In this document: positions 1 to 64,000 of the stretch, piece after piece
Numbering within the stretch: the first letter of the stretch is position 1
How the letters are laid out: each line of letters begins with the position of its first letter
Assembly (NCBI GenBank): GCA_029959285.1
Contig: JASCOE010000004.1
Span: forward strand, 372,001 to 436,000
Source: Flavobacteriaceae bacterium PS02337
GTDB lineage: Bacteria; Bacteroidota; Bacteroidia; Flavobacteriales; Flavobacteriaceae
Length of the DNA: 64,000 bases
Reading direction: 5' to 3'
Notes under the pieces: generated by a model
The model's database searches: none
What the model saw: the letters and a program-made list of their open reading frames with translations, nothing else
Told to the model about the DNA's origin: nothing
Program-made: the position numbers and the translations under genes

Positions 1-1290
1 AAGGATCATTACGGCAACACAAACCATTCCGAAAGCCAATAATGTTCCCATACTACACATTTCACTTACTTTTTCAATTGGAGTAAGTGCAGCAACAATC
101 GAAATAATTGTTCCTACTAAAAATGTACTTTTATAAGGAGTTTTAAAATTTGTATGTAGTTTGCTGAAAAATGGAGGAAGTAATCCGTCTCTAGACATTC
201 CTAAGAAAATACGAGTTTGTCCAAGCATCATTACAAGCATTACAGATGTTAAACCAGCAGTTGCAGCAATTGTAATAATAAATACAGCCCATGTTAATCC
301 GTTTTCACTAAATGCAGAAGCTACAGGAGCGGCTTTGTCCAATTGATCGTAATGAACCATTCCAGTTAAAACTAATGAAACAAGAATGTAAAGAATTGTA
401 CAGATTACTAATGAAGCGATAATAGCAAAAGGAACATCTTTTTTAGGATTAATTGCTTCTCCAGCTTGAGTAGAAACCGCGTCAAAACCAATATAAGCGA
501 AGAATACAATAGTCGCTGCGGTTAACACACCACCAAATCCGAAATTCATTTTTCCAGTTGCATTTCCTAAAGCATCTAAAGCAGGAACTTCAGCAGGAAT
601 AAATGGATGCCAGTTATCAGAATTAATATAAAAAGCACCACAAATAATTACAAAAAGCACAACAGCAATTTTAACAATTACAATGATATTATTTGTACTT
701 GCTGCTTCTTTAATTCCTTTTATAAGAATTGCAGTAACAACCCAAGTTATAATAAAAGCAGGTAAATTAAACGCAAATGTTGGAAGATCGATTAAATCAG
801 CAGGAAAAGCTTTATTATGTTCTATGATTTTTTCTGTAGCAGTATGCAAGTCATTGCAGAGATAAATAGGAATGTTGATTCCGAAGAGATGCAGCAGTTT
901 GACAAAATAACCGCTCCAGGCGACTGCAACAGTTGTGGCTCCCATCATGTATTCTAGGATTAAATTCCAGCCAATGAACCACGCAAAAATCTCACCAATT
1001 GTTCCGTAAGCATACGCGTAAGCAGATCCTTCTACAGGTAATACTGAAGCGAATTCAGCATAACAAAGAGAAGCAAACAAACAGCCTATACCTGCAATAA
1101 CAAAAGATAAGGCCAAAGCTGGACCCGCATAATCATGAGCTGCGATTCCGGTTAAAGTGAAAATTCCTCCACCTATAATTGCTCCAATTCCTAATGAGGT
1201 CAATCCCCATCTAGTAAGGACTCTCTTTAAATCACTTTTTTTCATATCGGCCTCAAAAGCAGATATTGGTTTAACTCTCCAAATTGACAT
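1..1290 (-). CDS. APC-superfamily amino acid permease, C-terminus cut by window edge
   Basis: About 430 codons are visible, starting with MSIWRVKPISAFEADMKKSDL; the stop codon lies beyond base 1. The protein is a polytopic inner-membrane transporter that should import amino acids by proton symport or exchange. The APC signature is visible just after the N-terminus (LTSLGIGAIIGGGIFTLTG, first helix), followed by repeated hydrophobic helices. A long hydrophilic loop around residues 140-165 and the helix pair after it resemble the cationic amino-acid transporter (CAT/YfnA) branch. It is transcribed divergently from the helix-hairpin-helix gene. Family is secure; substrate is not determined. Confidence 0.9.
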   Translation of the reverse strand, partial: MSIWRVKPISAFEADMKKSDLKRVLTRWGLTSLGIGAIIGGGIFTLTGIAAHDYAGPALALSFVIAGIGCLFASLCYAEFASVLPVEGSAYAYAYGTIGEIFAWFIGWNLILEYMMGATTVAVAWSGYFVKLLHLFGINIPIYLCNDLHTATEKIIEHNKAFPADLIDLPTFAFNLPAFIITWVVTAILIKGIKEAASTNNIIVIVKIAVVLFVIICGAFYINSDNWHPFIPAEVPALDALGNATGKMNFGFGGVLTAATIVFFAYIGFDAVSTQAGEAINPKKDVPFAIIASLVICTILYILVSLVLTGMVHYDQLDKAAPVASAFSENGLTWAVFIITIAATAGLTSVMLVMMLGQTRIFLGMSRDGLLPPFFSKLHTNFKTPYKSTFLVGTIISIVAALTPIEKVSEMCSMGTLLAFGMVCVAVMIL

Positions 1291-1322
1291 ACTATTTTAT
1301 TGGTTTATTTGTTATTAAGTGC

Positions 1323-1330
1323 CAAATGTA
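1323..1330 (-). promoter_or_regulatory. Promoter -7 element of the APC permease
   Basis: On the minus strand this reads TACATTTG, an exact match to the Bacteroidota -7 consensus TAnnTTTG, about 33 nt upstream of the permease ATG. The expected -33 region is T-rich but lacks a clear TTG. Confidence 0.5.
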
Positions 1331-1566
1331 TTGTTTTTTGTAAAAAATAAAAACATTTATCATGTTTTAAGTTATAAAATCTTTATTTTTTTTACAAGAC
1401 TCTCAACAAACTTTCTTTAAGTATTGACATTCATCAAATTATTAGCTGTTTTATAATAGAATAAATAATTTTTTAAAAACAATTTTTCTTACTAATTTTA
1501 TTTTAAAAATTTGAAAGATTTTTCTTTCTTTTGTCTTTTTTTAAATTTAAAGGTAATTTTTTAAAT

Positions 1567-2454
1567 ATGAGCATTATGCATTTTATAAAACTTTTACATT
1601 TTACTAAGTATCAGCGAACTTCAATTTTTGTTCTATTTGTGCTTATTATCGCATTGCAAGTATTTTATTTAACAGCAGACTTTAATATTTCCGAAAAAGA
1701 AGATTCTAAAAAAGTCGAATGGTTGGCTTTGCAATCTGAAATTGATGAAAGAAAATTAGAGAAACAAAATGCAGTACCGATTAATTATCTTTTCAATCCT
1801 AATTTTATTTCTGACTATAAAGGGTATAAACTCGGAATGTCTGTAGAAGAAATTGATCGTTTGATGAAATTTCGAAAAGAAAACAAATATGTAAATTCAG
1901 CAGAAGAGTTTCAAAATGTAACTGGTATTTCAGATTCATTATTAAATAAGATTTCTCCATTATTTAAGTTCCCAAACTGGGTACAGCGCAAAACTGAATA
2001 TAAATCGCACCAAACAGATTTCGTGAAAAAAGATTTTTCGAAAAAAGAAAAGTTAGAAATATTAGATATAAATCAAGCGAGCCAAGAAGATTTAATGAAA
2101 TTATATGGAATAGGCGAAGGTTTGTCTTCGAGAATATTAAAACAGAAAGAAATTTTAGGCTGTTTTGTTTCGATGGAACAGATGAAAGATATTTGGGGAC
2201 TTTCGCCAGAAGTGATAAATGAACTAAATAGTCATTTTAAAGTTGTAATTCCTGCGACATTAAGGAAAATCAACGTTAATGATGCGTCCTTAAAAGAATT
2301 ATCTCAATTTTCATATTTCAAATATACCTTGGCAAAACAAATTGTAACGTATAGAAGTATGAACGGAAATTTTAATAATATTGAGGATTTGTCAAAAATT
2401 AAAGATTTTCCTGTAGAAAAAGCAAAAATAATTAGTTTATATTTGGAGTTCTAA
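1567..2454 (+). CDS. Membrane-anchored helix-hairpin-helix (ComEA-like) protein
   Basis: A 295-residue protein starting at the ATG; an in-frame TTG at 1531 is less likely, and a second ATG at 1576 is also possible. One transmembrane helix lies near residues 18-40 (RTSIFVLFVLIIALQVFYL). It is followed by three helix-hairpin-helix type units, seen as repeated patterns such as DINQASQEDLMKLYGIGEGLSSRI and NVNDASLKELSQFSYFKYTLAKQIV. Such units bind DNA without sequence specificity in ComEA-like competence proteins. A role in DNA binding or uptake at the cell surface is an inference. The acyl-CoA dehydrogenase gene follows after 14 bp, so the two may be cotranscribed. Confidence 0.75.
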   Translation: MSIMHFIKLLHFTKYQRTSIFVLFVLIIALQVFYLTADFNISEKEDSKKVEWLALQSEIDERKLEKQNAVPINYLFNPNFISDYKGYKLGMSVEEIDRLMKFRKENKYVNSAEEFQNVTGISDSLLNKISPLFKFPNWVQRKTEYKSHQTDFVKKDFSKKEKLEILDINQASQEDLMKLYGIGEGLSSRILKQKEILGCFVSMEQMKDIWGLSPEVINELNSHFKVVIPATLRKINVNDASLKELSQFSYFKYTLAKQIVTYRSMNGNFNNIEDLSKIKDFPVEKAKIISLYLEF

Positions 2455-2468
2455 AAAGAACATAACAA

Positions 2469-3611
2469 ATGAACTTTGATTACAACGAAACGCAAATAAT
2501 GATTGCACAGTCTATAAAGGACTTTGCTGAAAAAAATATTAAACCTTTTATAATGGAGTGGGATGAAGCTCAGACTTTTCCTGTTCCTTTATTCAAACAG
2601 CTTGGAGAAATGGGTTTCATGGGAGTTTTAGTGCCCGAAGAATACGGAGGTTCGGGTTTAGGATATCATGAATATGTTACAATTATTGAAGAAATTTCAA
2701 AAGTAGACCCTTCAATAGGTTTGTCAGTAGCAGCGCACAATTCTTTATGTACCAATCATATTTTAACTTTTGGAAATGAAGAACAAAAGAAAAAATGGCT
2801 TCCTAAATTAGCAACAGCCGATTATATTGGTGCTTGGGGGTTAACAGAGCACAACACAGGTTCTGATGCTGGGGGAATGAATACTACTGCAGTAAAAGAT
2901 GGAGATCATTGGATTGTAAATGGCGCAAAGAATTTTATAACACATGCGATTTCTGGTGATATTGCAGTTGTTGTGGTGAGAACTGGCGAAAAAGGAGATT
3001 CAAAAGGAATGACTGCTTTTGTATTTGAAAAAGGAATGCCAGGTTTTTCTTCAGGTAGAAAAGAAAATAAATTAGGTATGCGTGCAAGTGAAACTGCAGA
3101 ATTGGTTTTTGACAATTGTCGTGTTCCAGATGAAAATAGATTGGGTGAAGTTGGACAAGGATTTGTTCAAGCAATGAAAATATTAGACGGAGGAAGAATT
3201 TCTATCGGAGCATTGTCATTAGGAATTTCAAAAGGTGCCTACGAAGCAGCATTAAAATATTCTAAAGAAAGACATCAGTTTGGTCAGCCTATTAGTAATT
3301 TTCAAGGTATATCCTTTAAATTAGCAGATATGGCAACAGAAATTGAAGCTTCTGAGTTGTTGTTGCACAAAGCGGCTTTCTTAAAACAGAAACATAAACC
3401 AGTAACCACTTCTGGTGCAATGGCAAAAATGTATGCTTCTGAAGCTTGCGTTAAAATTGCAAATGAAGCTGTTCAGATTCATGGAGGATATGGTTATACT
3501 AAAGATTTTCCTGTGGAGAAATTCTATAGAGATTCTAAATTGTGTACTATAGGAGAGGGTACAACAGAAATTCAAAAATTAGTAATTTCTAGAAATTTGC
3601 TAAAGGAATAA
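2469..3611 (+). CDS. Acyl-CoA dehydrogenase
   Basis: A 380-residue FAD enzyme that oxidises acyl-CoA to trans-2-enoyl-CoA and passes electrons to ETF. The family N-terminal helical domain is followed by the mid-domain signature GAWGLTEHNTGSDAGGMNTTA (about 127-147) and the C-terminal FAD motif QIHGGYGYTKDFPVEKFYRD (about 335-354). The catalytic glutamate is probably in IGEGTTEIQKLVISR near the C-terminus, as in short/medium-chain enzymes. Length is normal for the family. Chain-length specificity (short-chain or branched-chain) cannot be read from the sequence. Confidence 0.93.
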   Translation: MNFDYNETQIMIAQSIKDFAEKNIKPFIMEWDEAQTFPVPLFKQLGEMGFMGVLVPEEYGGSGLGYHEYVTIIEEISKVDPSIGLSVAAHNSLCTNHILTFGNEEQKKKWLPKLATADYIGAWGLTEHNTGSDAGGMNTTAVKDGDHWIVNGAKNFITHAISGDIAVVVVRTGEKGDSKGMTAFVFEKGMPGFSSGRKENKLGMRASETAELVFDNCRVPDENRLGEVGQGFVQAMKILDGGRISIGALSLGISKGAYEAALKYSKERHQFGQPISNFQGISFKLADMATEIEASELLLHKAAFLKQKHKPVTTSGAMAKMYASEACVKIANEAVQIHGGYGYTKDFPVEKFYRDSKLCTIGEGTTEIQKLVISRNLLKE

Positions 3612-3703
3612 AAATAAGTTAGCAGTTTTCTTTGTTTTAGAGTGTTTTTTCTTTTTCTAAAAAATAATTCGCAATTTATAATTCATAATCCATAATTAAT
3701 ATT

Positions 3704-3711
3704 TACCTTTG
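3704..3711 (+). promoter_or_regulatory. Promoter -7 element for rpsU
   Basis: TACCTTTG matches TAnnTTTG exactly, 29 nt before the rpsU start codon. The upstream stretch is very AT-rich, and I see no clear -33 TTG at the right distance. Confidence 0.55.
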
Positions 3712-3724
3712 CAGCCTTAACGAG

Positions 3725-3732
3725 AGGAGGTG
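3725..3732 (+). promoter_or_regulatory. Strong Shine-Dalgarno sequence of rpsU
   Basis: AGGAGGTG ends 8 nt before the rpsU ATG. It is an extended perfect complement to the anti-Shine-Dalgarno of 16S rRNA. Nearly all other genes in this window have AT-rich leaders with no such sequence, as is usual in Bacteroidota. From published work on Flavobacterium johnsoniae, this SD lets ribosomes lacking bS21 translate rpsU preferentially, giving autoregulation. Confidence 0.9.
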
Positions 3733-3740
3733 TCTATATT

Positions 3741-3935
3741 ATGTTAATTATACCAATTAAAGACGGAGAAAATATCGATAGAGCATTAAAGCGCTATAAA
3801 AGAAAATTTGATAAAACAGGAACTGTTCGTCAATTAAGAGCACGTACTGCTTTTATTAAGCCTTCTGTTATCAAAAGAGCTCAAATTCAAAAAGCTGCTT
3901 ACATCCAAGGCTTGAAAGATAGTTTAGAGAGTTAG
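3741..3935 (+). CDS. rpsU: Small ribosomal subunit protein bS21
   Basis: A 64-residue basic protein of usual bS21 length, with the family core DRALKRYKRKFDKTGTVRQLRAR. bS21 lies next to the 16S rRNA 3' tail on the 30S platform. In Bacteroidota it is part, with bS18 and bS6, of the pocket that sequesters the anti-Shine-Dalgarno sequence. The gene is monocistronic, with its own -7 element, a rare strong Shine-Dalgarno and a long terminator directly after it. This arrangement fits feedback control by the supply of bS21. Confidence 0.97.
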   Translation: MLIIPIKDGENIDRALKRYKRKFDKTGTVRQLRARTAFIKPSVIKRAQIQKAAYIQGLKDSLES

Positions 3936-3958
3936 TATTAGCTTTTCAAAAATAATTA

Positions 3959-4005
3959 CCGTTAGTGGTCAAAATGTTTTAATTTTGATACTAACGGTTT
4001 TTTTT
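3959..4005 (+). terminator. Rho-independent terminator after rpsU
   Basis: An inverted repeat with outer arms CCGTTAGT / ACTAACGG and inner arms TCAAAAT / ATTTTGA, followed by a run of T. It separates rpsU from xerC. Confidence 0.85.
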
Positions 4006-4033
4006 ATGCTTAAATTTGAGATATTTTATTTTT

Positions 4034-4927
4034 ATGAAAACAAATACTGACGCATTTAGAGATTATCTTTTGTTGGAGAAAAAATATTCTTCTCATACTG
4101 TAAATGCTTATTTGAATGATGTTTTTTCTTTTGAATCTTTTGTGAAAGAAAATTTTGAGCAAGATAGTATTGATCATGTGAATTATAGTTTGATTAGAAG
4201 TTGGATTGTTTTTCTGGTTGATCATAATATTTCAAATGTTTCGGTTAATAGAAAAATGGCTTCTTTGAAGGCTTTTTATAAGTTTCTTTTAAAGTCAAAA
4301 CAAATTGAAGTCAGTCCGATGCAGAAGCATAAATCTTTAAAAACTCCTAAAGTGGTTCAGGTGCCATTTTCGGAAAAGGAATTGAAAGATTTGTTAGGGC
4401 AAATTGAATCTCCTGTCGGATTTGAAGAAGTGCGAGATAAATTAATTGTGGAAATGTTTTATGTTACGGGAATGCGTCGTGCGGAGCTGATTCATTTAAT
4501 GATGAAAAATGTAGATCGTTCGGCGAGTTTGATAAAGGTTTTGGGAAAAAGAAATAAAGAGCGTTTAATTCCGATATTGCCAATTATAGCAGATCAAATA
4601 GATTCTTATATTAACGAGCGGGATGGTTTAGGAAATATTGTTGATTCGGAGTATTTTTTTGTTTCGAAAAAAGGGTTAAAATTGAGTGAATCTTTTGTTT
4701 ATCGTTTAATAAATTCATACTTTAGTAGGGTCTCAGAAAAGGTGAAAAAAAGTCCGCATGTGCTTCGTCATACTTTTGCAACTCACTTATTAAATAATGG
4801 GGCAGATTTGAATTCAGTTAAGGAATTATTAGGGCATTCTAGTTTAGCGTCTACGCAAGTTTATACTCATAATAGTTTGGCGGAACTTAAAAAAGTATAT
4901 ATAGGTGCGCATCCTCGGAATAAATAA
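4034..4927 (+). CDS. xerC: Tyrosine recombinase XerC/XerD type
   Basis: A 297-residue integrase counted from the ATG; the TTG at 4016 would lie against the rpsU terminator and is unlikely. An N-terminal SAM-like core-binding domain (about 1-85) is followed by the catalytic domain. Visible catalytic residues are Arg in GMRRAELIHL (about 148), His and Arg in SPHVLRHTFATHLL (about 240-245), the late His in LGHSS, and the nucleophile Tyr in QVYTH (about 276). Length and position in a housekeeping block, with the hibernation factor 33 bp downstream, point to chromosome dimer resolution at dif rather than a phage or transposon integrase. Confidence 0.92.
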   Translation: MKTNTDAFRDYLLLEKKYSSHTVNAYLNDVFSFESFVKENFEQDSIDHVNYSLIRSWIVFLVDHNISNVSVNRKMASLKAFYKFLLKSKQIEVSPMQKHKSLKTPKVVQVPFSEKELKDLLGQIESPVGFEEVRDKLIVEMFYVTGMRRAELIHLMMKNVDRSASLIKVLGKRNKERLIPILPIIADQIDSYINERDGLGNIVDSEYFFVSKKGLKLSESFVYRLINSYFSRVSEKVKKSPHVLRHTFATHLLNNGADLNSVKELLGHSSLASTQVYTHNSLAELKKVYIGAHPRNK

Positions 4928-4960
4928 TAATTCTAAAATGTTAATCCTAAAATTTTTATT

Positions 4961-5263
4961 ATGAAGGTAGATGTTCATGCAGTTAACTTTACTGTTGACA
5001 GAAAATTGGTCGATTTTATTCAGGAAAGAATGGATAAGTTAGAGAAATACTACGATCGCGTAGTTTCGTCGGATGTTTTTTTGAAAGTTGAAAGAACAAG
5101 TGATAAAGAAAATAAGGCGGTGGAGATTAAGATTAATGTTCCTGGCGATGAATTTTTGGTAAAAAAACAGTGTAAAACATTTGAGGAGGCGGTTGAGCTT
5201 TCTGCAGAATCTTTAGAGCGTTTACTTGTAAAAAGGAAAGAAAAAATAAGAGCACACATTTAA
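4961..5263 (+). CDS. hpf: Short ribosome hibernation-promoting factor (HPF/RaiA family)
   Basis: A 100-residue protein of the short HPF/YfiA class. It has the beta-alpha-beta-beta-beta-alpha pattern, with FTVDRKLVDFIQERMDKLEKYYDRV at the start and the basic helix SAESLERLLVKRKEKIRAH at the end. It binds the 30S decoding region to inactivate ribosomes in stationary phase. There is no C-terminal dimerisation domain, so it is not the long form. It lies between xerC and the tRNA-tuf unit. Confidence 0.88.
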   Translation: MKVDVHAVNFTVDRKLVDFIQERMDKLEKYYDRVVSSDVFLKVERTSDKENKAVEIKINVPGDEFLVKKQCKTFEEAVELSAESLERLLVKRKEKIRAHI

Positions 5264-5285
5264 TTGAAATTTTTTTCAAAAAATG

Positions 5286-5316
5286 TTTTGATTAAAAGAT
5301 AAAATACCTACATTTG
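5286..5316 (+). promoter_or_regulatory. Promoter of the tRNA-Thr/Tyr/Thr-tuf unit
   Basis: The -33 element TTTTG (5286-5290) and the -7 element TACATTTG (5309-5316) are separated by 18 bp. This is the best match in the window to the Bacteroidota promoter consensus TTG-N17-23-TAnnTTTG. It lies 37 nt before the first tRNA. Confidence 0.75.
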
Positions 5317-5353
5317 CAGTCCGTTAGAAATAGCGGACTTTTTTAATGCATTC

Positions 5354-5427
5354 GCCGATGTAGCTCAGCTGGCTAGAGCAGCTGATTTGTAATCAGCAGG
5401 TCGTGGGTTCGAGTCCCTCTATCGGCT
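5354..5427 (+). tRNA. tRNA-Thr (anticodon TGT)
   Basis: A cloverleaf with acceptor arms GCCGATG / TATCGGC, the D arm TAGCTCAGCTGGC, the anticodon loop TTTGTAA on stem GCTGA/TCAGC, and the T arm GTGGGTTCGAGTCCC. The discriminator is T and no CCA is encoded. Confidence 0.96.
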
Positions 5428-5484
5428 CAAAATATTTCAAGTACGACTTGAAATTGTTCTTTAAAATTAATGAATTGAAAACTA

Positions 5485-5565
5485 GGGGAGATACTCAAGC
5501 GGCCAACGAGGGCAGACTGTAAATCTGCTGTGTGAACTTCGCAGGTTCGAATCCTGCTCTCCCCA
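5485..5565 (+). tRNA. tRNA-Tyr (anticodon GTA)
   Basis: A class II tRNA with a long variable arm. Acceptor arms are GGGGAGA / TCTCCCC, the anticodon loop is CTGTAAA on stem GCAGA/TCTGC, and the T loop is GGTTCGAATCC. No CCA is encoded after discriminator A. Confidence 0.96.
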
Positions 5566-5656
5566 CAAAAAAAAGAATTTTTAGATTTTGTGTTGTGTGT
5601 TTTAGATTTTTTAAATCTGAAATTTCAAATCAAAAACCTGAAAATCAGAACTCTCT

Positions 5657-5728
5657 GCCGGTGTAGCTCAGGGGTAGAGTGCTTCCTTGGTAAGGAAGAG
5701 GTCTCGGGTTCAAATCCCGACATTGGCT
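5657..5728 (+). tRNA. tRNA-Thr (anticodon GGT)
   Basis: Acceptor arms GCCGGTG / CATTGGC, anticodon loop TTGGTAA on stem CTTCC/GGAAG, T arm CGGGTTCAAATCCCG. It lies 55 bp before tuf. The tRNA-Gly that sits between Tyr and Thr in the classical thrU-tyrU-glyT-thrT-tufB order is absent here. Confidence 0.95.
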
Positions 5729-5783
5729 CAAGTAAGTAGGAAATTGAAAATTAATATATAACTAAGATTAAAAATTAAGTAAA

Positions 5784-6971
5784 ATGGCAAAGGAGAATTT
5801 TAATCGTTCCAAACCGCACTTAAACATAGGTACAATTGGACACGTAGATCACGGAAAAACTACATTAACTGCTGCAATTACAAAAGTATTGTCAGATGCT
5901 GGTTACTGTCAAGCAAAATCGTTTGATCAAATCGATAACGCTCCAGAGGAGAAAGAAAGAGGTATTACTATTAATACATCTCACGTAGAGTATGAAACAG
6001 CTAACCGTCACTACGCTCACGTTGACTGTCCAGGTCACGCGGATTACGTAAAGAACATGGTTACTGGAGCAGCTCAAATGGACGGAGCTATCTTAGTAGT
6101 TGCTGCTACAGATGGTCCAATGCCACAAACTCGTGAGCACATCCTTTTAGGACGTCAGGTTGGTATTCCAAGAATCGTTGTTTTCATGAACAAAGTGGAT
6201 ATGGTTGATGATGCTGAGTTATTAGAGCTTGTTGAAATGGAAATTAGAGATTTATTATCTTTCTACGAATATGATGGAGATAATGGTCCTGTTGTTCAAG
6301 GTTCAGCTTTAGGAGGATTGAATAATGATCCTGCTTGGGTACCAAAAATCATCGAATTAATGGAAGCTGTTGATGCTTGGATCGAAGAGCCAGTGCGTGA
6401 CGTTGCTAAACCATTCTTGATGCCAGTTGAGGACGTATTTACAATTACTGGTCGTGGAACTGTTGCTACAGGTCGTATCGAAACTGGTATTGCTAATACA
6501 GGTGATGCTGTTGAAATCATTGGTATGGGAGCTGATAAATTAACTTCTACTATTACAGGAGTTGAGATGTTCCGTAAAATCCTTGATAGAGGTGAGGCTG
6601 GAGATAACGTAGGTTTATTGTTAAGAGGTATTGATAAAGAATCTATCAAAAGAGGAATGGTTATCATTAAGCCAGGATCAGTAAAACCACACGCTACTTT
6701 CAAAGCTGAGGTTTATATCTTGAAAAAAGAAGAAGGTGGACGTCATACTCCATTCCACAATAACTACCGTCCACAGTTCTACGTACGTACAACTGACGTA
6801 ACAGGAGTTATTACTTTACCAGAAGGAGTAGAGATGGTAATGCCAGGAGATAACTTGACTATCAATGTTGCTTTATTAAGCCCAATCGCAATGAGCGTAG
6901 GTTTACGTTTTGCTATCCGTGAAGGTGGTAGAACTGTAGGTGCAGGTCAGGTAACTGAAATCGTAGGATAA
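5784..6971 (+). CDS. tuf: Elongation factor Tu
   Basis: A 395-residue GTPase that brings aminoacyl-tRNA to the ribosome. G1 is GHVDHGKT, the switch region holds [15 protein letters not shown]3 is DCPGHADY, G4 is NKVD and G5 is in the SAL segment (GSALGG). Domains II and III are complete, ending [15 protein letters not shown]. It is cotranscribed with the upstream tRNAs and followed by a hairpin, then by tRNA-Trp and secE. Length and sequence are typical. Confidence 0.98.
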
Positions 6972-6990
6972 TCCTATAAAAATAATTTAT

Positions 6991-7030
6991 AAAAAGCCAG
7001 TTGATTTTCTTAACGAAATCACTGGCTTTT
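6991..7030 (+). terminator. Hairpin after tuf
   Basis: A long inverted repeat with arms AAAAGCCAG / CTGGCTTTT, extended inward by TTGATTT/GAAATCA, and a short T run. It could terminate tuf or act as a processing site, because tRNA-Trp follows after only 4 bp. Confidence 0.7.
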
Positions 7031-7034
7031 AATT

Positions 7035-7105
7035 ACGGGCGTAGTTCAAGGGTAGAATAGCGGTCTCCAAAACCGTTGATGGGGGTTCGAATCCCTCCGC
7101 CCGTG
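7035..7105 (+). tRNA. tRNA-Trp (anticodon CCA)
   Basis: Acceptor arms ACGGGCG / CGCCCGT with discriminator G, anticodon loop CTCCAAA on stem GCGGT/ACCGT, T arm GGGGGTTCGAATCCCTC. The tuf-trnW-secE order is common in bacteria. Confidence 0.96.
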
Positions 7106-7123
7106 CAATAAAAAATATATCAA

Positions 7124-7324
7124 ATGACAAAAGTTACTAATTATTTATCAGAGGCTTTCGAAGAGTTAAAGTCAAATGTTACTTGGCCTGCATGGGCTGA
7201 AGTTCAGAAATTGACAATTGTTGTGGCTGTATTTTCGATTCTATTTGCTTTGGCAACATGGGGAGTAGACGAGTTTTTTGCAAAAGCTTTGGCTGGATTT
7301 TTTAGTTGGTTAAAAAAAGGATAA
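7124..7324 (+). CDS. secE: Preprotein translocase subunit SecE
   Basis: A 66-residue single-helix form of SecE. The N-terminal amphipathic segment (YLSEAFEELKSNVTWPAWAEVQKLT) carries the conserved V/TWP motif, and one transmembrane helix follows (about 29-50). It clamps SecY in the SecYEG channel. It lies between tRNA-Trp and nusG, which is the classical location. Confidence 0.95.
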   Translation: MTKVTNYLSEAFEELKSNVTWPAWAEVQKLTIVVAVFSILFALATWGVDEFFAKALAGFFSWLKKG

Positions 7325-7334
7325 TTTTTTTGTA

Positions 7335-7886
7335 ATGGCAGATAATAATGTGAAAAAATGGTATGTGGTTAGAGCTGTAAGCGGACAAGAAAATAAAGTC
7401 AAAGCTTATATCGAAACTGAGATTGCCAGACTAGGGATGGAAGATTACGTTTCTCAGGTTTTAGTGCCTACTGAAAAAGTAGTTACTGTAAAAGAAGGGA
7501 AAAAAATGTCTAAGGATAAGGTTTATTTTCCTGGATATGTTATGATTGAAGCTAACTTAGTTGGTGAGATACCTCATATTATTAAATCAATTACTAGTGT
7601 TATTGGATTTTTAGGTGAGATTAAAGGCGGAGAACCTGTTCCTTTAAGACTTTCTGAGGTTAATCGTATGCTAGGTAAAGTAGATGAGCTTGCTGTGAAT
7701 ACAGATACTCGTTCTATACCATTTAGTGTAGGGGAAACTGTTAAGGTTATTGATGGACCTTTCAACGGATTTAATGGTTCAGTTGAAAAAATCAATGAAG
7801 AAAAGCGTAAACTTGAAGTTATGGTTAAGATTTTCGGAAGAAAAACTCCATTAGAATTGAGTTTTATGCAAGTAGAAAAAGTATAA
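7335..7886 (+). CDS. nusG: Transcription termination/antitermination factor NusG
   Basis: A 183-residue protein with an NGN domain beginning KWYVVRAVSGQENKVKAYIE and a KOW domain near the C-terminus (VGETVKVIDGPFNGFNGSVEKINEEKRKLEV). It binds RNA polymerase and couples transcription to translation or Rho. It starts 10 bp after secE, so the two are cotranscribed. Confidence 0.97.
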   Translation: MADNNVKKWYVVRAVSGQENKVKAYIETEIARLGMEDYVSQVLVPTEKVVTVKEGKKMSKDKVYFPGYVMIEANLVGEIPHIIKSITSVIGFLGEIKGGEPVPLRLSEVNRMLGKVDELAVNTDTRSIPFSVGETVKVIDGPFNGFNGSVEKINEEKRKLEVMVKIFGRKTPLELSFMQVEKV

Positions 7887-7953
7887 TTTTTTGTTACACT
7901 ATAATAAACCATTGTAATCGCTTCCATTGATTGCAGTGTTAAATTTTTTAAAA

Positions 7954-8391
7954 ATGGCTAAAGAAATTAGTAAGGTAGTTAAACTACAAGTTAAGGGAGG
8001 TGCTGCGAACCCGTCGCCACCGGTTGGACCTGCTTTAGGAGCTGCTGGGGTTAACATCATGGAGTTCTGTAAGCAATTTAATGCTAGAACTCAAGATAAA
8101 CCTGGCAAAATTTGTCCAGTGCAAATCACTGTGTACAAAGACAAATCATTTGATTTTGTTGTTAAGACTCCTCCGGCGGCTGTCCAGTTATTGGAAGCTG
8201 CAAAGCTAAAGTCTGGATCAGGTGAACCAAATCGTAAAAAAGTAGCTAGCGTTACTTGGGATGTTATCAAAGCAATTGCTGAAGATAAAATGGTAGATTT
8301 AAATGCATTCACAATCGAATCTGCAATGAGTATGATTGCTGGAACTGCTAGATCTATGGGTATAACTGTATCAGGAGATGCTCCTTTTTAA
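7954..8391 (+). CDS. rplK: Large ribosomal subunit protein uL11
   Basis: A 145-residue protein from the ATG of [29 protein letters not shown]; the in-frame TTG at 7927 adds an atypical extension. The proline-rich N-terminal switch ([25 protein letters not shown]) and the 23S-binding C-terminal domain are both complete. uL11 forms the GTPase-associated centre with 23S rRNA. Confidence 0.98.
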
Positions 8392-8404
8392 TTAAGAAAA
8401 AGAA

Positions 8405-9094
8405 ATGGCAAAATTAACAAAAAAGCAAAAAGAGGCTGCTTCAAAAATTGAAAAGAACAAATTATACTCTCTAAAAGATGCTGCTGCATTATTGAAAGTT
8501 GTTGCTTCTGCAAAATTTGATGAGTCTGTTGATATCGCAGTTCGTTTGGGTGTAGATCCAAGAAAAGCGAATCAAATGGTTAGAGGTGTAGTTACATTAC
8601 CTCATGGAACTGGTAAAGATGTTAAAGTATTAGCATTAGTTACTCCAGATAAAGAAGCGGAAGCTAAAGAAGCTGGTGCTGACTATGTAGGTCTTGATGA
8701 CTATTTACAAAAAATTAAAGATGGTTGGACTGATGTTGATGTAATCATCACTATGCCAGCTGTTATGGGTAAATTAGGTCCATTAGGTCGTATTTTAGGA
8801 CCTAGAGGTTTAATGCCAAACCCTAAAACAGGTACTGTAACTATGGATGTTGCAAAAGCTGTTCAAGAGGTTAAAGCTGGTAAAATTGACTTTAAAGTTG
8901 ATAAAACTGGTATCGTTCACGCAGGAATTGGTAAAGTTTCTTTTGGAGCTGAGCAAATTGTTGACAACGCACACGAAATTATTCAAACATTAATAAAACT
9001 TAAACCAACTGCTGCTAAAGGTACATACATTAAAGGTATTCACCTTACAAGCACTATGAGTCCTGCTATTGCATTAGACCCAAAAGCAGTATAA
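8405..9094 (+). CDS. rplA: Large ribosomal subunit protein uL1
   Basis: A 229-residue protein of standard length, with the L1 signature [19 protein letters not shown] near residues 125-145. It forms the L1 stalk that moves E-site tRNA. It starts 13 bp after rplK, continuing the ribosomal protein operon. Confidence 0.98.
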
Positions 9095-9116
9095 TTGGTA
9101 GTTAAAAATTTTTAGT

Positions 9117-9617
9117 ATGACTAGAGAAGAAAAATCAATCGCGATTGAAAATTTAACTGCGCAGTTAGCTGGTACAAATATCATTTATGTATCTGATATT
9201 TCTGGTTTAAACGCAGAAACAACTTCAAACTTACGTAGAGCTTGTTTTAAAGCAGGTATCAAATTAGAGGTTGTAAAGAACACTTTGCTTGCAAAAGCAA
9301 TGGAAGCTTCTGCTAATGATTATGGTGACTTACCTACAGTTTTAACTGGTAACAGTGCTATATTCATTTCTGATGTTGCTAACGCGCCTGGAAAAATTAT
9401 CAAAGATTTCCGTAAGAAATCTGATAAACCAGTTTTAAAAGGAGCTTACATCAATTCTGAGGTATATATTGGAGATAATCAATTAGATGCATTAGCAACT
9501 ATTAAATCTAAAGAAGAACTTCTTGGAGAACTTATTGGATTGTTACAGTCGCCAGCTCAAAGAATTATTTCTGCTCTTCAGAACAAATTTTCTGGAGAAG
9601 AATCAGAAGAAGCTTAA
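9117..9617 (+). CDS. rplJ: Large ribosomal subunit protein uL10
   Basis: A 166-residue stalk base protein. The N-terminal rRNA-binding domain includes YVSDISGLNAETTSNLRRACFKAGIKLEVVKNTLL. The C-terminal helix (ELIGLLQSPAQRIISALQNKFS) is where bL12 dimers bind. It is only 22 bp from rplA, which leaves no room for a classical L10 leader between them. Confidence 0.97.
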   Translation: MTREEKSIAIENLTAQLAGTNIIYVSDISGLNAETTSNLRRACFKAGIKLEVVKNTLLAKAMEASANDYGDLPTVLTGNSAIFISDVANAPGKIIKDFRKKSDKPVLKGAYINSEVYIGDNQLDALATIKSKEELLGELIGLLQSPAQRIISALQNKFSGEESEEA

Positions 9618-9626
9618 AAATAACTT

Positions 9627-9642
9627 TAGACTTTCGAGTCTA
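9627..9642 (+). promoter_or_regulatory. UUCG-capped hairpin between rplJ and rplL
   Basis: TAGACT-TTCG-AGTCTA is a perfect 6-bp stem closed by a UUCG tetraloop, 9 nt after the rplJ stop. It is not followed by a T run, so an mRNA stability or processing element is more likely than a terminator. Confidence 0.5.
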
Positions 9643-9709
9643 TAAGTGCTTAAAAATTGCACACACAAATAAATTATAATTTTACAAATCATTTTAAACG
9701 ATAGAAAAA

Positions 9710-10081
9710 ATGGCAGATTTGAAACAATTCGCAGAACAATTAGTTAACTTAACAGTTAAAGAAGTTAACGAATTAGCAACAATATTAAAAGACGAGTATG
9801 GTATCGAGCCTGCTGCTGCAGCTGTAGTAGTTGCTGCTGGTGGTGGAGAAGGTGCTGCTGAAGAAGCACAAACTGAATTTACAGTTGTATTAAAAGAAGC
9901 TGGTGCTTCTAAATTAGCAGTTGTGAAATTAGTAAAAGAACTTACAGGTTTAGGTTTGAAAGAAGCTAAAGATGTAGTTGACGGAGCTCCAAGCAATGTT
10001 GAAGAAGGTGTTTCTAAAGAAGAGGCTGAAGGTCTTAAAAAATCATTAGAAGAAGCTGGAGCTGTAGTTGAATTAAAATAA
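9710..10081 (+). CDS. rplL: Large ribosomal subunit protein bL12 (L7/L12)
   Basis: A 123-residue stalk protein. The N-terminal dimerisation helices ([30 protein letters not shown]) are followed by an Ala/Gly-rich hinge ([18 protein letters not shown]) and the factor-binding domain ([27 protein letters not shown]). Multiple copies recruit translational GTPases. A 92-bp leader with a hairpin precedes it, and an attenuator-like terminator follows. Confidence 0.98.
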
Positions 10082-10103
10082 TTCAACTCGGTTTTAAGAA
10101 CTA

Positions 10104-10146
10104 GGTTTAGGTCCTGAGTTAACACTCAAAGGCCTAAACCATTTTT
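10104..10146 (+). terminator. Attenuator-like terminator between rplL and rpoB
   Basis: Arms GGTTTAGG / CCTAAACC with inner pairs CC/GG and GAGT/ACTC, followed by ATTTTT. It is placed where partial termination would set the ratio of ribosomal protein to RNA polymerase transcripts, as in other rplJL-rpoBC operons. Confidence 0.75.
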
Positions 10147-10348
10147 CGTATAATAAAATACATTAAATTTTATTATCAAATTAGTTTAAAATACGAAAAA
10201 GTTTTTGATCAATACGAAGAAAAAAAATGAAACTGAATTCTTAGTTTATTTTTAAAGATGTATTGGTTTTAAAAAGAAAGTATAAACTACGCAGTGTGTT
10301 TTTACACAAAAAAAAATTACTTTTTTTTAATCAAAATTTTGTCCATTG

Positions 10349-13300
10349 ATGATAACAAATCAGACTGAAAGATTGAATTTTGCCTCTACAAAAAATATTC
10401 CTGATTATCCAGATTTCTTGGATGTTCAGGTTAAATCTTTTAAAGATTTCTTTCAATTAGAAACGAAATCTGACGAAAGAGGCAACGAAGGGTTATACAA
10501 CACCTTCATGGAAAACTTCCCTATTACAGATACGAGAAATAACTTCGTATTGGAATTCCTAGATTATTTTGTTGATCCACCACGTTATACAATTCAAGAA
10601 TGTATAGAGAGAGGTCTTACTTATAGTGTACCTTTAAAAGCTAGGTTAAAACTATACTGTACAGATCCAGAACACGAAGATTTTGAAACAATTGTACAAG
10701 ATGTATATCTTGGAACAATTCCTTACATGACTCCAAGTGGTACTTTTGTAATCAATGGTGCCGAGCGTGTTGTAGTATCTCAATTACACCGTTCTCCAGG
10801 GGTTTTCTTTGGACAATCATTCCACGCAAATGGAACTAAACTTTATTCTGCCAGAGTAATTCCTTTTAAAGGTTCTTGGATAGAATTTTCTACTGATATT
10901 AACAGCGTTATGTACGCATATATCGATAGAAAGAAAAAATTACCTGTTACAACTTTATTCCGTGCTATCGGTTTCGAAAGAGATAAGGATATCCTTGAAA
11001 TTTTCGACTTAGCTGAAGAAATTAAAGTTTCTAAAACTGGTATTAAGAAATATATTGGAAGAAGACTTGCTGCACGTGTATTGAATACATGGCACGAGGA
11101 TTTCGTTGATGAAGATACTGGTGAGGTAGTTTCTATCGAACGTAACGAAATCATCCTTGATCGTGATACAATTATCGACAAAGATAATGTTGAAGAGATC
11201 ATCGATTCTAACGTTAAATCTATTTTGTTACACAAAGAAGATAATAACCAAGCAGATTATGCTATTATCCACAACACGTTACAAAAAGATCCAACAAACT
11301 CTGAAAAAGAAGCTGTAGAGCACATTTACCGTCAGTTGCGTAACGCTGAACCGCCTGATGAGGAAACTGCTCGTGGTATTATAGATAAATTATTCTTTTC
11401 TGATCAACGTTACAACTTAGGTGAAGTTGGTCGTTATAGAATGAATAAAAAATTGAATTTAGATATCCCTATGGATAAGCAAGTGCTTACCAAAGAAGAT
11501 ATCATTACAATTGTAAAATATTTGATCGAATTGATCAACTCTAAAGCAGAGATTGATGATATTGATCACTTATCAAACCGTCGTGTTAGAACAGTTGGTG
11601 AACAATTGTCTCAACAATTCGGTGTTGGTTTAGCACGTATGGCTAGAACTATTCGTGAGAGAATGAACGTTAGAGATAACGAGGTGTTTACACCAATTGA
11701 TTTGATTAATGCTAAAACATTATCATCAGTTATCAACTCTTTCTTTGGTACTAACCAGTTATCTCAATTTATGGATCAAACGAATCCATTAGCTGAGATT
11801 ACACACAAAAGAAGACTTTCTGCACTTGGGCCAGGTGGACTTTCGAGAGAAAGAGCTGGTTTCGAGGTTCGTGACGTTCACTATACTCACTATGGTCGTT
11901 TATGTCCGATTGAAACTCCTGAGGGACCAAACATTGGTTTGATTTCATCTCTTGGTGTTTATGCAAAAGTTAACGGAATGGGATTCATCGAAACTCCATA
12001 CCGTAAAGTAACTAATGGTGTAGTTGATTTAGAAAGTGCTCCAATTTACTTAAGTGCTGAAGAAGAAGAAGGAAAAATGATTGCTCAGGCAAACATTGAA
12101 ATGGATGCTTCTGGTAAAATTACAGCTAGTAATGTTATTGCTCGTGAGGAAGGTGACTTTCCAGTTGTTGAACCATCTGTTGTTCATTATACAGACGTTG
12201 CTCCTAACCAGATTGCTTCGATTTCTGCGTCATTGATTCCTTTCTTGGAGCATGATGATGCGAACCGTGCGTTGATGGGATCGAACATGATGCGTCAGGC
12301 AGTTCCTTTGATCCGTCCTGAAGCACCAATTGTAGGTACAGGTTTAGAGCGTCAAGTAGCTTCAGATTCAAGAGTATTAATCAATGCTGAAGGGCATGGA
12401 ACTGTTGAATATGTTGATGCTAATATCATTACTATTAAATACGATCGTACAGAAGACGAGAGAATGGTTAGTTTTGATGCTGATGAGAAAACATACAACC
12501 TTATTAAATTTAGAAAAACCAATCAAGGTACAAGTATTAACTTGAAACCAATCGTAAGAAAAGGTGATAGAGTTATTCCTGGACAAGTATTGTCAGAAGG
12601 TTATGCTACTCAAAATGGAGAATTAGCTTTAGGTAGAAACTTAAAAGTTGCGTTCATGCCATGGAAAGGGTACAACTTCGAGGATGCGATTGTAATTTCT
12701 GAAAAAGTAGTTCGTGATGATATTTTTACTTCTATCCACGTTGATGATTATTCATTAGAGGTTAGGGATACTAAGTTAGGAAATGAAGAGTTAACAAACG
12801 ATATTCCTAACGTTTCTGAAGAAGCTACTAAAGATTTAGATGAAAACGGTATGATTAGAATTGGAGCAGAGGTTAAACCTGGCGACATTTTGATCGGAAA
12901 AATTACACCAAAAGGAGAATCAGATCCTACTCCAGAAGAGAAATTGCTTCGCGCAATCTTCGGGGATAAAGCAGGTGATGTAAAAGATGCTTCATTAAAA
13001 GCGTCTCCATCTTTACATGGTGTAGTTCTTGACAAAAAATTATTTGCAAGAGCCGTAAAAGATAAACGTAAACGTACTCAGGATAAAGATGCTTTAGGCG
13101 CTTTAGAAATGGAATTTGAAACTAAATTTGTTGAATTAAAAGACAGATTGGTTGAGAAATTATTCTTGATCGTTAACGGAAAAACGTCTCAAGGTGTAAT
13201 GAATGATTTGGGTGAAGAAGTTTTACCAAAAGGTAAAAAATATACTCAAAAAATGCTTTACGCAGTAGAAGATTTTGCTCACTTAAGCAAAGGTCAATGG

Positions 13301-14161
13301 GTTGCTGATGATGCTACAAATAAAATGGTTAATGATTTAATTCATAACTATAAAATTAAGCTGAATGACTTACAAGGATCTTTAAGAAGAGAGAAATTCA
13401 CTATTACAGTTGGAGATGAATTGCCATCTGGAATCTTGAAATTGGCTAAAATCTATATCGCTAAAAAACGTAAGTTAAAAGTTGGTGATAAAATGGCAGG
13501 ACGTCACGGTAACAAAGGTATTGTTGCCAGAATCGTTCGTCATGAAGATATGCCTTTCTTAGAAGATGGAACACCAGTAGATATCGTATTGAATCCACTT
13601 GGGGTACCTTCACGTATGAACATTGGTCAGATTTATGAGACTGTTCTTGGATGGGCTGGTATGAACTTGGGTAGAAAATTTGCTACTCCAATTTTTGACG
13701 GTGCTTCTCTAGACGAAATCAATGCCTTGACTGATGAGGCTAGCGTACCACGTTTCGGACATACATATCTTTATGATGGTGGAACTGGAGAGCGTTTTGC
13801 ACAAAAAGCAACTGTGGGTGTAATTTACATGCTTAAATTAGGACACATGGTTGATGATAAGATGCACGCACGTTCTATCGGACCATACTCATTGATTACG
13901 CAACAACCACTTGGAGGTAAAGCTCAATTTGGAGGTCAGCGTTTTGGAGAGATGGAGGTTTGGGCACTTGAGGCTTATGGAGCTTCTAGTACACTACGTG
14001 AAATCTTAACTGTTAAGTCTGATGACGTTATTGGTAGAGCTAAAACTTACGAAGCTATCGTTAAGGGTGAAACTATGCCAGAACCAGGTTTACCAGAATC
14101 ATTCAATGTATTAATGCACGAATTGAAAGGTCTTGGATTAGATCTTCGTTTGGAAGAATAA
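10349..14161 (+). CDS. rpoB: RNA polymerase beta subunit
   Basis: A 1270-residue subunit from the ATG; the codon before it is an in-frame TTG. The rifampicin-binding cluster is visible in [41 protein letters not shown], and the C-terminal region contains [10 protein letters not shown] and [24 protein letters not shown]. It forms one side of the catalytic cleft of RNA polymerase. It lies 267 bp after rplL across a partial terminator and 281 bp before rpoC across a long hairpin. Confidence 0.98.
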
Positions 14162-14172
14162 ATAAAAGTTTC

Positions 14173-14223
14173 CAGTTACAGTCTCAGTATTCAGTTTAGC
14201 ACTGAAAACTGGGACTGAAACTG
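14173..14223 (+). repeat. 23-bp-arm hairpin in the rpoB-rpoC gap
   Basis: The arms at 14173-14195 and 14201-14223 pair at 20 of 23 positions around the 5-nt loop TTAGC. Each arm is itself a degenerate repeat of CAGT every 6-7 bp. No T run follows, so it is probably not a terminator. It resembles in design the palindromes in the kdp operon. Confidence 0.8.
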
Positions 14224-14442
14224 TTTACTAAATGTTACAAGTTTTTAAAGATTTATACCCGTAACCCGTTCCGATTTTTTATAACAATGTCATGCATTTT
14301 ATAACTAGCGCTTCAAATTTAATTTTGAGGTTTAGAGAAGTAACCCGAGGTAGTAGCTGAATGATTAACTCTTATTTTTTTAAGAGTAGATTATAAATCT
14401 AAATTCAATTTTTTAATTGCAAATAAATCAATAGTAAAAACT

Positions 14443-17400
14443 ATGATGAATAACAGAAACAATAAAGATAAGAATCCAGTAAAAAGATTTAACAAAATTT
14501 CTATTGGATTGGCTTCACCAGAATCTATCTTGAAAGAATCAAGAGGAGAGGTTTTAAAGCCAGAAACTATTAACTATAGAACGCACAAACCAGAGCGTGA
14601 CGGACTTTTCTGCGAAAGAATCTTCGGACCGGTAAAAGATTTCGAATGTGCTTGTGGTAAGTATAAAAGAATTCGTTACAAAGGTATCATCTGTGACCGT
14701 TGTGGTGTTGAAGTTACTGAGAAAAAAGTACGTCGTGATAGAGTAGGACACATCAACCTTGTTGTGCCAATTGCTCATATCTGGTATTTCCGTTCTCTTC
14801 CAAACAAAATTGGTTATATCCTTGGTCTTCCATCTAAGAAATTAGATATGATCATTTACTACGAAAGATATGTAGTAATTCAAGCAGGTATTGCTAAAAA
14901 TGCAGATGGAGAATCTTTACAAAGATTAGATTTCTTAACTGAAGAAGAATACTTAAATATTTTAGATACTCTTCCACAAGAAAACCAATATTTAGATGAT
15001 TTAGATCCTAATAAATTTGTTGCCAAAATGGGAGCAGAGTGTATTATGGATTTATTAGCTCGTATCGACTTAGATGCTTTATCTTATGAATTAAGACACA
15101 GCGCTAACAACGAAACATCTAAACAAAGAAAAACTGAAGCTTTAAAAAGATTACAAGTTGTTGAGTCTTTCCGTGAGTCTAACGAAAACCGCGAAAACCG
15201 TCCAGAATGGATGATTATGAAAGTGGTTCCAGTTATCCCGCCTGAATTACGTCCGCTTGTGCCACTTGATGGAGGTCGTTTTGCAACTTCAGATTTGAAC
15301 GACTTATACCGTCGTGTAATCATCCGTAACAACCGTTTGAAAAGATTAATGGAGATTAAAGCTCCAGAAGTTATCTTAAGAAATGAGAAACGTATGTTAC
15401 AAGAATCTGTAGATTCATTATTCGATAACACTCGTAAAGCTTCTGCTGTTAAAACAGAATCTAACAGACCATTAAAATCATTATCTGACTCATTAAAAGG
15501 TAAGCAAGGACGTTTCCGTCAAAACTTACTTGGTAAACGTGTGGATTATTCTGCTCGTTCGGTAATTGTCGTTGGTCCAGAGTTGAAATTATTCGAATGC
15601 GGATTGCCAAAAGATATGGCTTCTGAATTATATAAACCTTTCGTTATCCGTAAATTGATTGAAAGAGGTATTGTTAAAACAGTAAAATCTGCGAAGAAAA
15701 TCATTGACAAAAAAGAGCCTGTAGTTTGGGATATCCTTGAAAATGTAATTAAAGGACACCCAGTATTACTTAACCGTGCTCCTACTTTACACAGACTTGG
15801 TATCCAAGCTTTCCAACCAAAATTAATTGAAGGAAAAGCGATCCAGTTACACCCATTAGTATGTACGGCTTTCAACGCCGATTTCGATGGTGACCAGATG
15901 GCGGTTCACTTACCATTAGGACCAGAGGCTATTTTAGAGGCACAATTATTAATGTTGGCTTCTCACAATATCTTGAACCCTGCAAATGGTGCTCCAATTA
16001 CTGTACCTTCTCAGGACATGGTCTTGGGTCTATATTATATGACCAAAGAGCGTATTTCTACAGAAGATCACATTATTTTAGGTCAGGATTTGACTTTCTA
16101 TTCTGCTGAAGAAGTAAACATTGCATTAAACGAAGGAAGATTAGAATTGAATGCTCGTGTGAAAATTAGAGCAAAAGATTTTAATGACGCTGGAGAATTA
16201 GTGTACAAAATCATTCAAACAACTGCAGGACGTGTATTATTTAACGAAGTAGTACCTGAAGCAGCTGGATATATCAACGACGTATTGACTAAGAAAAACC
16301 TTAGAGATATTATCGGACACATTTTAAGTGTGACTGATGTACCTACAACGGCAGCTTTCTTGGATAATATGAAAGATATGGGTTATAAATTCGCATTTAG
16401 AGGAGGTTTATCATTCTCTTTGGGTGATATTAGAATCCCAGAACAAAAAACTAAGTTAATTGCAGATGCCAGAGAACAAGTTGAAGGTATCTCAACTAAC
16501 TATAACATGGGTCTTATCACAAATAACGAGCGTTACAACCAAGTTATTGACGTATGGACTTCAGCAAATGCTCAGTTAACAGAATTAGCAATGAAAAATA
16601 TTAGAGAAGACCAACAAGGTTTCAACTCTGTATATATGATGCTTGACTCTGGGGCGAGGGGTTCTAAGGAACAGATTCGTCAGTTAACTGGTATGCGTGG
16701 TTTGATGGCTAAGCCAAAAAAATCTACTGCTGGTGGTGGTGAGATTATTGAAAACCCGATTCTTTCTAACTTTAAAGAAGGTCTTTCGATCCTTGAGTAC
16801 TTCATTTCTACTCACGGTGCTCGTAAAGGTCTTGCGGATACGGCTCTTAAAACGGCCGATGCTGGTTACTTAACAAGAAGGCTTCATGACGTTTCTCAAG
16901 ATGTTATTGTTAACATCGAAGATTGTGGAACTTTAAGAGGTGTTGAAGTTTCTGCATTGAAGAAAAATGAGGAAATTGTTGAATCATTAGGAGAAAGAAT
17001 TTTAGGACGTGTTGCATTGCAAGATGTTATAAATCCACTTACTAATGAAGTAATGGTTCAATCTGGTCAACAAATTACTGAAGCAATTATGAGAACTATC
17101 GAAGCTTCTCCAATTGAAAAAGTAGAAGTTAGATCTCCATTAACTTGTGAAGCTCTAAAAGGTATTTGTGCTAAATGTTACGGTAGAAACTTAGCTACAG
17201 GTAAGATGACACAAAGAGGTGAAGCTGTCGGAGTTATTGCAGCTCAGTCTATTGGAGAGCCAGGTACACAGTTGACACTTCGTACGTTCCACGTTGGAGG
17301 GGTTGCTGGAGGTATCTCTGAAGAGTCTAGTATTGTTACAAGATTCGCAGGTAGACTTGAAATTGAAGATTTAAAAACAGTTAAAGGAGAAGACGGAGAA

Positions 17401-18750
17401 GGAAATTCTGTTGATATCGTAGTTTCACGTTCAACTGAGTTGAAATTAGTTGACGAGAAAACTGGAATTGTTTTAAATACACATAACATTCCTTACGGAT
17501 CTAGTATTTTTGTTAATGATGGAGATACTGTTGCTAAAGGAACTGTAATCTGTAAATGGGATCCATATAACGGTGTAATTGTTTCTGAGTTTACTGGTAA
17601 GATTGCTTACGAGGATTTAGAGCAAGGACAATCGTTCATGGTTGAGATCGATGAGCAGACTGGTTTCCAAGAAAAAGTAATTTCTGAGGCTAGAAACAAA
17701 AAATTAATCCCAACTTTATTAGTTTACGGTAAAGAAGGTGAATTGATTCGTTCTTACAACTTACCAGTAGGTGCGCACTTAATGGTTGAAAACGGTGAGA
17801 AAATTAAAGCAGGTAAAGTATTAGTGAAAATCCCACGTCGTTCTTCTAAAGCAGGCGATATCACGGGAGGTTTACCAAGAATTACTGAGTTGCTTGAGGC
17901 TCGTAACCCTTCAAACCCAGCAGTTGTATCTGAAATTGATGGAGTTGTATCTTTCGGAAAAATTAAAAGAGGTAACCGTGAGATCGTTATCGAGTCTAAA
18001 TTTGGTGAGATTAAAAAGTATTTAGTTAAACTTTCAAGCCAAATCTTAGTACAAGAAAATGACTTCGTAAGAGCGGGAGTTCCATTGTCTGACGGTGCAA
18101 TTACACCAGATGATATCTTAAGAATTCAAGGACCAGCTGCTGTTCAACAGTACTTGGTAAATGAAATTCAAGAGGTTTACCGTTTACAAGGGGTAAAAAT
18201 TAATGACAAGCACTTTGAGGTGGTTATTCGTCAAATGATGCGTAAAGTAAGAGTTCAGGATCCAGGTGATACTTTATTCTTAGAAGACCAATTAATTCAC
18301 ACTAAAGATTTCATCGTTCAAAACGATAAATTATACGGTATGAAAGTGGTTGAAGATGCTGGAGATTCTTCAGTATTGAAACCAGGTCAGATCATTACAC
18401 CTCGTGAATTACGTGATGAAAACTCATTATTGAAACGTACAGATAAAAATCTTGTTGTAGCAAGAGATGTAATTACTGCGACTGCAACGCCAGTTCTTCA
18501 AGGTATTACAAGAGCTTCGTTACAAACTAAATCATTCATTTCTGCGGCTTCATTCCAGGAGACAACGAAAGTACTTAACGAAGCTGCAGTAGCTGGTAAA
18601 GTAGATGATTTAGAAGGATTAAAAGAAAATGTAATTGTTGGACACAGAATTCCTGCGGGAACTGGTATGAGAGAATACGATCACACTATCGTAGGATCTA
18701 AAGACGATTACAACGAAATGATGGCTAATAAAGAAGAATACATTTATTAA
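14443..18750 (+). CDS. rpoC: RNA polymerase beta-prime subunit
   Basis: A 1435-residue subunit; the first two codons are both ATG, so the start is 14443 or 14446. The zinc-ribbon cysteines are in [23 protein letters not shown], the catalytic Mg-binding motif [12 protein letters not shown] is near residue 480, and the second zinc site is [13 protein letters not shown]. The C-terminus ends in the usual sequence after [12 protein letters not shown]. It is followed within 10 bp by the DUF3467 gene. Confidence 0.98.
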
Positions 18751-18760
18751 TTAGGAAACT

Positions 18761-19072
18761 ATGAGTAATCCGAAACAACAACAAGAGCAAATTAATATTG
18801 AGTTAGACGAAACTATTGCAGAAGGAATTTATTCTAATCTTGCAATTATTAATCACTCATCATCAGAGTTTGTTTTAGATTTTGTAAGCATTATGCCAGG
18901 TATTCCTAAAGCCAAGGTAAAGTCAAGAATTGTCTTGACACCGCAACATGCTAAAAGATTATTGAAGGCAATAGGTGAAAACATCCACAGATTTGAAGCA
19001 GCTCATGGCGAAATCAAAGAAACGGAACAAGCGCCAATTCCGCTTAATTTTGGTCCAACAGGACAAGCATAA
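18761..19072 (+). CDS. DUF3467 family protein
   Basis: A 103-residue protein with the family core ELDETIAEGIYSNLAIINHSSSEFVLDFVSIMPGIPKAKVKSRIVLTPQHAKRLLKAI. Function is unknown. Its position directly after rpoC, with 10 bp between them and a shared terminator, suggests cotranscription and perhaps a link to RNA polymerase; that link is an inference. Confidence 0.9.
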   Translation: MSNPKQQQEQINIELDETIAEGIYSNLAIINHSSSEFVLDFVSIMPGIPKAKVKSRIVLTPQHAKRLLKAIGENIHRFEAAHGEIKETEQAPIPLNFGPTGQA

Positions 19073-19080
19073 ATTTTGAA

Positions 19081-19106
19081 AGCCCCATTTAATGGGGCTT
19101 TTTTTA
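19081..19106 (+). terminator. Terminator of the rpoC-DUF3467 unit
   Basis: AGCCCCATT-TA-AATGGGGCT followed by seven T. It ends the long ribosomal protein/RNA polymerase operon. Confidence 0.9.
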
Positions 19107-19267
19107 TGACTCTATTTTTTAAAAAGTGTAGTTAAACGGATTTTGGTTTACTTTCATCGGCTATTTTTTCCTTTCTAAGGATATTGATATACCTTAGTAG
19201 CTGTTCCTAATAATAGAAGTTTCCAGAATAAATATATGACTTAGTAAGGTTGAAATTAATTCGAATA

Positions 19268-19305
19268 AAAAAAAGCGCTAATTTAATATTAGCGCTTTTT
19301 TTTAT
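19268..19305. terminator. Bidirectional terminator before prfC 3' end
   Basis: An A run, then AGCGCTAAT-TTA-ATATTAGCGCT, then a T run. It is symmetric, so it can act on both strands. On the minus strand it ends prfC. Confidence 0.85.
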
Positions 19306-19320
19306 ATTTAAGTTTTTACT

Positions 19321-20913
19321 TTAGTCGAACTCAGATGTAAAGTATAATTTCACGGTTGGATATTTACTTTGCGTCATTTGAATTGTAAAATCAGAATCGG
19401 CTAAAAACACCAATTGACCATATTTATCATGAGCCAAGAATTTTTGTTTGATTCTTTTGAATTCTTTAAATTCTTCATTTTTAGCGTCATCAGGTTTTAC
19501 CCAACACGCTTTATGAACTGGGAAGTTTTCGTAAGTACATTTTGCACCATATTCGTGCTCCAAACGATATTGAATTACCTCGTATTGAAGCGCTCCAACA
19601 GTTCCAATAACTTTACGGTTATTCATTTCTAAGGTAAACAACTGTGCAACACCTTCATCCATTAACTGATCAACACCTTTTTCTAATTGCTTAGCTTTCA
19701 TCGGGTCAGCATTATTGATGTATCTAAAATGCTCTGGAGAGAAACTTGGAATTCCTTTAAAACTCATTATTTCACCTTCTGTCAAAGTATCTCCAATTTT
19801 AAAGTTTCCAGTATCGTGTAAACCTACAATATCTCCAGGATATGAAATATCAACGATTTCTTTTTTCTCAGCAAAAAAGGCATTCGGACTAGAGAATTTC
19901 AAATTTTTCTTTTGGCGAACGTGGTAATAAGGTTTGTTTCTTTCGAAAGTTCCAGAAACAATTTTGATGAATGCTAAACGGTCACGGTGTTTCGGATCCA
20001 TATTAGCATGAATTTTAAAAACAAAACCAGACATTTTTTGTTCAGCTGGATCAACCAAACGTGTTTCAGAATCTTTTGGTCTTGGAGACGGAGCGATAGT
20101 AACGAAACAATCTAATAATTCACGAACTCCAAAGTTATTTAAAGCTGAGCCAAAAAATACAGGCTGAATTTTTCCATCTAAATAATCTTGACGCTCAAAT
20201 TTCGGATAAACTTCATCAATTAATTCTAATTCTTCACGAAGTTTTTCTGCCGCTTTTTGACCCACAATTTTATCTAATTCTGGATTATTTTGAACATCAG
20301 AAAAAGCAATTGTTTCTTCAATATTTTTACGGCTGTCTCCGCTAAAAAGATTGATGTTTTCTTCCCATAAATTATAAATTCCTTGGAAATCATAACCCAT
20401 TCCGATTGGGAAACTTAATGGAGTAACTTTCAAACCTAATTTTTGTTCTACTTCATCCATTAGATCGAAAGCATCTTTACCTTCACGGTCTAATTTGTTG
20501 ATGAAAACAATCATCGGAATGTTACGCATTCTACAAACTGAAACCAATTTTTCAGTTTGTTCCTCAACTCCTTTTGCGACGTCAATAACAACAATTACAC
20601 TATCAACAGCGGTTAAAGTTCTAAATGTATCTTCAGCAAAATCCTTGTGTCCAGGTGTATCAAGGATATTGATTTTTTTATCTTTATAATTAAAAGCAAG
20701 TACAGAAGTCGAAACCGAAATACCTCTTTGGCGTTCGATTTCCATAAAGTCACTCGTTGCTCCTTTTTTAATTTTGTTATTCTTTACAGCGCCAGCTTCT
20801 TGAATGGCACCTCCAAATAATAATAATTTCTCTGTTAATGTAGTTTTACCTGCATCGGGATGCGATATAATTCCGAATGTTCTTCTGCGTTGTATTTCTT
20901 TTAAAAAGCTCAT
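19321..20913 (-). CDS. prfC: Peptide chain release factor 3
   Basis: A 530-residue translational GTPase that recycles RF1/RF2 after termination. G1 is SHPDAGKTT, the switch holds RQRGISVSTSV, G3 is DTPGHKDF and G4 is NKLD. The RF3-specific C-terminal domain ends in the usual motif-rich stretch (FLAHDKYGQLVFLADSDFTIQMTQ). It is monocistronic, with its own promoter and terminator. Confidence 0.97.
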   Translation of the reverse strand: MSFLKEIQRRRTFGIISHPDAGKTTLTEKLLLFGGAIQEAGAVKNNKIKKGATSDFMEIERQRGISVSTSVLAFNYKDKKINILDTPGHKDFAEDTFRTLTAVDSVIVVIDVAKGVEEQTEKLVSVCRMRNIPMIVFINKLDREGKDAFDLMDEVEQKLGLKVTPLSFPIGMGYDFQGIYNLWEENINLFSGDSRKNIEETIAFSDVQNNPELDKIVGQKAAEKLREELELIDEVYPKFERQDYLDGKIQPVFFGSALNNFGVRELLDCFVTIAPSPRPKDSETRLVDPAEQKMSGFVFKIHANMDPKHRDRLAFIKIVSGTFERNKPYYHVRQKKNLKFSSPNAFFAEKKEIVDISYPGDIVGLHDTGNFKIGDTLTEGEIMSFKGIPSFSPEHFRYINNADPMKAKQLEKGVDQLMDEGVAQLFTLEMNNRKVIGTVGALQYEVIQYRLEHEYGAKCTYENFPVHKACWVKPDDAKNEEFKEFKRIKQKFLAHDKYGQLVFLADSDFTIQMTQSKYPTVKLYFTSEFD

Positions 20914-20932
20914 ATTTCGTATAAATAGGTTG

Positions 20933-20940
20933 CAAAAATA
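20933..20940 (-). promoter_or_regulatory. Promoter -7 element of prfC
   Basis: The minus strand reads TATTTTTG (TAnnTTTG) about 20 nt before the prfC ATG. No clear -33 TTG is seen. Confidence 0.5.
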
Positions 20941-21012
20941 CTATTAATTACGGCTTAATAAAAATATTCACTTCTTAATTTGGAAGTCTTTCACCTTAAA
21001 ATAATCTTTTAC

Positions 21013-21045
21013 AAAAAAAATAAGGCTGTCATACAACAGCCTTAC
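21013..21045 (-). terminator. Terminator of the alpha-amylase gene
   Basis: On the minus strand, TAAGGCTGT and ACAGCCTTA pair around a 6-nt loop and are followed by a run of eight T. Confidence 0.85.
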
Positions 21046-21061
21046 AATAGTCATTTTAAAA

Positions 21062-22504
21062 TTACTGATTAATTGACCAAATTGAATATCCTTTTGGAGG
21101 ACATTGTATTTTTACCCATTTATCCGCTTGAGTTGTTGGAAACCAAGAAGAATTTCCTGTAAAATCTTTAATTTGAGTATTGGCCCAATTGGTCTGAACC
21201 CATCTTTCTTGCCAAACATCAGAGTTGTTTATGTAAACTACTAATCCCGGATTTCCGTTATATCCATTTCTTCTTGCAACATATTCATCATTATCAGAAT
21301 ATAAAATAGAAGTTGTTCCAGTCGCTTTATTATTGTGAATCCATATTAAATTGTTCAATTTATTTTTGTCTAACCATTCTTCGTAATCTCTGTAGAAAAT
21401 AGTCGGATAACCTTCATGCGTTAATATATAGGAGTAAGCCAACATTTTGCTCCAAATTTCATCAGTATCGTGATTGGTTACAAAAGTTACCGCTTTGTAA
21501 GGATTTCGTTTCCACATCATGTCATCATTTAAAAGCGCAAGATTGTTTCCGTCAAAAGCATCATTCATTTTATAATAACAAGCGAAATCAAAAACAGAAC
21601 TATTTGCAGCGTTTGCCCAGTCGTTTAATATGTTTACGTTCGAATCCCATAATTCTCCAACCGAAAACCCGCCAACATTGGCATTCCATGCATTTACAAC
21701 CCACGCACCAAATCCTTTTACGTAATCAAATCTCCAGCCGTCAAATTTCATGGTGTTTTTATAATATTTACCAACTCCATCTGCTCTTAGCCAAAGCCAG
21801 TCTTTTACATGAGGATTTGCATGACACAAATCTGGAAATCCGCCAAAAGCGCCTTCATCATTATTTCCGTAACTATTTTTATAGAAATCATTATAATTAC
21901 GAGTAAATTTTCCAGAAGCAACTCCGCTAAAATTGGTCCATGTATTTGTTCCTGTAAACGGATTCGCTTCAGATTGTCCGCCACTATTATGATTGATTAC
22001 AATATCTGCATAAACTTTTATGTTTTGAGCGTGTGCATTTGTAATCAGACTTACTAATTCGCTTTTAGATCCAAATCTAGTTTCAACACTTCCATTTTGG
22101 TTAAAATCTCCAAAATCGAAATAATCCGTAGGATCATAACCCATAGAAAATGCTCCGTTTTGTGCTTTTGAAGCAGGTGGAAGCCAAATAGAACCAATTC
22201 CAGCATTTCCCCAAGCGGTTACTTTACTGCTAACAGTATTCCACCAATTACCTCCAGCAGGAACATCCCAATAAAATGCCTGCATCATGACGCCGCCTCC
22301 TGGATTATCAACATATTTTCCAGTTGAAGAAGAATTAGAAATCCCAGTGCTAAAAGGTTTTCCGTCGTGATGTGTAACATCAATAATTTTAAATTGCTGG
22401 CTTTCAGCTTTTGAATCTGATTCGGTAATTTCATTTGTTGAACACGAATACAATAATCCCGTAAACGCCGTAATTAGGCACAACTTTACAATAGGTTTTT
22501 TCAT
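21062..22504 (-). CDS. Lipoprotein alpha-amylase (GH13)
   Basis: A 480-residue glycoside hydrolase for internal alpha-1,4 bonds of starch. A type II signal with lipobox LLYSC anchors it to a membrane, probably the outer membrane. GH13 conserved regions are present: DIVINH (region I), GWRFDYVKG with the nucleophile Asp (II), GELWDS with the acid/base Glu (III) and FVTNHDTD (IV). The C-terminal beta domain ends GYSIWSINQ. There is no T9SS C-terminal signal and no susCD pair nearby. It is monocistronic between prfC and a long empty region. Confidence 0.93.
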   Translation of the reverse strand: MKKPIVKLCLITAFTGLLYSCSTNEITESDSKAESQQFKIIDVTHHDGKPFSTGISNSSSTGKYVDNPGGGVMMQAFYWDVPAGGNWWNTVSSKVTAWGNAGIGSIWLPPASKAQNGAFSMGYDPTDYFDFGDFNQNGSVETRFGSKSELVSLITNAHAQNIKVYADIVINHNSGGQSEANPFTGTNTWTNFSGVASGKFTRNYNDFYKNSYGNNDEGAFGGFPDLCHANPHVKDWLWLRADGVGKYYKNTMKFDGWRFDYVKGFGAWVVNAWNANVGGFSVGELWDSNVNILNDWANAANSSVFDFACYYKMNDAFDGNNLALLNDDMMWKRNPYKAVTFVTNHDTDEIWSKMLAYSYILTHEGYPTIFYRDYEEWLDKNKLNNLIWIHNNKATGTTSILYSDNDEYVARRNGYNGNPGLVVYINNSDVWQERWVQTNWANTQIKDFTGNSSWFPTTQADKWVKIQCPPKGYSIWSINQ

Positions 22505-23002
22505 GATAGATTGTGGTTTAGTTAAATAGTTTGTTTTGTAATTGTCAATTTTAATGCTTTAAAAATTATATATTATTAATTTCAGAAGCAATAATTGATA
22601 ATTACGCATCTAAAGTAGACTTTTTTTGATTTAATTACATTTTGTAAGAAAATATTATATTACGAAAACGTTGTAGTGTTGAGAACTTTTTTGTAGAATT
22701 CTTATAACGAGGTTTTTATTCGGTTTTTAAAACAATTCTGATTCATGATTTACGGATTGTTTCTAATCGTGTTTAAAGACAGAAAAACAATTGATGAAAA
22801 TAGAATTTAAATGTTATCCTATAATTTTTTGTTAATAGTATATCGGATTGTTGTATTATGTAATTGAATTGTTATTTTTGTTCGTTATAAGTTAAGACAG
22901 AACTATACTAATTATTTATGTTTCAGGAAGTATTTCAGAAAATATAAATAACTTTGGCGAGTTATCTAAAGCAGGCTTTACATTCAAATAAAATTTAAAA
23001 TA
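22505..23002. other. Non-coding gap between divergent alpha-amylase and parvulin genes
   Basis: 498 bp, AT-rich, with no credible ORF. It carries two -7-like elements for the rightward gene (22873-22880 TATTTTTG and 22949-22956 TAACTTTG) and, for the amylase, a near match reading TACTTTAG on the minus strand at 22610-22617. I see no long repeat or RNA-like structure. Confidence 0.6.
22851..22880 (+). promoter_or_regulatory. Candidate promoter of the SurA-like gene
   Basis: TTG at 22851-22853 and TATTTTTG at 22873-22880 with 19 bp between them. A second -7-like element, TAACTTTG at 22949-22956, is closer to the start codon and may be used instead or as well. Confidence 0.4.
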
Positions 23003-24436
23003 ATGTTATTAAAAAAATTACAGCTAAAAACAATTGATTACAAGTTTGTTCTAACAGTTTGTTTTTTTCTTTTTTTTGCTCCAATTGTTGCAGCACAAGA
23101 AATAATTCCTGATGTTGTTGCTGAGAAACCTGCTGAAAAACCTTCGGGAGGAAAATTGAAAATAGATGGAATTATCGCTACGGTAGGAGATTATATCGTA
23201 TTAGATTCTGATATTGATAAAGGATTTTTAGAAATTACTGCTCAAGGAGGATCTGTTAAAGATATTACGAGATGCCAAATGCTTGGTAAACTTTTAGAAG
23301 ATAAATTGTATGCTCACCAAGCTATTCAAGATAGTATTATTGTTAGTGATGCTGAAATTAGAGGTATGATGGAAGAGCGTCTAAATTATATGACGCAGCA
23401 AGTTGGAGGAGATATCAATAAAGTTGTAGAATACTACAAAAAAAGTTCTGTAGAAGAATTTAAAACTTATTTTGCTGACATTTTGAAAGAGCAAAAATTA
23501 GCATCAGAAATGAGAGATAAAATCATTAAAGATGTTGAAATTACTCCAGAAGAAGTTCGTAATTTCTTTAAGAAAATTCCAAAAGATGAATTGCCAACAT
23601 TTGGTGCTGAAATGGAAGTAGCACAAATTGTTGTTGAACCTAAAGTTTCTAAAGAAGACAAACAAAAAGTAATTGATAGATTGAATGCAATTCGACAAGA
23701 TGTTCTTGAAGGATCTAGTTTTGCTACAAAAGCTGTTTTATATTCTCAAGATCCAGGTTCTTCGCCAAATGGAGGTTATTATAAAATGACTAGAAAAACT
23801 CCTTTTGTAAAAGAATTTAAAGATGTTGCTTTTAGTTTACAGGCCGGTGAAATTTCGCAGCCATTTGAAACTAATTTTGGATATCATATTATTATGGTTG
23901 ATAAAATTAAAGGACAAGAAGTTGAACTTCGTCATATTTTAATTTCTCCAACAGTTTCTGAAGCTGCTTTAAAAGAAGCAAAAGAAAGAATTACGAACAT
24001 CAGAAATAAAATTGTTGGTAACGAAATTAGCTTCGCAGACGCAGCGAGAACAGAATCTGATGAAAAAGAGACAAGAGCAAACGGTGGAACTTTAATGAAT
24101 CCGACAACTCAAGATACTCGTTTTGAATTGACTAAAATGGATCCTACATTATATAGCCAAGTTTCTAATTTAAAAGGAAATGAAGTTTCTCAACCAATTT
24201 TGAATACGGATGATAAAGGTAAAAAAACGTATAAATTAATTACGGTTACAAACAGAATTGAAGATCATACTGCTGATTACGCTAAAGATTATACTAAAAT
24301 TAAAGAATTAGCATTAAAAGAAAAACAGATTAATGCGATTGCAAAATGGTTTGATAATAAAATTAAAGATACTTACATCAAAATTATTGGAGAATACAGA
24401 GATTGCGCATTTGCAAACAACTGGTTAAAAAAATAA
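23003..24436 (+). CDS. SurA-like periplasmic peptidyl-prolyl isomerase
   Basis: A 477-residue chaperone/isomerase. An N-terminal signal peptide (hydrophobic segment near residues 12-32 ending VAAQE) is followed by a SurA-N type helical domain. Two parvulin domains follow: about 200-310 (EMEVAQIVVEP through FGYHIIMVDKIKG) and about 310-415 (VELRHILISP through RANGGTL). It should help fold outer-membrane proteins. A terminator follows, so it is separate from the moxR gene. Confidence in the family is high; client proteins are unknown. Confidence 0.9.
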   Translation: MLLKKLQLKTIDYKFVLTVCFFLFFAPIVAAQEIIPDVVAEKPAEKPSGGKLKIDGIIATVGDYIVLDSDIDKGFLEITAQGGSVKDITRCQMLGKLLEDKLYAHQAIQDSIIVSDAEIRGMMEERLNYMTQQVGGDINKVVEYYKKSSVEEFKTYFADILKEQKLASEMRDKIIKDVEITPEEVRNFFKKIPKDELPTFGAEMEVAQIVVEPKVSKEDKQKVIDRLNAIRQDVLEGSSFATKAVLYSQDPGSSPNGGYYKMTRKTPFVKEFKDVAFSLQAGEISQPFETNFGYHIIMVDKIKGQEVELRHILISPTVSEAALKEAKERITNIRNKIVGNEISFADAARTESDEKETRANGGTLMNPTTQDTRFELTKMDPTLYSQVSNLKGNEVSQPILNTDDKGKKTYKLITVTNRIEDHTADYAKDYTKIKELALKEKQINAIAKWFDNKIKDTYIKIIGEYRDCAFANNWLKK

Positions 24437-24452
24437 TTTTTATTAAATAAAG

Positions 24453-24496
24453 AAAAAGAGTTAGTTTTATGATTTCGTAGAACTAACTCTTTTTAA
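24453..24496 (+). terminator. Terminator after the SurA-like gene
   Basis: GAGTTAGTT and AACTAACTC arms flanked by A and T runs. Confidence 0.85.
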
Positions 24497-24514
24497 TTTA
24501 AAATACACTTATAA

Positions 24515-25468
24515 ATGTCTGACGTAACAGCAATTCACAATTTAGTTCAAAAAAGAAACGAATTAAAAAACGAAATAGCGAAAATAATTGTAGGGCAAGA
24601 CGCCGTTGTAGATCAAATTTTACTTTGTATATTTTCTGGAGGTCACGCACTTTTAATTGGTGTTCCAGGTTTGGCAAAGACTTTAATGATCAATACTTTG
24701 TCTCAGGCTTTAGGTTTAGATTTTAAAAGAATTCAGTTTACGCCAGATTTAATGCCTTCAGATATTTTAGGAAGTGAAATTTTAGATGAAAATAGAAATT
24801 TCAAATTTATTAAAGGGCCAATTTTTTCGAACATTATTCTTGCCGATGAGATTAATAGAACGCCACCTAAAACGCAGGCAGCTCTTCTTGAAGCCATGCA
24901 AGAAAGATCGGTGACTATTGCAGGACAACATCATAAATTAGATTTACCGTATTTTGTTTTAGCAACACAAAACCCAATTGAGCAAGAAGGGACTTATCCT
25001 TTGCCGGAAGCGCAATTAGACCGTTTTATGTTTGCAATTAAATTGGAATACCCAACTTTTGAAGAAGAAGTTCAAGTGGTAAAAAGAACAACTTCGGATG
25101 TAAAAACGGTTATTAATCCATTGTTTACTTCACAGGAAATTATCGATTTTCAACATTTAATTCGTAGAATTCCTGTTGCAGATAATGTTATAGAATATGC
25201 GGTTACTTTAGTAAGTAAAACTAGACCAGATAATGCATTGTCAAATGAATTTGTAAAGAATTATTTAGATTGGGGAGCGGGACCAAGAGCTTCTCAGAAT
25301 TTGATTTTAGCAGCAAAAGCTCATGCCGCTTTCAATGGTAAATTTTCACCAGATATTGAAGATGTTCAAGCCGTTGCAACTGGAATTTTAAGACATAGAA
25401 TTATTAAAAATTATAAAGCAGATGCAGAAGGAATAACGGAAGAAGTTATTATTAAGAAACTTTTGTAA
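24515..25468 (+). CDS. MoxR-family AAA+ ATPase
   Basis: A 317-residue AAA_3 ATPase. Walker A is GVPGLAKT, Walker B is IILADEINR, the sensor 1 region is VLATQNPIEQEGTYPLPEAQLDRF and the sensor 2 arginine is in GPRASQNLI. MoxR proteins act as chaperones for maturation of enzyme complexes, usually with DUF58 and vWA partners. None of those partners is adjacent here; the next gene is convergent across a bidirectional terminator. Confidence 0.92.
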   Translation: MSDVTAIHNLVQKRNELKNEIAKIIVGQDAVVDQILLCIFSGGHALLIGVPGLAKTLMINTLSQALGLDFKRIQFTPDLMPSDILGSEILDENRNFKFIKGPIFSNIILADEINRTPPKTQAALLEAMQERSVTIAGQHHKLDLPYFVLATQNPIEQEGTYPLPEAQLDRFMFAIKLEYPTFEEEVQVVKRTTSDVKTVINPLFTSQEIIDFQHLIRRIPVADNVIEYAVTLVSKTRPDNALSNEFVKNYLDWGAGPRASQNLILAAKAHAAFNGKFSPDIEDVQAVATGILRHRIIKNYKADAEGITEEVIIKKLL

Positions 25469-25482
25469 ATAGTTTTATAATA

Positions 25483-25522
25483 TAAAAAGGCCTGACAAAA
25501 TTTAAATTGTCAGGCTTTTTTT
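25483..25522. terminator. Bidirectional terminator between moxR and exosortase N
   Basis: AAAAAGCCTGACAA-type arms (GGCCTGACAA / TTGTCAGGC) with A and T runs on the two sides, between convergent genes. Confidence 0.88.
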
Positions 25523-25526
25523 GTTG

Positions 25527-26753
25527 TTAGCTTTTGCTGGTTTCGTTAATTAAACGAACGGTTTTATTTGAGAATAATTTAATCAAAAGTACTTCTGGTA
25601 AAGAAGTGTATTTTTTAGAATTGCATTCATACCACCAATACGAATTGTATTGAATATTATCTTTTTCCATTCTAACCAGCCAGATTTTTTCGTTTCCTCT
25701 TTTGACTTCTTTTTTCTCTATAATTTTATAACCTGCTCCTGTCCAACAAACTAGAGGGTTATGACTTGGAGTTTTTATGTAAGTTAGTTTATTTGGAGTT
25801 GCAATTTTAAAAACTTCATCATTAACCCAAGTTCCATTTTGTATGGCATATTTTGGATTTATGTTTTCAAGCAAATTATGCGGAATTTCTTTTTTGATTT
25901 CAAAACTGGTCGCAAAAAGGATCATACTTCCAGCAACTATAAAAAATACTGAATGTTGTTTTTGTATTGAAACTTCTTCGGTTTTAGGTTTAAAAAATCG
26001 AATGAGAAAGAGCATTGGAACAATTTGATAAAATACAAAACAAAGAATTCCGATTGAATGATGAAGCACGTTTTCTTCTGTGCATTGAAACAAAATAAGC
26101 GTAATGATTCTGAAATAATTTGAAACAATATTAAGAATTACAATCAATCCACAAAAAAGAAAAATCTGTAGTATGTTGAAATATTTTTGTTGTTTCTTTT
26201 CTTCAAATGTCAATAGAAAAGCACCAGATAATAAACCGGTTTTAAACATTGACAATCCCATGCATGCGGTATCAATGGTAATTTTTGAATTTTGAATGTA
26301 AAAATTGACGCCTTCTATTTTGTCAATTGAAATGAAATTGTTCAAAACAATAAAAACATAATAACAAAGAGCTTGTTTAATTTCTGTTGACAGATAATCG
26401 AAAAAAGTATTGAATAATGAAGAAAATAATAAAATACAAATAAACGCAATAAATGAGAATTTTTGAGTCAAACTGTAATGCAAAAAACAGATAAACAATA
26501 CTACGGCTAAAAGATGTACCGATTTGGTATGCAGTCGATAGCTTACAAATTCGAGCAAGAAAATCATTGGAAAAAGCAGATAACTTACATTGAAAGTAGT
26601 TTTGCGGCCGCCAATAATAAAAAGTACGATTGAAGCTAAAATTCCCAATAAATTATTATCTAATCCTGTTACTATAATGCTGTAATTTAAAATTAAAAGA
26701 CAGCTTATAATTAGCAGAATAGTTGCGTTTTTGTATTTCAGCAGTAAATTCAT
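25527..26753 (-). CDS. xrtN: Exosortase N (XrtN)
   Basis: A 408-residue polytopic membrane protein with about eight transmembrane segments and a C-terminal soluble region. The exosortase catalytic residues can be placed: Cys in TACMGLSMFKTG (about 163), Arg in NIVSNYFRIITL (about 207) and His in NVLHHSIGILCF (about 221). Exosortases are transpeptidase-like enzymes that process PEP-CTERM-type tails. Its ATG directly abuts the stop codon of the VIT-domain gene, which encodes a protein with such a tail. The XrtN name is from remembered family context (XrtN with a single VIT-domain partner). Confidence 0.85.
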   Translation of the reverse strand: MNLLLKYKNATILLIISCLLILNYSIIVTGLDNNLLGILASIVLFIIGGRKTTFNVSYLLFPMIFLLEFVSYRLHTKSVHLLAVVLFICFLHYSLTQKFSFIAFICILLFSSLFNTFFDYLSTEIKQALCYYVFIVLNNFISIDKIEGVNFYIQNSKITIDTACMGLSMFKTGLLSGAFLLTFEEKKQQKYFNILQIFLFCGLIVILNIVSNYFRIITLILFQCTEENVLHHSIGILCFVFYQIVPMLFLIRFFKPKTEEVSIQKQHSVFFIVAGSMILFATSFEIKKEIPHNLLENINPKYAIQNGTWVNDEVFKIATPNKLTYIKTPSHNPLVCWTGAGYKIIEKKEVKRGNEKIWLVRMEKDNIQYNSYWWYECNSKKYTSLPEVLLIKLFSNKTVRLINETSKS

Positions 26754-29249
26754 TTATGCAGTTTGTTTTTTTGTTTTTCTGTAATAAAAATAAAGCGTAG
26801 AAATTCCGATAATCATTAAAAGCCATTCGTGTGGTTCAGGAACAGAACCGTCATTGTTTATAGACGCATTTCCTAATGTATTTACGTTTTGCTCAATTCC
26901 GTTTTTCTTGTAATCTTCATCGGTTTCTAAAACAATTAAAGACGAAATTGGTGTTACAATATTGGCATCTTTTGCTAATTCAACATATTGATTTGTAGCT
27001 AAAGTATCATTTTGAATTTTTACTTGTTCTTCAAGAACTTTTCCAAAAGCATACATTCTGTAAATATGATTTGAGCCGTAGCTTTTTGAAATATTATTTG
27101 TTGCATTTTCATGTATAGAAATTTGAGCGGGTTCAATATTTATGCTGTTTTCATCGGTTTTGTACAAAGGAAATTGATGTTGTTTGATCATTTTCAAACA
27201 ATTGGTTAAATTACTCTGAGCGTATTCAACATATTTTTGCTCTTTCGCAGTTTGCCAAAACGGATTAATGTCTGCGCTAATATTAATGACTTTAATATTT
27301 CTTTGTTTGGTTTGAGATTTGATTTTTTTCAAATAATCTGAATCTTCTAAATCTTCAAAATTGGCAGAAAAATTTCCAGATTTTGTAATAACTAAACTGT
27401 TTTCAGCCAATTTGAAGAGTGGCAATAAAGAATATTGATAATCTTTAAAATTCAACTGAATGGCTTTAAAATTCTCTTTATTGATTGCCGTTTTTTGTCC
27501 ATTCACAAAAACAAAAATACTTGCCTGATCTAGATTTATAAAAGATTCGATTTGTTTGGTTGTCCAATTTTCATTCAAATCCAAAATAATTTCAGAAGGA
27601 GTAAAGCGAATTAATGTTTTTTGAATTTCACTTACTTCATAAGTCTTATTTTTCCACACAAAAGAATCGTGATTGATTTTATTTAACGGCAAACTTGCTT
27701 CCCAGTCATCGAGACCTTTAGATTGATTCATGTAAAAACCTTTTTGAAGCTCAAAATCTTTACTGGTTTCTATAGAAGTGTTTCCAACAGTTTGTATTCT
27801 CGAAATTGTTTCAGCATTCGAAATATTTGGACCTTTTATAGACAGACTTTGATATTTCATTTTGTTATCTTCCACTTTCAATGGAGTGGTAAAACCACAT
27901 TTAAATGTTCTAGGCATTTGCTTGCTTACTGGAAAAACTCTCACAACGACTTTATTTCCTTCTTTCCATTGCATTAAAGATGGGTCGCGATTTTGCACAC
28001 CAACAATTTCGTTGTACGCTTTTTTAGCCTTTTCTTTAGTAGTTAAAACGCCTTTACGTTCAACGCCATTTACCCAAAGTGAAAGTGAAGTTGCAACAGA
28101 ACCTTCAGGAAGCTGAAAAGAATAAATAGCTTCTTGGTTCTCCCACGTTTTTCCTGCGCATTCGGCTTTCATTGTAATTTCTGTGTAAGCCAATCGAGAA
28201 TCTGGATAAATTTTCACATCTTCTTTAATGGATTTGGTAAATATATCGTCGCCATCCCAAAGCTGTTCTTCAGTCTCTAATCTTTTGTTGAAATTCGATT
28301 TCAGAATATTTATTCTATCATCTTTACTCAGATTTAAGTCTTCACATAATAGATATCCAATACTTATAAAAGGATTGTGAATTTTAGTTTCATTGAATTG
28401 CTGTTTGTTGAACGAATCAAAACCGTCAAAAGAAAAGAAGTTGTCGACATTCATGTATACAATATCTTTTTTGAGCAGAATTTCATTAAAAAAATTAGGT
28501 TTTAAATTCTGTGAAACGGCAATATACGCGGGTAAATCATTATTGTTATTGAAAGAATTGATCTGAGTCATTTGATTAATTTTTCTGCTTTCTAAAACTA
28601 AACCTGTTGAGAAAATTAAAAAGGCAACAAATACAAATGAAAATCCGGTGCTGAAAGAAATGAAATAATATCTATTTTGAGGTAATCGCAAAAGAACAGT
28701 CAGTGTATGAATAATTAATATTATTCCTGGAACCAAACCATAAAAGCCCATTCCTAAAGCTAAAATTCCAATTAACGAATACGGAAATGCCGGTATAAGA
28801 AATAAAGCGAAATAAAAAATCGTCCAAAAGGTAACTCCATTTATAAAATAAATGAGAATTGTGCCGAGACTTGCAGCGGTTTTTTGATACAGAAAGAAAT
28901 TAGAAATGCAAAATGTAAAAGTTGCGATGTAGATCCAAACAGGTAGATCTTGAAAAATCGGAATAAAAACATTCAGACTAAAACAGCCAATAATCCAATT
29001 CAACATCAAAAATGGTGTTAAGTGTATGTATTTGGTTCTATTTCTTAAAATAAGAAATGATAAAGTTGTTCCGTACCCAAACTCAAAAACTAAACTAAGT
29101 AATCCGATGGAGTCGAATTTGAAAAGAGATAATTGTTTGAGTGATAATGTACAAATCATAAATATTGTACTAACTAAGGTGACAAATAAGCTAATTTGTA
29201 CTCCAGTTTTTTGAGAATAGTTGCTTAAAAATTCAAATTTGTGTTTCAT
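26754..29249 (-). CDS. XrtN-system VIT-domain protein with PEP-CTERM-like tail
   Basis: An 831-residue protein. The N-terminal quarter is hydrophobic, with about eight membrane segments. A VIT domain is recognisable in the middle (AYSFQLPEGSVATSLSLWVNGVERKG... AKKAYNEI through FKCGFTTPL, about 375-480). The C-terminus has SVPEPHEW followed by a hydrophobic helix and basic residues RKTKKQT, the three-part exosortase sorting signal. It forms a two-gene unit with exosortase N, which is presumably dedicated to it. Its biological role is not known. Confidence 0.87.
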   Translation of the reverse strand: MKHKFEFLSNYSQKTGVQISLFVTLVSTIFMICTLSLKQLSLFKFDSIGLLSLVFEFGYGTTLSFLILRNRTKYIHLTPFLMLNWIIGCFSLNVFIPIFQDLPVWIYIATFTFCISNFFLYQKTAASLGTILIYFINGVTFWTIFYFALFLIPAFPYSLIGILALGMGFYGLVPGIILIIHTLTVLLRLPQNRYYFISFSTGFSFVFVAFLIFSTGLVLESRKINQMTQINSFNNNNDLPAYIAVSQNLKPNFFNEILLKKDIVYMNVDNFFSFDGFDSFNKQQFNETKIHNPFISIGYLLCEDLNLSKDDRINILKSNFNKRLETEEQLWDGDDIFTKSIKEDVKIYPDSRLAYTEITMKAECAGKTWENQEAIYSFQLPEGSVATSLSLWVNGVERKGVLTTKEKAKKAYNEIVGVQNRDPSLMQWKEGNKVVVRVFPVSKQMPRTFKCGFTTPLKVEDNKMKYQSLSIKGPNISNAETISRIQTVGNTSIETSKDFELQKGFYMNQSKGLDDWEASLPLNKINHDSFVWKNKTYEVSEIQKTLIRFTPSEIILDLNENWTTKQIESFINLDQASIFVFVNGQKTAINKENFKAIQLNFKDYQYSLLPLFKLAENSLVITKSGNFSANFEDLEDSDYLKKIKSQTKQRNIKVINISADINPFWQTAKEQKYVEYAQSNLTNCLKMIKQHQFPLYKTDENSINIEPAQISIHENATNNISKSYGSNHIYRMYAFGKVLEEQVKIQNDTLATNQYVELAKDANIVTPISSLIVLETDEDYKKNGIEQNVNTLGNASINNDGSVPEPHEWLLMIIGISTLYFYYRKTKKQTA

Positions 29250-29280
29250 AGTTGTATTTATTTAAAAGTACTTTGAAATG

Positions 29281-29288
29281 CAAAGTTA
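29281..29288 (-). promoter_or_regulatory. Promoter -7 element of the VIT-xrtN unit
   Basis: The minus strand reads TAACTTTG (TAnnTTTG) about 32 nt before the ATG. Confidence 0.5.
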
Positions 29289-29637
29289 TAAGAATATTTC
29301 AAATTTGATGATTTTTTTCATTTTATTTTTTTTGATGAATTTTTGATGAAATGGATGTTTTGAAAATCTATCTCGAAGCGAAAAAAAGAGGTAACTATAT
29401 CGTTATAATTAACTATTTAGAATGGTTCTTAGTGAAAATAGAGGTAAAATCTCACTTACTTTATAACATTGAATTTCGACTTTGTTAAAGAAAAGATTTT
29501 TAAATGTTAATAATTCATTATTTTAATATAAAATTGAGTTTTTGACAAAAACAAACAGTGAAAATCGTTTTTTAGCAATAATAATTTTTGAAAAGGCGAG
29601 TTCTATTATATTTTTTTTAATTATCGGGTTTAATGCG

Positions 29638-29645
29638 TAAATTTG
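29638..29645 (+). promoter_or_regulatory. Promoter -7 element of acnB
   Basis: TAAATTTG (TAnnTTTG) 27 nt before the acnB start codon. No clear -33 TTG is found. Confidence 0.5.
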
Positions 29646-29672
29646 CCTCAAAAAAATAAATCCGCTTTTATT

Positions 29673-32444
29673 ATGAATATTTATCAGGATTACATTCAAG
29701 AAATTGAAGAAAGAAAAAATCAAGGGTTACACCCTAAACCAATTGATGGAGCTGAATTATTAAGCGAAATCATTACTCAAATTAAAGATGTTGATAACGC
29801 ATACCGCGAAGATTCTCTTAAGTTTTTTATTTACAATACTTTACCAGGTACAACAAGTGCTGCAGGTGAAAAAGCTAAGTTTTTAAAAGAAATTATTCTG
29901 GGTCAATCTTTAGTAAAAGAAATTACTCCAGATTTTGCTTTCGAATTATTGTCTCACATGAAAGGTGGACCTTCAATCGAAGTATTATTAGATTTAGCTT
30001 TAGGAAATGATGCTGCCATCGCAAAACAAGCAGGAGACGTTCTTAAAACGCAAGTTTTTCTTTATGATGCTGATACTGATCGTTTGAGAGAAGCATTCAA
30101 AAATGAGAACCCAATTGCAAAAGAAATTATTGAAAGTTATGCTCAAGCTGAGTTCTTTACGAAACTTCCAGAAATAGCAGAAGAAATTAAAGTTATTACA
30201 TATATTGCTGGTGAAGGAGATATTTCTACAGATTTACTTTCTCCAGGAAACCAAGCGCACTCTCGTTCTGACCGTGAACTTCACGGAAAATGTATGATTA
30301 CTCCAGAAGCTCAAAAAGAAATTCAAGCGCTTCAAGCAAAACATCCAGACGCAAGTGTAATGTTAATTGCTGAAAAAGGAACAATGGGAGTTGGTTCTTC
30401 TAGAATGTCAGGTGTAAATAACGTGGCACTTTGGACAGGAAAACAAGCAAGTCCATATGTTCCATTCGTAAATATTGCTCCAATTGTTGGAGGTACAAAT
30501 GGTATTTCTCCAATTTTCTTAACTACAGTAGATGTTACTGGAGGTATTGGAATTGACCTTAAAAACTGGGTTAAAAAATTAGACGCAGACGGAAATATTA
30601 TTCGTAACGAAAACAACGAACCAATTCTTGAAGAAGCATATTCTGTTGCTACAGGAACTGTTCTTACGATCAATACGCAGACTAAAAAATTATATAATGG
30701 TGATCAAGAATTAATTGATATTTCTAGATCATTTACTCCTCAAAAGAAAGAATTTATCAGAGCTGGAGGATCGTATGCAATTGTGTTCGGTAAAAAACTA
30801 CAAACTTTCGCTGCGAAATTATTAGATATTCAAGCGCCTGCTGTATTTGCTCCATCTAAAGAAATTTCTAATGAAGGACAAGGTCTTACGGCTGTTGAAA
30901 AAATCTTCAACAAAAATGCTGTAGGTATCGCGCCAGGTAAAGTTTTACACGCTGGTTCTGACGTTCGTGTAGAAGTAAACATTGTAGGTTCTCAAGATAC
31001 TACAGGTCTTATGACTGCTCAAGAATTAGAGTCTATGGCTGCTACGGTTATTTCTCCAATTGTTGATGGTGCTTACCAATCGGGTTGTCACACAGCTTCT
31101 GTTTGGGATAAAAAAGCTCAGGCTAATATTCCTAAATTAATGAAATTCATGAACAACTTCGGATTGATCACAGCTCGTGACCCTAAAGGAGTTTATCATT
31201 CAATGACAGACGTTATTCATAAAGTATTGAACGATATTACGATTGACGAATGGGCAATTATTATCGGTGGTGACTCTCATACAAGAATGTCTAAAGGTGT
31301 TGCTTTTGGTGCTGACTCAGGAACTGTTGCTCTTGCATTGGCAACTGGTGAAGCTTCTATGCCAATTCCAGAATCTGTAAAAGTTACTTTCGTAGGAGAT
31401 ATGAAAGGTTATATGGATTTCCGTGATGTGGTTCATGCAACTCAAGCGCAAATGCTTCAAAAATTTGGTGGTGAAAACGTATTCCAAGGAAGAATCATTG
31501 AGGTTCACATCGGAACACTTACTGCCGACCAAGCATTTACATTTACAGACTGGACTGCTGAGATGAAAGCTAAAGCTTCTATCTGTATTTCTGAAGACGA
31601 AACATTAATCGAATCTTTAGAAATTGCAAAAGGAAGAATCCAAATTATGATCGATAAAGGAATGGACAATGAAAAACAAGTTCTTCAAGGATTGATCAAT
31701 AAAGCAGATAAGAGAATTGCAGAGATTAAATCTGCTGAAAAACCAGCTCTTACTCCAGATGCAAATGCTAAATATTATGCTGAGGTTGTTGTTGATTTAG
31801 ATTTAATTGCTGAACCAATGATTGCCGATCCAGATGTAAATAATAAAGACGTTTCTAAACGTTATACTCACGATACAATTAGACCATTATCTTTCTATGG
31901 TGGAGAGAAAAAAGTAGATCTTGGATTTATTGGTTCTTGTATGGTTCACAAAGGAGATATGAAAATCCTTGCTCAAATGTTGAAAAATGTTGAAGCACAA
32001 AAAGGAAAAGTGGAATTTAATGCTCCTCTTGTAGTTGCACCTCCAACATACAACATCGTAGATGAATTGAAAGCTGAAGGTGACTGGGAAGTTTTACAAA
32101 AATACTCTGGTTTCGAATTTGACGATAATGCGCCTAAAGGTGCAGCTCGTACAGAATACGAAAATATGTTGTATTTAGAGCGTCCAGGTTGTAACCTTTG
32201 TATGGGTAACCAAGAAAAAGCAGCTAAAGGAGATACTGTAATGGCGACTTCAACACGTCTTTTCCAAGGAAGAGTTGTAGAAGATACAGAAGGTAAAAAA
32301 GGAGAATCGTTACTTTCTTCAACACCAGTTGTGGTTCTTTCTACAATTTTAGGAAGAACTCCTACTATGGATGAATATACAGCAGCTGTAGAAGGTATCA
32401 ACTTAACTAAATTTGCACCTTCTAACAAACAGTTAGTAATGTAA
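29673..32444 (+). CDS. acnB: Aconitate hydratase B (2-methylisocitrate dehydratase type)
   Basis: A 923-residue enzyme from the ATG of MNIYQDYIQEIEERKNQG; the in-frame TTG at 29643 overlaps the promoter. AcnB interconverts citrate and isocitrate through a [4Fe-4S] cluster and can also dehydrate 2-methylisocitrate. The AcnB-specific N-terminal HEAT-like domain comes first. Cluster ligands are Cys in GSCMVH (about 754) and the two Cys in CNLCMGN (about 839-842). Other active-site motifs such as GGDSHTRMSKGVAFGADSG are present. A second, unrelated-type aconitase follows in the same direction. Confidence 0.96.
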   Translation: MNIYQDYIQEIEERKNQGLHPKPIDGAELLSEIITQIKDVDNAYREDSLKFFIYNTLPGTTSAAGEKAKFLKEIILGQSLVKEITPDFAFELLSHMKGGPSIEVLLDLALGNDAAIAKQAGDVLKTQVFLYDADTDRLREAFKNENPIAKEIIESYAQAEFFTKLPEIAEEIKVITYIAGEGDISTDLLSPGNQAHSRSDRELHGKCMITPEAQKEIQALQAKHPDASVMLIAEKGTMGVGSSRMSGVNNVALWTGKQASPYVPFVNIAPIVGGTNGISPIFLTTVDVTGGIGIDLKNWVKKLDADGNIIRNENNEPILEEAYSVATGTVLTINTQTKKLYNGDQELIDISRSFTPQKKEFIRAGGSYAIVFGKKLQTFAAKLLDIQAPAVFAPSKEISNEGQGLTAVEKIFNKNAVGIAPGKVLHAGSDVRVEVNIVGSQDTTGLMTAQELESMAATVISPIVDGAYQSGCHTASVWDKKAQANIPKLMKFMNNFGLITARDPKGVYHSMTDVIHKVLNDITIDEWAIIIGGDSHTRMSKGVAFGADSGTVALALATGEASMPIPESVKVTFVGDMKGYMDFRDVVHATQAQMLQKFGGENVFQGRIIEVHIGTLTADQAFTFTDWTAEMKAKASICISEDETLIESLEIAKGRIQIMIDKGMDNEKQVLQGLINKADKRIAEIKSAEKPALTPDANAKYYAEVVVDLDLIAEPMIADPDVNNKDVSKRYTHDTIRPLSFYGGEKKVDLGFIGSCMVHKGDMKILAQMLKNVEAQKGKVEFNAPLVVAPPTYNIVDELKAEGDWEVLQKYSGFEFDDNAPKGAARTEYENMLYLERPGCNLCMGNQEKAAKGDTVMATSTRLFQGRVVEDTEGKKGESLLSSTPVVVLSTILGRTPTMDEYTAAVEGINLTKFAPSNKQLVM

Positions 32445-32466
32445 TCAAGATTTATTATAAATCATA

Positions 32467-32497
32467 AGCCCGAGTCGTAAAACTCGGGCTTTTTTTG
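32467..32497 (+). terminator. Terminator after acnB
   Basis: AGCCCGAGT and ACTCGGGCT arms around a 6-nt loop, then seven T. Confidence 0.9.
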
Positions 32498-32561
32498 TAA
32501 TAATTGCTCTATTTTTTGTAACTTGTCATGTTCAAAAAACAATAATAAAAACAGAAAATCT

Positions 32562-34826
32562 ATGGCTTTTGATATCGAAATGATTAAAAAAGTGTACGAA
32601 AACATGCCAAGCCGTGTTGATAAAGCACGAGAAATTGTTGGTCGTCCGCTTACTTTAACAGAGAAAATTTTATACAATCACCTTTGGGATGGAAATCCAA
32701 CTAAGGCTTTTGGAAGAGGAGTTGATTATGTTGACTTTGCGCCAGATCGTGTTGCTTGTCAAGATGCAACTGCGCAGATGGCATTATTGCAATTTATGCA
32801 TGCCGGAAAATCTAAAGTGGCAGTTCCGACAACAGTTCACTGCGACCACTTAATTCAAGCAAAAGTAGATGCTGTAACCGATTTGGCGAGAGCAAAAACA
32901 CAAAGTAATGAAGTTTTCGACTTTTTGTCGTCAGTTTCTAATAAATATGGAATTGGTTTCTGGAAACCAGGAGCTGGAATTATTCATCAAGTAGTATTGG
33001 AGAATTATGCTTTTCCAGGCGGAATGATGATTGGTACCGATTCTCACACTGTAAATGCAGGTGGTTTAGGAATGGTTGCCATTGGTGTTGGTGGAGCAGA
33101 TGCGGTAGATGTTATGTCTGGTATGGCTTGGGAATTGAAATTTCCTAAACTAATTGGAGTGAAACTAACTGGTAAATTATCAGGATGGACAGCTCCTAAA
33201 GATGTTATTTTAAAAGTTGCAGGTATTCTTACTGTAAAAGGTGGTACAGGTGCAATTGTTGAATATTTTGGTGAAGGTGCAACGGCTATGTCTTGTACTG
33301 GTAAAGGAACTATTTGTAACATGGGTGCTGAAATTGGAGCAACAACTTCAACTTTTGGTTACGATGATTCTATGAGTCGTTATTTGCGTTCTACAAACAG
33401 AGCTGATGTGGCAGATGCTGCAGATAAAGTGGCTTCTTATTTAACTGGAGATCCAGAAGTATATGCAAATCCAGAACAATATTTTGATCAGGTAATCGAA
33501 ATCAATCTTTCTACATTAGAACCACATTTAAACGGTCCGTTTACGCCAGATTTAGCTACTCCAATTTCTAAAATGAAAGAAGAGGCAATTAAAAATAACT
33601 GGCCATTACAAATTCAAGTTGGTTTAATTGGTTCTTGTACAAACTCTTCTTACGAAGATATTTCTCGTGCAGCATCATTGGCGAGACAAGTTGCTGATAA
33701 AAATCTAAAAACGAAATCACAGTTTACTATCACTCCAGGTTCTGAAGTTGTTCGTTCTACAATTGAAAGAGATGGTTTTATTGATACTTTCCATAAAATT
33801 GGAGCAACGGTTTTTGCTAACGCTTGCGGACCATGTATTGGTATGTGGGATAGAGAAGGAGCTGAAAAAGAAGAAAGAAATACTATTGTGCACTCTTTCA
33901 ACCGTAACTTCTCAAAACGTGCAGACGGTAATCCAAATACATTAGCATTTGTTGGTTCTCCAGAATTGGTAACAGCTTTGGCTATCGCGGGTGATTTAAG
34001 TTTTAATCCTTTAACAGATACATTAATTAATGAAGATGGAGAAGAAGTAAAACTAGATGCGCCAACTGGGGACGAACTTCCAGCTAAAGGTTTCTACGCC
34101 GAAGATCCAGGATTTCAAGCTCCAGCGGCAGACGGTTCAGGGGTTCAGGTTGTAGTTAGTCCTACATCTGAGCGTTTACAATTACTGGCTCCGTTTATTG
34201 CTTGGGATGGTAAAAATATCACTGGTGCTAAATTATTAATTAAAGCATTCGGAAAATGTACTACCGATCATATTTCTATGGCAGGACCTTGGTTGCGTTT
34301 CCGTGGACATTTAGATAATATTTCGAACAATATGTTGATTGGTGCTGTAAACGCTTACAACCAAAAAACAAACTCTGTTAAAAATCAATTAACTGGCGAA
34401 TATGACGCTGTGCCAGCTGTTGCTCGTGCATACAAAGCTGCTGGTGTTCCGTCAATCGTAGTTGGAGATCATAATTATGGAGAAGGTTCTTCTCGTGAGC
34501 ACGCTGCAATGGAGCCTCGTTTCTTAGGTGTAAAAGCGGTATTAGTAAAATCTTTTGCCCGTATCCACGAAACAAACCTTAAAAAACAAGGACTTTTAGG
34601 ATTGACGTTTGCTAATGAAGCGGATTATGATAAGATTCAAGAAGATGATACTATTAACTTCTTAGATTTAACTGAATTTGCTCCAGGTAAACCATTAACG
34701 TTAGAATTTGTTCATGCAGATGGAACAAAAGATATAATTTTGGCAAACCATACTTACAACGCAGGTCAAATTGGCTGGTTTGTTGCAGGTTCTGCATTAA
34801 ACTTAATTGCTGCAGGAAAAGCTTAA
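32562..34826 (+). CDS. Aconitate hydratase, mitochondrial/AcnA-type
   Basis: A 754-residue aconitase from the ATG of [20 protein letters not shown]; the in-frame ATG or TTG further upstream adds an atypical Asn/Lys-rich extension. Cluster ligands are Cys in [10 protein letters not shown] (about 357) and in CGPCIG (about 422 and 425), almost the same numbering as mitochondrial aconitase. The C-terminal swivel domain contains [19 protein letters not shown]. It duplicates the TCA step of acnB with a different fold arrangement, separated from it by a terminator, so the two can be regulated separately. Confidence 0.95.
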
Positions 34827-34850
34827 TAATAAGATTTTATACATTCAAAT

Positions 34851-34883
34851 AAAAATGCCCTGAATAAACAGGGCATTTTTTTT
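34851..34883 (+). terminator. Terminator of the second aconitase gene
   Basis: AATGCCCTG and CAGGGCATT arms around a 6-nt loop, then a T run. Confidence 0.9.
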
Positions 34884-35078
34884 ATTTTTTAGTTATTGAA
34901 TTTAATTTAATTTAAGTTAAGTATAAGCTTTTTGACTTGTTAATTGTGGTTTTATGTAAAATCAACGGTTTCAAAAAGTTGGCACAATTTTTATGCCGAC
35001 ATCGTTAATTTGAAGTAAAATAATTGTTAAAATTTATGGTTTTTATAGTTTTAAGAGTTAAATTCGCCTTTGAGGTAA

Positions 35079-35086
35079 TATATTTG
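35079..35086 (+). promoter_or_regulatory. Candidate -7 element of the LysM-NlpC/P60 gene
   Basis: TATATTTG matches TAnnTTTG about 65 nt before the ATG. No -33 TTG is seen at the usual distance. Confidence 0.4.
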
Positions 35087-35150
35087 TAACTTTTAAGTTT
35101 AATTCTGTAAGGAAACTTAAAAATAAAGAGTACTAACTTAAATAGTAGAT

Positions 35151-36308
35151 ATGGTTTTTAGATTAATAATAGTTTTGATTTTTTTCAGTGGAGGAGCATT
35201 TGCACAAGATAATTTTGTTAAACACAAAATTTCACAAGGAGAAAATCTTTCTGTTATTGCTAAAAAATATGGAGTAAAAGTAAAAGATATTGCAGATGCA
35301 AATCCAGACGCTACTAAAATTCTAAAACTAAATTCGGTACTTTTAATTCCTAATAAAAATAAGAATATTGCCAAATCTAAACCGAAATTAGAAGCTAAAT
35401 CGGAACCAAAATCCGAAGCAATTGTAAATAATGCTTCAGGTTCACACGAGGTTTTATCTAAAGAAACACTTTGGGGAATTTCAAAAAAATATAATGTAAC
35501 GGTTGATGAATTAAAAAAAGCCAATCCACTTTTAGAAACGGAGGGTTTAAAAATCGGACAAAAAATCGTTATTCCTTCTGATAATCCAACAATAAACGAA
35601 AAACCAGTTATTCAAGAAATTGTTTCTACGGATGTTGAACTTTATAGAGAGGTAAAATCTAAGGAAACAAAATATGGTATTTCAAAAGAATACGGAATTA
35701 CAGTTGCAGAATTAGAACGACAAAATCCATCAATAAAAGGAAAAGTTCCTGTTGGTTTTCTTTTGAAAATTCGTCTTCCTAAAGAAAAAGCCGATGCAAT
35801 TCAGGCAACAAAAGCAGTTCAAGAATCACAAAATGCAGCAATAACTTCGCCTGTACAAATCGCTGAAACTGCAGAAATTAAAAGAGATTCTACATTTGTC
35901 AGAATCGCGACTGGAAGCCATTCAGAGTTAATAGACCAGATTATAGCAAATGCAACCGAGAATATCGGAATTAGATACAGATCAGGCGGAACAACAAAAG
36001 CAGGTTTTGACTGTTCAGGTTTAATGATTTGCACATTTAATAATTTTGATATTAAACTGCCAAGAAGTTCGATCGAGCAATCTCGTATCGGCATGAAAGT
36101 TACAACAGAAGAAGCTCAAAAAGGCGATTTAATTTTCTTTAGAACCAACGGAAGACGTCATATCAACCATGTTGGAATGATCGTGGAAGTTGCCGATGGC
36201 GAAATCAAATTTGTGCACTCTTCTACTCACGGAGGCGTAATGATTTCTTCAACAAAAGAACCTTATTACACAAGAGCATTTTCTCAAGTAAATCGTGTTT
36301 TGGAATAA
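35151..36308 (+). CDS. LysM and NlpC/P60 peptidoglycan hydrolase
   Basis: A 385-residue secreted protein. A signal peptide (LIIVLIFFSGGAFAQ) is followed by three LysM repeats at about 24-66, 99-142 and 165-208 (each with a pattern like HKISQGENLSVIAKKYGV, ETLWGISKKYNVTVDELKKANP). These bind peptidoglycan. The C-terminal NlpC/P60 domain (about 260-385) has the catalytic Cys in FDCSGLMI (about 287) and His in RHINHVGMIVE (about 340). It probably cleaves muropeptide stems in the periplasm. The convergent response regulator ends 7 bp away with no visible terminator. Confidence 0.93.
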   Translation: MVFRLIIVLIFFSGGAFAQDNFVKHKISQGENLSVIAKKYGVKVKDIADANPDATKILKLNSVLLIPNKNKNIAKSKPKLEAKSEPKSEAIVNNASGSHEVLSKETLWGISKKYNVTVDELKKANPLLETEGLKIGQKIVIPSDNPTINEKPVIQEIVSTDVELYREVKSKETKYGISKEYGITVAELERQNPSIKGKVPVGFLLKIRLPKEKADAIQATKAVQESQNAAITSPVQIAETAEIKRDSTFVRIATGSHSELIDQIIANATENIGIRYRSGGTTKAGFDCSGLMICTFNNFDIKLPRSSIEQSRIGMKVTTEEAQKGDLIFFRTNGRRHINHVGMIVEVADGEIKFVHSSTHGGVMISSTKEPYYTRAFSQVNRVLE

Positions 36309-36315
36309 AAAATAT

Positions 36316-36699
36316 TTAAAGAAACGCATTCTGCAATGTTTCTAATCGAAACGGTTTATTCCAAAAATCAGAAACATATTTATTTTCTTTTGCTTTCTTA
36401 ATTTCATCTGTGTCTAGTGTTGACGAAAGAACAAAAATTTCTATTTTGTCTTTTATATCTTCCGCAAGTCTGGCAAATTCTTCCAAAAATTCAAACCCAT
36501 TCATCACAGGCATTTGAATGTCTAAAAGAATAACTAAAGAGTTGTGAATTGGATTTTTTATCAGCCAGTCAATGGCTTCTTTTCCATTATTTGCAATAAA
36601 TAAAGGATTTGTATTTAGTCCTTTTTTAAGTAGTTTTTTAGTAACAAATTGGTCAATTAAATTATCTTCAATAAGTAAAAAATCAGGTTTATATGGCAT
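36316..36699 (-). CDS. Single-domain response regulator
   Basis: A 127-residue CheY-like receiver with no output domain. The acidic pocket is in LLIEDNLIDQ, the phospho-acceptor Asp in VILLDIQMPVMNGFEFL (about 60), the conserved Ser in FVLSSTLD and Lys in NKPF. It overlaps the histidine kinase gene by 11 bp, so the two are cotranscribed and presumably partners. Its output must go through another protein that is not identifiable here. Confidence 0.93.
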   Translation of the reverse strand: MPYKPDFLLIEDNLIDQFVTKKLLKKGLNTNPLFIANNGKEAIDWLIKNPIHNSLVILLDIQMPVMNGFEFLEEFARLAEDIKDKIEIFVLSSTLDTDEIKKAKENKYVSDFWNKPFRLETLQNAFL

Positions 36700-38113
36700 G
36701 TGAATGTGGTATTGTTACTATAAATTTACTTCCGACAGTACTTTCCGAAATAACAGAAATATTTCCTTTAATGTTTTCAACGGCTTCTTTTACAATATAA
36801 AGGCCTAATCCAGAACCTTTATTTTTATTGGTTCCGAAATACATTTCAAAAATGTTTTCTTTGTCTTTATCGTTAATTCCGATTCCGTTATCTGAAACTT
36901 CAATCTTATTTAAGCCATCGCAAAAATAAGTTTTAATAGAAATAAACATTTCTTGTTTACTTGAGTCAGAATATTTTATTGCATTTGAAATTAAATTATT
37001 AATAATGATTTTTAAACGAAGTCCATCGCTTTCAATTTCATCGACTAAATGTTCTTGTGTGAATTTTATTCTATTGGCATTTTCAATGTGCATCAATTGG
37101 AGAATAGCTTCGTTGAAAAGTTCTTTCAAACTCACAGGCTCCATAATTATTTCTTTTCTTTTATTTTTGGAATAATCTATAATGTCGCTAATAAATTGGT
37201 CTTGACGCGCCAGACTGTGATGCATCATTTTGAGATAACTCCGAATTTGAGTTACGTCATCTTCTAATGATGTAATTTCGATAAGACCTTTTAAAGAAGT
37301 TATGGGAGATCTCAAATCGTGAGAAGCGCTATAAACAAATCGATCTAATTCCTTATTTACTATAATCAAGTTTTCGTTTTTTACTTCAGTTTCTTTTTTT
37401 GAAACAAGAAGCCTTTTTACCATTATAGAATAATAAAGACATACGCTGCAAATGATAATTAAAATAAAAAAGACATTTGTAAAAATTAAAAGATCCTTTA
37501 TTTTACGGGTTCCTTCTCCTAAAGTATTAGAGAAATTTTGCTCATTAATAGTTAATCCATCGCTAATTGAACTGATTTCCTTAAGAAATTGCTTTTGCTC
37601 ATTTTCAGTTAAAAGATTCCGATTGATTTTTGCATTTATTTGTTCGCCAATTATAAATAATTTGAAAATTAATTTGTCGCCTTTTCCCCATTCATCAATG
37701 GCTTTTTTCAAAAAAGATACTTCTTTGAAATTGTCAAACAGCCAAATAATATCATCTAAATCATCTTCGTGATTTCTCCCAATAAGAAGACCTTTTCTGG
37801 CTATATTATTGTCTCCGGCTTTTAAAAGTGTAATTCGAGCGATTCCATCTCCTTGCGGAACTTTTAATTCCTCGCGATACAATTTCCATTGATTGGGATT
37901 TTTGGTATACAGATAGCTTATAAGATGCCTAGAAGCGTCTTTTTGACTTTTGGAATAATTAGATTCTCCATTAATATAAGCTCTATTCGCAGATAAAATT
38001 TTAATCGTAAAAAAATTGATACAAATCAGTAAAGCGCACGAAGTAAAAATGATTAAAATAAGAATAAAAACATTCGGAAAACGAAAGTTTTTTAAAGCTT
38101 GCAACTTAGACAT
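36689..38113 (-). CDS. Transmembrane sensor histidine kinase
   Basis: A 474-residue kinase. Two transmembrane helices (about 15-35 and 213-235) flank a periplasmic sensor region of about 175 residues. The H-box is SASHDLRSPITSLKG (His about 264), the N-box is NNLISNAIKYSD, and the G-boxes are DNGIGIND and GSGLGLYIVKE. There is no HAMP or PAS region that I can recognise. It is paired with the overlapping single-domain regulator; the stimulus is unknown. Confidence 0.92.
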   Translation of the reverse strand: MSKLQALKNFRFPNVFILILIIFTSCALLICINFFTIKILSANRAYINGESNYSKSQKDASRHLISYLYTKNPNQWKLYREELKVPQGDGIARITLLKAGDNNIARKGLLIGRNHEDDLDDIIWLFDNFKEVSFLKKAIDEWGKGDKLIFKLFIIGEQINAKINRNLLTENEQKQFLKEISSISDGLTINEQNFSNTLGEGTRKIKDLLIFTNVFFILIIICSVCLYYSIMVKRLLVSKKETEVKNENLIIVNKELDRFVYSASHDLRSPITSLKGLIEITSLEDDVTQIRSYLKMMHHSLARQDQFISDIIDYSKNKRKEIIMEPVSLKELFNEAILQLMHIENANRIKFTQEHLVDEIESDGLRLKIIINNLISNAIKYSDSSKQEMFISIKTYFCDGLNKIEVSDNGIGINDKDKENIFEMYFGTNKNKGSGLGLYIVKEAVENIKGNISVISESTVGSKFIVTIPHSHAI

Positions 38114-38393
38114 AAATTTAAAATTAGTAGGTTAATGATAAAGTGCCTTTTGCGTATTCGATTAATTTGTAAACCAACTTTGGGGAAAGATTGTTTTATG
38201 TTTTTAATTAAACACTTGTTAAAGATTTTATGATTAAAAAATTGTTATTTGAATGATTTTTTTCAAATGTAGTAAAAATTACCTTATATATTTTTCAAAA
38301 AAAAGAAGTTATTTTTTTAAAATATATTTTTTGTTTAATCTCCTGTAAAATAGATGTTGAATGTCTTTTTTTGAATAAAATGACTGGGTTTAG

Positions 38394-39152
38394 CTAGAAT
38401 CGCGCATAAAGAATTAATCTTCTAAAAGCATAAATAGAAGGAATGTTAGGAAAATATTTGTCTATTCGGTTTTTAAATTCATTTGATAATTTTTCAAATT
38501 CATCTTTTTTCAAACGTTCCTGATAAACAGTAAGCGCCGAACCAGAAATAAAATCAAAAAAGTCATTTTTTGAAATCGAAATTAGCGGATAAACTTTTTC
38601 ATAGATAACCAGATCTGTTCCTCCATTTTCAAAAAATATTTTAGCATATTCATCTAAAGTTAGAACTGGAGAAGGGCGTGTCCAATTTTTTAAATAAGAT
38701 GCAAAAGGTTCTTCTTGAACCAAATTTAAAAGTATTCGATTTAGAATATTTTCATTTTGCTGAGGCATTTGAACAGCCAGCTGACCTCCTGGATTTATAC
38801 AAGAAATAATTTTAGGAAAAAGTTCACCATGATTATCAATCCATTGCAAAGCGGCATTCGAAAAAATTAAATCCCATTTGGTTTCTTCTTTTAGCTGCTC
38901 TAAAATTGCAATTTCTTTAAACGTAAGATTTTCAGCGGTGGGAGCTTTTGCAAGCATTTCGGCAGAATTATCGATTCCCAAAACAGTTGAATTTGTTAGT
39001 TTATCAGAAAGTTTTTTCGTCAGTTCGCCAGTTCCGCAGCCTAAATCGATAACTTTTTGATTGGGATAATCAACAATATGACTTACAAGATCTTCAAAAG
39101 GTTTAGAACGTTCTTCTTTAAATTCGTTGTATTTTTTTGGATCCCAAGTCAT
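38394..39152 (-). CDS. SAM-dependent methyltransferase, trans-aconitate 2-methyltransferase-like
   Basis: A 252-residue class I methyltransferase. The N-terminus MTWDPKKYNEFKEERSKPFEDLV resembles Tam, and motif I is VIDLGCGTGELTKKL (about 35-49). The segment FSNAALQWIDNHGELF is also Tam-like. Tam methylates trans-aconitate, a spontaneous by-product that inhibits aconitase. Two aconitase genes lie about 4 kb away, which fits but is not proof. The gene stands alone between AT-rich gaps. Confidence 0.75.
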   Translation of the reverse strand: MTWDPKKYNEFKEERSKPFEDLVSHIVDYPNQKVIDLGCGTGELTKKLSDKLTNSTVLGIDNSAEMLAKAPTAENLTFKEIAILEQLKEETKWDLIFSNAALQWIDNHGELFPKIISCINPGGQLAVQMPQQNENILNRILLNLVQEEPFASYLKNWTRPSPVLTLDEYAKIFFENGGTDLVIYEKVYPLISISKNDFFDFISGSALTVYQERLKKDEFEKLSNEFKNRIDKYFPNIPSIYAFRRLILYARF

Positions 39153-39203
39153 AGCTACAATTTTAATTATTCTTAGACTTAAAGATACAAAATTAGGATT
39201 CGA

Positions 39204-39695
39204 CTAGTGTAGCGATATTCTCTTTAATTCAAGATTTTCCATGTAAGCCTTTAGAGCCTTACCAAAATAGGCAGTTTCATAACCTGACATGTAATTTTTA
39301 CCAGTCAATCTATCGTTAATGTAAAATTGTTTAAATGTTACACTATTTTGCATTCCGTTAGAATATTGAACAATACTTGTTGAACCTTCAACATAATCAA
39401 AAAGATATCTGTAAACAGTTTTATCTTTATATTGATCTTGCATTACATCTGCACTTCTAATAAACTTCACTTTTCCTAAATATCTTTTAGATGCACTTTT
39501 TAGATATCTATCATAACTGGAGCGATTTCTTAAAACAATTAATAAAACCTCATTTTCAGATGTTCCAAAAGTAGAAGGAATGGCACCTCTTGTTTCGGTA
39601 AAATGTTTTTTCGCTTTTGCTTTCGCTATTTGACCGCACGAATTAAATGAAATTATAATAATAATTAAAGATAGGAATGCTGCTATTTTGTTCAT
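39204..39695 (-). CDS. Hypothetical lipoprotein
   Basis: A 163-residue protein with a lipoprotein signal (AAFLSLIIIIISFNSC, lipobox SFNSC-G). The mature part is basic, with no motif I recognise. The 115-residue gene just upstream ends 2 bp before this start, so they form an operon. Confidence 0.65.
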   Translation of the reverse strand: MNKIAAFLSLIIIIISFNSCGQIAKAKAKKHFTETRGAIPSTFGTSENEVLLIVLRNRSSYDRYLKSASKRYLGKVKFIRSADVMQDQYKDKTVYRYLFDYVEGSTSIVQYSNGMQNSVTFKQFYINDRLTGKNYMSGYETAYFGKALKAYMENLELKRISLH

Positions 39696-39697
39696 TT

Positions 39698-40045
39698 CTA
39701 AGAACTTAAATTTATCAATCCTCTAAAAAACTGAATTCCACCAAATAAGATTGCTCCCCAAAAAATAAAACCAATGTTAGAAAGCGTTAAAATCGTACCT
39801 CCAATGCACCACAAAGCACCATAAAGCATGTCTTTTTTTGCTTGAGAGTGAGCGTGTTCTTGTTGTGCTTCATGAATTTGCATTTCAATTTTTTCTACGA
39901 TTAATGTGGCTAAATCGGCACTTAATCCTTCTTCAATCAAAATGTTTTTAGTTTGATAACCAGATTTTCCCTGATTAAAATGATTTACAGCCAAATTGTA
40001 ATATTGGTTAATTAATTCCTGAGTTTCAATTGCAGTGTTTTCCAT
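39698..40045 (-). CDS. Hypothetical membrane protein
   Basis: A 115-residue protein. The N-terminal half is helical and soluble (NQYYNLAVNHFNQGKSGYQTKNILIEEGLSADLATLIVEKI), followed by two close hydrophobic helices (about 72-90 and 92-110). Function not recognised. It is the first gene of a two-gene unit with the lipoprotein. Confidence 0.65.
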   Translation of the reverse strand: MENTAIETQELINQYYNLAVNHFNQGKSGYQTKNILIEEGLSADLATLIVEKIEMQIHEAQQEHAHSQAKKDMLYGALWCIGGTILTLSNIGFIFWGAILFGGIQFFRGLINLSS

Positions 40046-40137
40046 ATTGCAGTTTTAGATTTGGTAATTATTAGCAGCCAAATATAAATACTTGAAACAG
40101 AATAAATTTACGGGAAAACGTAAAAGCAGAATTTTTA

Positions 40138-40533
40138 TTATTCAAGTTGATGCCAAAAATGACCACAGCCATTTTTGCATTCTGTATTTCTTCTTTCAGT
40201 ATCGGTTATTTTAAAAATCCAAAGTAAAGCAGTTATCACTTTTTTATTTTCATTTTCTGGAAGTAAAGCTAATTTCTGAAAAGCAATTTTTGTTGGAAAA
40301 CTTTTTAGAATAATAATTGGTGTAAAAGTCGGTTTTAAAGGAATTGTATTTATTGCAGTTTGATAAGTTTCGGAATTGTAATCTGTTTTATTTGCAATAG
40401 AATTGAAAATGTAAAGATGAAGGGTTTTAAAAAGTTCTTCAAAATTAAAGTTCTTTTCTAACAAAAGTTGTAAACCAAGAGTAAAGTCTATTTTGTCTTG
40501 TGCAATTTTATTAATTATTTCTTCCATTTTCAA
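40138..40533 (-). CDS. Hypothetical protein, possibly DUF5958
   Basis: A 131-residue soluble helical protein; the start may also be the second ATG at 40527. The C-terminus has the clustered residues ECKNGCGHFWHQLE with two Cys and two His. It recalls DUF5958 from memory (INKIAQDKIDF start), unverified. It is 8 bp downstream of the next minus-strand gene. Confidence 0.6.
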   Translation of the reverse strand: MKMEEIINKIAQDKIDFTLGLQLLLEKNFNFEELFKTLHLYIFNSIANKTDYNSETYQTAINTIPLKPTFTPIIILKSFPTKIAFQKLALLPENENKKVITALLWIFKITDTERRNTECKNGCGHFWHQLE

Positions 40534-40541
40534 ATTATTTT

Positions 40542-40922
40542 TTAAAACTTTTTGAAGATATATTGATCTGCAAGAAAAGGCAAAATTGCTACACCGATTG
40601 TCATTATTAGCGTATAAATATAATCAATTTTATGTTTCGGATATTTTCCTAATTCTGGTTCTCTTTTAAAAATTTTGAAGTAAATATTTCGGGTTATTTT
40701 ATGAAGAATGAGAAAGAAAAAAAGCATTTGTGATCCAAAATAACTAAGACTTCTCAATTCATTATTAGAGTTATCTTCGATTAATATTCCGATAATAATT
40801 AATAAAAAAGATATTAAAATCCAGATTATAAATGTCTTTTTTTGATTTAGTTTCTCTTTTTGAATTCCAGCAATAACTACTGGAATAATGAAAATTAGAT
40901 AAAGTAAAATATCGCTATTCAT
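40542..40922 (-). CDS. Hypothetical four-helix membrane protein
   Basis: A 126-residue protein with about four hydrophobic segments (4-20, 33-47, 60-80, 102-120). There is no recognisable domain. It starts a likely two-gene unit with the downstream 131-residue gene. Confidence 0.6.
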   Translation of the reverse strand: MNSDILLYLIFIIPVVIAGIQKEKLNQKKTFIIWILISFLLIIIGILIEDNSNNELRSLSYFGSQMLFFFLILHKITRNIYFKIFKREPELGKYPKHKIDYIYTLIMTIGVAILPFLADQYIFKKF

Positions 40923-41010
40923 TTTTATTATTTGAAAATTTATTTCTACTAAAGTATAAAATATCTTTTTTGTACTTAGGATAATTGTATTTTCTATTGA
41001 AAACAGTTTT

Positions 41011-41093
41011 GCGTAAGGGATAGAAACGACATCCTTTTATGGTGGGGTTCACCATAAAAGATAAAGTGGATAGCCCGACCCGAAGGGATACGC
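41011..41093 (+). ncRNA. Structured RNA-like element, Flavo-1-like
   Basis: The outer helix GCGTA/TACGC encloses three parts. The first is a short hairpin GGAT/ATCC (41018-41034). The second is a perfect 11-bp stem CTTTTATGGTG/CACCATAAAAG (41034-41060). The third is the segment GGATAGCCCGACCCGAAGGG. The conserved-looking GGATAG and GCCCGACC motifs recall the Flavo-1 RNA motif described for Flavobacterium, from memory and unverified. It lies 128 bp before the APC permease. Strand is inferred from that motif. Confidence 0.55.
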
Positions 41094-41221
41094 CATTATG
41101 ATTTAAATTTAATTTTTTAAATAAGCATAGTCTTAGTTCGATTTTACATATCTATACTAGGAATTAAAAGATTAGAATTTCCAAAAAAAGTATATCTTTA
41201 ACCAACCCAAAACCAATAAAA

Positions 41222-42634
41222 ATGCAAGAAAACGACCAAGAACATTTTAAAAGAGAACTCGGACTTTTAGACGGAACCATGCTAGTTGTAGGTTCTATGA
41301 TCGGATCCGGGATATTTATTGTAAGTGCTGACATAGCGCGTCAAGTTGGATCTGCCGGATGGCTGACACTAATTTGGCTTGTTTCAGGATTAATTACAAT
41401 TATAGCCGCTGTAAGTTATGGCGAATTAAGCGCAATGTTTCCAAAAGCTGGCGGACAATATGTGTATTTGAAAGAAGCTTACAACAAATTGATTGCCTTT
41501 TTGTACGGCTGGAGTTTTTTTGCAGTAATCCAAACCGGAACAATTGCGGCGGTTGGAGTAGCATTTTCTAAATTTGCAGCTTATTTATATGAGCCTTTAA
41601 GCGACGAAAATATTCTTTACGAATTAGGTTCGTTTAAATTGAATGCGGCTCAGCTAGTTTCTATTTTTACAATTGTGGTATTAACTTTTATTAATAGCCG
41701 CGGAGTTAAAAACGGAAAAATTTTGCAAACGGTTTTAACAATTATCAAAATTTTATCATTGCTTGGATTGATCGTTTTTGGATTGACATTAGCAGCAAAA
41801 GCTTCAATTTGGGATGCAAACTGGGCTGATACGTGGAGCACGCGCTCATTTGATAAAGAAAGCGGTTCTTGGCTGCCAATTAGCGGAACAGCATTAATTT
41901 CTGGAATTTCAGCCGCAATGGTTGGTTCTTTATTTTCGAGCGATGCTTGGAATGGTGTAACTTTTATAGCAGGAGAAATTAAAAATCCAAAGCGAAATGT
42001 TGGTTTGAGTTTATTTCTGGGAACTTTTATCGTTACGATTATTTATGTTTTGACCAATATTATGTATTTGGCTGTAATTCCGTTGGACGAAATTGCAACA
42101 GCAAAATCTGATCGTGTTGCCGTTGTAGCATCTCAATATATCTTTGGAAACATTGGAACTTTGATTATTGCAATTATGATTATGATTTCGACTTTTGCCT
42201 GCAATAACGGATTAATTATGGCGGGAGCAAGAGTATATTATACAATGGCAAAAGATGGTCTGTTCTTTAAAAAAGCAGCTGTTTTAAACGAATCTAGCGT
42301 TCCTGCTTGGGCGCTTTGGGCGCAATGTATTTGGGCTTCGGCTTTGTGTTTGACAGGAAAATATGGGGATTTGTTAGATTTTGTAATTATTATTGTTTTG
42401 ATATTCTACATTTTAACCATTTTAGGTATTTTTATTTTGAGAAAAAAAATGCCAGATGCAGAAAGACCTTATAAAGCTTTTGGATATCCATTTTTACCAA
42501 TGTTGTACATCATTATTGCAACTGCAATCTGTATTTCATTATTGATAACAAAATTCTCAACTTGTGGTTGGGGAGTATTAATTATGGTAACTGGAATTCC
42601 GGTTTATTATTTGACAAAACCGAAAGAAGAATAA
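41222..42634 (+). CDS. APC-superfamily amino acid permease (LAT-like)
   Basis: A 470-residue transporter with about 12 transmembrane helices. The first-helix signature is LGLLDGTMLVVGSMIGSGIFIVSADI, typical of the L-type amino-acid exchanger branch. It is distinct from the permease at the left edge, which has the CAT-type organisation. It is monocistronic, preceded by a structured RNA-like element and followed by a bidirectional terminator. Substrate is not determined. Confidence 0.92.
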   Translation: MQENDQEHFKRELGLLDGTMLVVGSMIGSGIFIVSADIARQVGSAGWLTLIWLVSGLITIIAAVSYGELSAMFPKAGGQYVYLKEAYNKLIAFLYGWSFFAVIQTGTIAAVGVAFSKFAAYLYEPLSDENILYELGSFKLNAAQLVSIFTIVVLTFINSRGVKNGKILQTVLTIIKILSLLGLIVFGLTLAAKASIWDANWADTWSTRSFDKESGSWLPISGTALISGISAAMVGSLFSSDAWNGVTFIAGEIKNPKRNVGLSLFLGTFIVTIIYVLTNIMYLAVIPLDEIATAKSDRVAVVASQYIFGNIGTLIIAIMIMISTFACNNGLIMAGARVYYTMAKDGLFFKKAAVLNESSVPAWALWAQCIWASALCLTGKYGDLLDFVIIIVLIFYILTILGIFILRKKMPDAERPYKAFGYPFLPMLYIIIATAICISLLITKFSTCGWGVLIMVTGIPVYYLTKPKEE

Positions 42635-42671
42635 GATTTTATTTTCTGTTTAAGTTGAAAAAATTATCTAT

Positions 42672-42709
42672 AAAAAAAGCGTCTTGTAACTATCAAGACG
42701 CTTTTTTTA
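42672..42709. terminator. Bidirectional terminator after the APC permease
   Basis: An A run, GCGTCTTG, an 8-nt loop, CAAGACGC and a T run, between convergent genes. Confidence 0.9.
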
Positions 42710-42722
42710 TTTATGCCAAAAA

Positions 42723-43133
42723 TTAAAAACTATTATCAGATAAATCATTTTTAATTCTTTCTTCAGTTGGTCTTAAGAAAATCAGATAAACTATAATCAA
42801 GATTCCGAATATAATATAATCTGGAGTTAAAAATAATAATATAAAAGCGGCGCCTTCTAAAATTGCCCATCGCATAATAGAAGCGGCTTGGTAAAAAGGA
42901 AGTTTTTCTTCGAGTTTTAATTTAGGATCGATTTGTTTAATCTGCGATTTGAATATAAAAGTACTTATGACGTAAGCTAAAATCGGTATTAAGGTATATA
43001 TAATGCCAATTGTGCTAAGTTCAGGAATTTTTAATTTTTCAATAGAAATTTCACCAACAAAAAAATAAGCGAGAATAGTTCCCGCACAAATGGCAAAATG
43101 AATGACTTGCAATGCTTTGATTTTTTCAGTCAT
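42723..43133 (-). CDS. Hypothetical four-helix membrane protein
   Basis: A 136-residue protein with hydrophobic segments at about 8-24, 42-62, 87-103 and 104-122, and a charged linker QIDPKLKLEEKLPFYQAASIMRWAILEGAAF. I do not recognise the family. It uses the bidirectional terminator on its 3' side. Confidence 0.65.
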   Translation of the reverse strand: MTEKIKALQVIHFAICAGTILAYFFVGEISIEKLKIPELSTIGIIYTLIPILAYVISTFIFKSQIKQIDPKLKLEEKLPFYQAASIMRWAILEGAAFILLFLTPDYIIFGILIIVYLIFLRPTEERIKNDLSDNSF

Positions 43134-43191
43134 GATTTGGTTGAGGTTTGAGGTTGAATTTGTGCAAGTTAGGACTAATTCTTTAATTCAT

Positions 43192-43226
43192 AAAAAAAAG
43201 ACACTACAATTAAGCAGTGTCTTTTT
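43192..43226 (-). terminator. Terminator of the DUF1810 gene
   Basis: Minus strand: AAAAAGACACT and AGTGTCTTTTT arms with a 10-nt loop and a T run. Confidence 0.85.
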
Positions 43227-43255
43227 GATGCAAATAATCACGAAGAGTTTGTCAA

Positions 43256-43717
43256 TTATGCTACGACAGGCTCAGTTGGTGATTTTATAGTTGAATTAAT
43301 AATAGACAAAGTCAAAGGGTCAGTTTCTCCAGAGAAAAAAGCTTCTAGAATTTCCTGAAATACCGGATTTGCATTTTCTACCAAAGAAAATAAAGTCATG
43401 CAAGAACGTAATTTTCTGGCATCTAAATCTCCCAAAATTCCATCAGCCGATTTTCTTTTGAAAGTCAATAAAAGCTCTGAAATTTCGATTAAATGTTTTC
43501 CAAGAATTGGATGCTCTAAATAATCAGTAGCTTCTTTTAAATCGTTAATGGCATACAGATTAGCTGTATCACTTTTTCCTAAGCCTTTTATTTGCGGAAA
43601 AATGAACCACATCCAATGTGTTTCTTTTTTCCCTTTGCTGATTTCAGAAAAAGCGGTAAGATAAAGTTTGTTCTGCGCATCTAAGAAACGCGATAGATCA
43701 TTGTTCGAATAAGCCAT
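43256..43717 (-). CDS. DUF1810 family protein
   Basis: A 153-residue protein with the family core LSRFLDAQNKLYLTAFSEISKGKKETHWMWFIFPQIKGLGKS, followed by YAINDLKEATDYLEHPILGKHL. The DUF1810 fold is helical, and its function is unknown. The last codons (TEPVVA) are encoded by a stretch reading ACTGAGCCTGTCGTAGC on the minus strand. That stretch looks like a fragment of a widespread extragenic repeat, so the C-terminus may have been rewritten by it. Confidence 0.88.
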   Translation of the reverse strand: MAYSNNDLSRFLDAQNKLYLTAFSEISKGKKETHWMWFIFPQIKGLGKSDTANLYAINDLKEATDYLEHPILGKHLIEISELLLTFKRKSADGILGDLDARKLRSCMTLFSLVENANPVFQEILEAFFSGETDPLTLSIINSTIKSPTEPVVA

Positions 43718-43743
43718 TACGGTGTGTATTTTAAAAAAGGTTG

Positions 43744-43751
43744 CAAAAATA
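43744..43751 (-). promoter_or_regulatory. Promoter -7 element of the DUF1810 gene
   Basis: The minus strand reads TATTTTTG (TAnnTTTG) about 27 nt before the ATG. Confidence 0.45.
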
Positions 43752-43876
43752 GTAAAAAAGATAGGTTTAGCCTAATAAAAGGTTCATACCGTGCATGTTT
43801 TAACTTTTTAAAGAAGTAATATCTTACGTCTTTTTAAGCAGAAAATGTATTTTTTTAGGATTCAATTCTATAAAAA

Positions 43877-44503
43877 TCAAATATTTCGATCGGTTCTTCT
43901 AAAGGTAAGATTGATCCTTGGCAAAACATCTCGTGCCGTTTTCGGAACTTGATGCTGCCAAAAACTATTGGTTGTTCCTGCCATCAATAAAAAAGAACCA
44001 TGATGCAACGGAATCTCAATTGTCGGAATTTCTTTCCTGAATTTATGGCGAAGTTTAAACATTCTGGTTTCTCCAAACGTAACCGAAGCAATAATAGGAT
44101 TTGGACCTGTATTGTGTTCTTTATCGCTGTGCCAGCCCACGCCATCGTTTCCATCTCTGTATAAATTTAAAAGAAGGCTGTTAAAATCAAGTTGTGTTTC
44201 TTTTTCTACACGTCCTCTTATTTTTAATAATTCATAAGTCCAATCAGGTCCTTTTGGGTCAGCGCCAACATTATCTTTGTCTTCATACCAAGCAATCATT
44301 CTCGGAACGGTATATGTTTTATCGTAAATTTCCATTTCATATTCTCTCCATTTAGTCTTGCGAAGTATTCTTTCATAAAAACGATCTGATTCTTCTTTTG
44401 TAAAGAAATTATCGATCAATATTAATTCGGAGTCAGGAATGTCAAATATTTTTTTTCCTCCCAAACCTGCAGTAAATAATTCGGTGTCGTTAAATAGTGT
44501 CAT
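43877..44503 (-). CDS. alkB: AlkB-like 2-oxoglutarate/Fe(II) dioxygenase
   Basis: A 208-residue enzyme of the 2OG-Fe(II) family that removes alkyl lesions from DNA bases by oxidation. The iron ligands are His and Asp in GWHSDKEHNTGPNPIIASV (about 125-127) and His in FWQHQVPKT (about 187). The 2-oxoglutarate-binding Arg is in PRINLTFR near the C-terminus. It resembles the shorter ALKBH2/3 type. It is the last gene of a minus-strand series with the nuclease and umuC genes, 30 bp from the nuclease. Confidence 0.9.
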   Translation of the reverse strand: MTLFNDTELFTAGLGGKKIFDIPDSELILIDNFFTKEESDRFYERILRKTKWREYEMEIYDKTYTVPRMIAWYEDKDNVGADPKGPDWTYELLKIRGRVEKETQLDFNSLLLNLYRDGNDGVGWHSDKEHNTGPNPIIASVTFGETRMFKLRHKFRKEIPTIEIPLHHGSFLLMAGTTNSFWQHQVPKTARDVLPRINLTFRRTDRNI

Positions 44504-44533
44504 AACTTAATTTTTACAGCTCTATTTTTAATT

Positions 44534-45913
44534 TTATTGTAAGAAGTGTTTGTTAAAGAACACTTTGCCTGGATGTTTTTCGGCGTAAGCAAAAATCAAC
44601 TGTTCAATATACTGATTGCTTTTGTAAGACGTAACATAACTTTTGACTTCTTCAGAATCATTAATTGCAACATCTCTCGGAATATATCCCATTCCATGAA
44701 AATGGCCGTTTTCGATCCAAATACAGCTTCGTTCGTCTGAAGATCTTCCTTTGTCTATAATGGCAAAACTCGGTCTGTTATTCAATAAAAAATCAATCGC
44801 ATTGTCAACTTGTTCATTGTGAATTAAAGGATCAGGCAGTTCTTTTATTTCATTATTGTAGAAAAACTCACCTTCTTCGGGTCTTGAATATTTGCAGAAT
44901 CTATGATCTATTTGAAATTGTTCTGCGAGACTTCTCAATAAATGAATACCCGTATGTTGATTATTAAATTCGTGAATGCAGATTTGAAATTTACTCAGTT
45001 TTCCGATTGCCAAATATTTATAGCCATTTCGAGCTTCATACTGATAAATACCAAATTTAGCTTCAAAACGTTTTAAAGCTCTGTTGTAAGTTGGCCAAAG
45101 TTTCTTGATTTCGGTACATTCTAAAAGAAGCGCCATTAATTCGGTTGCACAGATTTCAAAAGAAATTCCATGAATATCTCTTAAAAAATGCTGTCTTTGC
45201 GAATTGATATTATTTCCTGTAAAATGCGATGTGACACGTTTTTTTAAATTGATGGCTTTTCCAACATAAATCACTTTTTTCTGCTGATTATAGAAATAAT
45301 ATACTCCAGGTTTATCGGGTAAATTATTAAAATCATCTGGAGGAAGATTTGGAGGCAAACGCTGATCTTGTGCCGTTTTTTTGATCATTTTATCGATTTC
45401 TCCAGCATCGTCCCATTCTAATAAAAGAGAAAATAATAGAGCAGTGGCGTCTGCATCTCCGCCTGCGCGGTGTCTGTTTTCTAAAGATATGTTTAGCGAA
45501 TTACAAAGATTTCCTAAACTATAAGAACCTAATCCGGGTTTAATTTTTCTCGCAGCTCGAACGGTACATACTTTTCTGGCAGTCCACTTAAAACCAGCTT
45601 GTTCCAGCTGATGATGTACAAAAGAATAATCGAAGTTAACGTTGTGCGCAACAAAAATACGGTCGGTCAGCATTTCTAAAACCTTCTCTGAAATATCATC
45701 GAAAATAGGCGCGTTAGCAACCATTTCATTATTAATTCCAGTTAATCCAAAAATTGAAGGTGGTATATCTTGCTCAGGATTTACAAGCGTTTCGTAGCGA
45801 TCCAAAACATTTGTACCGTCATGAATAATAATGGCAATTTCTGTAATACGGCTTCCACTAGCATTACCGTCTGTGGTTTCGATATCGACTATGGCATATT
45901 CTTGCTTCTTCAT
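44534..45913 (-). CDS. DnaQ-like exonuclease fused to GIY-YIG nuclease
   Basis: A 459-residue two-nuclease protein. The N-terminal DEDD exonuclease domain (about 1-165) has YAIVDIETTDG, the middle motif FVAHNVNFDYSFVHHQL and HRAGGDADATA. The GIY-YIG domain (about 205-285) has GVYYFYNQQKKVIYVGKAINLKKRVTSHF, as in UvrC and Cho. The remaining 170 residues are Cho/UvrC-unlike. Such fusions are expected to trim and incise damaged DNA. It lies between the alkB-like and umuC genes. Confidence 0.92.
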   Translation of the reverse strand: MKKQEYAIVDIETTDGNASGSRITEIAIIIHDGTNVLDRYETLVNPEQDIPPSIFGLTGINNEMVANAPIFDDISEKVLEMLTDRIFVAHNVNFDYSFVHHQLEQAGFKWTARKVCTVRAARKIKPGLGSYSLGNLCNSLNISLENRHRAGGDADATALLFSLLLEWDDAGEIDKMIKKTAQDQRLPPNLPPDDFNNLPDKPGVYYFYNQQKKVIYVGKAINLKKRVTSHFTGNNINSQRQHFLRDIHGISFEICATELMALLLECTEIKKLWPTYNRALKRFEAKFGIYQYEARNGYKYLAIGKLSKFQICIHEFNNQHTGIHLLRSLAEQFQIDHRFCKYSRPEEGEFFYNNEIKELPDPLIHNEQVDNAIDFLLNNRPSFAIIDKGRSSDERSCIWIENGHFHGMGYIPRDVAINDSEEVKSYVTSYKSNQYIEQLIFAYAEKHPGKVFFNKHFLQ

Positions 45914-45955
45914 TTTTATATAACGTAAAACCGATTGTTTTTCTGTTGTTTATAT

Positions 45956-47215
45956 TTAAACTTTAACCGTAATAACATCTTTGAGCAGAGTAGAAAACTT
46001 GGGAGATAATCTGTTCTGCTTCATTTTCCATTGACGTCCTAAAGACTGCACGCCGAACTTAATTTTATTATTGCCATAACTCTGATTCATTTTATCTATT
46101 ACACTCATTAAAGGCTGATGTTTAGGATTTGATGTTTCGAATAAATTAAGCTGTGTTTCGCTATTTGGCGTTAATCCCATTACAATTACACCTGCTTTTT
46201 TATAACGATATCCTTTTTTAAAAATGGCTTTAAATCCTTTTTGAGCTGCCGCATTAAGTTCGATTGTCGAATTGGTCGGAAAATCTGTAGTAATGGTAAT
46301 ACTTCGTGAATAATGCGATTCTTCATTTTTTATAAAACTAGTTTGGATAAAAACCGTTACCATATTGCAATGGCAATTTTGGCGTCTTAATTTTTCGGCA
46401 CAAGAAGCTGTAAATGTGCTAATTCGTTCTGAAATTTCTTCGTAAGTAGTATATCTTTTTTCGAAAGATCTCGTCGTAGCAATCATTTTTCGGTCTGCGG
46501 CTTCTTCTAAATCTAAAGTTGGTTTGCCTTCTAATTCATGTTTTAAGCGAAGCCCAACTACAGACATTTCTTTTCTTACCCAAGCATCTGGAAGCTGCGT
46601 AAAATCATACGCCGTGTTGATTTTTTTCAATTTAAGGCGTTTGGCGTGTTTTTTTCCTATTCCCCAAACGTCTTCAATTTTAGTCCATTTTAATGCTTTA
46701 ATTCTTTTTTCTTCAGAGTCAATACAATAAGCGCCTTGTGTGCGATCTGCAAATTTTCGGGCAATTTTATTTGCCATTTTTGCCAAAGCTTTGGTAGGCG
46801 CAAAACCGACACTAACAGGAATTCCAGTTCCTTGTGTTACTTCTTTTCGCATTCTTAAACCCAGCGCATTCAAGTCAAATAAATCGTAACCTGAAAATTT
46901 CAGAAAAGCTTCGTCAATACTGTAAATTTCAATTTCAGGAGTATAAGTTTGAAGTAAATTCATAACCCGATTACTCATATCGCCGTACAGCGGATAATTA
47001 GAAGAATAAACAAAAATATTTTTTTCTTTAAAAGTAGATTCATACTTAAACGCAGGAATAGCCATTGGTATGCCCAAAGCTTTAGCTTCATCTGAACGCG
47101 AAATAACACAGCCGTCATTATTAGAAAGAATAACGATAGGTTTTCCTCTTAAATGCGGTTCAAATACTCTTTGGCAAGAAGCATAAAAATTGTTACAATC
47201 GACTAAAGCAAACAT
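45956..47215 (-). CDS. umuC: Y-family DNA polymerase, UmuC
   Basis: A 419-residue translesion polymerase catalytic subunit. The first acidic motif is FALVDCNNFYASCQRVFEPHL, the catalytic SIDEAFLKFSG lies near residue 100, and the helix-hairpin-helix region is VWGIGKKHAKRLKLKKI. Length is typical of UmuC, which needs UmuD-prime as partner. umuD is the next gene upstream, separated by a 105-bp gap holding an inverted repeat. Confidence 0.96.
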   Translation of the reverse strand: MFALVDCNNFYASCQRVFEPHLRGKPIVILSNNDGCVISRSDEAKALGIPMAIPAFKYESTFKEKNIFVYSSNYPLYGDMSNRVMNLLQTYTPEIEIYSIDEAFLKFSGYDLFDLNALGLRMRKEVTQGTGIPVSVGFAPTKALAKMANKIARKFADRTQGAYCIDSEEKRIKALKWTKIEDVWGIGKKHAKRLKLKKINTAYDFTQLPDAWVRKEMSVVGLRLKHELEGKPTLDLEEAADRKMIATTRSFEKRYTTYEEISERISTFTASCAEKLRRQNCHCNMVTVFIQTSFIKNEESHYSRSITITTDFPTNSTIELNAAAQKGFKAIFKKGYRYKKAGVIVMGLTPNSETQLNLFETSNPKHQPLMSVIDKMNQSYGNNKIKFGVQSLGRQWKMKQNRLSPKFSTLLKDVITVKV

Positions 47216-47247
47216 TTTTAATTGGTTTTTTTATTTCTATTTCTGTT

Positions 47248-47316
47248 TTGTCACCCTGAGCGAAGTCGAAGGGTTTACATCGTATAAAAGGTCTTTGACT
47301 TCGCTCAGACTGACAA
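47248..47316. repeat. REP-like inverted repeat between umuC and umuD
   Basis: Arms at 47248-47272 (starting TTGTCACCCTGAGCGAAGTC) and 47292-47316 match in inverted orientation at 21 of 25 positions. The GTCACCCTGAGCGAAGTCGAAG motif family is a common extragenic repeat in many bacteria. Confidence 0.85.
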
Positions 47317-47320
47317 TAAC

Positions 47321-47770
47321 TTAAAAGGTTTTAATACAATGAACTACAATTCCCCAAATCAGAAAATTATTTTCTGGCGTTACTTTTATAGGTTGATAAT
47401 CTTCATTTTCGGCAATAAGCCAGATTACGTCTTTTTCTATTTTGATACGTTTTACGGTAAATTCACCATCAATTTGGCAAACAGCAATTTTATTATTTTG
47501 AGGTTCAAGACTTTTATCAATAATCAATAAATCGCCATCATTGATACCGACATTTTTCATAGAATGGCCTTTTACTCTGGCAAAATAAGTAGTGTACTTG
47601 TGTTTGATGAATTCTTTATTGAGATCAATCGACAATTCGATAAAATCATCTGCAGGCGAAGGAAAACCAGCGCTGATACCAACGTCAAAAAAAGGCAGTC
47701 TTATTTCAGACCTCGTATCTGGAAGATACAATTCTATTGATTTTGTGGTATTTATGTTTCTCAATTTCAT
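47321..47770 (-). CDS. umuD: UmuD, self-cleaving polymerase V subunit
   Basis: A 149-residue S24-family protein from the ATG; a GTG two codons upstream is also open. The self-cleavage site Ala-Gly is in VGISAGFPSPADDF (about 27-28). The catalytic Ser is in VKGHSMKN and the Lys in DGEFTVKRIK. After cleavage, UmuD-prime pairs with UmuC for translesion synthesis. It is divergent from the XRE-S24 repressor, and a dyad lies between their promoters. Confidence 0.94.
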   Translation of the reverse strand: MKLRNINTTKSIELYLPDTRSEIRLPFFDVGISAGFPSPADDFIELSIDLNKEFIKHKYTTYFARVKGHSMKNVGINDGDLLIIDKSLEPQNNKIAVCQIDGEFTVKRIKIEKDVIWLIAENEDYQPIKVTPENNFLIWGIVVHCIKTF

Positions 47771-47803
47771 AATCACTTTCTAAAAATGTTTTTTTGAACA
47801 TTA

Positions 47804-47811
47804 CAAAATTA
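47804..47811 (-). promoter_or_regulatory. Promoter -7 element of umuDC
   Basis: The minus strand reads TAATTTTG (TAnnTTTG) 33 nt before the umuD ATG. It overlaps the edge of the dyad at 47809-47827. Confidence 0.55.
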
Positions 47812-47827
47812 GTACAGGCAGTAACAA
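47809..47827. promoter_or_regulatory. Candidate operator between umuD and the S24 repressor
   Basis: TTAGTACAGGCAGTAACAA is an interrupted dyad of form TTnnTACnGnCnGTAnnAA. It overlaps the umuD -7 element and lies 7 bp before the repressor -7 element, where a bound repressor would block both promoters. That the neighbouring XRE-S24 protein binds it is an inference. Confidence 0.5.
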
Positions 47828-47834
47828 TTTTTTG

Positions 47835-47842
47835 TATATTTG
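47835..47842 (+). promoter_or_regulatory. Promoter -7 element of the XRE-S24 repressor
   Basis: TATATTTG (TAnnTTTG) 26 nt before the repressor ATG. Confidence 0.55.
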
Positions 47843-47868
47843 CTGTTCCAAATTATAACAAATTTATT

Positions 47869-48642
47869 ATGTCCTTATTTTCAGACAACATCAGAGCGTT
47901 AAGGGTTAAGCATAAAATATCACAAGAGAAATTAGCTGAAAACCTTAGCATTACCAGAGGAAGATACGTGAAATACGAAGATGGAACTTCGGAAGCTCCG
48001 TATGATATTTTGAAGAAGATTGCGCTGTATTTTCACATGAGTATCGATTTGATTTTATCTGTCGATATCCGTAAAATTGATGTGCAAAATTTGATAAAAC
48101 TGGAAGGCAACCGACTTATTTTACCAATTCAAGTAGATAGTTTTGGAGAAAATTTTATTGAAATTGTATCTCAAAAAGCAAAAGCAGGTTATCTAAATGG
48201 GTATGCTGATCCGGAATATATCGAAAGTTTACAGCAAATTACGCTTCCATTTTTAGGTCCTGGAAAACACCGCGGATTTCCTGTTGAAGGCGATTCAATG
48301 CCTCCACACGAAGATGGTTCTATTATTATTGGTCGTTATGTAGAAAAGTTGGGAGAAGTGATGGATGGCAAAACCTATATCCTTATTACCAAAAATGAAG
48401 GAATGGTTTATAAACGTCTCAATAAAAATAAAAAGAACGCTTTGGTTTTAGAATCTGATAATAGTTTTTATCCGAATTATGAAGTGAAAGCGTCTGACAT
48501 TTTAGAGATTTGGGAATACGAATGCAATATCGGCCGTTCGGATAAAAAACAAGAAATGACAGAAACTGGAGCAATGAAAGATTTGCTTTTAGAATTGAAA
48601 AGGGAAGTTCGAGAGATTAAGAATAATACTTCGAATACATAA
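47869..48642 (+). CDS. XRE-family repressor with S24 peptidase domain
   Basis: A 257-residue protein from the ATG of MSLFSDNIRALRVKHK; an in-frame TTG at 47794 would run through the operator. The helix-turn-helix is at about 5-60 (ISQEKLAENLSITRGRYVKYEDGTSEAP). The self-cleavage Ala-Gly is in QKAKAGYLNGYADPEY. The S24 catalytic Ser is in PVEGDSMPPH and the Lys in GMVYKRL. This is the CI/LexA design of a repressor inactivated by RecA-stimulated cleavage. Divergent placement against umuDC suggests it controls the island. Confidence 0.93.
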   Translation: MSLFSDNIRALRVKHKISQEKLAENLSITRGRYVKYEDGTSEAPYDILKKIALYFHMSIDLILSVDIRKIDVQNLIKLEGNRLILPIQVDSFGENFIEIVSQKAKAGYLNGYADPEYIESLQQITLPFLGPGKHRGFPVEGDSMPPHEDGSIIIGRYVEKLGEVMDGKTYILITKNEGMVYKRLNKNKKNALVLESDNSFYPNYEVKASDILEIWEYECNIGRSDKKQEMTETGAMKDLLLELKREVREIKNNTSNT

Positions 48643-48674
48643 AAACATTTATATTAGCCTTAAAATGGTTTTTT

Positions 48675-48995
48675 ATGAATTCTCAGAAGTATAAATGGAC
48701 AATAAGATTTTTAATCTTAACACCTTTATTGTTGTTAGTTACAATGATTATCGCAGGTGGCGGACATGGATTTAATCAGCCAATATTTACTTTATTCCCA
48801 TTTGCAACTTTTCAATGTATTTGGTCAAAAGATCTTTCTTTTATAAATTTTATAATTGCTGCCATTCAATTTCCTATTTATGGTTTATGTATTGATAAAT
48901 CAAAAAATAAAAAGAAAACTTGGATTGTAATTTTGATACTACACATTTTGCTTGCAGGATTAATTTTATTGTTTGCTAATGAAAATTGGAAGTAA
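48675..48995 (+). CDS. Hypothetical membrane protein
   Basis: A 106-residue protein with about three hydrophobic helices (10-27, 55-75, 83-101) and basic loops. No family is recognised. A lipoprotein gene starts 10 bp after its stop. Confidence 0.6.
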   Translation: MNSQKYKWTIRFLILTPLLLLVTMIIAGGGHGFNQPIFTLFPFATFQCIWSKDLSFINFIIAAIQFPIYGLCIDKSKNKKKTWIVILILHILLAGLILLFANENWK

Positions 48996-49005
48996 AAATA
49001 TAACG

Positions 49006-49500
49006 ATGAAAGTAGACCGATTTATATTTTGCATTTTAATCTCTATTTTTCTCATCAGTTGTAAAAAAGAGGATAAAAAACAAGAATCTATTTTTGTAAG
49101 AACTTGGTATGATACAGAAATGGTAATTCCGTATATGGCAAGTTTAGAAATAAATAAAGATCACACTTTTAAATTTACTGGCGGAGCTTGTACGGCGAGT
49201 TTTCATTCTTACGGAAATTGGATAGAAAAAAACGACACCTTAATTTTAAATAGCATACTTCCTAAAGAATGTTTTCAGATTAATGAATTTGGTAAAATGT
49301 GTTATTCTAAAGAAGAAATTGAAAAAATAAGATTTACAAAGACAATTGCAGATTGTGAACCTAAAAATGATAATAGTTTTGAAAATTTTAAAGACGAAAA
49401 ATTTTATTTAAGAAATGATTCTCTAGTTCTGAAAAAAGATAAAAAAGAGAAATGTACCGAGAAAGAAATAGTGTTTTTTAAATATAAAAAGCAAAGATGA
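49006..49500 (+). CDS. Hypothetical lipoprotein
   Basis: A 164-residue protein starting MKVDRFIFCILISIFLISCKK; the lipobox is LISC. An in-frame TTG at 48973 would overlap the previous gene. The mature part is rich in Lys and Glu and may be a lipocalin-like beta structure (LEINKDHTFKFTGG... YGNWIEKNDTLILNS). Its stop overlaps the GNAT start by 4 bp, so translation is probably coupled. Confidence 0.7.
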   Translation: MKVDRFIFCILISIFLISCKKEDKKQESIFVRTWYDTEMVIPYMASLEINKDHTFKFTGGACTASFHSYGNWIEKNDTLILNSILPKECFQINEFGKMCYSKEEIEKIRFTKTIADCEPKNDNSFENFKDEKFYLRNDSLVLKKDKKEKCTEKEIVFFKYKKQR

Positions 49501-49946
49501 ACATACAAAAAGCCAAAACCGAAGATCATATCCGTTTAACGGAAATCACCAAAAAATCAAAAGCCTATTGGGGATATTCGGATGAGCAAATTGAAAAATG
49601 GAATTCTCACTTAACAATTACGGAAGAGTATATCGAAAAAAATCTTGTTTTTAATTTAGTTAAAGAAACTCAAATCATTGGTTATTATTCTTATTTAAAA
49701 CTAGAAAACAATCAGGTAAAATTGGATAATCTTTTTATTTTACCTGAATATATTGGAAATGGATTTGGTTTATTTTTAATGAATGACTTTCTAGAAAGAA
49801 TGCGAATTGAAAAATGCACAAAAATCATTTTGGATTCTGAACCAAATGCAGAACAATTTTATAAAAAAATCGGATTTACAAAAATCGGAGAATTTGAAAC
49901 TTCAATAAAAAATAGATTCATGCCCATTATGGAAATGAATCTATAG
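49497..49946 (+). CDS. GNAT-family N-acetyltransferase
   Basis: A 149-residue acetyltransferase. The acetyl-CoA-binding motif region reads LDNLFILPEYIGNGFGLFLMNDFLERM (about 80-106), followed by the beta-strand and FYKKIGFTKIGEFE. The GNAT fold is complete. Substrate is unknown. It ends 9 bp from the convergent exonuclease. Confidence 0.87.
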   Translation: MNIQKAKTEDHIRLTEITKKSKAYWGYSDEQIEKWNSHLTITEEYIEKNLVFNLVKETQIIGYYSYLKLENNQVKLDNLFILPEYIGNGFGLFLMNDFLERMRIEKCTKIILDSEPNAEQFYKKIGFTKIGEFETSIKNRFMPIMEMNL

Positions 49947-49955
49947 TTTTGATTT

Positions 49956-50477
49956 TTATTTTAAATCAATTTTCAGCTTCATTTCATTTTTCATGTGCAA
50001 TAATGCTTCTGCATTTCCCATGGCATCATCAACAGGATTATGTGTGTGTGCTGTTTTTCGAAGATGTTTCCACGGTGCAAAAGTATCACTAACTAAACCG
50101 CAGTATAAATCGCCTATTCTTCTTGATGAATATCCAAAAGGATTTCTGTTTAAAAAATGATGAAAATACCAGCAGATAAACATCCAATCAAAACCATTAT
50201 TATCACTAATAAATATTGGTCTTCCTTTTGAATTTTCTTTTATCCATTCTTCAAAATTTAGCATTACCGCTTTAGGATCATCAAACCCTAAAGTTGTTTC
50301 TCTGTCGAAACCTGAAATTGTTAAAGCTTGCGGATCAAACTTGTCGGAAATAGGTTTCAGTTTGCCATAAAATGTTTTATCTAATTTGTCATTTACAATT
50401 ACGGCGCCAAAAGATATCATGGAATAATCTCCAGGAATTGGTCCGTCTGATTCGATATCTACAACTATATAACTCAT
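49956..50477 (-). CDS. DEDD-family 3'-5' exonuclease
   Basis: A 173-residue single-domain exonuclease. Motif I is IVVDIESDGPIPGDYSMISFG, motif II includes ISDNNGFDWMFICWYFH, and motif III is THNPVDDAMGNAEALLHM. RNase T/DnaQ-like activity on nucleic acid 3' ends is expected. It is not adjacent to the exonuclease-GIY-YIG gene and is not clearly part of the damage island. Confidence 0.88.
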   Translation of the reverse strand: MSYIVVDIESDGPIPGDYSMISFGAVIVNDKLDKTFYGKLKPISDKFDPQALTISGFDRETTLGFDDPKAVMLNFEEWIKENSKGRPIFISDNNGFDWMFICWYFHHFLNRNPFGYSSRRIGDLYCGLVSDTFAPWKHLRKTAHTHNPVDDAMGNAEALLHMKNEMKLKIDLK

Positions 50478-50541
50478 TTAATTTCTGTTTTGTTTTTCTA
50501 ACAAACTTAAAATTAAATAAAGATTTATTATGACTTTTAAT

Positions 50542-51303
50542 TTAAAAAATCTTCGCAAATCCTAACCCATATTGCTGGCCATTATAAAAAGGCATTATCA
50601 TAGAAGTCGATTTATTTTCGGCAGAAGATTTGAATAATTTTTTAGTAATATATGGATTAATCCAATATGCGATTTTTGTGCTTAAAATTCCGATTCCCGC
50701 TCCAGCCGCGACATCTGTCAGCCAATGGCGATTATTGTAAATTCTAAATAATCCAGTTCCTGTTGCAACGGCATAACCCGCAATTCCGTACCAAATTGAT
50801 TTATCCTTGTATTCTTGGTATAAAAATTCAGCACCCATAAATGCAGTTGCCGTATGTCCAGAAGGAAAAGAATTATTCGAACTTCCGTCTGGCCTTTCTA
50901 CATGTGAAATCGATTTTAAACCCAAAACCGTTGAAGCCATAATCGCATAAGAAGTCACAAATATCACAGAACGGTCACGCATATTATTTTTGCCTTTTAC
51001 GCCAAAAGCATTCAGCGCATAAACAGATGCTGCAGGTGCATATTGCGAGAAGTCGTCAATTGTAATTTTCTGATCAATATCTTCAGTCACTTCAGCCTTA
51101 ATTTGATGATTAAAACTTAATAACTGATCACTTTCAAGACCAATCACGCCATAACCAATTAAAACACTCGGAATAATTAATTGCTTGTAATTGAATTTTA
51201 AATGATTTGAAGTGCTGTCAATTTTTGCAATGGAATCATTTTGCTGTGCATTTGCAGAAAATAACCCAAATAAGAATACCAGAGAAATCGTTTTGTGGAA
51301 CAT
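50542..51303 (-). CDS. PAP2-superfamily membrane phosphatase
   Basis: A 253-residue protein with a signal peptide (VFLFGLFSANAQ) and a PAP2 domain. Motif 1 is KSISHVERP, motif 2 is SFPSGHTATAF and motif 3 is RIYNNRHWLTDV with the catalytic His. It likely removes phosphate from lipid phosphates or undecaprenyl pyrophosphate at the periplasmic face. It is not clearly linked to neighbours. Confidence 0.92.
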   Translation of the reverse strand: MFHKTISLVFLFGLFSANAQQNDSIAKIDSTSNHLKFNYKQLIIPSVLIGYGVIGLESDQLLSFNHQIKAEVTEDIDQKITIDDFSQYAPAASVYALNAFGVKGKNNMRDRSVIFVTSYAIMASTVLGLKSISHVERPDGSSNNSFPSGHTATAFMGAEFLYQEYKDKSIWYGIAGYAVATGTGLFRIYNNRHWLTDVAAGAGIGILSTKIAYWINPYITKKLFKSSAENKSTSMIMPFYNGQQYGLGFAKIF

Positions 51304-51448
51304 TTTTTTGCCGTTTTATTTTGCAATACTAACGAATGTTCGACGCAGGTATTTTGGACTTAATTGAACCTTAAGCGAATATTAATTTGCTGGTTTTAAA
51401 TAGGGTAGTTGAATTAAGATTGGCTAAATTTTTTAATATTTTTTTTAA

Positions 51449-51490
51449 AACAATTAACAATTAACAATTAACAATTAACAATTAACAATT
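51449..51490. repeat. Tandem 7-bp repeat AACAATT, six copies
   Basis: Six perfect copies of AACAATT run directly up to the stop codon of the Kdp histidine kinase. The 7-bp period is like that inside the kdp palindrome arms, but here there is no inverted partner. Confidence 0.95.
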
Positions 51491-51494
51491 ATTC

Positions 51495-53222
51495 TTATAC
51501 CTTCAACGAAAACCAAAATGTACTTCCCAATCCTAAATTGCTTTCTACGCCAACGTTTCCATTTTGAGCTTCTATAAATTCTTTGCTAATTGCTAAACCT
51601 AATCCCGTTCCAGATTTTTGACTTCCAGGAACTTGAAAATATTTATCAAAAACCTTGTCTCTATATCTTGTATCAATTCCTTTTCCAGTATCAATAACCT
51701 GAAAAACCATTTGATTATTTTCTTCTTTTAATTTAATGAGAATTGTACTTTTTTCTGAAGAATAGCGAATCGCATTTGATAAATAATTAATCAAAACCCA
51801 ACCCGTTTTTTCGGCATCGGCTTTTACGTTTTTGAGGTTTTCATCGGCATCAACAACTAATTGGATTTGTTTCTGATCTGCCTGAACTTTTACAGCTTCT
51901 ACAGCATATTTCACAATTTCATGCGGATTGCTTTTTCCAATATTCAGCTGAATATTTCCAGTTTCCAATTGTGACAAATTCAGTAATTCGCCTGTAATTT
52001 TCAACAAACGCTGACTGTCATCTTTAATACTTTCTACCAATTGTTTTTGATCATCATTCATATCGCCTGTTTTGTTGTTTTCAAGCAATTGAAGACTTAA
52101 TTTTATAGAAGCGATTGGTGTTTTTAATTCATGTGAAACCGTGGCGATAAAATTAGTTTTAGCAAAATCCAGTTCTTTAAAAAGGGTAATATTTCGGAGA
52201 ATAATCACATCGCCAATATTGATTTCTTTTTCTTCTCCCGTTGGCGTTATAGTAATATTGTGAATTTCTTTTTCGAAATAACTTTCTTTTCCGTGAGCAA
52301 AAATTTTGAGAGGTTGTTTTTTCGGACTTTCACTTTCTTTTAAAATTAAAGAACGAATTAAGTCATTCGAAACGGCTAATTCTGATGCCGATTTCCCAAT
52401 AATATCTTCTGATTTTAAACCGATAATTTTCAGTGCTTCATCATTTACAAACAAAACAATTTCTTCATTATCCAAACCAATAATAGGATCGTTCATATTA
52501 TTGATAAGCGTTTCAAGTCGTTTTTTCTCAAAAAGCAATTTATAAACATTGCTGTCATGATATTCTTCAAGCTTTTGCGCCATCGTATTAAACGATTTGG
52601 CAAGATCACCAAATTCGCTATGACTTGTAAAATGAACACGTTCTGAATAGTTTTTATTGGCAATTTCTTTAATACTCAGCGTTAATTCTTTAATTGGATT
52701 TGCAATATTATTAGGAAGATTAACCAATAAATTAAAAGCAATTAAAAAGCATAAAGTTCCCACAATGGCAATTGACAAATTAGCCGTTTCAGCCGATTGT
52801 TTGGCAATATCACTTTTCTGTTTTATGGCGTCGAGATTCAGTTTCATAATAGCAAAAATATCCTGACGAATTTGCGCTTTTACAGTTTCATCAGTATTGT
52901 TTTTGGCTAAAAGAGCAAAACTCCTTTTCAGTTTTTCGGTTGCTTGTTTTTCTCCAGGTTCTGTAATATTTCGGGTTTGCTTTTCGAGATTTTCCTCAAA
53001 ATTCTGAATCGTTTTTTTCGAATTTGATTTCATTCCGTCTAAAGCAAAAATCATATTTCGCGAATATTCCAGCGTATTGTAATTAGATTTCAAAATATTC
53101 TCGGTGTCCTGTTTAATCAGAAAAACAGAATATGCACTCACTAAAGAGAGAATGATGATCATCAAAAATAACAATCCAACACCCAGATTCAATTTGGTTT
53201 TAATTCTCATTTTATAAAACAT
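51495..53222 (-). CDS. Sensor histidine kinase with HAMP and PAS, Kdp cluster
   Basis: A 575-residue kinase. Transmembrane helices at about 10-33 and 147-167 flank a periplasmic helical region. HAMP (about 168-222, NLPNNIANPIKELTLSIKEI), PAS (about 230-345, NNMNDPIIGLDNEEIVLFVN), HisKA (His in ATVSHELKTPIASIKLS, about 362) and HATPase (INYLSNAIRYSS, DTGKGID, GTGLGLAISKEF) follow. It is the last gene of the kdp cluster, after the KdpD/Usp protein. It probably supplies the kinase half that the truncated KdpD lacks. Confidence 0.92.
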   Translation of the reverse strand: MFYKMRIKTKLNLGVGLLFLMIIILSLVSAYSVFLIKQDTENILKSNYNTLEYSRNMIFALDGMKSNSKKTIQNFEENLEKQTRNITEPGEKQATEKLKRSFALLAKNNTDETVKAQIRQDIFAIMKLNLDAIKQKSDIAKQSAETANLSIAIVGTLCFLIAFNLLVNLPNNIANPIKELTLSIKEIANKNYSERVHFTSHSEFGDLAKSFNTMAQKLEEYHDSNVYKLLFEKKRLETLINNMNDPIIGLDNEEIVLFVNDEALKIIGLKSEDIIGKSASELAVSNDLIRSLILKESESPKKQPLKIFAHGKESYFEKEIHNITITPTGEEKEINIGDVIILRNITLFKELDFAKTNFIATVSHELKTPIASIKLSLQLLENNKTGDMNDDQKQLVESIKDDSQRLLKITGELLNLSQLETGNIQLNIGKSNPHEIVKYAVEAVKVQADQKQIQLVVDADENLKNVKADAEKTGWVLINYLSNAIRYSSEKSTILIKLKEENNQMVFQVIDTGKGIDTRYRDKVFDKYFQVPGSQKSGTGLGLAISKEFIEAQNGNVGVESNLGLGSTFWFSLKV

Positions 53223-53231
53223 TTAAAATTT

Positions 53232-53426
53232 TTGAACCATATAAGTGATATAAGAAAATATTAGCTTTATAACCGCAAAGACGCAAAGGTTTCGCAAAGC
53301 ACGCAAAGATTTTTTCCATATTACAAAGAAAAAACTTTAGCGAACTTTGCGTATAAACCTTGCGTTCTTTGCGGTTAAACTTCACATTCTTAATTTAAAT
53401 GAACTTATATAACTTATATGGTTTAA
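53232..53426. repeat. Nested palindrome in the kinase-kdpD gap
   Basis: The outer arms start GAACCATATAAGTGATATAAG (left, within 53232-53254) and pair with 53404-53426. The inner arms hold units of CGCAAAG spaced 8-11 bp (53271-53310) and their complement (53331-53376). It fills nearly the whole 209-bp gap. Confidence 0.85.
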
Positions 53427-53431
53427 TTTTT

Positions 53432-54556
53432 TTACGACAAAATAACAAGATCGACATTTGATAAAGACAGTTTGTTTAGCAAACGCCTGAAAATTGTTGT
53501 AGACAAAATTACTTTAAATAAATTCAAATGCGGTTTTCCGATGCAGACAGTTGTAATTTGTTTTTCTTCTACGGCTGTTAAAATAGCATTTGCAATATTT
53601 GAATTTTCTAATTTAATAACTTCCGCGCCAAGCTGAACCGCGAGCTTAAAGTTATTAATTAAATGCCGTTGTTTATCTAGCGCAATTCTCGTAGTGCTTT
53701 CCTTCGGAGTTTCTACATACAAAACATACCAGATTCCGTTGTAATAACTAGCCAAACGTGCTGCTTTTCTAATTACGATTTTGGCCGTTTTATCATTACT
53801 GCTTATACATGCCAAAAGTTTCTCATGTCGTAAAGCATGAAGATTCGGAACTTCATTTTCAACTTTTCGAACGACCTGACTCGCTACTTCTTTCAAAGCC
53901 AATTCTCGAAGTTGTAAAATCTGTTCCGATTTAAAAAAGTTCATTAAAGCGGTCTGAATTTTATCAGAAGTATAAATTTTTCCTTCTTTCAAACGTGCAA
54001 TCAAATCTTCAGATGTTAAGTCGATATTCACAACTTCATCCGCCAATCGCAAAACATTATCCGGAATTCGTTCCTGAACATCAATTCCTGTAATACGTTT
54101 TACATCTTCATTTAAACTCTCAATATGCTGAATATTAACTGCCGAAATTACATTAATTCCAGCTTCCAGAATTTCTAAAACATCTTGCCAGCGTTTTTCG
54201 TTTTTGCTTCCTTCAACGTTCGTGTGCGCCAATTCATCAACAATAACCACTTCTGGACGAAGATTAATAATCGCCTGAACATCCAATTCTTCCAACTCTT
54301 TTCCTTTATAAAAAATCGTCCGTCTCGGAATTATAGGCAAACCTGCTAATAACTCATGGGTTTCCTTTCGCATGTGCGTTTCGATGTAGCCAATTTTCAC
54401 ATCGATTCCGTTTTTCAATAACGAATGCGCTTCCTGAAGCATACGAAAAGTTTTGCCCACACCGGCACTCATTCCAATGTAGATTTTAAATTTTCCCTTT
54501 CGTGATTTCTGAATTAAATCAAGAAAGTGCTGTGCGTTATTATTTTCGTTTTCCAT
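53432..54556 (-). CDS. kdpD: KdpD N-terminal sensor plus Usp domain (no kinase)
   Basis: A 374-residue soluble protein matching only the cytoplasmic N-terminal part of KdpD. Walker A is YIGMSAGVGKT (about 27-37) and Walker B is VVIVDELAHTN (about 104-114), followed by the KdpD core and a Usp-like domain from about 245. The DUF4118 membrane domain, GAF and histidine kinase of canonical KdpD are absent, and a separate kinase gene follows after 209 bp. It is a complete ORF, not a frameshift product. Confidence 0.9.
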   Translation of the reverse strand: MENENNNAQHFLDLIQKSRKGKFKIYIGMSAGVGKTFRMLQEAHSLLKNGIDVKIGYIETHMRKETHELLAGLPIIPRRTIFYKGKELEELDVQAIINLRPEVVIVDELAHTNVEGSKNEKRWQDVLEILEAGINVISAVNIQHIESLNEDVKRITGIDVQERIPDNVLRLADEVVNIDLTSEDLIARLKEGKIYTSDKIQTALMNFFKSEQILQLRELALKEVASQVVRKVENEVPNLHALRHEKLLACISSNDKTAKIVIRKAARLASYYNGIWYVLYVETPKESTTRIALDKQRHLINNFKLAVQLGAEVIKLENSNIANAILTAVEEKQITTVCIGKPHLNLFKVILSTTIFRRLLNKLSLSNVDLVILS

Positions 54557-54563
54557 AAAAATA

Positions 54564-54643
54564 TGCTTTAAGCAATAAGCTTTAGGCTTTAAGCAATAGA
54601 ACTTTCGAAAAAGCTTACTGCTTAAAGCCTATAGCCTAAAGCT
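54564..54643. repeat. Palindrome in the kdpD-porin gap
   Basis: The left arm AGCTTTAGGCTTTAAGCA (54577-54594) pairs with the right arm 54619-54643 (TGCTTAAAGCC...). Units of GCTTTA repeat with a 9-10 bp period. The right arm overlaps the porin stop codon. Confidence 0.85.
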
Positions 54644-55721
54644 AAAATGAAATCGCCAGCGAAGTCGTTACAAACGTATTTGTATCCGTTGGAAGATTAT
54701 CTTTATTCGTAAAAATTTCGTCTTTACTTGAAAGATTTCTGGCTTCAATTCTAAATATAACATTATCAGTAACTAAGTAATCAAAGTTAGCTGAAAATCC
54801 ATAAGTTTTAAAACCATTTGGCGTTTCAGTTGCGATGATTACACCTTTTTCATCACTATAATATTCACCACGCGCTGCAAGCTGAATTTTATCTGTTGGT
54901 TTATATTGCAGAATCAAAACTGGCGAAAACCAAGTATCATATTTGTTACTATTTTTAGCCGATTGTTGTGATCCAATGTCAAAACCAGCCGTTACATTTG
55001 TTTTTTCTGTTACTTTAAACTGTCCGTAAAAGTTATTAAAATAACGCCACTTTTTGTCAATATCTGGCTGTTCATTTCCAACATAAGTACTCCAGTTTAA
55101 AACCACTTTATCAGACGGTTTGTACGTAACCTGAGTTCCAAAAGCAGGCGTTTGATTGCCTTCGACTTTCTCAATTCGCTGCCAGCCGTTTAAGTACATT
55201 CCCGCTAAATACCATTTTCCAGATTCAGACGTATAACCAATTTTTACTCCCGTTTCATAATAAGGAGAATTCTCAGCCAGAATGCTTCTCGTTAAAGTCT
55301 GACAATCTTTTCCAATCGCACTTTCAAAACCAATATGCGAAGGCATGATTCCAGCATCAATCCATAAATTTTGGGTTTTCGAAATCTTTACACCAACATT
55401 CGCCTCATAAACATTTTTCAATAAACCTTGTTCGGCAGACATATTATATTCGGCATAAGTTCCCGCCATCAAGGCAAAATTCCCTCGAATATTTTCTTTC
55501 GAATAATTCACTTTTGCCATTCCCAAGTTCAGATTTACCTCGTTGCTTTTATTGTAACTGTAAAAAAAGTTTGGCCGAGTATGATTTTCCGGTTTCGCGA
55601 AATCATAACTATAATAAGCGTCTACATATCCTGAAAACGTAAACGGACTTTTTGATTCTTCTTGTGCATGTAAATTGCTAAAACCAAAAGCGATTAAAGC
55701 AGTAAGTATTATTTTTTTCAT
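54642..55721 (-). CDS. Outer-membrane porin (BBP2/OmpL-like)
   Basis: A 359-residue beta-barrel protein with a signal peptide (IILTALIAFGFSNLHAQ). The barrel contains repeated amphipathic strands, starting FTFSGYVDAYYSYDF, and ends with the aromatic-terminal strand FVTTSLAISF. It resembles the BBP2 (OmpL-like) porin family. Placement between kdpC and kdpD in one operon suggests a role in passing potassium through the outer membrane; this is an inference. Confidence 0.85.
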   Translation of the reverse strand: MKKIILTALIAFGFSNLHAQEESKSPFTFSGYVDAYYSYDFAKPENHTRPNFFYSYNKSNEVNLNLGMAKVNYSKENIRGNFALMAGTYAEYNMSAEQGLLKNVYEANVGVKISKTQNLWIDAGIMPSHIGFESAIGKDCQTLTRSILAENSPYYETGVKIGYTSESGKWYLAGMYLNGWQRIEKVEGNQTPAFGTQVTYKPSDKVVLNWSTYVGNEQPDIDKKWRYFNNFYGQFKVTEKTNVTAGFDIGSQQSAKNSNKYDTWFSPVLILQYKPTDKIQLAARGEYYSDEKGVIIATETPNGFKTYGFSANFDYLVTDNVIFRIEARNLSSKDEIFTNKDNLPTDTNTFVTTSLAISF

Positions 55722-56168
55722 TTTGTCATTGCGAGGAACGAAGCAATCTCATCCTCTTAATTAAATTATTTATTAGTAGATTTTTTAGGAGCTAATCCCG
55801 CTATCCGTTTCAATCTTTTGTGCCGAACCCCGGCACAAAAGGATTTCCACTACTATCGGGGCTAGGGCATTTGGGGTAAAAAAGGCGTTTTCGTATTCTG
55901 CAAGGTTTCCAAAACCTTGTAGGTATTAATTATAAGTTTCAGTTCACGCTCTGTTTGTCATTCCGAGGAACGAGGAATCTCCGCAAGAAACTCCACATAG
56001 AAATTCGTCAATCTTTGTCGAGCTACTCGTGGAGATTCCTCGTTCCTCGGAATGACAAACGTTGTGGTTACTGTATTATAATTTCTAACTAGTCTATCAT
56101 ACCTACAAGGTTTTAAAAACCTTGCAGGAGAAAAACTTAGTATCTCAGTATCTTAGAACCTTAGCATC
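55722..56168. other. Porin-kdpC gap filled with repeats
   Basis: 447 bp without a gene. From left: a fragment GTCATTGCGAGGAACGAAGC (about 55725-55750); an element with stem CTTTTGTGCCG/CGGCACAAAAG (55789-55868); the nested palindrome 55898-56127; and an 8-bp periodic stretch of CTTAGNNN units (56136-56171) running into the kdpC stop codon. Confidence 0.85.
55898..56127. repeat. Nested inverted repeat with a perfect 30-bp pair
   Basis: The outer arms 55898-55926 and 56099-56127 match at 27 of 29 positions, and each contains its own small hairpin (CAAGGTTT/AAACCTTG). The inner arms 55953-55982 and 56031-56060 are perfect over 30 bp (starting GTTTGTCATTCCGAGGAACG), a known type of REP-like sequence. 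Confidence 0.95.
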
Positions 56169-56720
56169 TTAGCGAAGCGCATCCAGCGCCAAATTCAATT
56201 CCAAAACATTAACCGTTTCAGGTCCAACAACAGCAGTATTAATTTTAGATTCAACCAAAGCTTTTACTTTAGCTTCAGCTAAATTTCTTTCTTTAGCAAT
56301 TCGTTTTACCTGAATCAAAGCACCTTGAGGAGAAACATTCGGATCTAAACCACTTCCTGAAGCCGTAACCATATCTGATGGAATATCAGATTTTTTCAAG
56401 TAAGGATGAACCAATAAAAGTGTATCAATTCTTTTTTGAACCAAAGCCAAATAATCCGCGTTGCTTGGGCCTTTGTTGCTTCCGGCACTTCCTGCCGCAT
56501 TATAATCAACAGCCGAAGGTCTTCCCCAGAAATAATTCGACTTATCGAATTTTTGACCAATTTTTTGATAACCAACGACTTTTTCGTTAACCGAGATTGT
56601 TTCTCCTTTTCCTTGATTTGGAGCAATTTGTGCGATTCCGTAAATCGCAAGAGGATAAATAACTGCGAATATGATTAAAGTAACCGCAGTAAGTTTTAAT
56701 ATAGAAAATAGATTTTTCAT
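56169..56720 (-). CDS. kdpC: Potassium-transporting ATPase KdpC subunit
   Basis: A 183-residue subunit. One N-terminal transmembrane helix (about 12-32) is followed by the KdpC periplasmic domain with GQKFDKSNYFWGRPSAVDYNAAGSAGSNKGPSN and SGSGLDPNVSPQGA, both family motifs. It stabilises the KdpFABC complex. The gene lies between kdpB and the porin gene, with repeat-filled gaps on both sides. Confidence 0.96.
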   Translation of the reverse strand: MKNLFSILKLTAVTLIIFAVIYPLAIYGIAQIAPNQGKGETISVNEKVVGYQKIGQKFDKSNYFWGRPSAVDYNAAGSAGSNKGPSNADYLALVQKRIDTLLLVHPYLKKSDIPSDMVTASGSGLDPNVSPQGALIQVKRIAKERNLAEAKVKALVESKINTAVVGPETVNVLELNLALDALR

Positions 56721-56729
56721 TTTTTTTGA

Positions 56730-56884
56730 GATTCTAAGGGACTAAGTTGCTAAGGTTCTAAGTTTTTTTTCAGAAACTTAGCAATCTAAAGTCTGTGTTT
56801 TTTATTTGAGTTTTTGAAGATTCCTGAATTTTACGATTCTAAGAGAAAAACCTTAGTCCCTTAGAATCTTAGCATCTTAGAACC
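56730..56884. repeat. Palindrome with 8-bp periodicity in the kdpC-kdpB gap
   Basis: The arms GATTCTAAGGGACTAAG (56730-56746) and its exact complement (56852-56868) are perfect over 17 bp. The right side continues as units of CTTAGNNN at exact 8-bp spacing into the kdpB stop codon, like the stretch beside the kdpC stop. Confidence 0.92.
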
Positions 56885-58942
56885 TTACATAAATAAAGCA
56901 ACTAGTAAATCAATTACTTTAATTCCGATAAAAGGAACAATTAGACCGCCAAGACCATAAATTAAAAGGTTTCTTTTAAGGATTGCACTAGCTCCAATTG
57001 GACGGTAATCAACACCTTTCAGCGCAAGCGGAATTAAAATCGGAATAATAATCGCGTTGAAAATTACAGCCGATAAAATAGCACTTTCAGGGCTGTGCAA
57101 ATGCATGATATTTAAACCTTGCAGCGCAGGAATCGCAGTAATAAAAAGAGCAGGAACAATAGCAAAATATTTCGCAACGTCATTTGCAATAGAAAAAGTA
57201 GTTAAAGTTCCACGAGTCATTAAAAGCTGTTTTCCAATTTCGACAATCTCGATAAGTTTTGTTGGGTCATTGTCAAGATCGACCATGTTTCCAGCTTCTT
57301 TTGCCGCTTGTGTTCCACTGTTCATGGCAACTCCAACATTCGCTTGGGCAAGGGCAGGAGCATCATTTGTTCCGTCGCCCATCATGGCAACCAATCTTCC
57401 TTCAGCTTGTTCTTTTCTGATGTAATTCATTTTATCCTCAGGTTTAGCTTCGGCAATAAAATCATCAACACCGGCTGCTTCCGCAATAAATTTAGCCGTA
57501 AGTGGATTATCACCTGTAACCATAACAGTTTTGATTCCCATTCTGCGTAAGCGCTCAAAACGTTCTTTCATTCCGGTTTTTATAATATCCTGCAATTCGA
57601 TAACGCCTTGAATTTCATTATTTTTAATAACAACTAAAGGCGTTCCTCCGTTAGATGAAATCGTGATTACTTGTTGTGCAGTATCTTCAGGAAAAGCATT
57701 TCCAGCTTGTTGTGCAATATTCCTTGCTGCATCTTGTGCACCTTTACGAATGTTTGTTCCATCTTTTAATACTACTCCAGAAGTTCTGGTTTCGGCAGTA
57801 AATTTGATGGTGTGCGCGATGTCAGAAGTAGTTTGTAAAAACGAAGCTTTTGTCTCATTTTTTACATCGATCATTTCACTTAACTCGAGAATACTTTTCC
57901 CTTCAGGAGTATCATCTGCAAGTGAACTCAAAACAGCCGATTTCACAAAATCATCAAAAGAAATTCCTTTTGTTGGATAAAAATTGGTTGCTTTTCTGTT
58001 TCCAATTGTGATTGTTCCAGTTTTATCCAAAAGCAACACATCAATATCTCCCGCAGTTTCAACCGCTTTACCCGATTTTGTAATTACGTTGGCACGTAAA
58101 GCTCTGTCCATTCCCGCAATACCAATTGCAGAAAGTAATCCTCCAATTGTAGTTGGAATCAAACACACAAATAATGCAATGAAAGCTGCAATCGTGATGG
58201 GTGCGTTGGCATAGTCGGCAAACGGTTTTAGCGTAACGCACACAATCACGAAAATTAAAGTAAATGCAGCTAATAAAATGGTTAAGGCAATTTCGTTTGG
58301 TGTTTTCTGACGGCTCGCACCTTCAACCAAAGCAATCATTTTATCTAAAAAGCTTTCGCCTGGTTCAGATGTTACTTTTACTTTAATTTTATCAGATAAG
58401 ACTTTTGTTCCTCCGGTAACAGAAGATTTATCTCCGCCAGCTTCGCGAATTACAGGCGCACTTTCTCCAGTAATGGCACTCTCGTCGATTGTAGCCAGAC
58501 CTTCGATAATTTCACCATCGGCAGCAATTAAATCGCCAGCTTCACAAACGAAAATATCGTCTTTTTTTAATTGTGAAGAACTGATGTTTTTAATTTCTCC
58601 GTTAGGCATAATTTGTCTTGCAGGAGTTTCTTCTCTTGTTTTTCTTAAACTGTCGGCTTGTGCTTTTCCTCTGGCTTCGGCAATTGCTTCTGCGAAATTG
58701 GCAAACAAAAGTGTTACCAATAAGATTAGAAAAACAATTAAATTATAAATAAAACTACCTTGATCGGTTGCACCCATCAAGATCGAAACGCAAACGGCAA
58801 ACATAATTGCAGTTCCTATTTCTACGGTAAACATTACCGGATTTTTGATCATCATTTTTGGATTCAGCTTGACAAAAGATTGCACTAAGGCTTCTTTTAC
58901 CTGTTTACTTTCAAACAATGATGTGGATTTATTAGTTGTCAT
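56885..58942 (-). CDS. kdpB: Potassium-transporting ATPase KdpB subunit (P-type ATPase)
   Basis: A 685-residue catalytic subunit of the KdpFABC pump. The phosphorylation motif DKTGTIT has Asp at about 305, the actuator loop is TGESAPV, and the hinge is [31 protein letters not shown] followed by [12 protein letters not shown]. Length is normal. It hydrolyses ATP to drive high-affinity potassium import. Confidence 0.98.
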
Positions 58943-58975
58943 TTTTTATATTATTTTGTTTAACTGATTTTTTTT

Positions 58976-59110
58976 AAACACATAGAAACATAGATTTTGC
59001 TTTGAGGAAAAGGCGTTTCACTTGCATTAACACACATAGCTATGTGTTAGAAACTAGTTTCTTTCAATTTTCTTTTTAGGTAAAGAAAAAACCTATGTTT
59101 CTATGTGTTT
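58976..59110. repeat. Palindrome in the kdpB-kdpA gap
   Basis: The arms AAACACATAGAAACATAG (58976-58993) and its exact complement (59093-59110) are perfect over 18 bp. A 16-bp perfect palindrome ACACATAGCTATGTGT lies between them (59032-59047). The arms carry ACATAG units spaced 8-9 bp. Confidence 0.95.
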
Positions 59111-59140
59111 AAAATATTTTCAGCATTGAAAAATGAGTTA

Positions 59141-60862
59141 TTATTTTAAAGTAAAGAATTCCGCCAATGGACCTAAAGCCAGCGCTGGGAAGAATGATAA
59201 AGCAGCAATAATAGCAATCACAGCAAAAATCATTATTCCAAAAATTGAGGTATCTGTTTTTAAAGTTCCTGCACTTTCTGGAATGTATTTTTTACCTGCC
59301 AATAAACCAGCGATTGCCAACGGTCCAATAATTGGAATAAAACGGCTTAACAATAAAACAATTCCTGTAGTGATATTCCAAAACGGATTATTATCTCCCA
59401 AACCTTCAAAGCCAGAACCATTATTGGCTGCGCTCGAAGTGTATTCGTATAACATTTCTGAGAATCCGTGATTTCCTGGATTGTTTAACCAGCCTGTTGC
59501 ATTTCCGCTGAACCAATATCCCATTGCAGTATCATGTGCGGCAAAATAAGAAGCTAAAGCAGTTCCGGCTAAAATCAATAATGGGTGAAGAATAGCAATA
59601 AAAGCCGCGATTTTTACTTCTCGAGCTTCAATTTTCTTTCCTAAAAATTCAGGAGTTCGACCAACCATTAAACCAGAAATGAATACAGCCAGAATAATGA
59701 AAATGTAAAAGTTCAGAATACCAACACCGCATCCGCCATAAAAGGCATTTACCATCATTGCTAATAGTTGCATCGCGCCAGAAATTGGCATAGAACTATC
59801 GTGCATACTATTTACAGAACCTGTAGAAATTACAGTTGTAGCAATGCTCCAAAAACCTGAAATAGCGGGACCAAAACGAACTTCTTTTCCTTCCATTGCA
59901 CCATTTAGCTGAGAAATCCCCATTTTTTCTATAGCAGGATTTCCGTTGATTTCGCTAGAGATTGTCGGAATTACAAGAAGTAAAAATCCAACTGTCATAA
60001 CTCCAAAAATGATATAAGCGAATTTTCTTTTATTAAGAAAAAATCCAAGCGCAAAAATCATGGCAAACGGAACAATCATTTGTGCCCAAAGCTCAACGGC
60101 ATTTGTAAAATATGTTGGGTTTTCTAAAGGATGCGCTGAATTCGCTCCAAAAAATCCACCACCGTTTGTACCAATATGTTTAATCGCAATAAAAGCTGCT
60201 GCTGGCCCGCGAGAAACTTCTACATGATCACCTTGAAGAGTTGTAATCGCATCTTTTCCTTCAAAGGTCATAGGTGTTCCGCTGAAAACTAATGCGATAG
60301 CAACAATCGCTGAAAGCGGTAATAATATACGAGTGCAGCTTTTGATGAAATAATTATAAAAATTCCCCAGTTTATCTGTTGTTCTTTCACGCATAGCGGT
60401 AAAAACCATTGCAGCAGCAGCGATTCCGACACCTGCCGAAACAAATTGTAAAAACATTAAAACCATTTGCGATAAGTACGAAACTCCGCTTTCGCCAGAA
60501 TAATGCTGTAAATCGCAATTGACTAAGAATGAAATAGCTGTGTTAAAAGCTAAATCTGGTGTCATTGATGGATTATTATCAGGATTTAGAGGTAAAGAAC
60601 CTTGAAATAGTAGAACAAAAAAGCATAAAAAGAACCAAACCATATTAATGCTTAAAAGTGCTTTTAAGTGCTGCTTCCAGTTCATTTCCTCAGACGGATT
60701 GATACCGCTGATTTTAAAAATAAATTTTTCAATTGGATTGAAAATAGGATCAAGAAGTGTTTTATTTCTTAAAAAAACTTTAGCAATATATTTTCCTAAT
60801 GGAATGGCTAAAATAATGGTTAGGATAAAAATACCAATGACACCTAGTAATTCTGTGTTCAT
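59141..60862 (-). CDS. kdpA: Potassium-transporting ATPase KdpA subunit
   Basis: A 573-residue channel-like subunit related to SKT potassium transporters. It has about ten transmembrane helices and four filter-like loops, such as LVNCDLQHYSGESGVS, IKHIGTNGGGFFGANSAHPLENP and YTSSAANNGSGFEGL. It binds and passes potassium in KdpFABC. It lies downstream of kdpF across a 74-bp gap with TTTTAGATT repeats. Confidence 0.97.
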   Translation of the reverse strand: MNTELLGVIGIFILTIILAIPLGKYIAKVFLRNKTLLDPIFNPIEKFIFKISGINPSEEMNWKQHLKALLSINMVWFFLCFFVLLFQGSLPLNPDNNPSMTPDLAFNTAISFLVNCDLQHYSGESGVSYLSQMVLMFLQFVSAGVGIAAAAMVFTAMRERTTDKLGNFYNYFIKSCTRILLPLSAIVAIALVFSGTPMTFEGKDAITTLQGDHVEVSRGPAAAFIAIKHIGTNGGGFFGANSAHPLENPTYFTNAVELWAQMIVPFAMIFALGFFLNKRKFAYIIFGVMTVGFLLLVIPTISSEINGNPAIEKMGISQLNGAMEGKEVRFGPAISGFWSIATTVISTGSVNSMHDSSMPISGAMQLLAMMVNAFYGGCGVGILNFYIFIILAVFISGLMVGRTPEFLGKKIEAREVKIAAFIAILHPLLILAGTALASYFAAHDTAMGYWFSGNATGWLNNPGNHGFSEMLYEYTSSAANNGSGFEGLGDNNPFWNITTGIVLLLSRFIPIIGPLAIAGLLAGKKYIPESAGTLKTDTSIFGIMIFAVIAIIAALSFFPALALGPLAEFFTLK

Positions 60863-60936
60863 ATATTTAATTTTAGATTGTTGATTTTAGATTTTAGATT
60901 TCTCAGAGATAATCTTAAATTCTAAAAATTTATTTT

Positions 60937-61014
60937 TTAAAATTTTTCGGGTTTGATTAATACATAAATCAAATACACGAAAACGGCGATTGAAACAATA
61001 AAGAGTGCTGTCAT
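60937..61014 (-). CDS. kdpF: KdpF small subunit
   Basis: A 25-residue membrane peptide, MTALFIVSIAVFVYLIYVLI followed by KPEKF. It has one transmembrane helix and the KPE(K/R)F ending typical of KdpF. It stabilises the KdpABC complex. It lies directly before kdpA, as expected, and starts 3 bp after the stop of a 27-residue peptide gene. Confidence 0.9.
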   Translation of the reverse strand: MTALFIVSIAVFVYLIYVLIKPEKF

Positions 61015-61017
61015 GAT

Positions 61018-61101
61018 TTAGATTTTTTCAAAGAATTCAACAGATAAAAAACAAATTGCAAACAGGACAACGGCTAGTCCGAGTAAAAGAAAAGTGACCA
61101 T
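61018..61101 (-). CDS. 27-residue one-helix peptide upstream of kdpF
   Basis: An ATG-started ORF reading MVTFLLLGLAVVLFAICFLS followed by VEFFEKI. It has one hydrophobic helix (about 3-20) and a charged tail. It ends 3 bp before the kdpF start, so translation is probably coupled. I do not know the family. It could be an extra small Kdp subunit or regulator. Support comes from its position, spacing and membrane character. Confidence 0.6.
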   Translation of the reverse strand: MVTFLLLGLAVVLFAICFLSVEFFEKI

Positions 61102-61181
61102 AATATTATTTTAGATTTAAGATTGTAGATTTTAGATTGGTATGGCGATTAAACAATTAAACAGTTAACCGATTAAACTTT

Positions 61182-61463
61182 TTAAACTCCCGAAGTATTA
61201 ACTTGTTTAATGTATTCTGCTTTAAGAGATTGTGGAAAAAGATGTGAGATATTACAGTGGCGCATTTCCATAAAAGACGAAACTGAAAAAACATAAACAT
61301 TTGAAATGGCATTTTTAGTTTCGATGCTTCCTGTTATAAATAACCGTTCGGCAAGTGCTAAACACTTTTTAGCTCGAACGATATTTCCAGATATAATTGA
61401 TTTTTTAGTAATCTCAGCAAACCGTTCGGCTTGTTTGTAGATTGAGGTAACTTGATTTTTCAT
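61182..61463 (-). CDS. Small unknown protein at the head of the kdp operon
   Basis: A 93-residue soluble helical protein. A helix-turn-helix-like helical hairpin (KQAERFAEITKKSIISGNIVRAKKCLALAERLFITG) is followed by NAISNVYVFSVSSFMEMRHCNISHLFPQSLKAEYIKQ. I recognise no function. It is the first gene after the regulator terminator and is followed by the two tiny membrane peptides and kdpA. A family kept with Kdp in related bacteria seems likely, but this is unverified. Confidence 0.7.
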   Translation of the reverse strand: MKNQVTSIYKQAERFAEITKKSIISGNIVRAKKCLALAERLFITGSIETKNAISNVYVFSVSSFMEMRHCNISHLFPQSLKAEYIKQVNTSGV

Positions 61464-61580
61464 TTTGGATGAAATTTTAATGTTCTTCCTCCTTATGCCA
61501 AAAGATGTTCCGAAAAAATGAAGTTACTTGTAAAGTATTGTAGAATAAGTGATTATCGTTTTATGCCAAAAAAGGAGCAT

Positions 61581-61610
61581 AAAAAAAGCCTATCATTTTG
61601 ATAAGCTTTT
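61581..61610 (-). terminator. Terminator downstream of the sigma-54 regulator
   Basis: Minus strand: AAGCTTATCA and TGATAGGCTT-type arms followed by seven T. It separates the regulator from the kdp structural genes. Confidence 0.7.
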
Positions 61611-61632
61611 CTCGTTTTGATATGTTATTTTT

Positions 61633-61794
61633 AAGCTTCGGAGAAGCGAAATATTTATAGAAAACACATAATCGTAGTAATTATAACCCCAGCGGAGTGA
61701 CATAATTTTTTTAGATTGCGTAGGGTGTCGCTCCGCTGGAGCTTTTTTTCATTGGCAATAAATAATCTATAAATATTACGCTTCTCCGAAGCTT
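61633..61794. repeat. 162-bp nested palindromic element
   Basis: The outer arms 61633-61660 and 61767-61794 match at 27 of 28 positions (left arm starts AAGCTTCGGAGAAGCG). The inner arms CCAGCGGAGTGACA (61689-61702) and TGTCGCTCCGCTGG (61726-61739) match at 13 of 14. The outer arm itself folds as GCTTC-GGA-GAAGC. This is MITE- or REP-like; no transposase is nearby. Confidence 0.92.
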
Positions 61795-61856
61795 TGAAAA
61801 TTGAATTTGAAACTTGATATTGATATTGATATTGGGATTTTTGAATTTTGCAATTG

Positions 61857-63200
61857 TTATTGAATTCCGTACTCTTCAATCTTTCTGTACAAAGTCGCAA
61901 TTCCAATTTCTAATAATCTTGCAGTTTCGGCTTTATTGCCTTTAGTATAATTTAAAACCTTTTGAATGTGAAGTTTCTCAATGCTTTGCATCGAAAATGC
62001 AGACATCGATTTATTGTTTTTTTCTGTTTGATGTTGCATTTCATAAGGAAGAACATCAGCGGTTAAAGTATCGCCATTACTTAAAATAACCGATCTTTCG
62101 ATCACGTTTTTAAGTTCACGAATATTTCCTGGCCAAGAATAATTTTCTAATTTTTCTAGAAAATCGGCTGAGGTTTGTAAAGTCTTTTTATTCGTTTTCT
62201 CTGAAAATTGTTTCACATAATAATTTGCCAGTAACGGAATATCTTTTGCTCTTTCGCGAAGGGAAGGCAATTTGATTTCAAAAATATTCAAACGGAAATA
62301 CAAATCAGAACGGAAACGATGTTCGTCGCTTTCTACTTTTAAATCACGATTTGTAGCCGCAATTAATCTGAAATTTGATTTTTTCGGAGTTGTATCGCCA
62401 ATCGGAATATATTCGGAAGTTTCTAAAACACGTAACAATTTTGCTTGAAGATCAATCGGCATTTCACCAATTTCATCCAAAAACAAAGTTCCGCCGTTTG
62501 CTTCTTCAATAAAACCTTTTTTATCTTTTACAGCTCCCGTAAAAGCACCTTGTTTATGACCGAAAAGTTCACTTTCTAAAATTTCTTTAGTGAAAGTACT
62601 GCAGTTTAAAGCCACAAAAGATTTCCCGACACGATTACTGTTTTCATGAATCGCCTGTGCAAAAACTTCTTTTCCCGTTCCAGTTTCTCCAGTCAGTAAA
62701 ACGGTTGAATCGGTTTTGGCAACTTTTTGAGCAAGATCGATGACTTGTTCGATTCCTTTCGATTTTCCTATAATAGTATTGAAGGAATATTTGTCGTTGA
62801 TTCGTTTTTCAAGCTGTTGGACTTTTTTCTGTAAATGCACTTTTTCTACAGCTTTATAAAGTAGCGGAATAATTTTATCATTATCATCGCCTTTTACAAT
62901 ATAATCGAAAGCACCGTTTTTCATCGCCTGAACGCCATCTGGAATATTTCCAAAAGCAGTCAATAAAATAACTTCTGTTAAAGGAAAACTAGATTTTATG
63001 TTTTGAAGAAAATCAACGCCGTTTCCGTCAGGCAATTTTACATCACACAAAACAACATCAATATCGGTTTGTTCTAATTTTTTAAAACCAGATTTTAAAT
63101 CTTTGGCTTCAAAAACTTCAAATCCTTCCGATTTTATAATACGAGCCAACAGACTTCTAAGTTTTTCTTCGTCGTCTATAATTAAAATTTTGTGTGTCAT
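61857..63200 (-). CDS. Sigma-54-dependent response regulator (NtrC type)
   Basis: A 447-residue regulator from the ATG of MTHKILIIDDEEKL; a start 21 bp upstream is less likely. The receiver (about 1-118) has the phospho-acceptor Asp in VVLCDVKLPDGNGVDF. The AAA+ domain (about 140-375) has GETGTGKE, the sigma-54 contact loop GAFTGA and Walker B TLFLDEIGEM. The Fis-type helix-turn-helix is at the C-terminus (KGNKAETARLLEIGIATLYRKIEEYGI). It sits where KdpE would be expected and is the likely activator of the kdp operon. Confidence 0.93.
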   Translation of the reverse strand: MTHKILIIDDEEKLRSLLARIIKSEGFEVFEAKDLKSGFKKLEQTDIDVVLCDVKLPDGNGVDFLQNIKSSFPLTEVILLTAFGNIPDGVQAMKNGAFDYIVKGDDNDKIIPLLYKAVEKVHLQKKVQQLEKRINDKYSFNTIIGKSKGIEQVIDLAQKVAKTDSTVLLTGETGTGKEVFAQAIHENSNRVGKSFVALNCSTFTKEILESELFGHKQGAFTGAVKDKKGFIEEANGGTLFLDEIGEMPIDLQAKLLRVLETSEYIPIGDTTPKKSNFRLIAATNRDLKVESDEHRFRSDLYFRLNIFEIKLPSLRERAKDIPLLANYYVKQFSEKTNKKTLQTSADFLEKLENYSWPGNIRELKNVIERSVILSNGDTLTADVLPYEMQHQTEKNNKSMSAFSMQSIEKLHIQKVLNYTKGNKAETARLLEIGIATLYRKIEEYGIQ

Positions 63201-63238
63201 TTGCAGATATGCTAAAATCAAATTTGATATTCGATGTA

Positions 63239-63246
63239 CAAATTTA
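63239..63246 (-). promoter_or_regulatory. Promoter -7 element of the sigma-54 regulator
   Basis: The minus strand reads TAAATTTG (TAnnTTTG) about 40 nt before the ATG. No clear -33 TTG is found. Confidence 0.4.
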
Positions 63247-63314
63247 GGTTTAAAATCAGTTCACTTTTTTGATTCCAGAAAATTATTTTTACGAGAATAT
63301 TCCCTTTTCAAATA

Positions 63315-63342
63315 TTTGTTTTTGAAAAGAAATGTACTTTTA
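63315..63342 (+). promoter_or_regulatory. Possible promoter of the polysaccharide deacetylase gene
   Basis: TTTG at 63315-63318 and TACTTTTA at 63335-63342 with 16 bp between them; the last base of the -7 element differs from consensus. Confidence 0.3.
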
Positions 63343-63367
63343 GATCGAAAATGAACCACTAAAATTT

Positions 63368-64000
63368 ATGTCAAAACAAATTCTACTTATAATTACTGTT
63401 TTATTTTTGGGTAGTTTCAATGGTTTTTCAAACGGAATTATTGAAAAAGATTCTTCAAAAGCCAAAACTATTTCATTTAAAATAAAATTAAAATCGGCAG
63501 ATAAAATAAAAATTGCCGTTTCTCCTTTAAAATATGATAAACATTTCGCCTATAGTTTTACGCTCGATGACGGTTATAGATCGGCTTATTTAACTGCATT
63601 TCCTTTATTGAACGGTGGAAAAATCAGTGATTCTTCTATTAATGAATGGAAAATCGATCAAGGCGGAGACGGAACAAAATCTGAAGGACTTTTTTATTCG
63701 GATGGAATGGGAAATAAAATTCCGTTTAAATTGGCATTGGCAATTAATGGAGGTTCAATTCGTGATTTACCAGAAAGTCGTGGACATCTTTCGTGGAAAG
63801 AAGTAAAAGAAATGTATAATGCTGGCTGGGATATTCTGAATCATAGTTTTCATCACGCCACAAAACACGGCACGAATTATTCGACAGAAGTGACTGAAAA
63901 TACAACTTCAATAAAGCAGAATCTAGATTTTACAATGTCTCATTTTGTGGTTCCGGGCGGAGAAGGTGATGAGAAATATTATTTGAAATATGAAAAAGAA
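63368..64000 (+). CDS. Polysaccharide deacetylase, cut by window edge
   Basis: 211 residues are visible. A signal peptide (MSKQILLIITVLFLGSFNGFS) is followed by a NodB-like deacetylase domain. The first catalytic motif is FTLDDGYRSAYL (metal-binding Asp) and the second is ILNHSFHHATKH (His-x3-His type). The enzyme removes acetyl groups from a surface or storage polysaccharide. The C-terminus is beyond the window. It is divergent from the sigma-54 regulator. Confidence 0.85.
   Translation, partial: MSKQILLIITVLFLGSFNGFSNGIIEKDSSKAKTISFKIKLKSADKIKIAVSPLKYDKHFAYSFTLDDGYRSAYLTAFPLLNGGKISDSSINEWKIDQGGDGTKSEGLFYSDGMGNKIPFKLALAINGGSIRDLPESRGHLSWKEVKEMYNAGWDILNHSFHHATKHGTNYSTEVTENTTSIKQNLDFTMSHFVVPGGEGDEKYYLKYEKE

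Follow-up and report, generated by a model that had tools for sequence, protein, structure and literature searches.

Each of five consecutive gaps in the kdp operon of Flavobacteriaceae bacterium PS02337 contains a long inverted repeat. The operon lies in a window of 64,000 nucleotides (contig JASCOE010000004.1, positions 372,001 to 436,000; all coordinates below are window positions). Do these hairpins set the ratio of the Kdp subunit mRNAs, or are they extragenic elements of one class, inserting or growing at the ends of genes? The original prediction had offered both readings. We favor, at a probability of roughly 60%, the view that the kdp hairpins are miniature elements resembling the intervening sequences (IVSs) of 23S rRNA, colonizing gene ends and partnered by proteins in the way that REPINs are partnered by RAYTs.

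Inverted repeats in the kdp gaps

In the kinase-kdpD gap, a CGCAAAG element (53270..53377; arms 53270-53292/53355-53377) is nested within an outer ACCATATAAG element (53224..53434; arms 53224-53254/53404-53434). The kdpD-porin gap is filled by a GCTTTA/AAGC element (54567..54647; arms 54567-54598/54616-54647) that extends into the stop codon of the porin gene. The gap between porin and kdpC is composite, combining a Flavo-1 RNA, a non-periodic 49-nt inverted repeat of the GTCATTCCGAGGAACGAGGAATCTCC type (55953..56060; arms 55953-56001/56012-56060) within an outer palindromic pair (55898-55926/56099-56127), and a lone arm of five CTTAG units 8 bp apart (56136..56172), for which no partner arm was seen and which includes the kdpC stop codon in its final unit. 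The CTTAGNNN element of the kdpC-kdpB gap (56729..56884; arms 56729-56746/56852-56869) has four CTAAG units from 56734 and four CTTAG units from 56852 and reaches the kdpB stop codon. Finally, the ACATAG element of the kdpB-kdpA gap (58972..59114; arms 58972-58998/59088-59114) encloses a ACACATAGCTATGTGT palindrome. Folded as RNA, the gap elements score above chance (z -10.5, -7.3, -9.4, -13.6 and -5.4).

Inverted repeats are thus present in all five gaps as predicted, but the CTTAG arm of the composite gap places CTTAG words in two of them, so that these are not five different families. The arms are direct repeats of 7-9 bp in most gaps; the 49-nt repeat is non-periodic and the GCTTTA units are irregularly spaced. 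The exact 8-bp spacing holds for CTTAG in both gaps; ACATAG units are also 8 bp apart, ATATAAG/CTTATAT units 9 bp, and CGCAAAG units 8, 11 and 9 bp. The repeats were rightly described as running into upstream stop codons for kdpC, kdpB and the porin. A sixth gap (51304-51494), like the partner genes described below absent from the original prediction, carries a (TTGTTAA)n array of period 7 that begins at the kinase stop codon (51449..51491; AACAATT on the plus strand, TTGTTAA in the operon sense).

A covariance model search identified the Flavo-1 RNA (RF01705) at 55790-55867 on the minus strand (79.3 bits; gathering score 42). This was the only Flavo-1 match above the gathering score, and the periodic elements have none; Rfam matches to MIR6027, mir-879 and sok fell under their gathering scores and were taken as chance. 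The idea that the 8-bp period serves to place stop codons in every frame was dropped because CGCAAAG and GTTTCA words contain no stop codon.

Turnover at orthologous gaps and copies across the genome

KdpB is present in 51 of 121 genomes, and we compared the orthologous gaps in 40 relatives, where a gap may be empty, hold the same family or hold another one. With families assigned by word counts, and with "other" and missing gaps excluded, the tree requires at least 14, 6, 15, 16 and 13 changes for the five gaps. At 18 of the 41 loci the kdpB-kdpA gap is empty (≤31 bp), and at others it is occupied by unrelated families. In four relatives its periodic arms enclose a gene for an IVP (PF05635), whole genes having been inserted together with arms. 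By word count, five relatives have the ACCATATAAG element without the inner CGCAAAG element. Comparison by eye of empty and filled kdpB-kdpA sites, which are old, gave no clear target-site duplication.

A role in setting Kdp mRNA ratios is therefore unsupported as a conserved function, and conserved Kdp-specific control is likewise not supported, the gaps being empty or family-switched among relatives. The kdpC-kdpB gap is more stable, with CTTAG in 24/41 loci, and its hairpin may therefore have a local effect. Gene-end hairpins of Flavobacterium should accordingly not be read as operon-specific regulation.

The same words recur across the genome, with 280 matches to the CTTAGNNN triplet against 2 for the control and 53 matches to the ACATAG arm word against 0, as expected of genome-wide families. 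Ten other copies of the ACATAG element could be aligned, and of the word families this is the most MITE-like. We surveyed 864 kb of the genome (~15%; 40 stretches plus the window, genes called with a simple ORF picker) and found an inverted repeat scoring ≥16 in 150 of 534 gaps of at least 40 bp, against 0/534 dinucleotide-shuffled gaps, a rate inflated because many stretches were picked near CTTAG matches. Such repeats occur in 4/103 divergent against 54/92 convergent gaps. These copy numbers, together with presence, absence and replacement in relatives and rarity in divergent gaps, support the prediction of an extragenic class that inserts or grows at gene ends.

Many IVP and GxxExxY genes lie between inverted arms

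IVP, the four-helix-bundle 23S-rRNA-intervening-sequence protein, is found in at least 60 of 61 Flavobacterium genomes searched and, among the matches listed, in 0/14 control genomes; we know of no catalytic function for it. The genome studied here has seven IVP genes, each with periodic words on both sides and each with a different word set. We assembled 100 IVP loci (these 7, 29 taken one per genome, 4 from kdp gaps, and 60 down the E-value list, which are the best among the matches listed and under-represent weak-scoring IVPs), 98 with flanks long enough; flanks were partly read by eye and the statistics use all. By a strict score, 64/98 lie between inverted arms, compared with 9/294 mismatched pairs and 7/150 control genes; the other 34 fall below it, and two loci of the genome studied here, L148 and L149, score 15 and 9. 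Of the 133 arms that pass the threshold, 121 have a period of 7 or 8, although periodicity also adjoins 55/150 control genes. In 64/73 loci no more than 13 bp separate the start of the first arm from the upstream stop codon, again matching the predicted gene-end class, and the upstream gene is co-directional in 94/98. Among the flanks listed, the GCTTTA/AAGC words of the kdpD-porin gap flank MRDFKK-type IVP genes in other genomes.

The pattern recurs in other phyla, in GTDB relatives and plasmid records. From at least 582 IVP relatives in GTDB we kept 80, a few with wrong start codons (for example L287, L317 and L334); inverted arms are present at 43/80 against 1/80 mismatched, and a periodic flank at 65/80. 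In Nostoc relatives, IVP genes lie between heptamer arms on plasmids, as judged by eye in the 14 plasmid records used out of 25. The IVP structures 2gsc, which is Xanthomonas XCC0516, and 2rld are five-chain entries. The DGR accessory protein bAvd (PF22296) scored 33.3 bits against one IVP, below the cut-off of 40, and is no match.

A second, unrelated family, the PDDEXK protein GxxExxY (PF13366), goes with CGCAAAG and CACAGATT words; the CGCAAAG words of the kinase-kdpD gap also flank the GxxExxY gene L254 of the same genome. From 30 sampled loci, 29 had an ORF and 27 had flanks long enough. Inverted arms are present at 20/27 against 10/81 mismatched, with periodic flanks at only 13/27, and the words (CGCAAAG, CACAGATT, CGGATT) are looser than those of IVP.

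Protein clades are linked to their words

IVP pairs with identity of at least 0.7 share words in 70% of 30 cases, in different gene contexts, compared with 3-4% of 3,699 pairs at identity 0.3-0.5. The overall clade-word correlation is weak for IVP (r 0.130, permutation maximum 0.111) and larger for GxxExxY (r 0.485, permutation maximum 0.181). In 16 genomes, picked and assigned their arms by eye among the flanks listed, word counts track the arm carried by each genome's own IVP (U 58 of 64, p 0.0047), p values being optimistic because related loci and genomes are not independent. Both proteins are under purifying selection, with a median dN/dS of 0.078 (60 IVP pairs) and 0.060 (11 GxxExxY pairs).

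Other measures were less informative. Sharing of 11-mers between the seven genes' flanks and other gaps was useless (control median 17/534 gaps). By BLAST, the flanks of the seven IVP genes matched 46, 3, 11, 8, 0, 9 and 10 gaps and those of L254 matched 24, where 48/100 control genes reach at least 3. Related IVPs with different words gave a null result for agreement in period at the preset identity of ≥0.5 (0.525 vs 0.520, 756 pairs); agreement in the 0.6-0.8 bin (0.88 of 58 pairs) is a hint only. Searches with PF01797, PF05635 and PF13366 found no partner gene for ACATAG and ACCATATAAG words.

Alternative explanations

The elements could instead be a host regulatory module, IVP and GxxExxY binding RNA or DNA repeat arrays at mRNA ends, much as TRAP reads repeated triplets, and the hairpins being kept by the host as processing or stability sites and not selfish. 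Strong RNA hairpins, placement behind stop codons, purifying selection on the partner proteins and the association of different words with different proteins all agree with such a module, but the speed with which elements are lost, gained and replaced in orthologous kdp gaps, and the hundreds of copies adjoining unrelated genes, make it unlikely. Less probable again is a purely mutational origin, in which slippage creates the short-period units, template switching between arms maintains the inversion and the genes are passengers. Some arrays are long and perfect (L359, L327, L218), and slippage is proposed in published excerpts on heptamer arrays of variable copy number (PMC4692102, PMC4679880); however, this origin predicts neither the pairing with two protein families, nor the clade-word link, nor hundreds of copies of one word, nor whole genes inserted with arms in kdpB-kdpA.

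Ordinary bidirectional terminators at gene ends would explain why convergent gaps are the richest, and 23 of the 50 unassigned inverted repeats are short, terminator-like hairpins. Yet a scan of the region for an intrinsic terminator hairpin with a T run found 5 sites against 4.7 in shuffles, with none at the periodic elements; termination needs neither long periodic arms nor coding inserts, and several elements sit inside operons, so we regard this explanation as very improbable. We give still less credence to REPs of the genome's own RAYT transposases, even though it has four Y1_Tnp genes and RAYTs, too, are characterized by hairpins accompanying a protein gene (excerpts of PMC3116915). A search for eight word patterns up to ~1.5 kb from these genes gave a single GCTTTA match, and at least three of the four genes are flanked, by eye, by simple palindromes of other words; the RAYT genes are thus not supported as partners.

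A proposed mechanism

Under the preferred reading of protein-paired, IVS-like elements, an element has a 5' arm built of short, degenerate units (in the IVP type about four to five, each 7-8 bp long), a loop or small gene, and an inverted arm. A partner gene of either family, the four-helix-bundle IVP or the PDDEXK-fold GxxExxY, tends to come with a word family of its own and to follow directly on the stop codon of a gene in the same direction, other gaps being filled by gene-less copies of its words. We infer, by analogy, that the partner protein recognizes the arm words, for IVP perhaps with each subunit of a pentameric ring reading one unit, and mobilizes the elements, copies spreading in trans by an unspecified DNA or RNA route as is thought for RAYTs with REPINs. 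No transposition, excision or binding was observed in this sequence analysis.

Such a mechanism would give a role to PF05635, a very common family without assigned function, and a partner to the 7-8-bp intergenic repeats of unrelated phyla, suggesting that pairing between proteins and hairpin populations extends beyond RAYTs; it may account for some long-puzzling short repeats in bacterial genomes. It predicts that the XCC0516 gene (2gsc) lies between GGGAATC arms and that purified IVPs favor their own arm words.

Comparison with known systems

MITEs are short, non-coding elements with terminal inverted repeats and many copies. The present elements are likewise non-coding with many-copy terminal inverted repeats, but searches with PF01797, PF05635 and PF13366 turned up no known transposase whose ends match theirs, and no target-site duplication was recognized. 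REPIN-RAYT systems comprise high-copy extragenic hairpin doublets, each family beside its distinct protein gene, which persists while short copies spread (excerpts of PMC3116915). The present elements are also high-copy extragenic hairpin doublets; however, the RAYT protein is a tyrosine transposase of the Y1 type and each REP a single palindrome (same excerpts), whereas here a four-helix-bundle or PDDEXK-fold protein goes with arms built from repeated 7-8 bp units. No Y1 transposase gene was seen beside cognate hairpins among the four RAYT genes of this genome.

Units of 7 bp between genes are shared with the heptameric repeats of Xanthomonas (GGGAATC, with 70 and 75 inverted pairs in two genomes) and Nostoc (GGGGA(C/T)T) (PMC4692102, excerpts) and with the TAACTGA arrays of Beggiatoaceae, direct repeats found mostly just before start codons (PMC4679880, excerpts). 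No protein partner is named for these heptamers in the excerpts. More tentatively, the elements might form a new type of mobile system in bacteria, in which a ring-shaped four-helix-bundle protein with no enzymatic activity known reads arrays of about five words of 7-8 nt, each subunit taking one, and spreads hairpins between genes across the bacterial tree, an unrelated nuclease-fold protein having converged on this design; rRNA intervening sequences, cyanobacterial and Xanthomonas heptamers and Flavobacterium gene-end hairpins would then be one phenomenon.

Another close likeness is to the 23S IVS of Coxiella burnetii, which contains an S23p/IVP ORF, has ends that form an inverted repeat and carries tandem GACAGAT heptamers, strain-variable in number, just before the ORF; IVSs are cut out of the rRNA by RNase III, and a mobile origin has been proposed earlier (PMC4990558, excerpts). 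Gene-bearing copies of the present elements have a PF05635 ORF and stem-forming ends (64/98 in the genus and 43/80 in GTDB by the strict score). Unlike the IVS, the kdp elements and the gene-bearing copies examined lie between protein genes behind stop codons and not in a 23S rRNA helix, and the present elements are diverse in their words and numerous in gene-less form. On the preferred reading, IVSs of 23S rRNA would be elements of this same kind caught in rRNA.

Inverted repeats lie in the kdp gaps and recur across the genome

The original prediction had placed a different inverted repeat in each of five gaps of the kdp operon, with CTTAG units spaced exactly 8 bp apart. Inverted repeats are indeed present in all five gaps, and CTTAG units follow one another at 8-8-8-8 between porin and kdpC and at 8-8-8 between kdpC and kdpB. 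Units of the other elements lie 8 bp (ACATAG), 9 bp (ATATAAG) or 8-11-9 bp (CGCAAAG) apart, and the GCTTTA gap is irregular. When folded as RNA, four kdp structures are 7 to 14 standard deviations lower than their shuffled versions, and the CTTAG element is 5.4 lower. The porin-kdpC gap is a composite of a Flavo-1 RNA, a non-periodic inverted repeat and a single CTTAG arm, the last unit of which contains the kdpC stop codon; this arm is perhaps a half element. Several relatives likewise carry just one CTTAG arm beside kdpC at the site corresponding to 56129-56172. A sixth consecutive gap, not named in the original prediction, holds a (TTGTTAA)n array (51449-51496) that begins at the kinase-gene stop codon. 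Further long inverted repeats of the CTTCGGAGAAGCG and GTCACCCTGAGCGAAGTCGAAG types lie at 61627-61801 and 47245-47320.

Counting arm words across this genome gave 280 matches to CTTAGNNNCTTAGNNNCTTAG with at most one mismatch versus 2 for the reversed pattern, and 53 matches to ACACATAGNAACATAG versus 0 for its control. In 864 kb of genome, a sample partly picked near CTTAG matches, 150 of 534 gaps contain an inverted repeat scoring at least 16 (the strict score used throughout) versus none of 534 shuffled gaps; by orientation these are 54/92 convergent, 92/339 co-directional and 4/103 divergent gaps. Many different arm words share a single design. Judged by word counts, 29 of the 150 repeats are CTAAG, 16 CGCAAAG and 15 of CACAGATT or CGGATT types, with fewer of other words and 50 left unassigned.

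Elements turn over at orthologous gaps

KdpB was detected in 51 of 121 genus genomes, and the kdp loci of 40 relatives were compared with the one studied here (41 loci in all). Between kdpB and kdpA, 18 loci have an empty gap (at most 31 bp) and 14 have an ACATAG element; four have a 515-566 bp insert in which TGTAAAATG-type arms enclose the coding sequence of a small protein. The remaining four gaps hold varying mixes of CTTAG, TGTAAAATG, ATTAAG, GCTTTA, GCCACAGATT, CGCAAAG and ATATAAG elements. Presence, absence and replacement are all seen at the same gaps, with at least 14 (kdpB-kdpA), 6 (kdpC-kdpB), 15 (porin-kdpC), 16 (kdpD-porin) and 13 (kinase-kdpD) changes on the KdpA+KdpB tree, counting named states only. 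Two relatives (loci L142 and L143) have four of five gaps empty (2-31 bp), and their operons may be close to the element-free form.

IVP and GxxExxY proteins are paired with the elements

The protein coded by the kdpB-kdpA insert matches PF05635 (23S_rRNA_IVP, hereafter IVP). This genome has seven IVP genes, each with its own periodic word on both sides by eye (CTAAG, GGTTGATG, TTAATCG, CAGTTTT, TTATGAG, GATTTTT and ATTGATA); five of the seven flank pairs reach the strict score, whereas L148 scores 15 and L149, whose 3' arm is short, 9. Inverted arms flank 64 of 98 genus IVP loci; the figure was 9 of 294 when flanks were paired with the wrong partner, and 7 of 150 for control genes taken from this genome. 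Periodicity exceeding 95% of shuffles is seen on one or both sides of 84/98 IVP loci versus 55/150 controls, many of which themselves adjoin elements. The period is 7 or 8 in 121 of 133 periodic arms, with a median of 4.6 units per arm (125 arms). In the 5' arm G outnumbers C in 62 of 76 cases, and C outnumbers G in 7. IVP proteins are under selection (median dN/dS 0.078 in 60 pairs, none above 0.5). At three loci (L146, L147 and L338) a full hairpin seemingly stands on either side of the IVP gene, rather than one arm per side.

As GxxExxY genes occur near CACAGATT-like repeats, we searched for their unrelated PDDEXK-fold family, PF13366, and found it in 50 of 61 genus genomes, compared with 3 of 14 controls. 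The adjoining words are CGCAAAG, CACAAAG, CACAGATT and CGGATT, and a GxxExxY gene of this genome (L254) is enclosed by the same CGCAAAG words as in the kinase-kdpD gap. Inverted arms flank 20/27 GxxExxY loci versus 10/81 mismatched pairs; flanks are periodic in just 13/27, so the arrangement is looser than that of IVP.

Arm words co-vary with the proteins. When IVPs from different gene contexts are compared two by two, arm words are shared by 70% of the 30 pairs with identity of at least 0.7 but by 3-4% of the 3,699 pairs at 0.3-0.5. The overall clade-word correlation is weak for IVP (r 0.130; maximum of 500 permutations 0.111) and stands at r 0.485 for GxxExxY (permutation maximum 0.181). The genomic CTTAG:CTTTG triplet ratio tracks the resident IVP arm (U 58 of 64, p 0.0047) in 8 CTAAG and 8 CAAAG/CAGAG genomes, named for the arms at one orthologous IVP site; these genomes are mutually related and were chosen by eye. 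At one orthologous IVP site (L145, L152-L154, L157, L158, L170, L178, L191 and L201) the IVP is kept and arm words vary by species (CTAAG or CAAAG), offering a natural series for the joint change of both arms.

Possible mechanism

We propose that the partner protein would recognise the arm words and that copies would spread in trans. Each of the solved structures of IVP homologues, 2gsc and 2rld, contains five chains, and the Xanthomonas IVP forms, as described, a homopentameric ring (PMC4990558); the 4-5 units per arm would fit one unit per subunit, a putative match. The IVP elements sit at gene ends: in 64 of 73 cases the arm begins no more than 13 bp from the stop codon of the gene before it, and at 94 of 98 loci that gene runs in the same direction as the IVP gene. 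Such placement and co-directionality can result from selection as well as from targeting, in that promoterless genes would need read-through and harmful insertions would be purged.

Breadth beyond the genus and comparison with known systems

A GTDB scan for IVP relatives, from which 80 of at least 582 were kept, gave inverted arms in 43/80 versus 1/80 mismatched and a periodic flank in 65/80, mostly of period 7 or 8 (87/96 arms). Inverted and periodic arms occur in Bacteroidota, KSB1, Nitrospirae, Lambdaproteobacteria/SAR324, Acidobacteria, Chloroflexi, Deltaproteobacteria, Planctomycetes, Firmicutes and Paceibacterota (taxa as labelled; several are metagenome bins whose labels may be wrong). 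IVP is also found in 25 plasmid records, 23 of them cyanobacterial; by eye, most of 14 examined have short-period arms (for example GGGAGTA, GACAGGG and AAAAGCT), and a Gemmatimonadota record has an arm of 8-bp period. At three loci on cyanobacterial plasmids (L358, L359 and L360), armed IVP genes stand within CRISPR-cas runs (cas10-IVP-cmr3; cas6-IVP-cas4). A figure legend on CRISPR-linked genes names IVP (PMC10910872), which may reflect insertions like those in these cas operons.

By title or abstract opening, the open-licence papers listed in capped searches gave no published link between such repeats and partner proteins; a prior report elsewhere is possible. Passages describing Xanthomonas and Nostoc heptamers, partly in inverted pairs (PMC4692102), and Beggiatoaceae TAACTGA repeats (PMC4679880) do not name an IVP- or GxxExxY-like partner. 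For comparison with RAYT, the transposase paired with REPIN hairpins, at least three of the four RAYT genes of this genome (L031-L034) lie by eye beside simple palindromes of other words; the CCACGGTTTCAACC-type palindrome of RAYT flanks also occurs inside relatives' ACATAG elements. In the Coxiella 23S rRNA intervening sequence, as described, the S23p ORF is preceded by tandem heptamers, and earlier work had suggested that the sequence was of mobile origin (PMC4990558).
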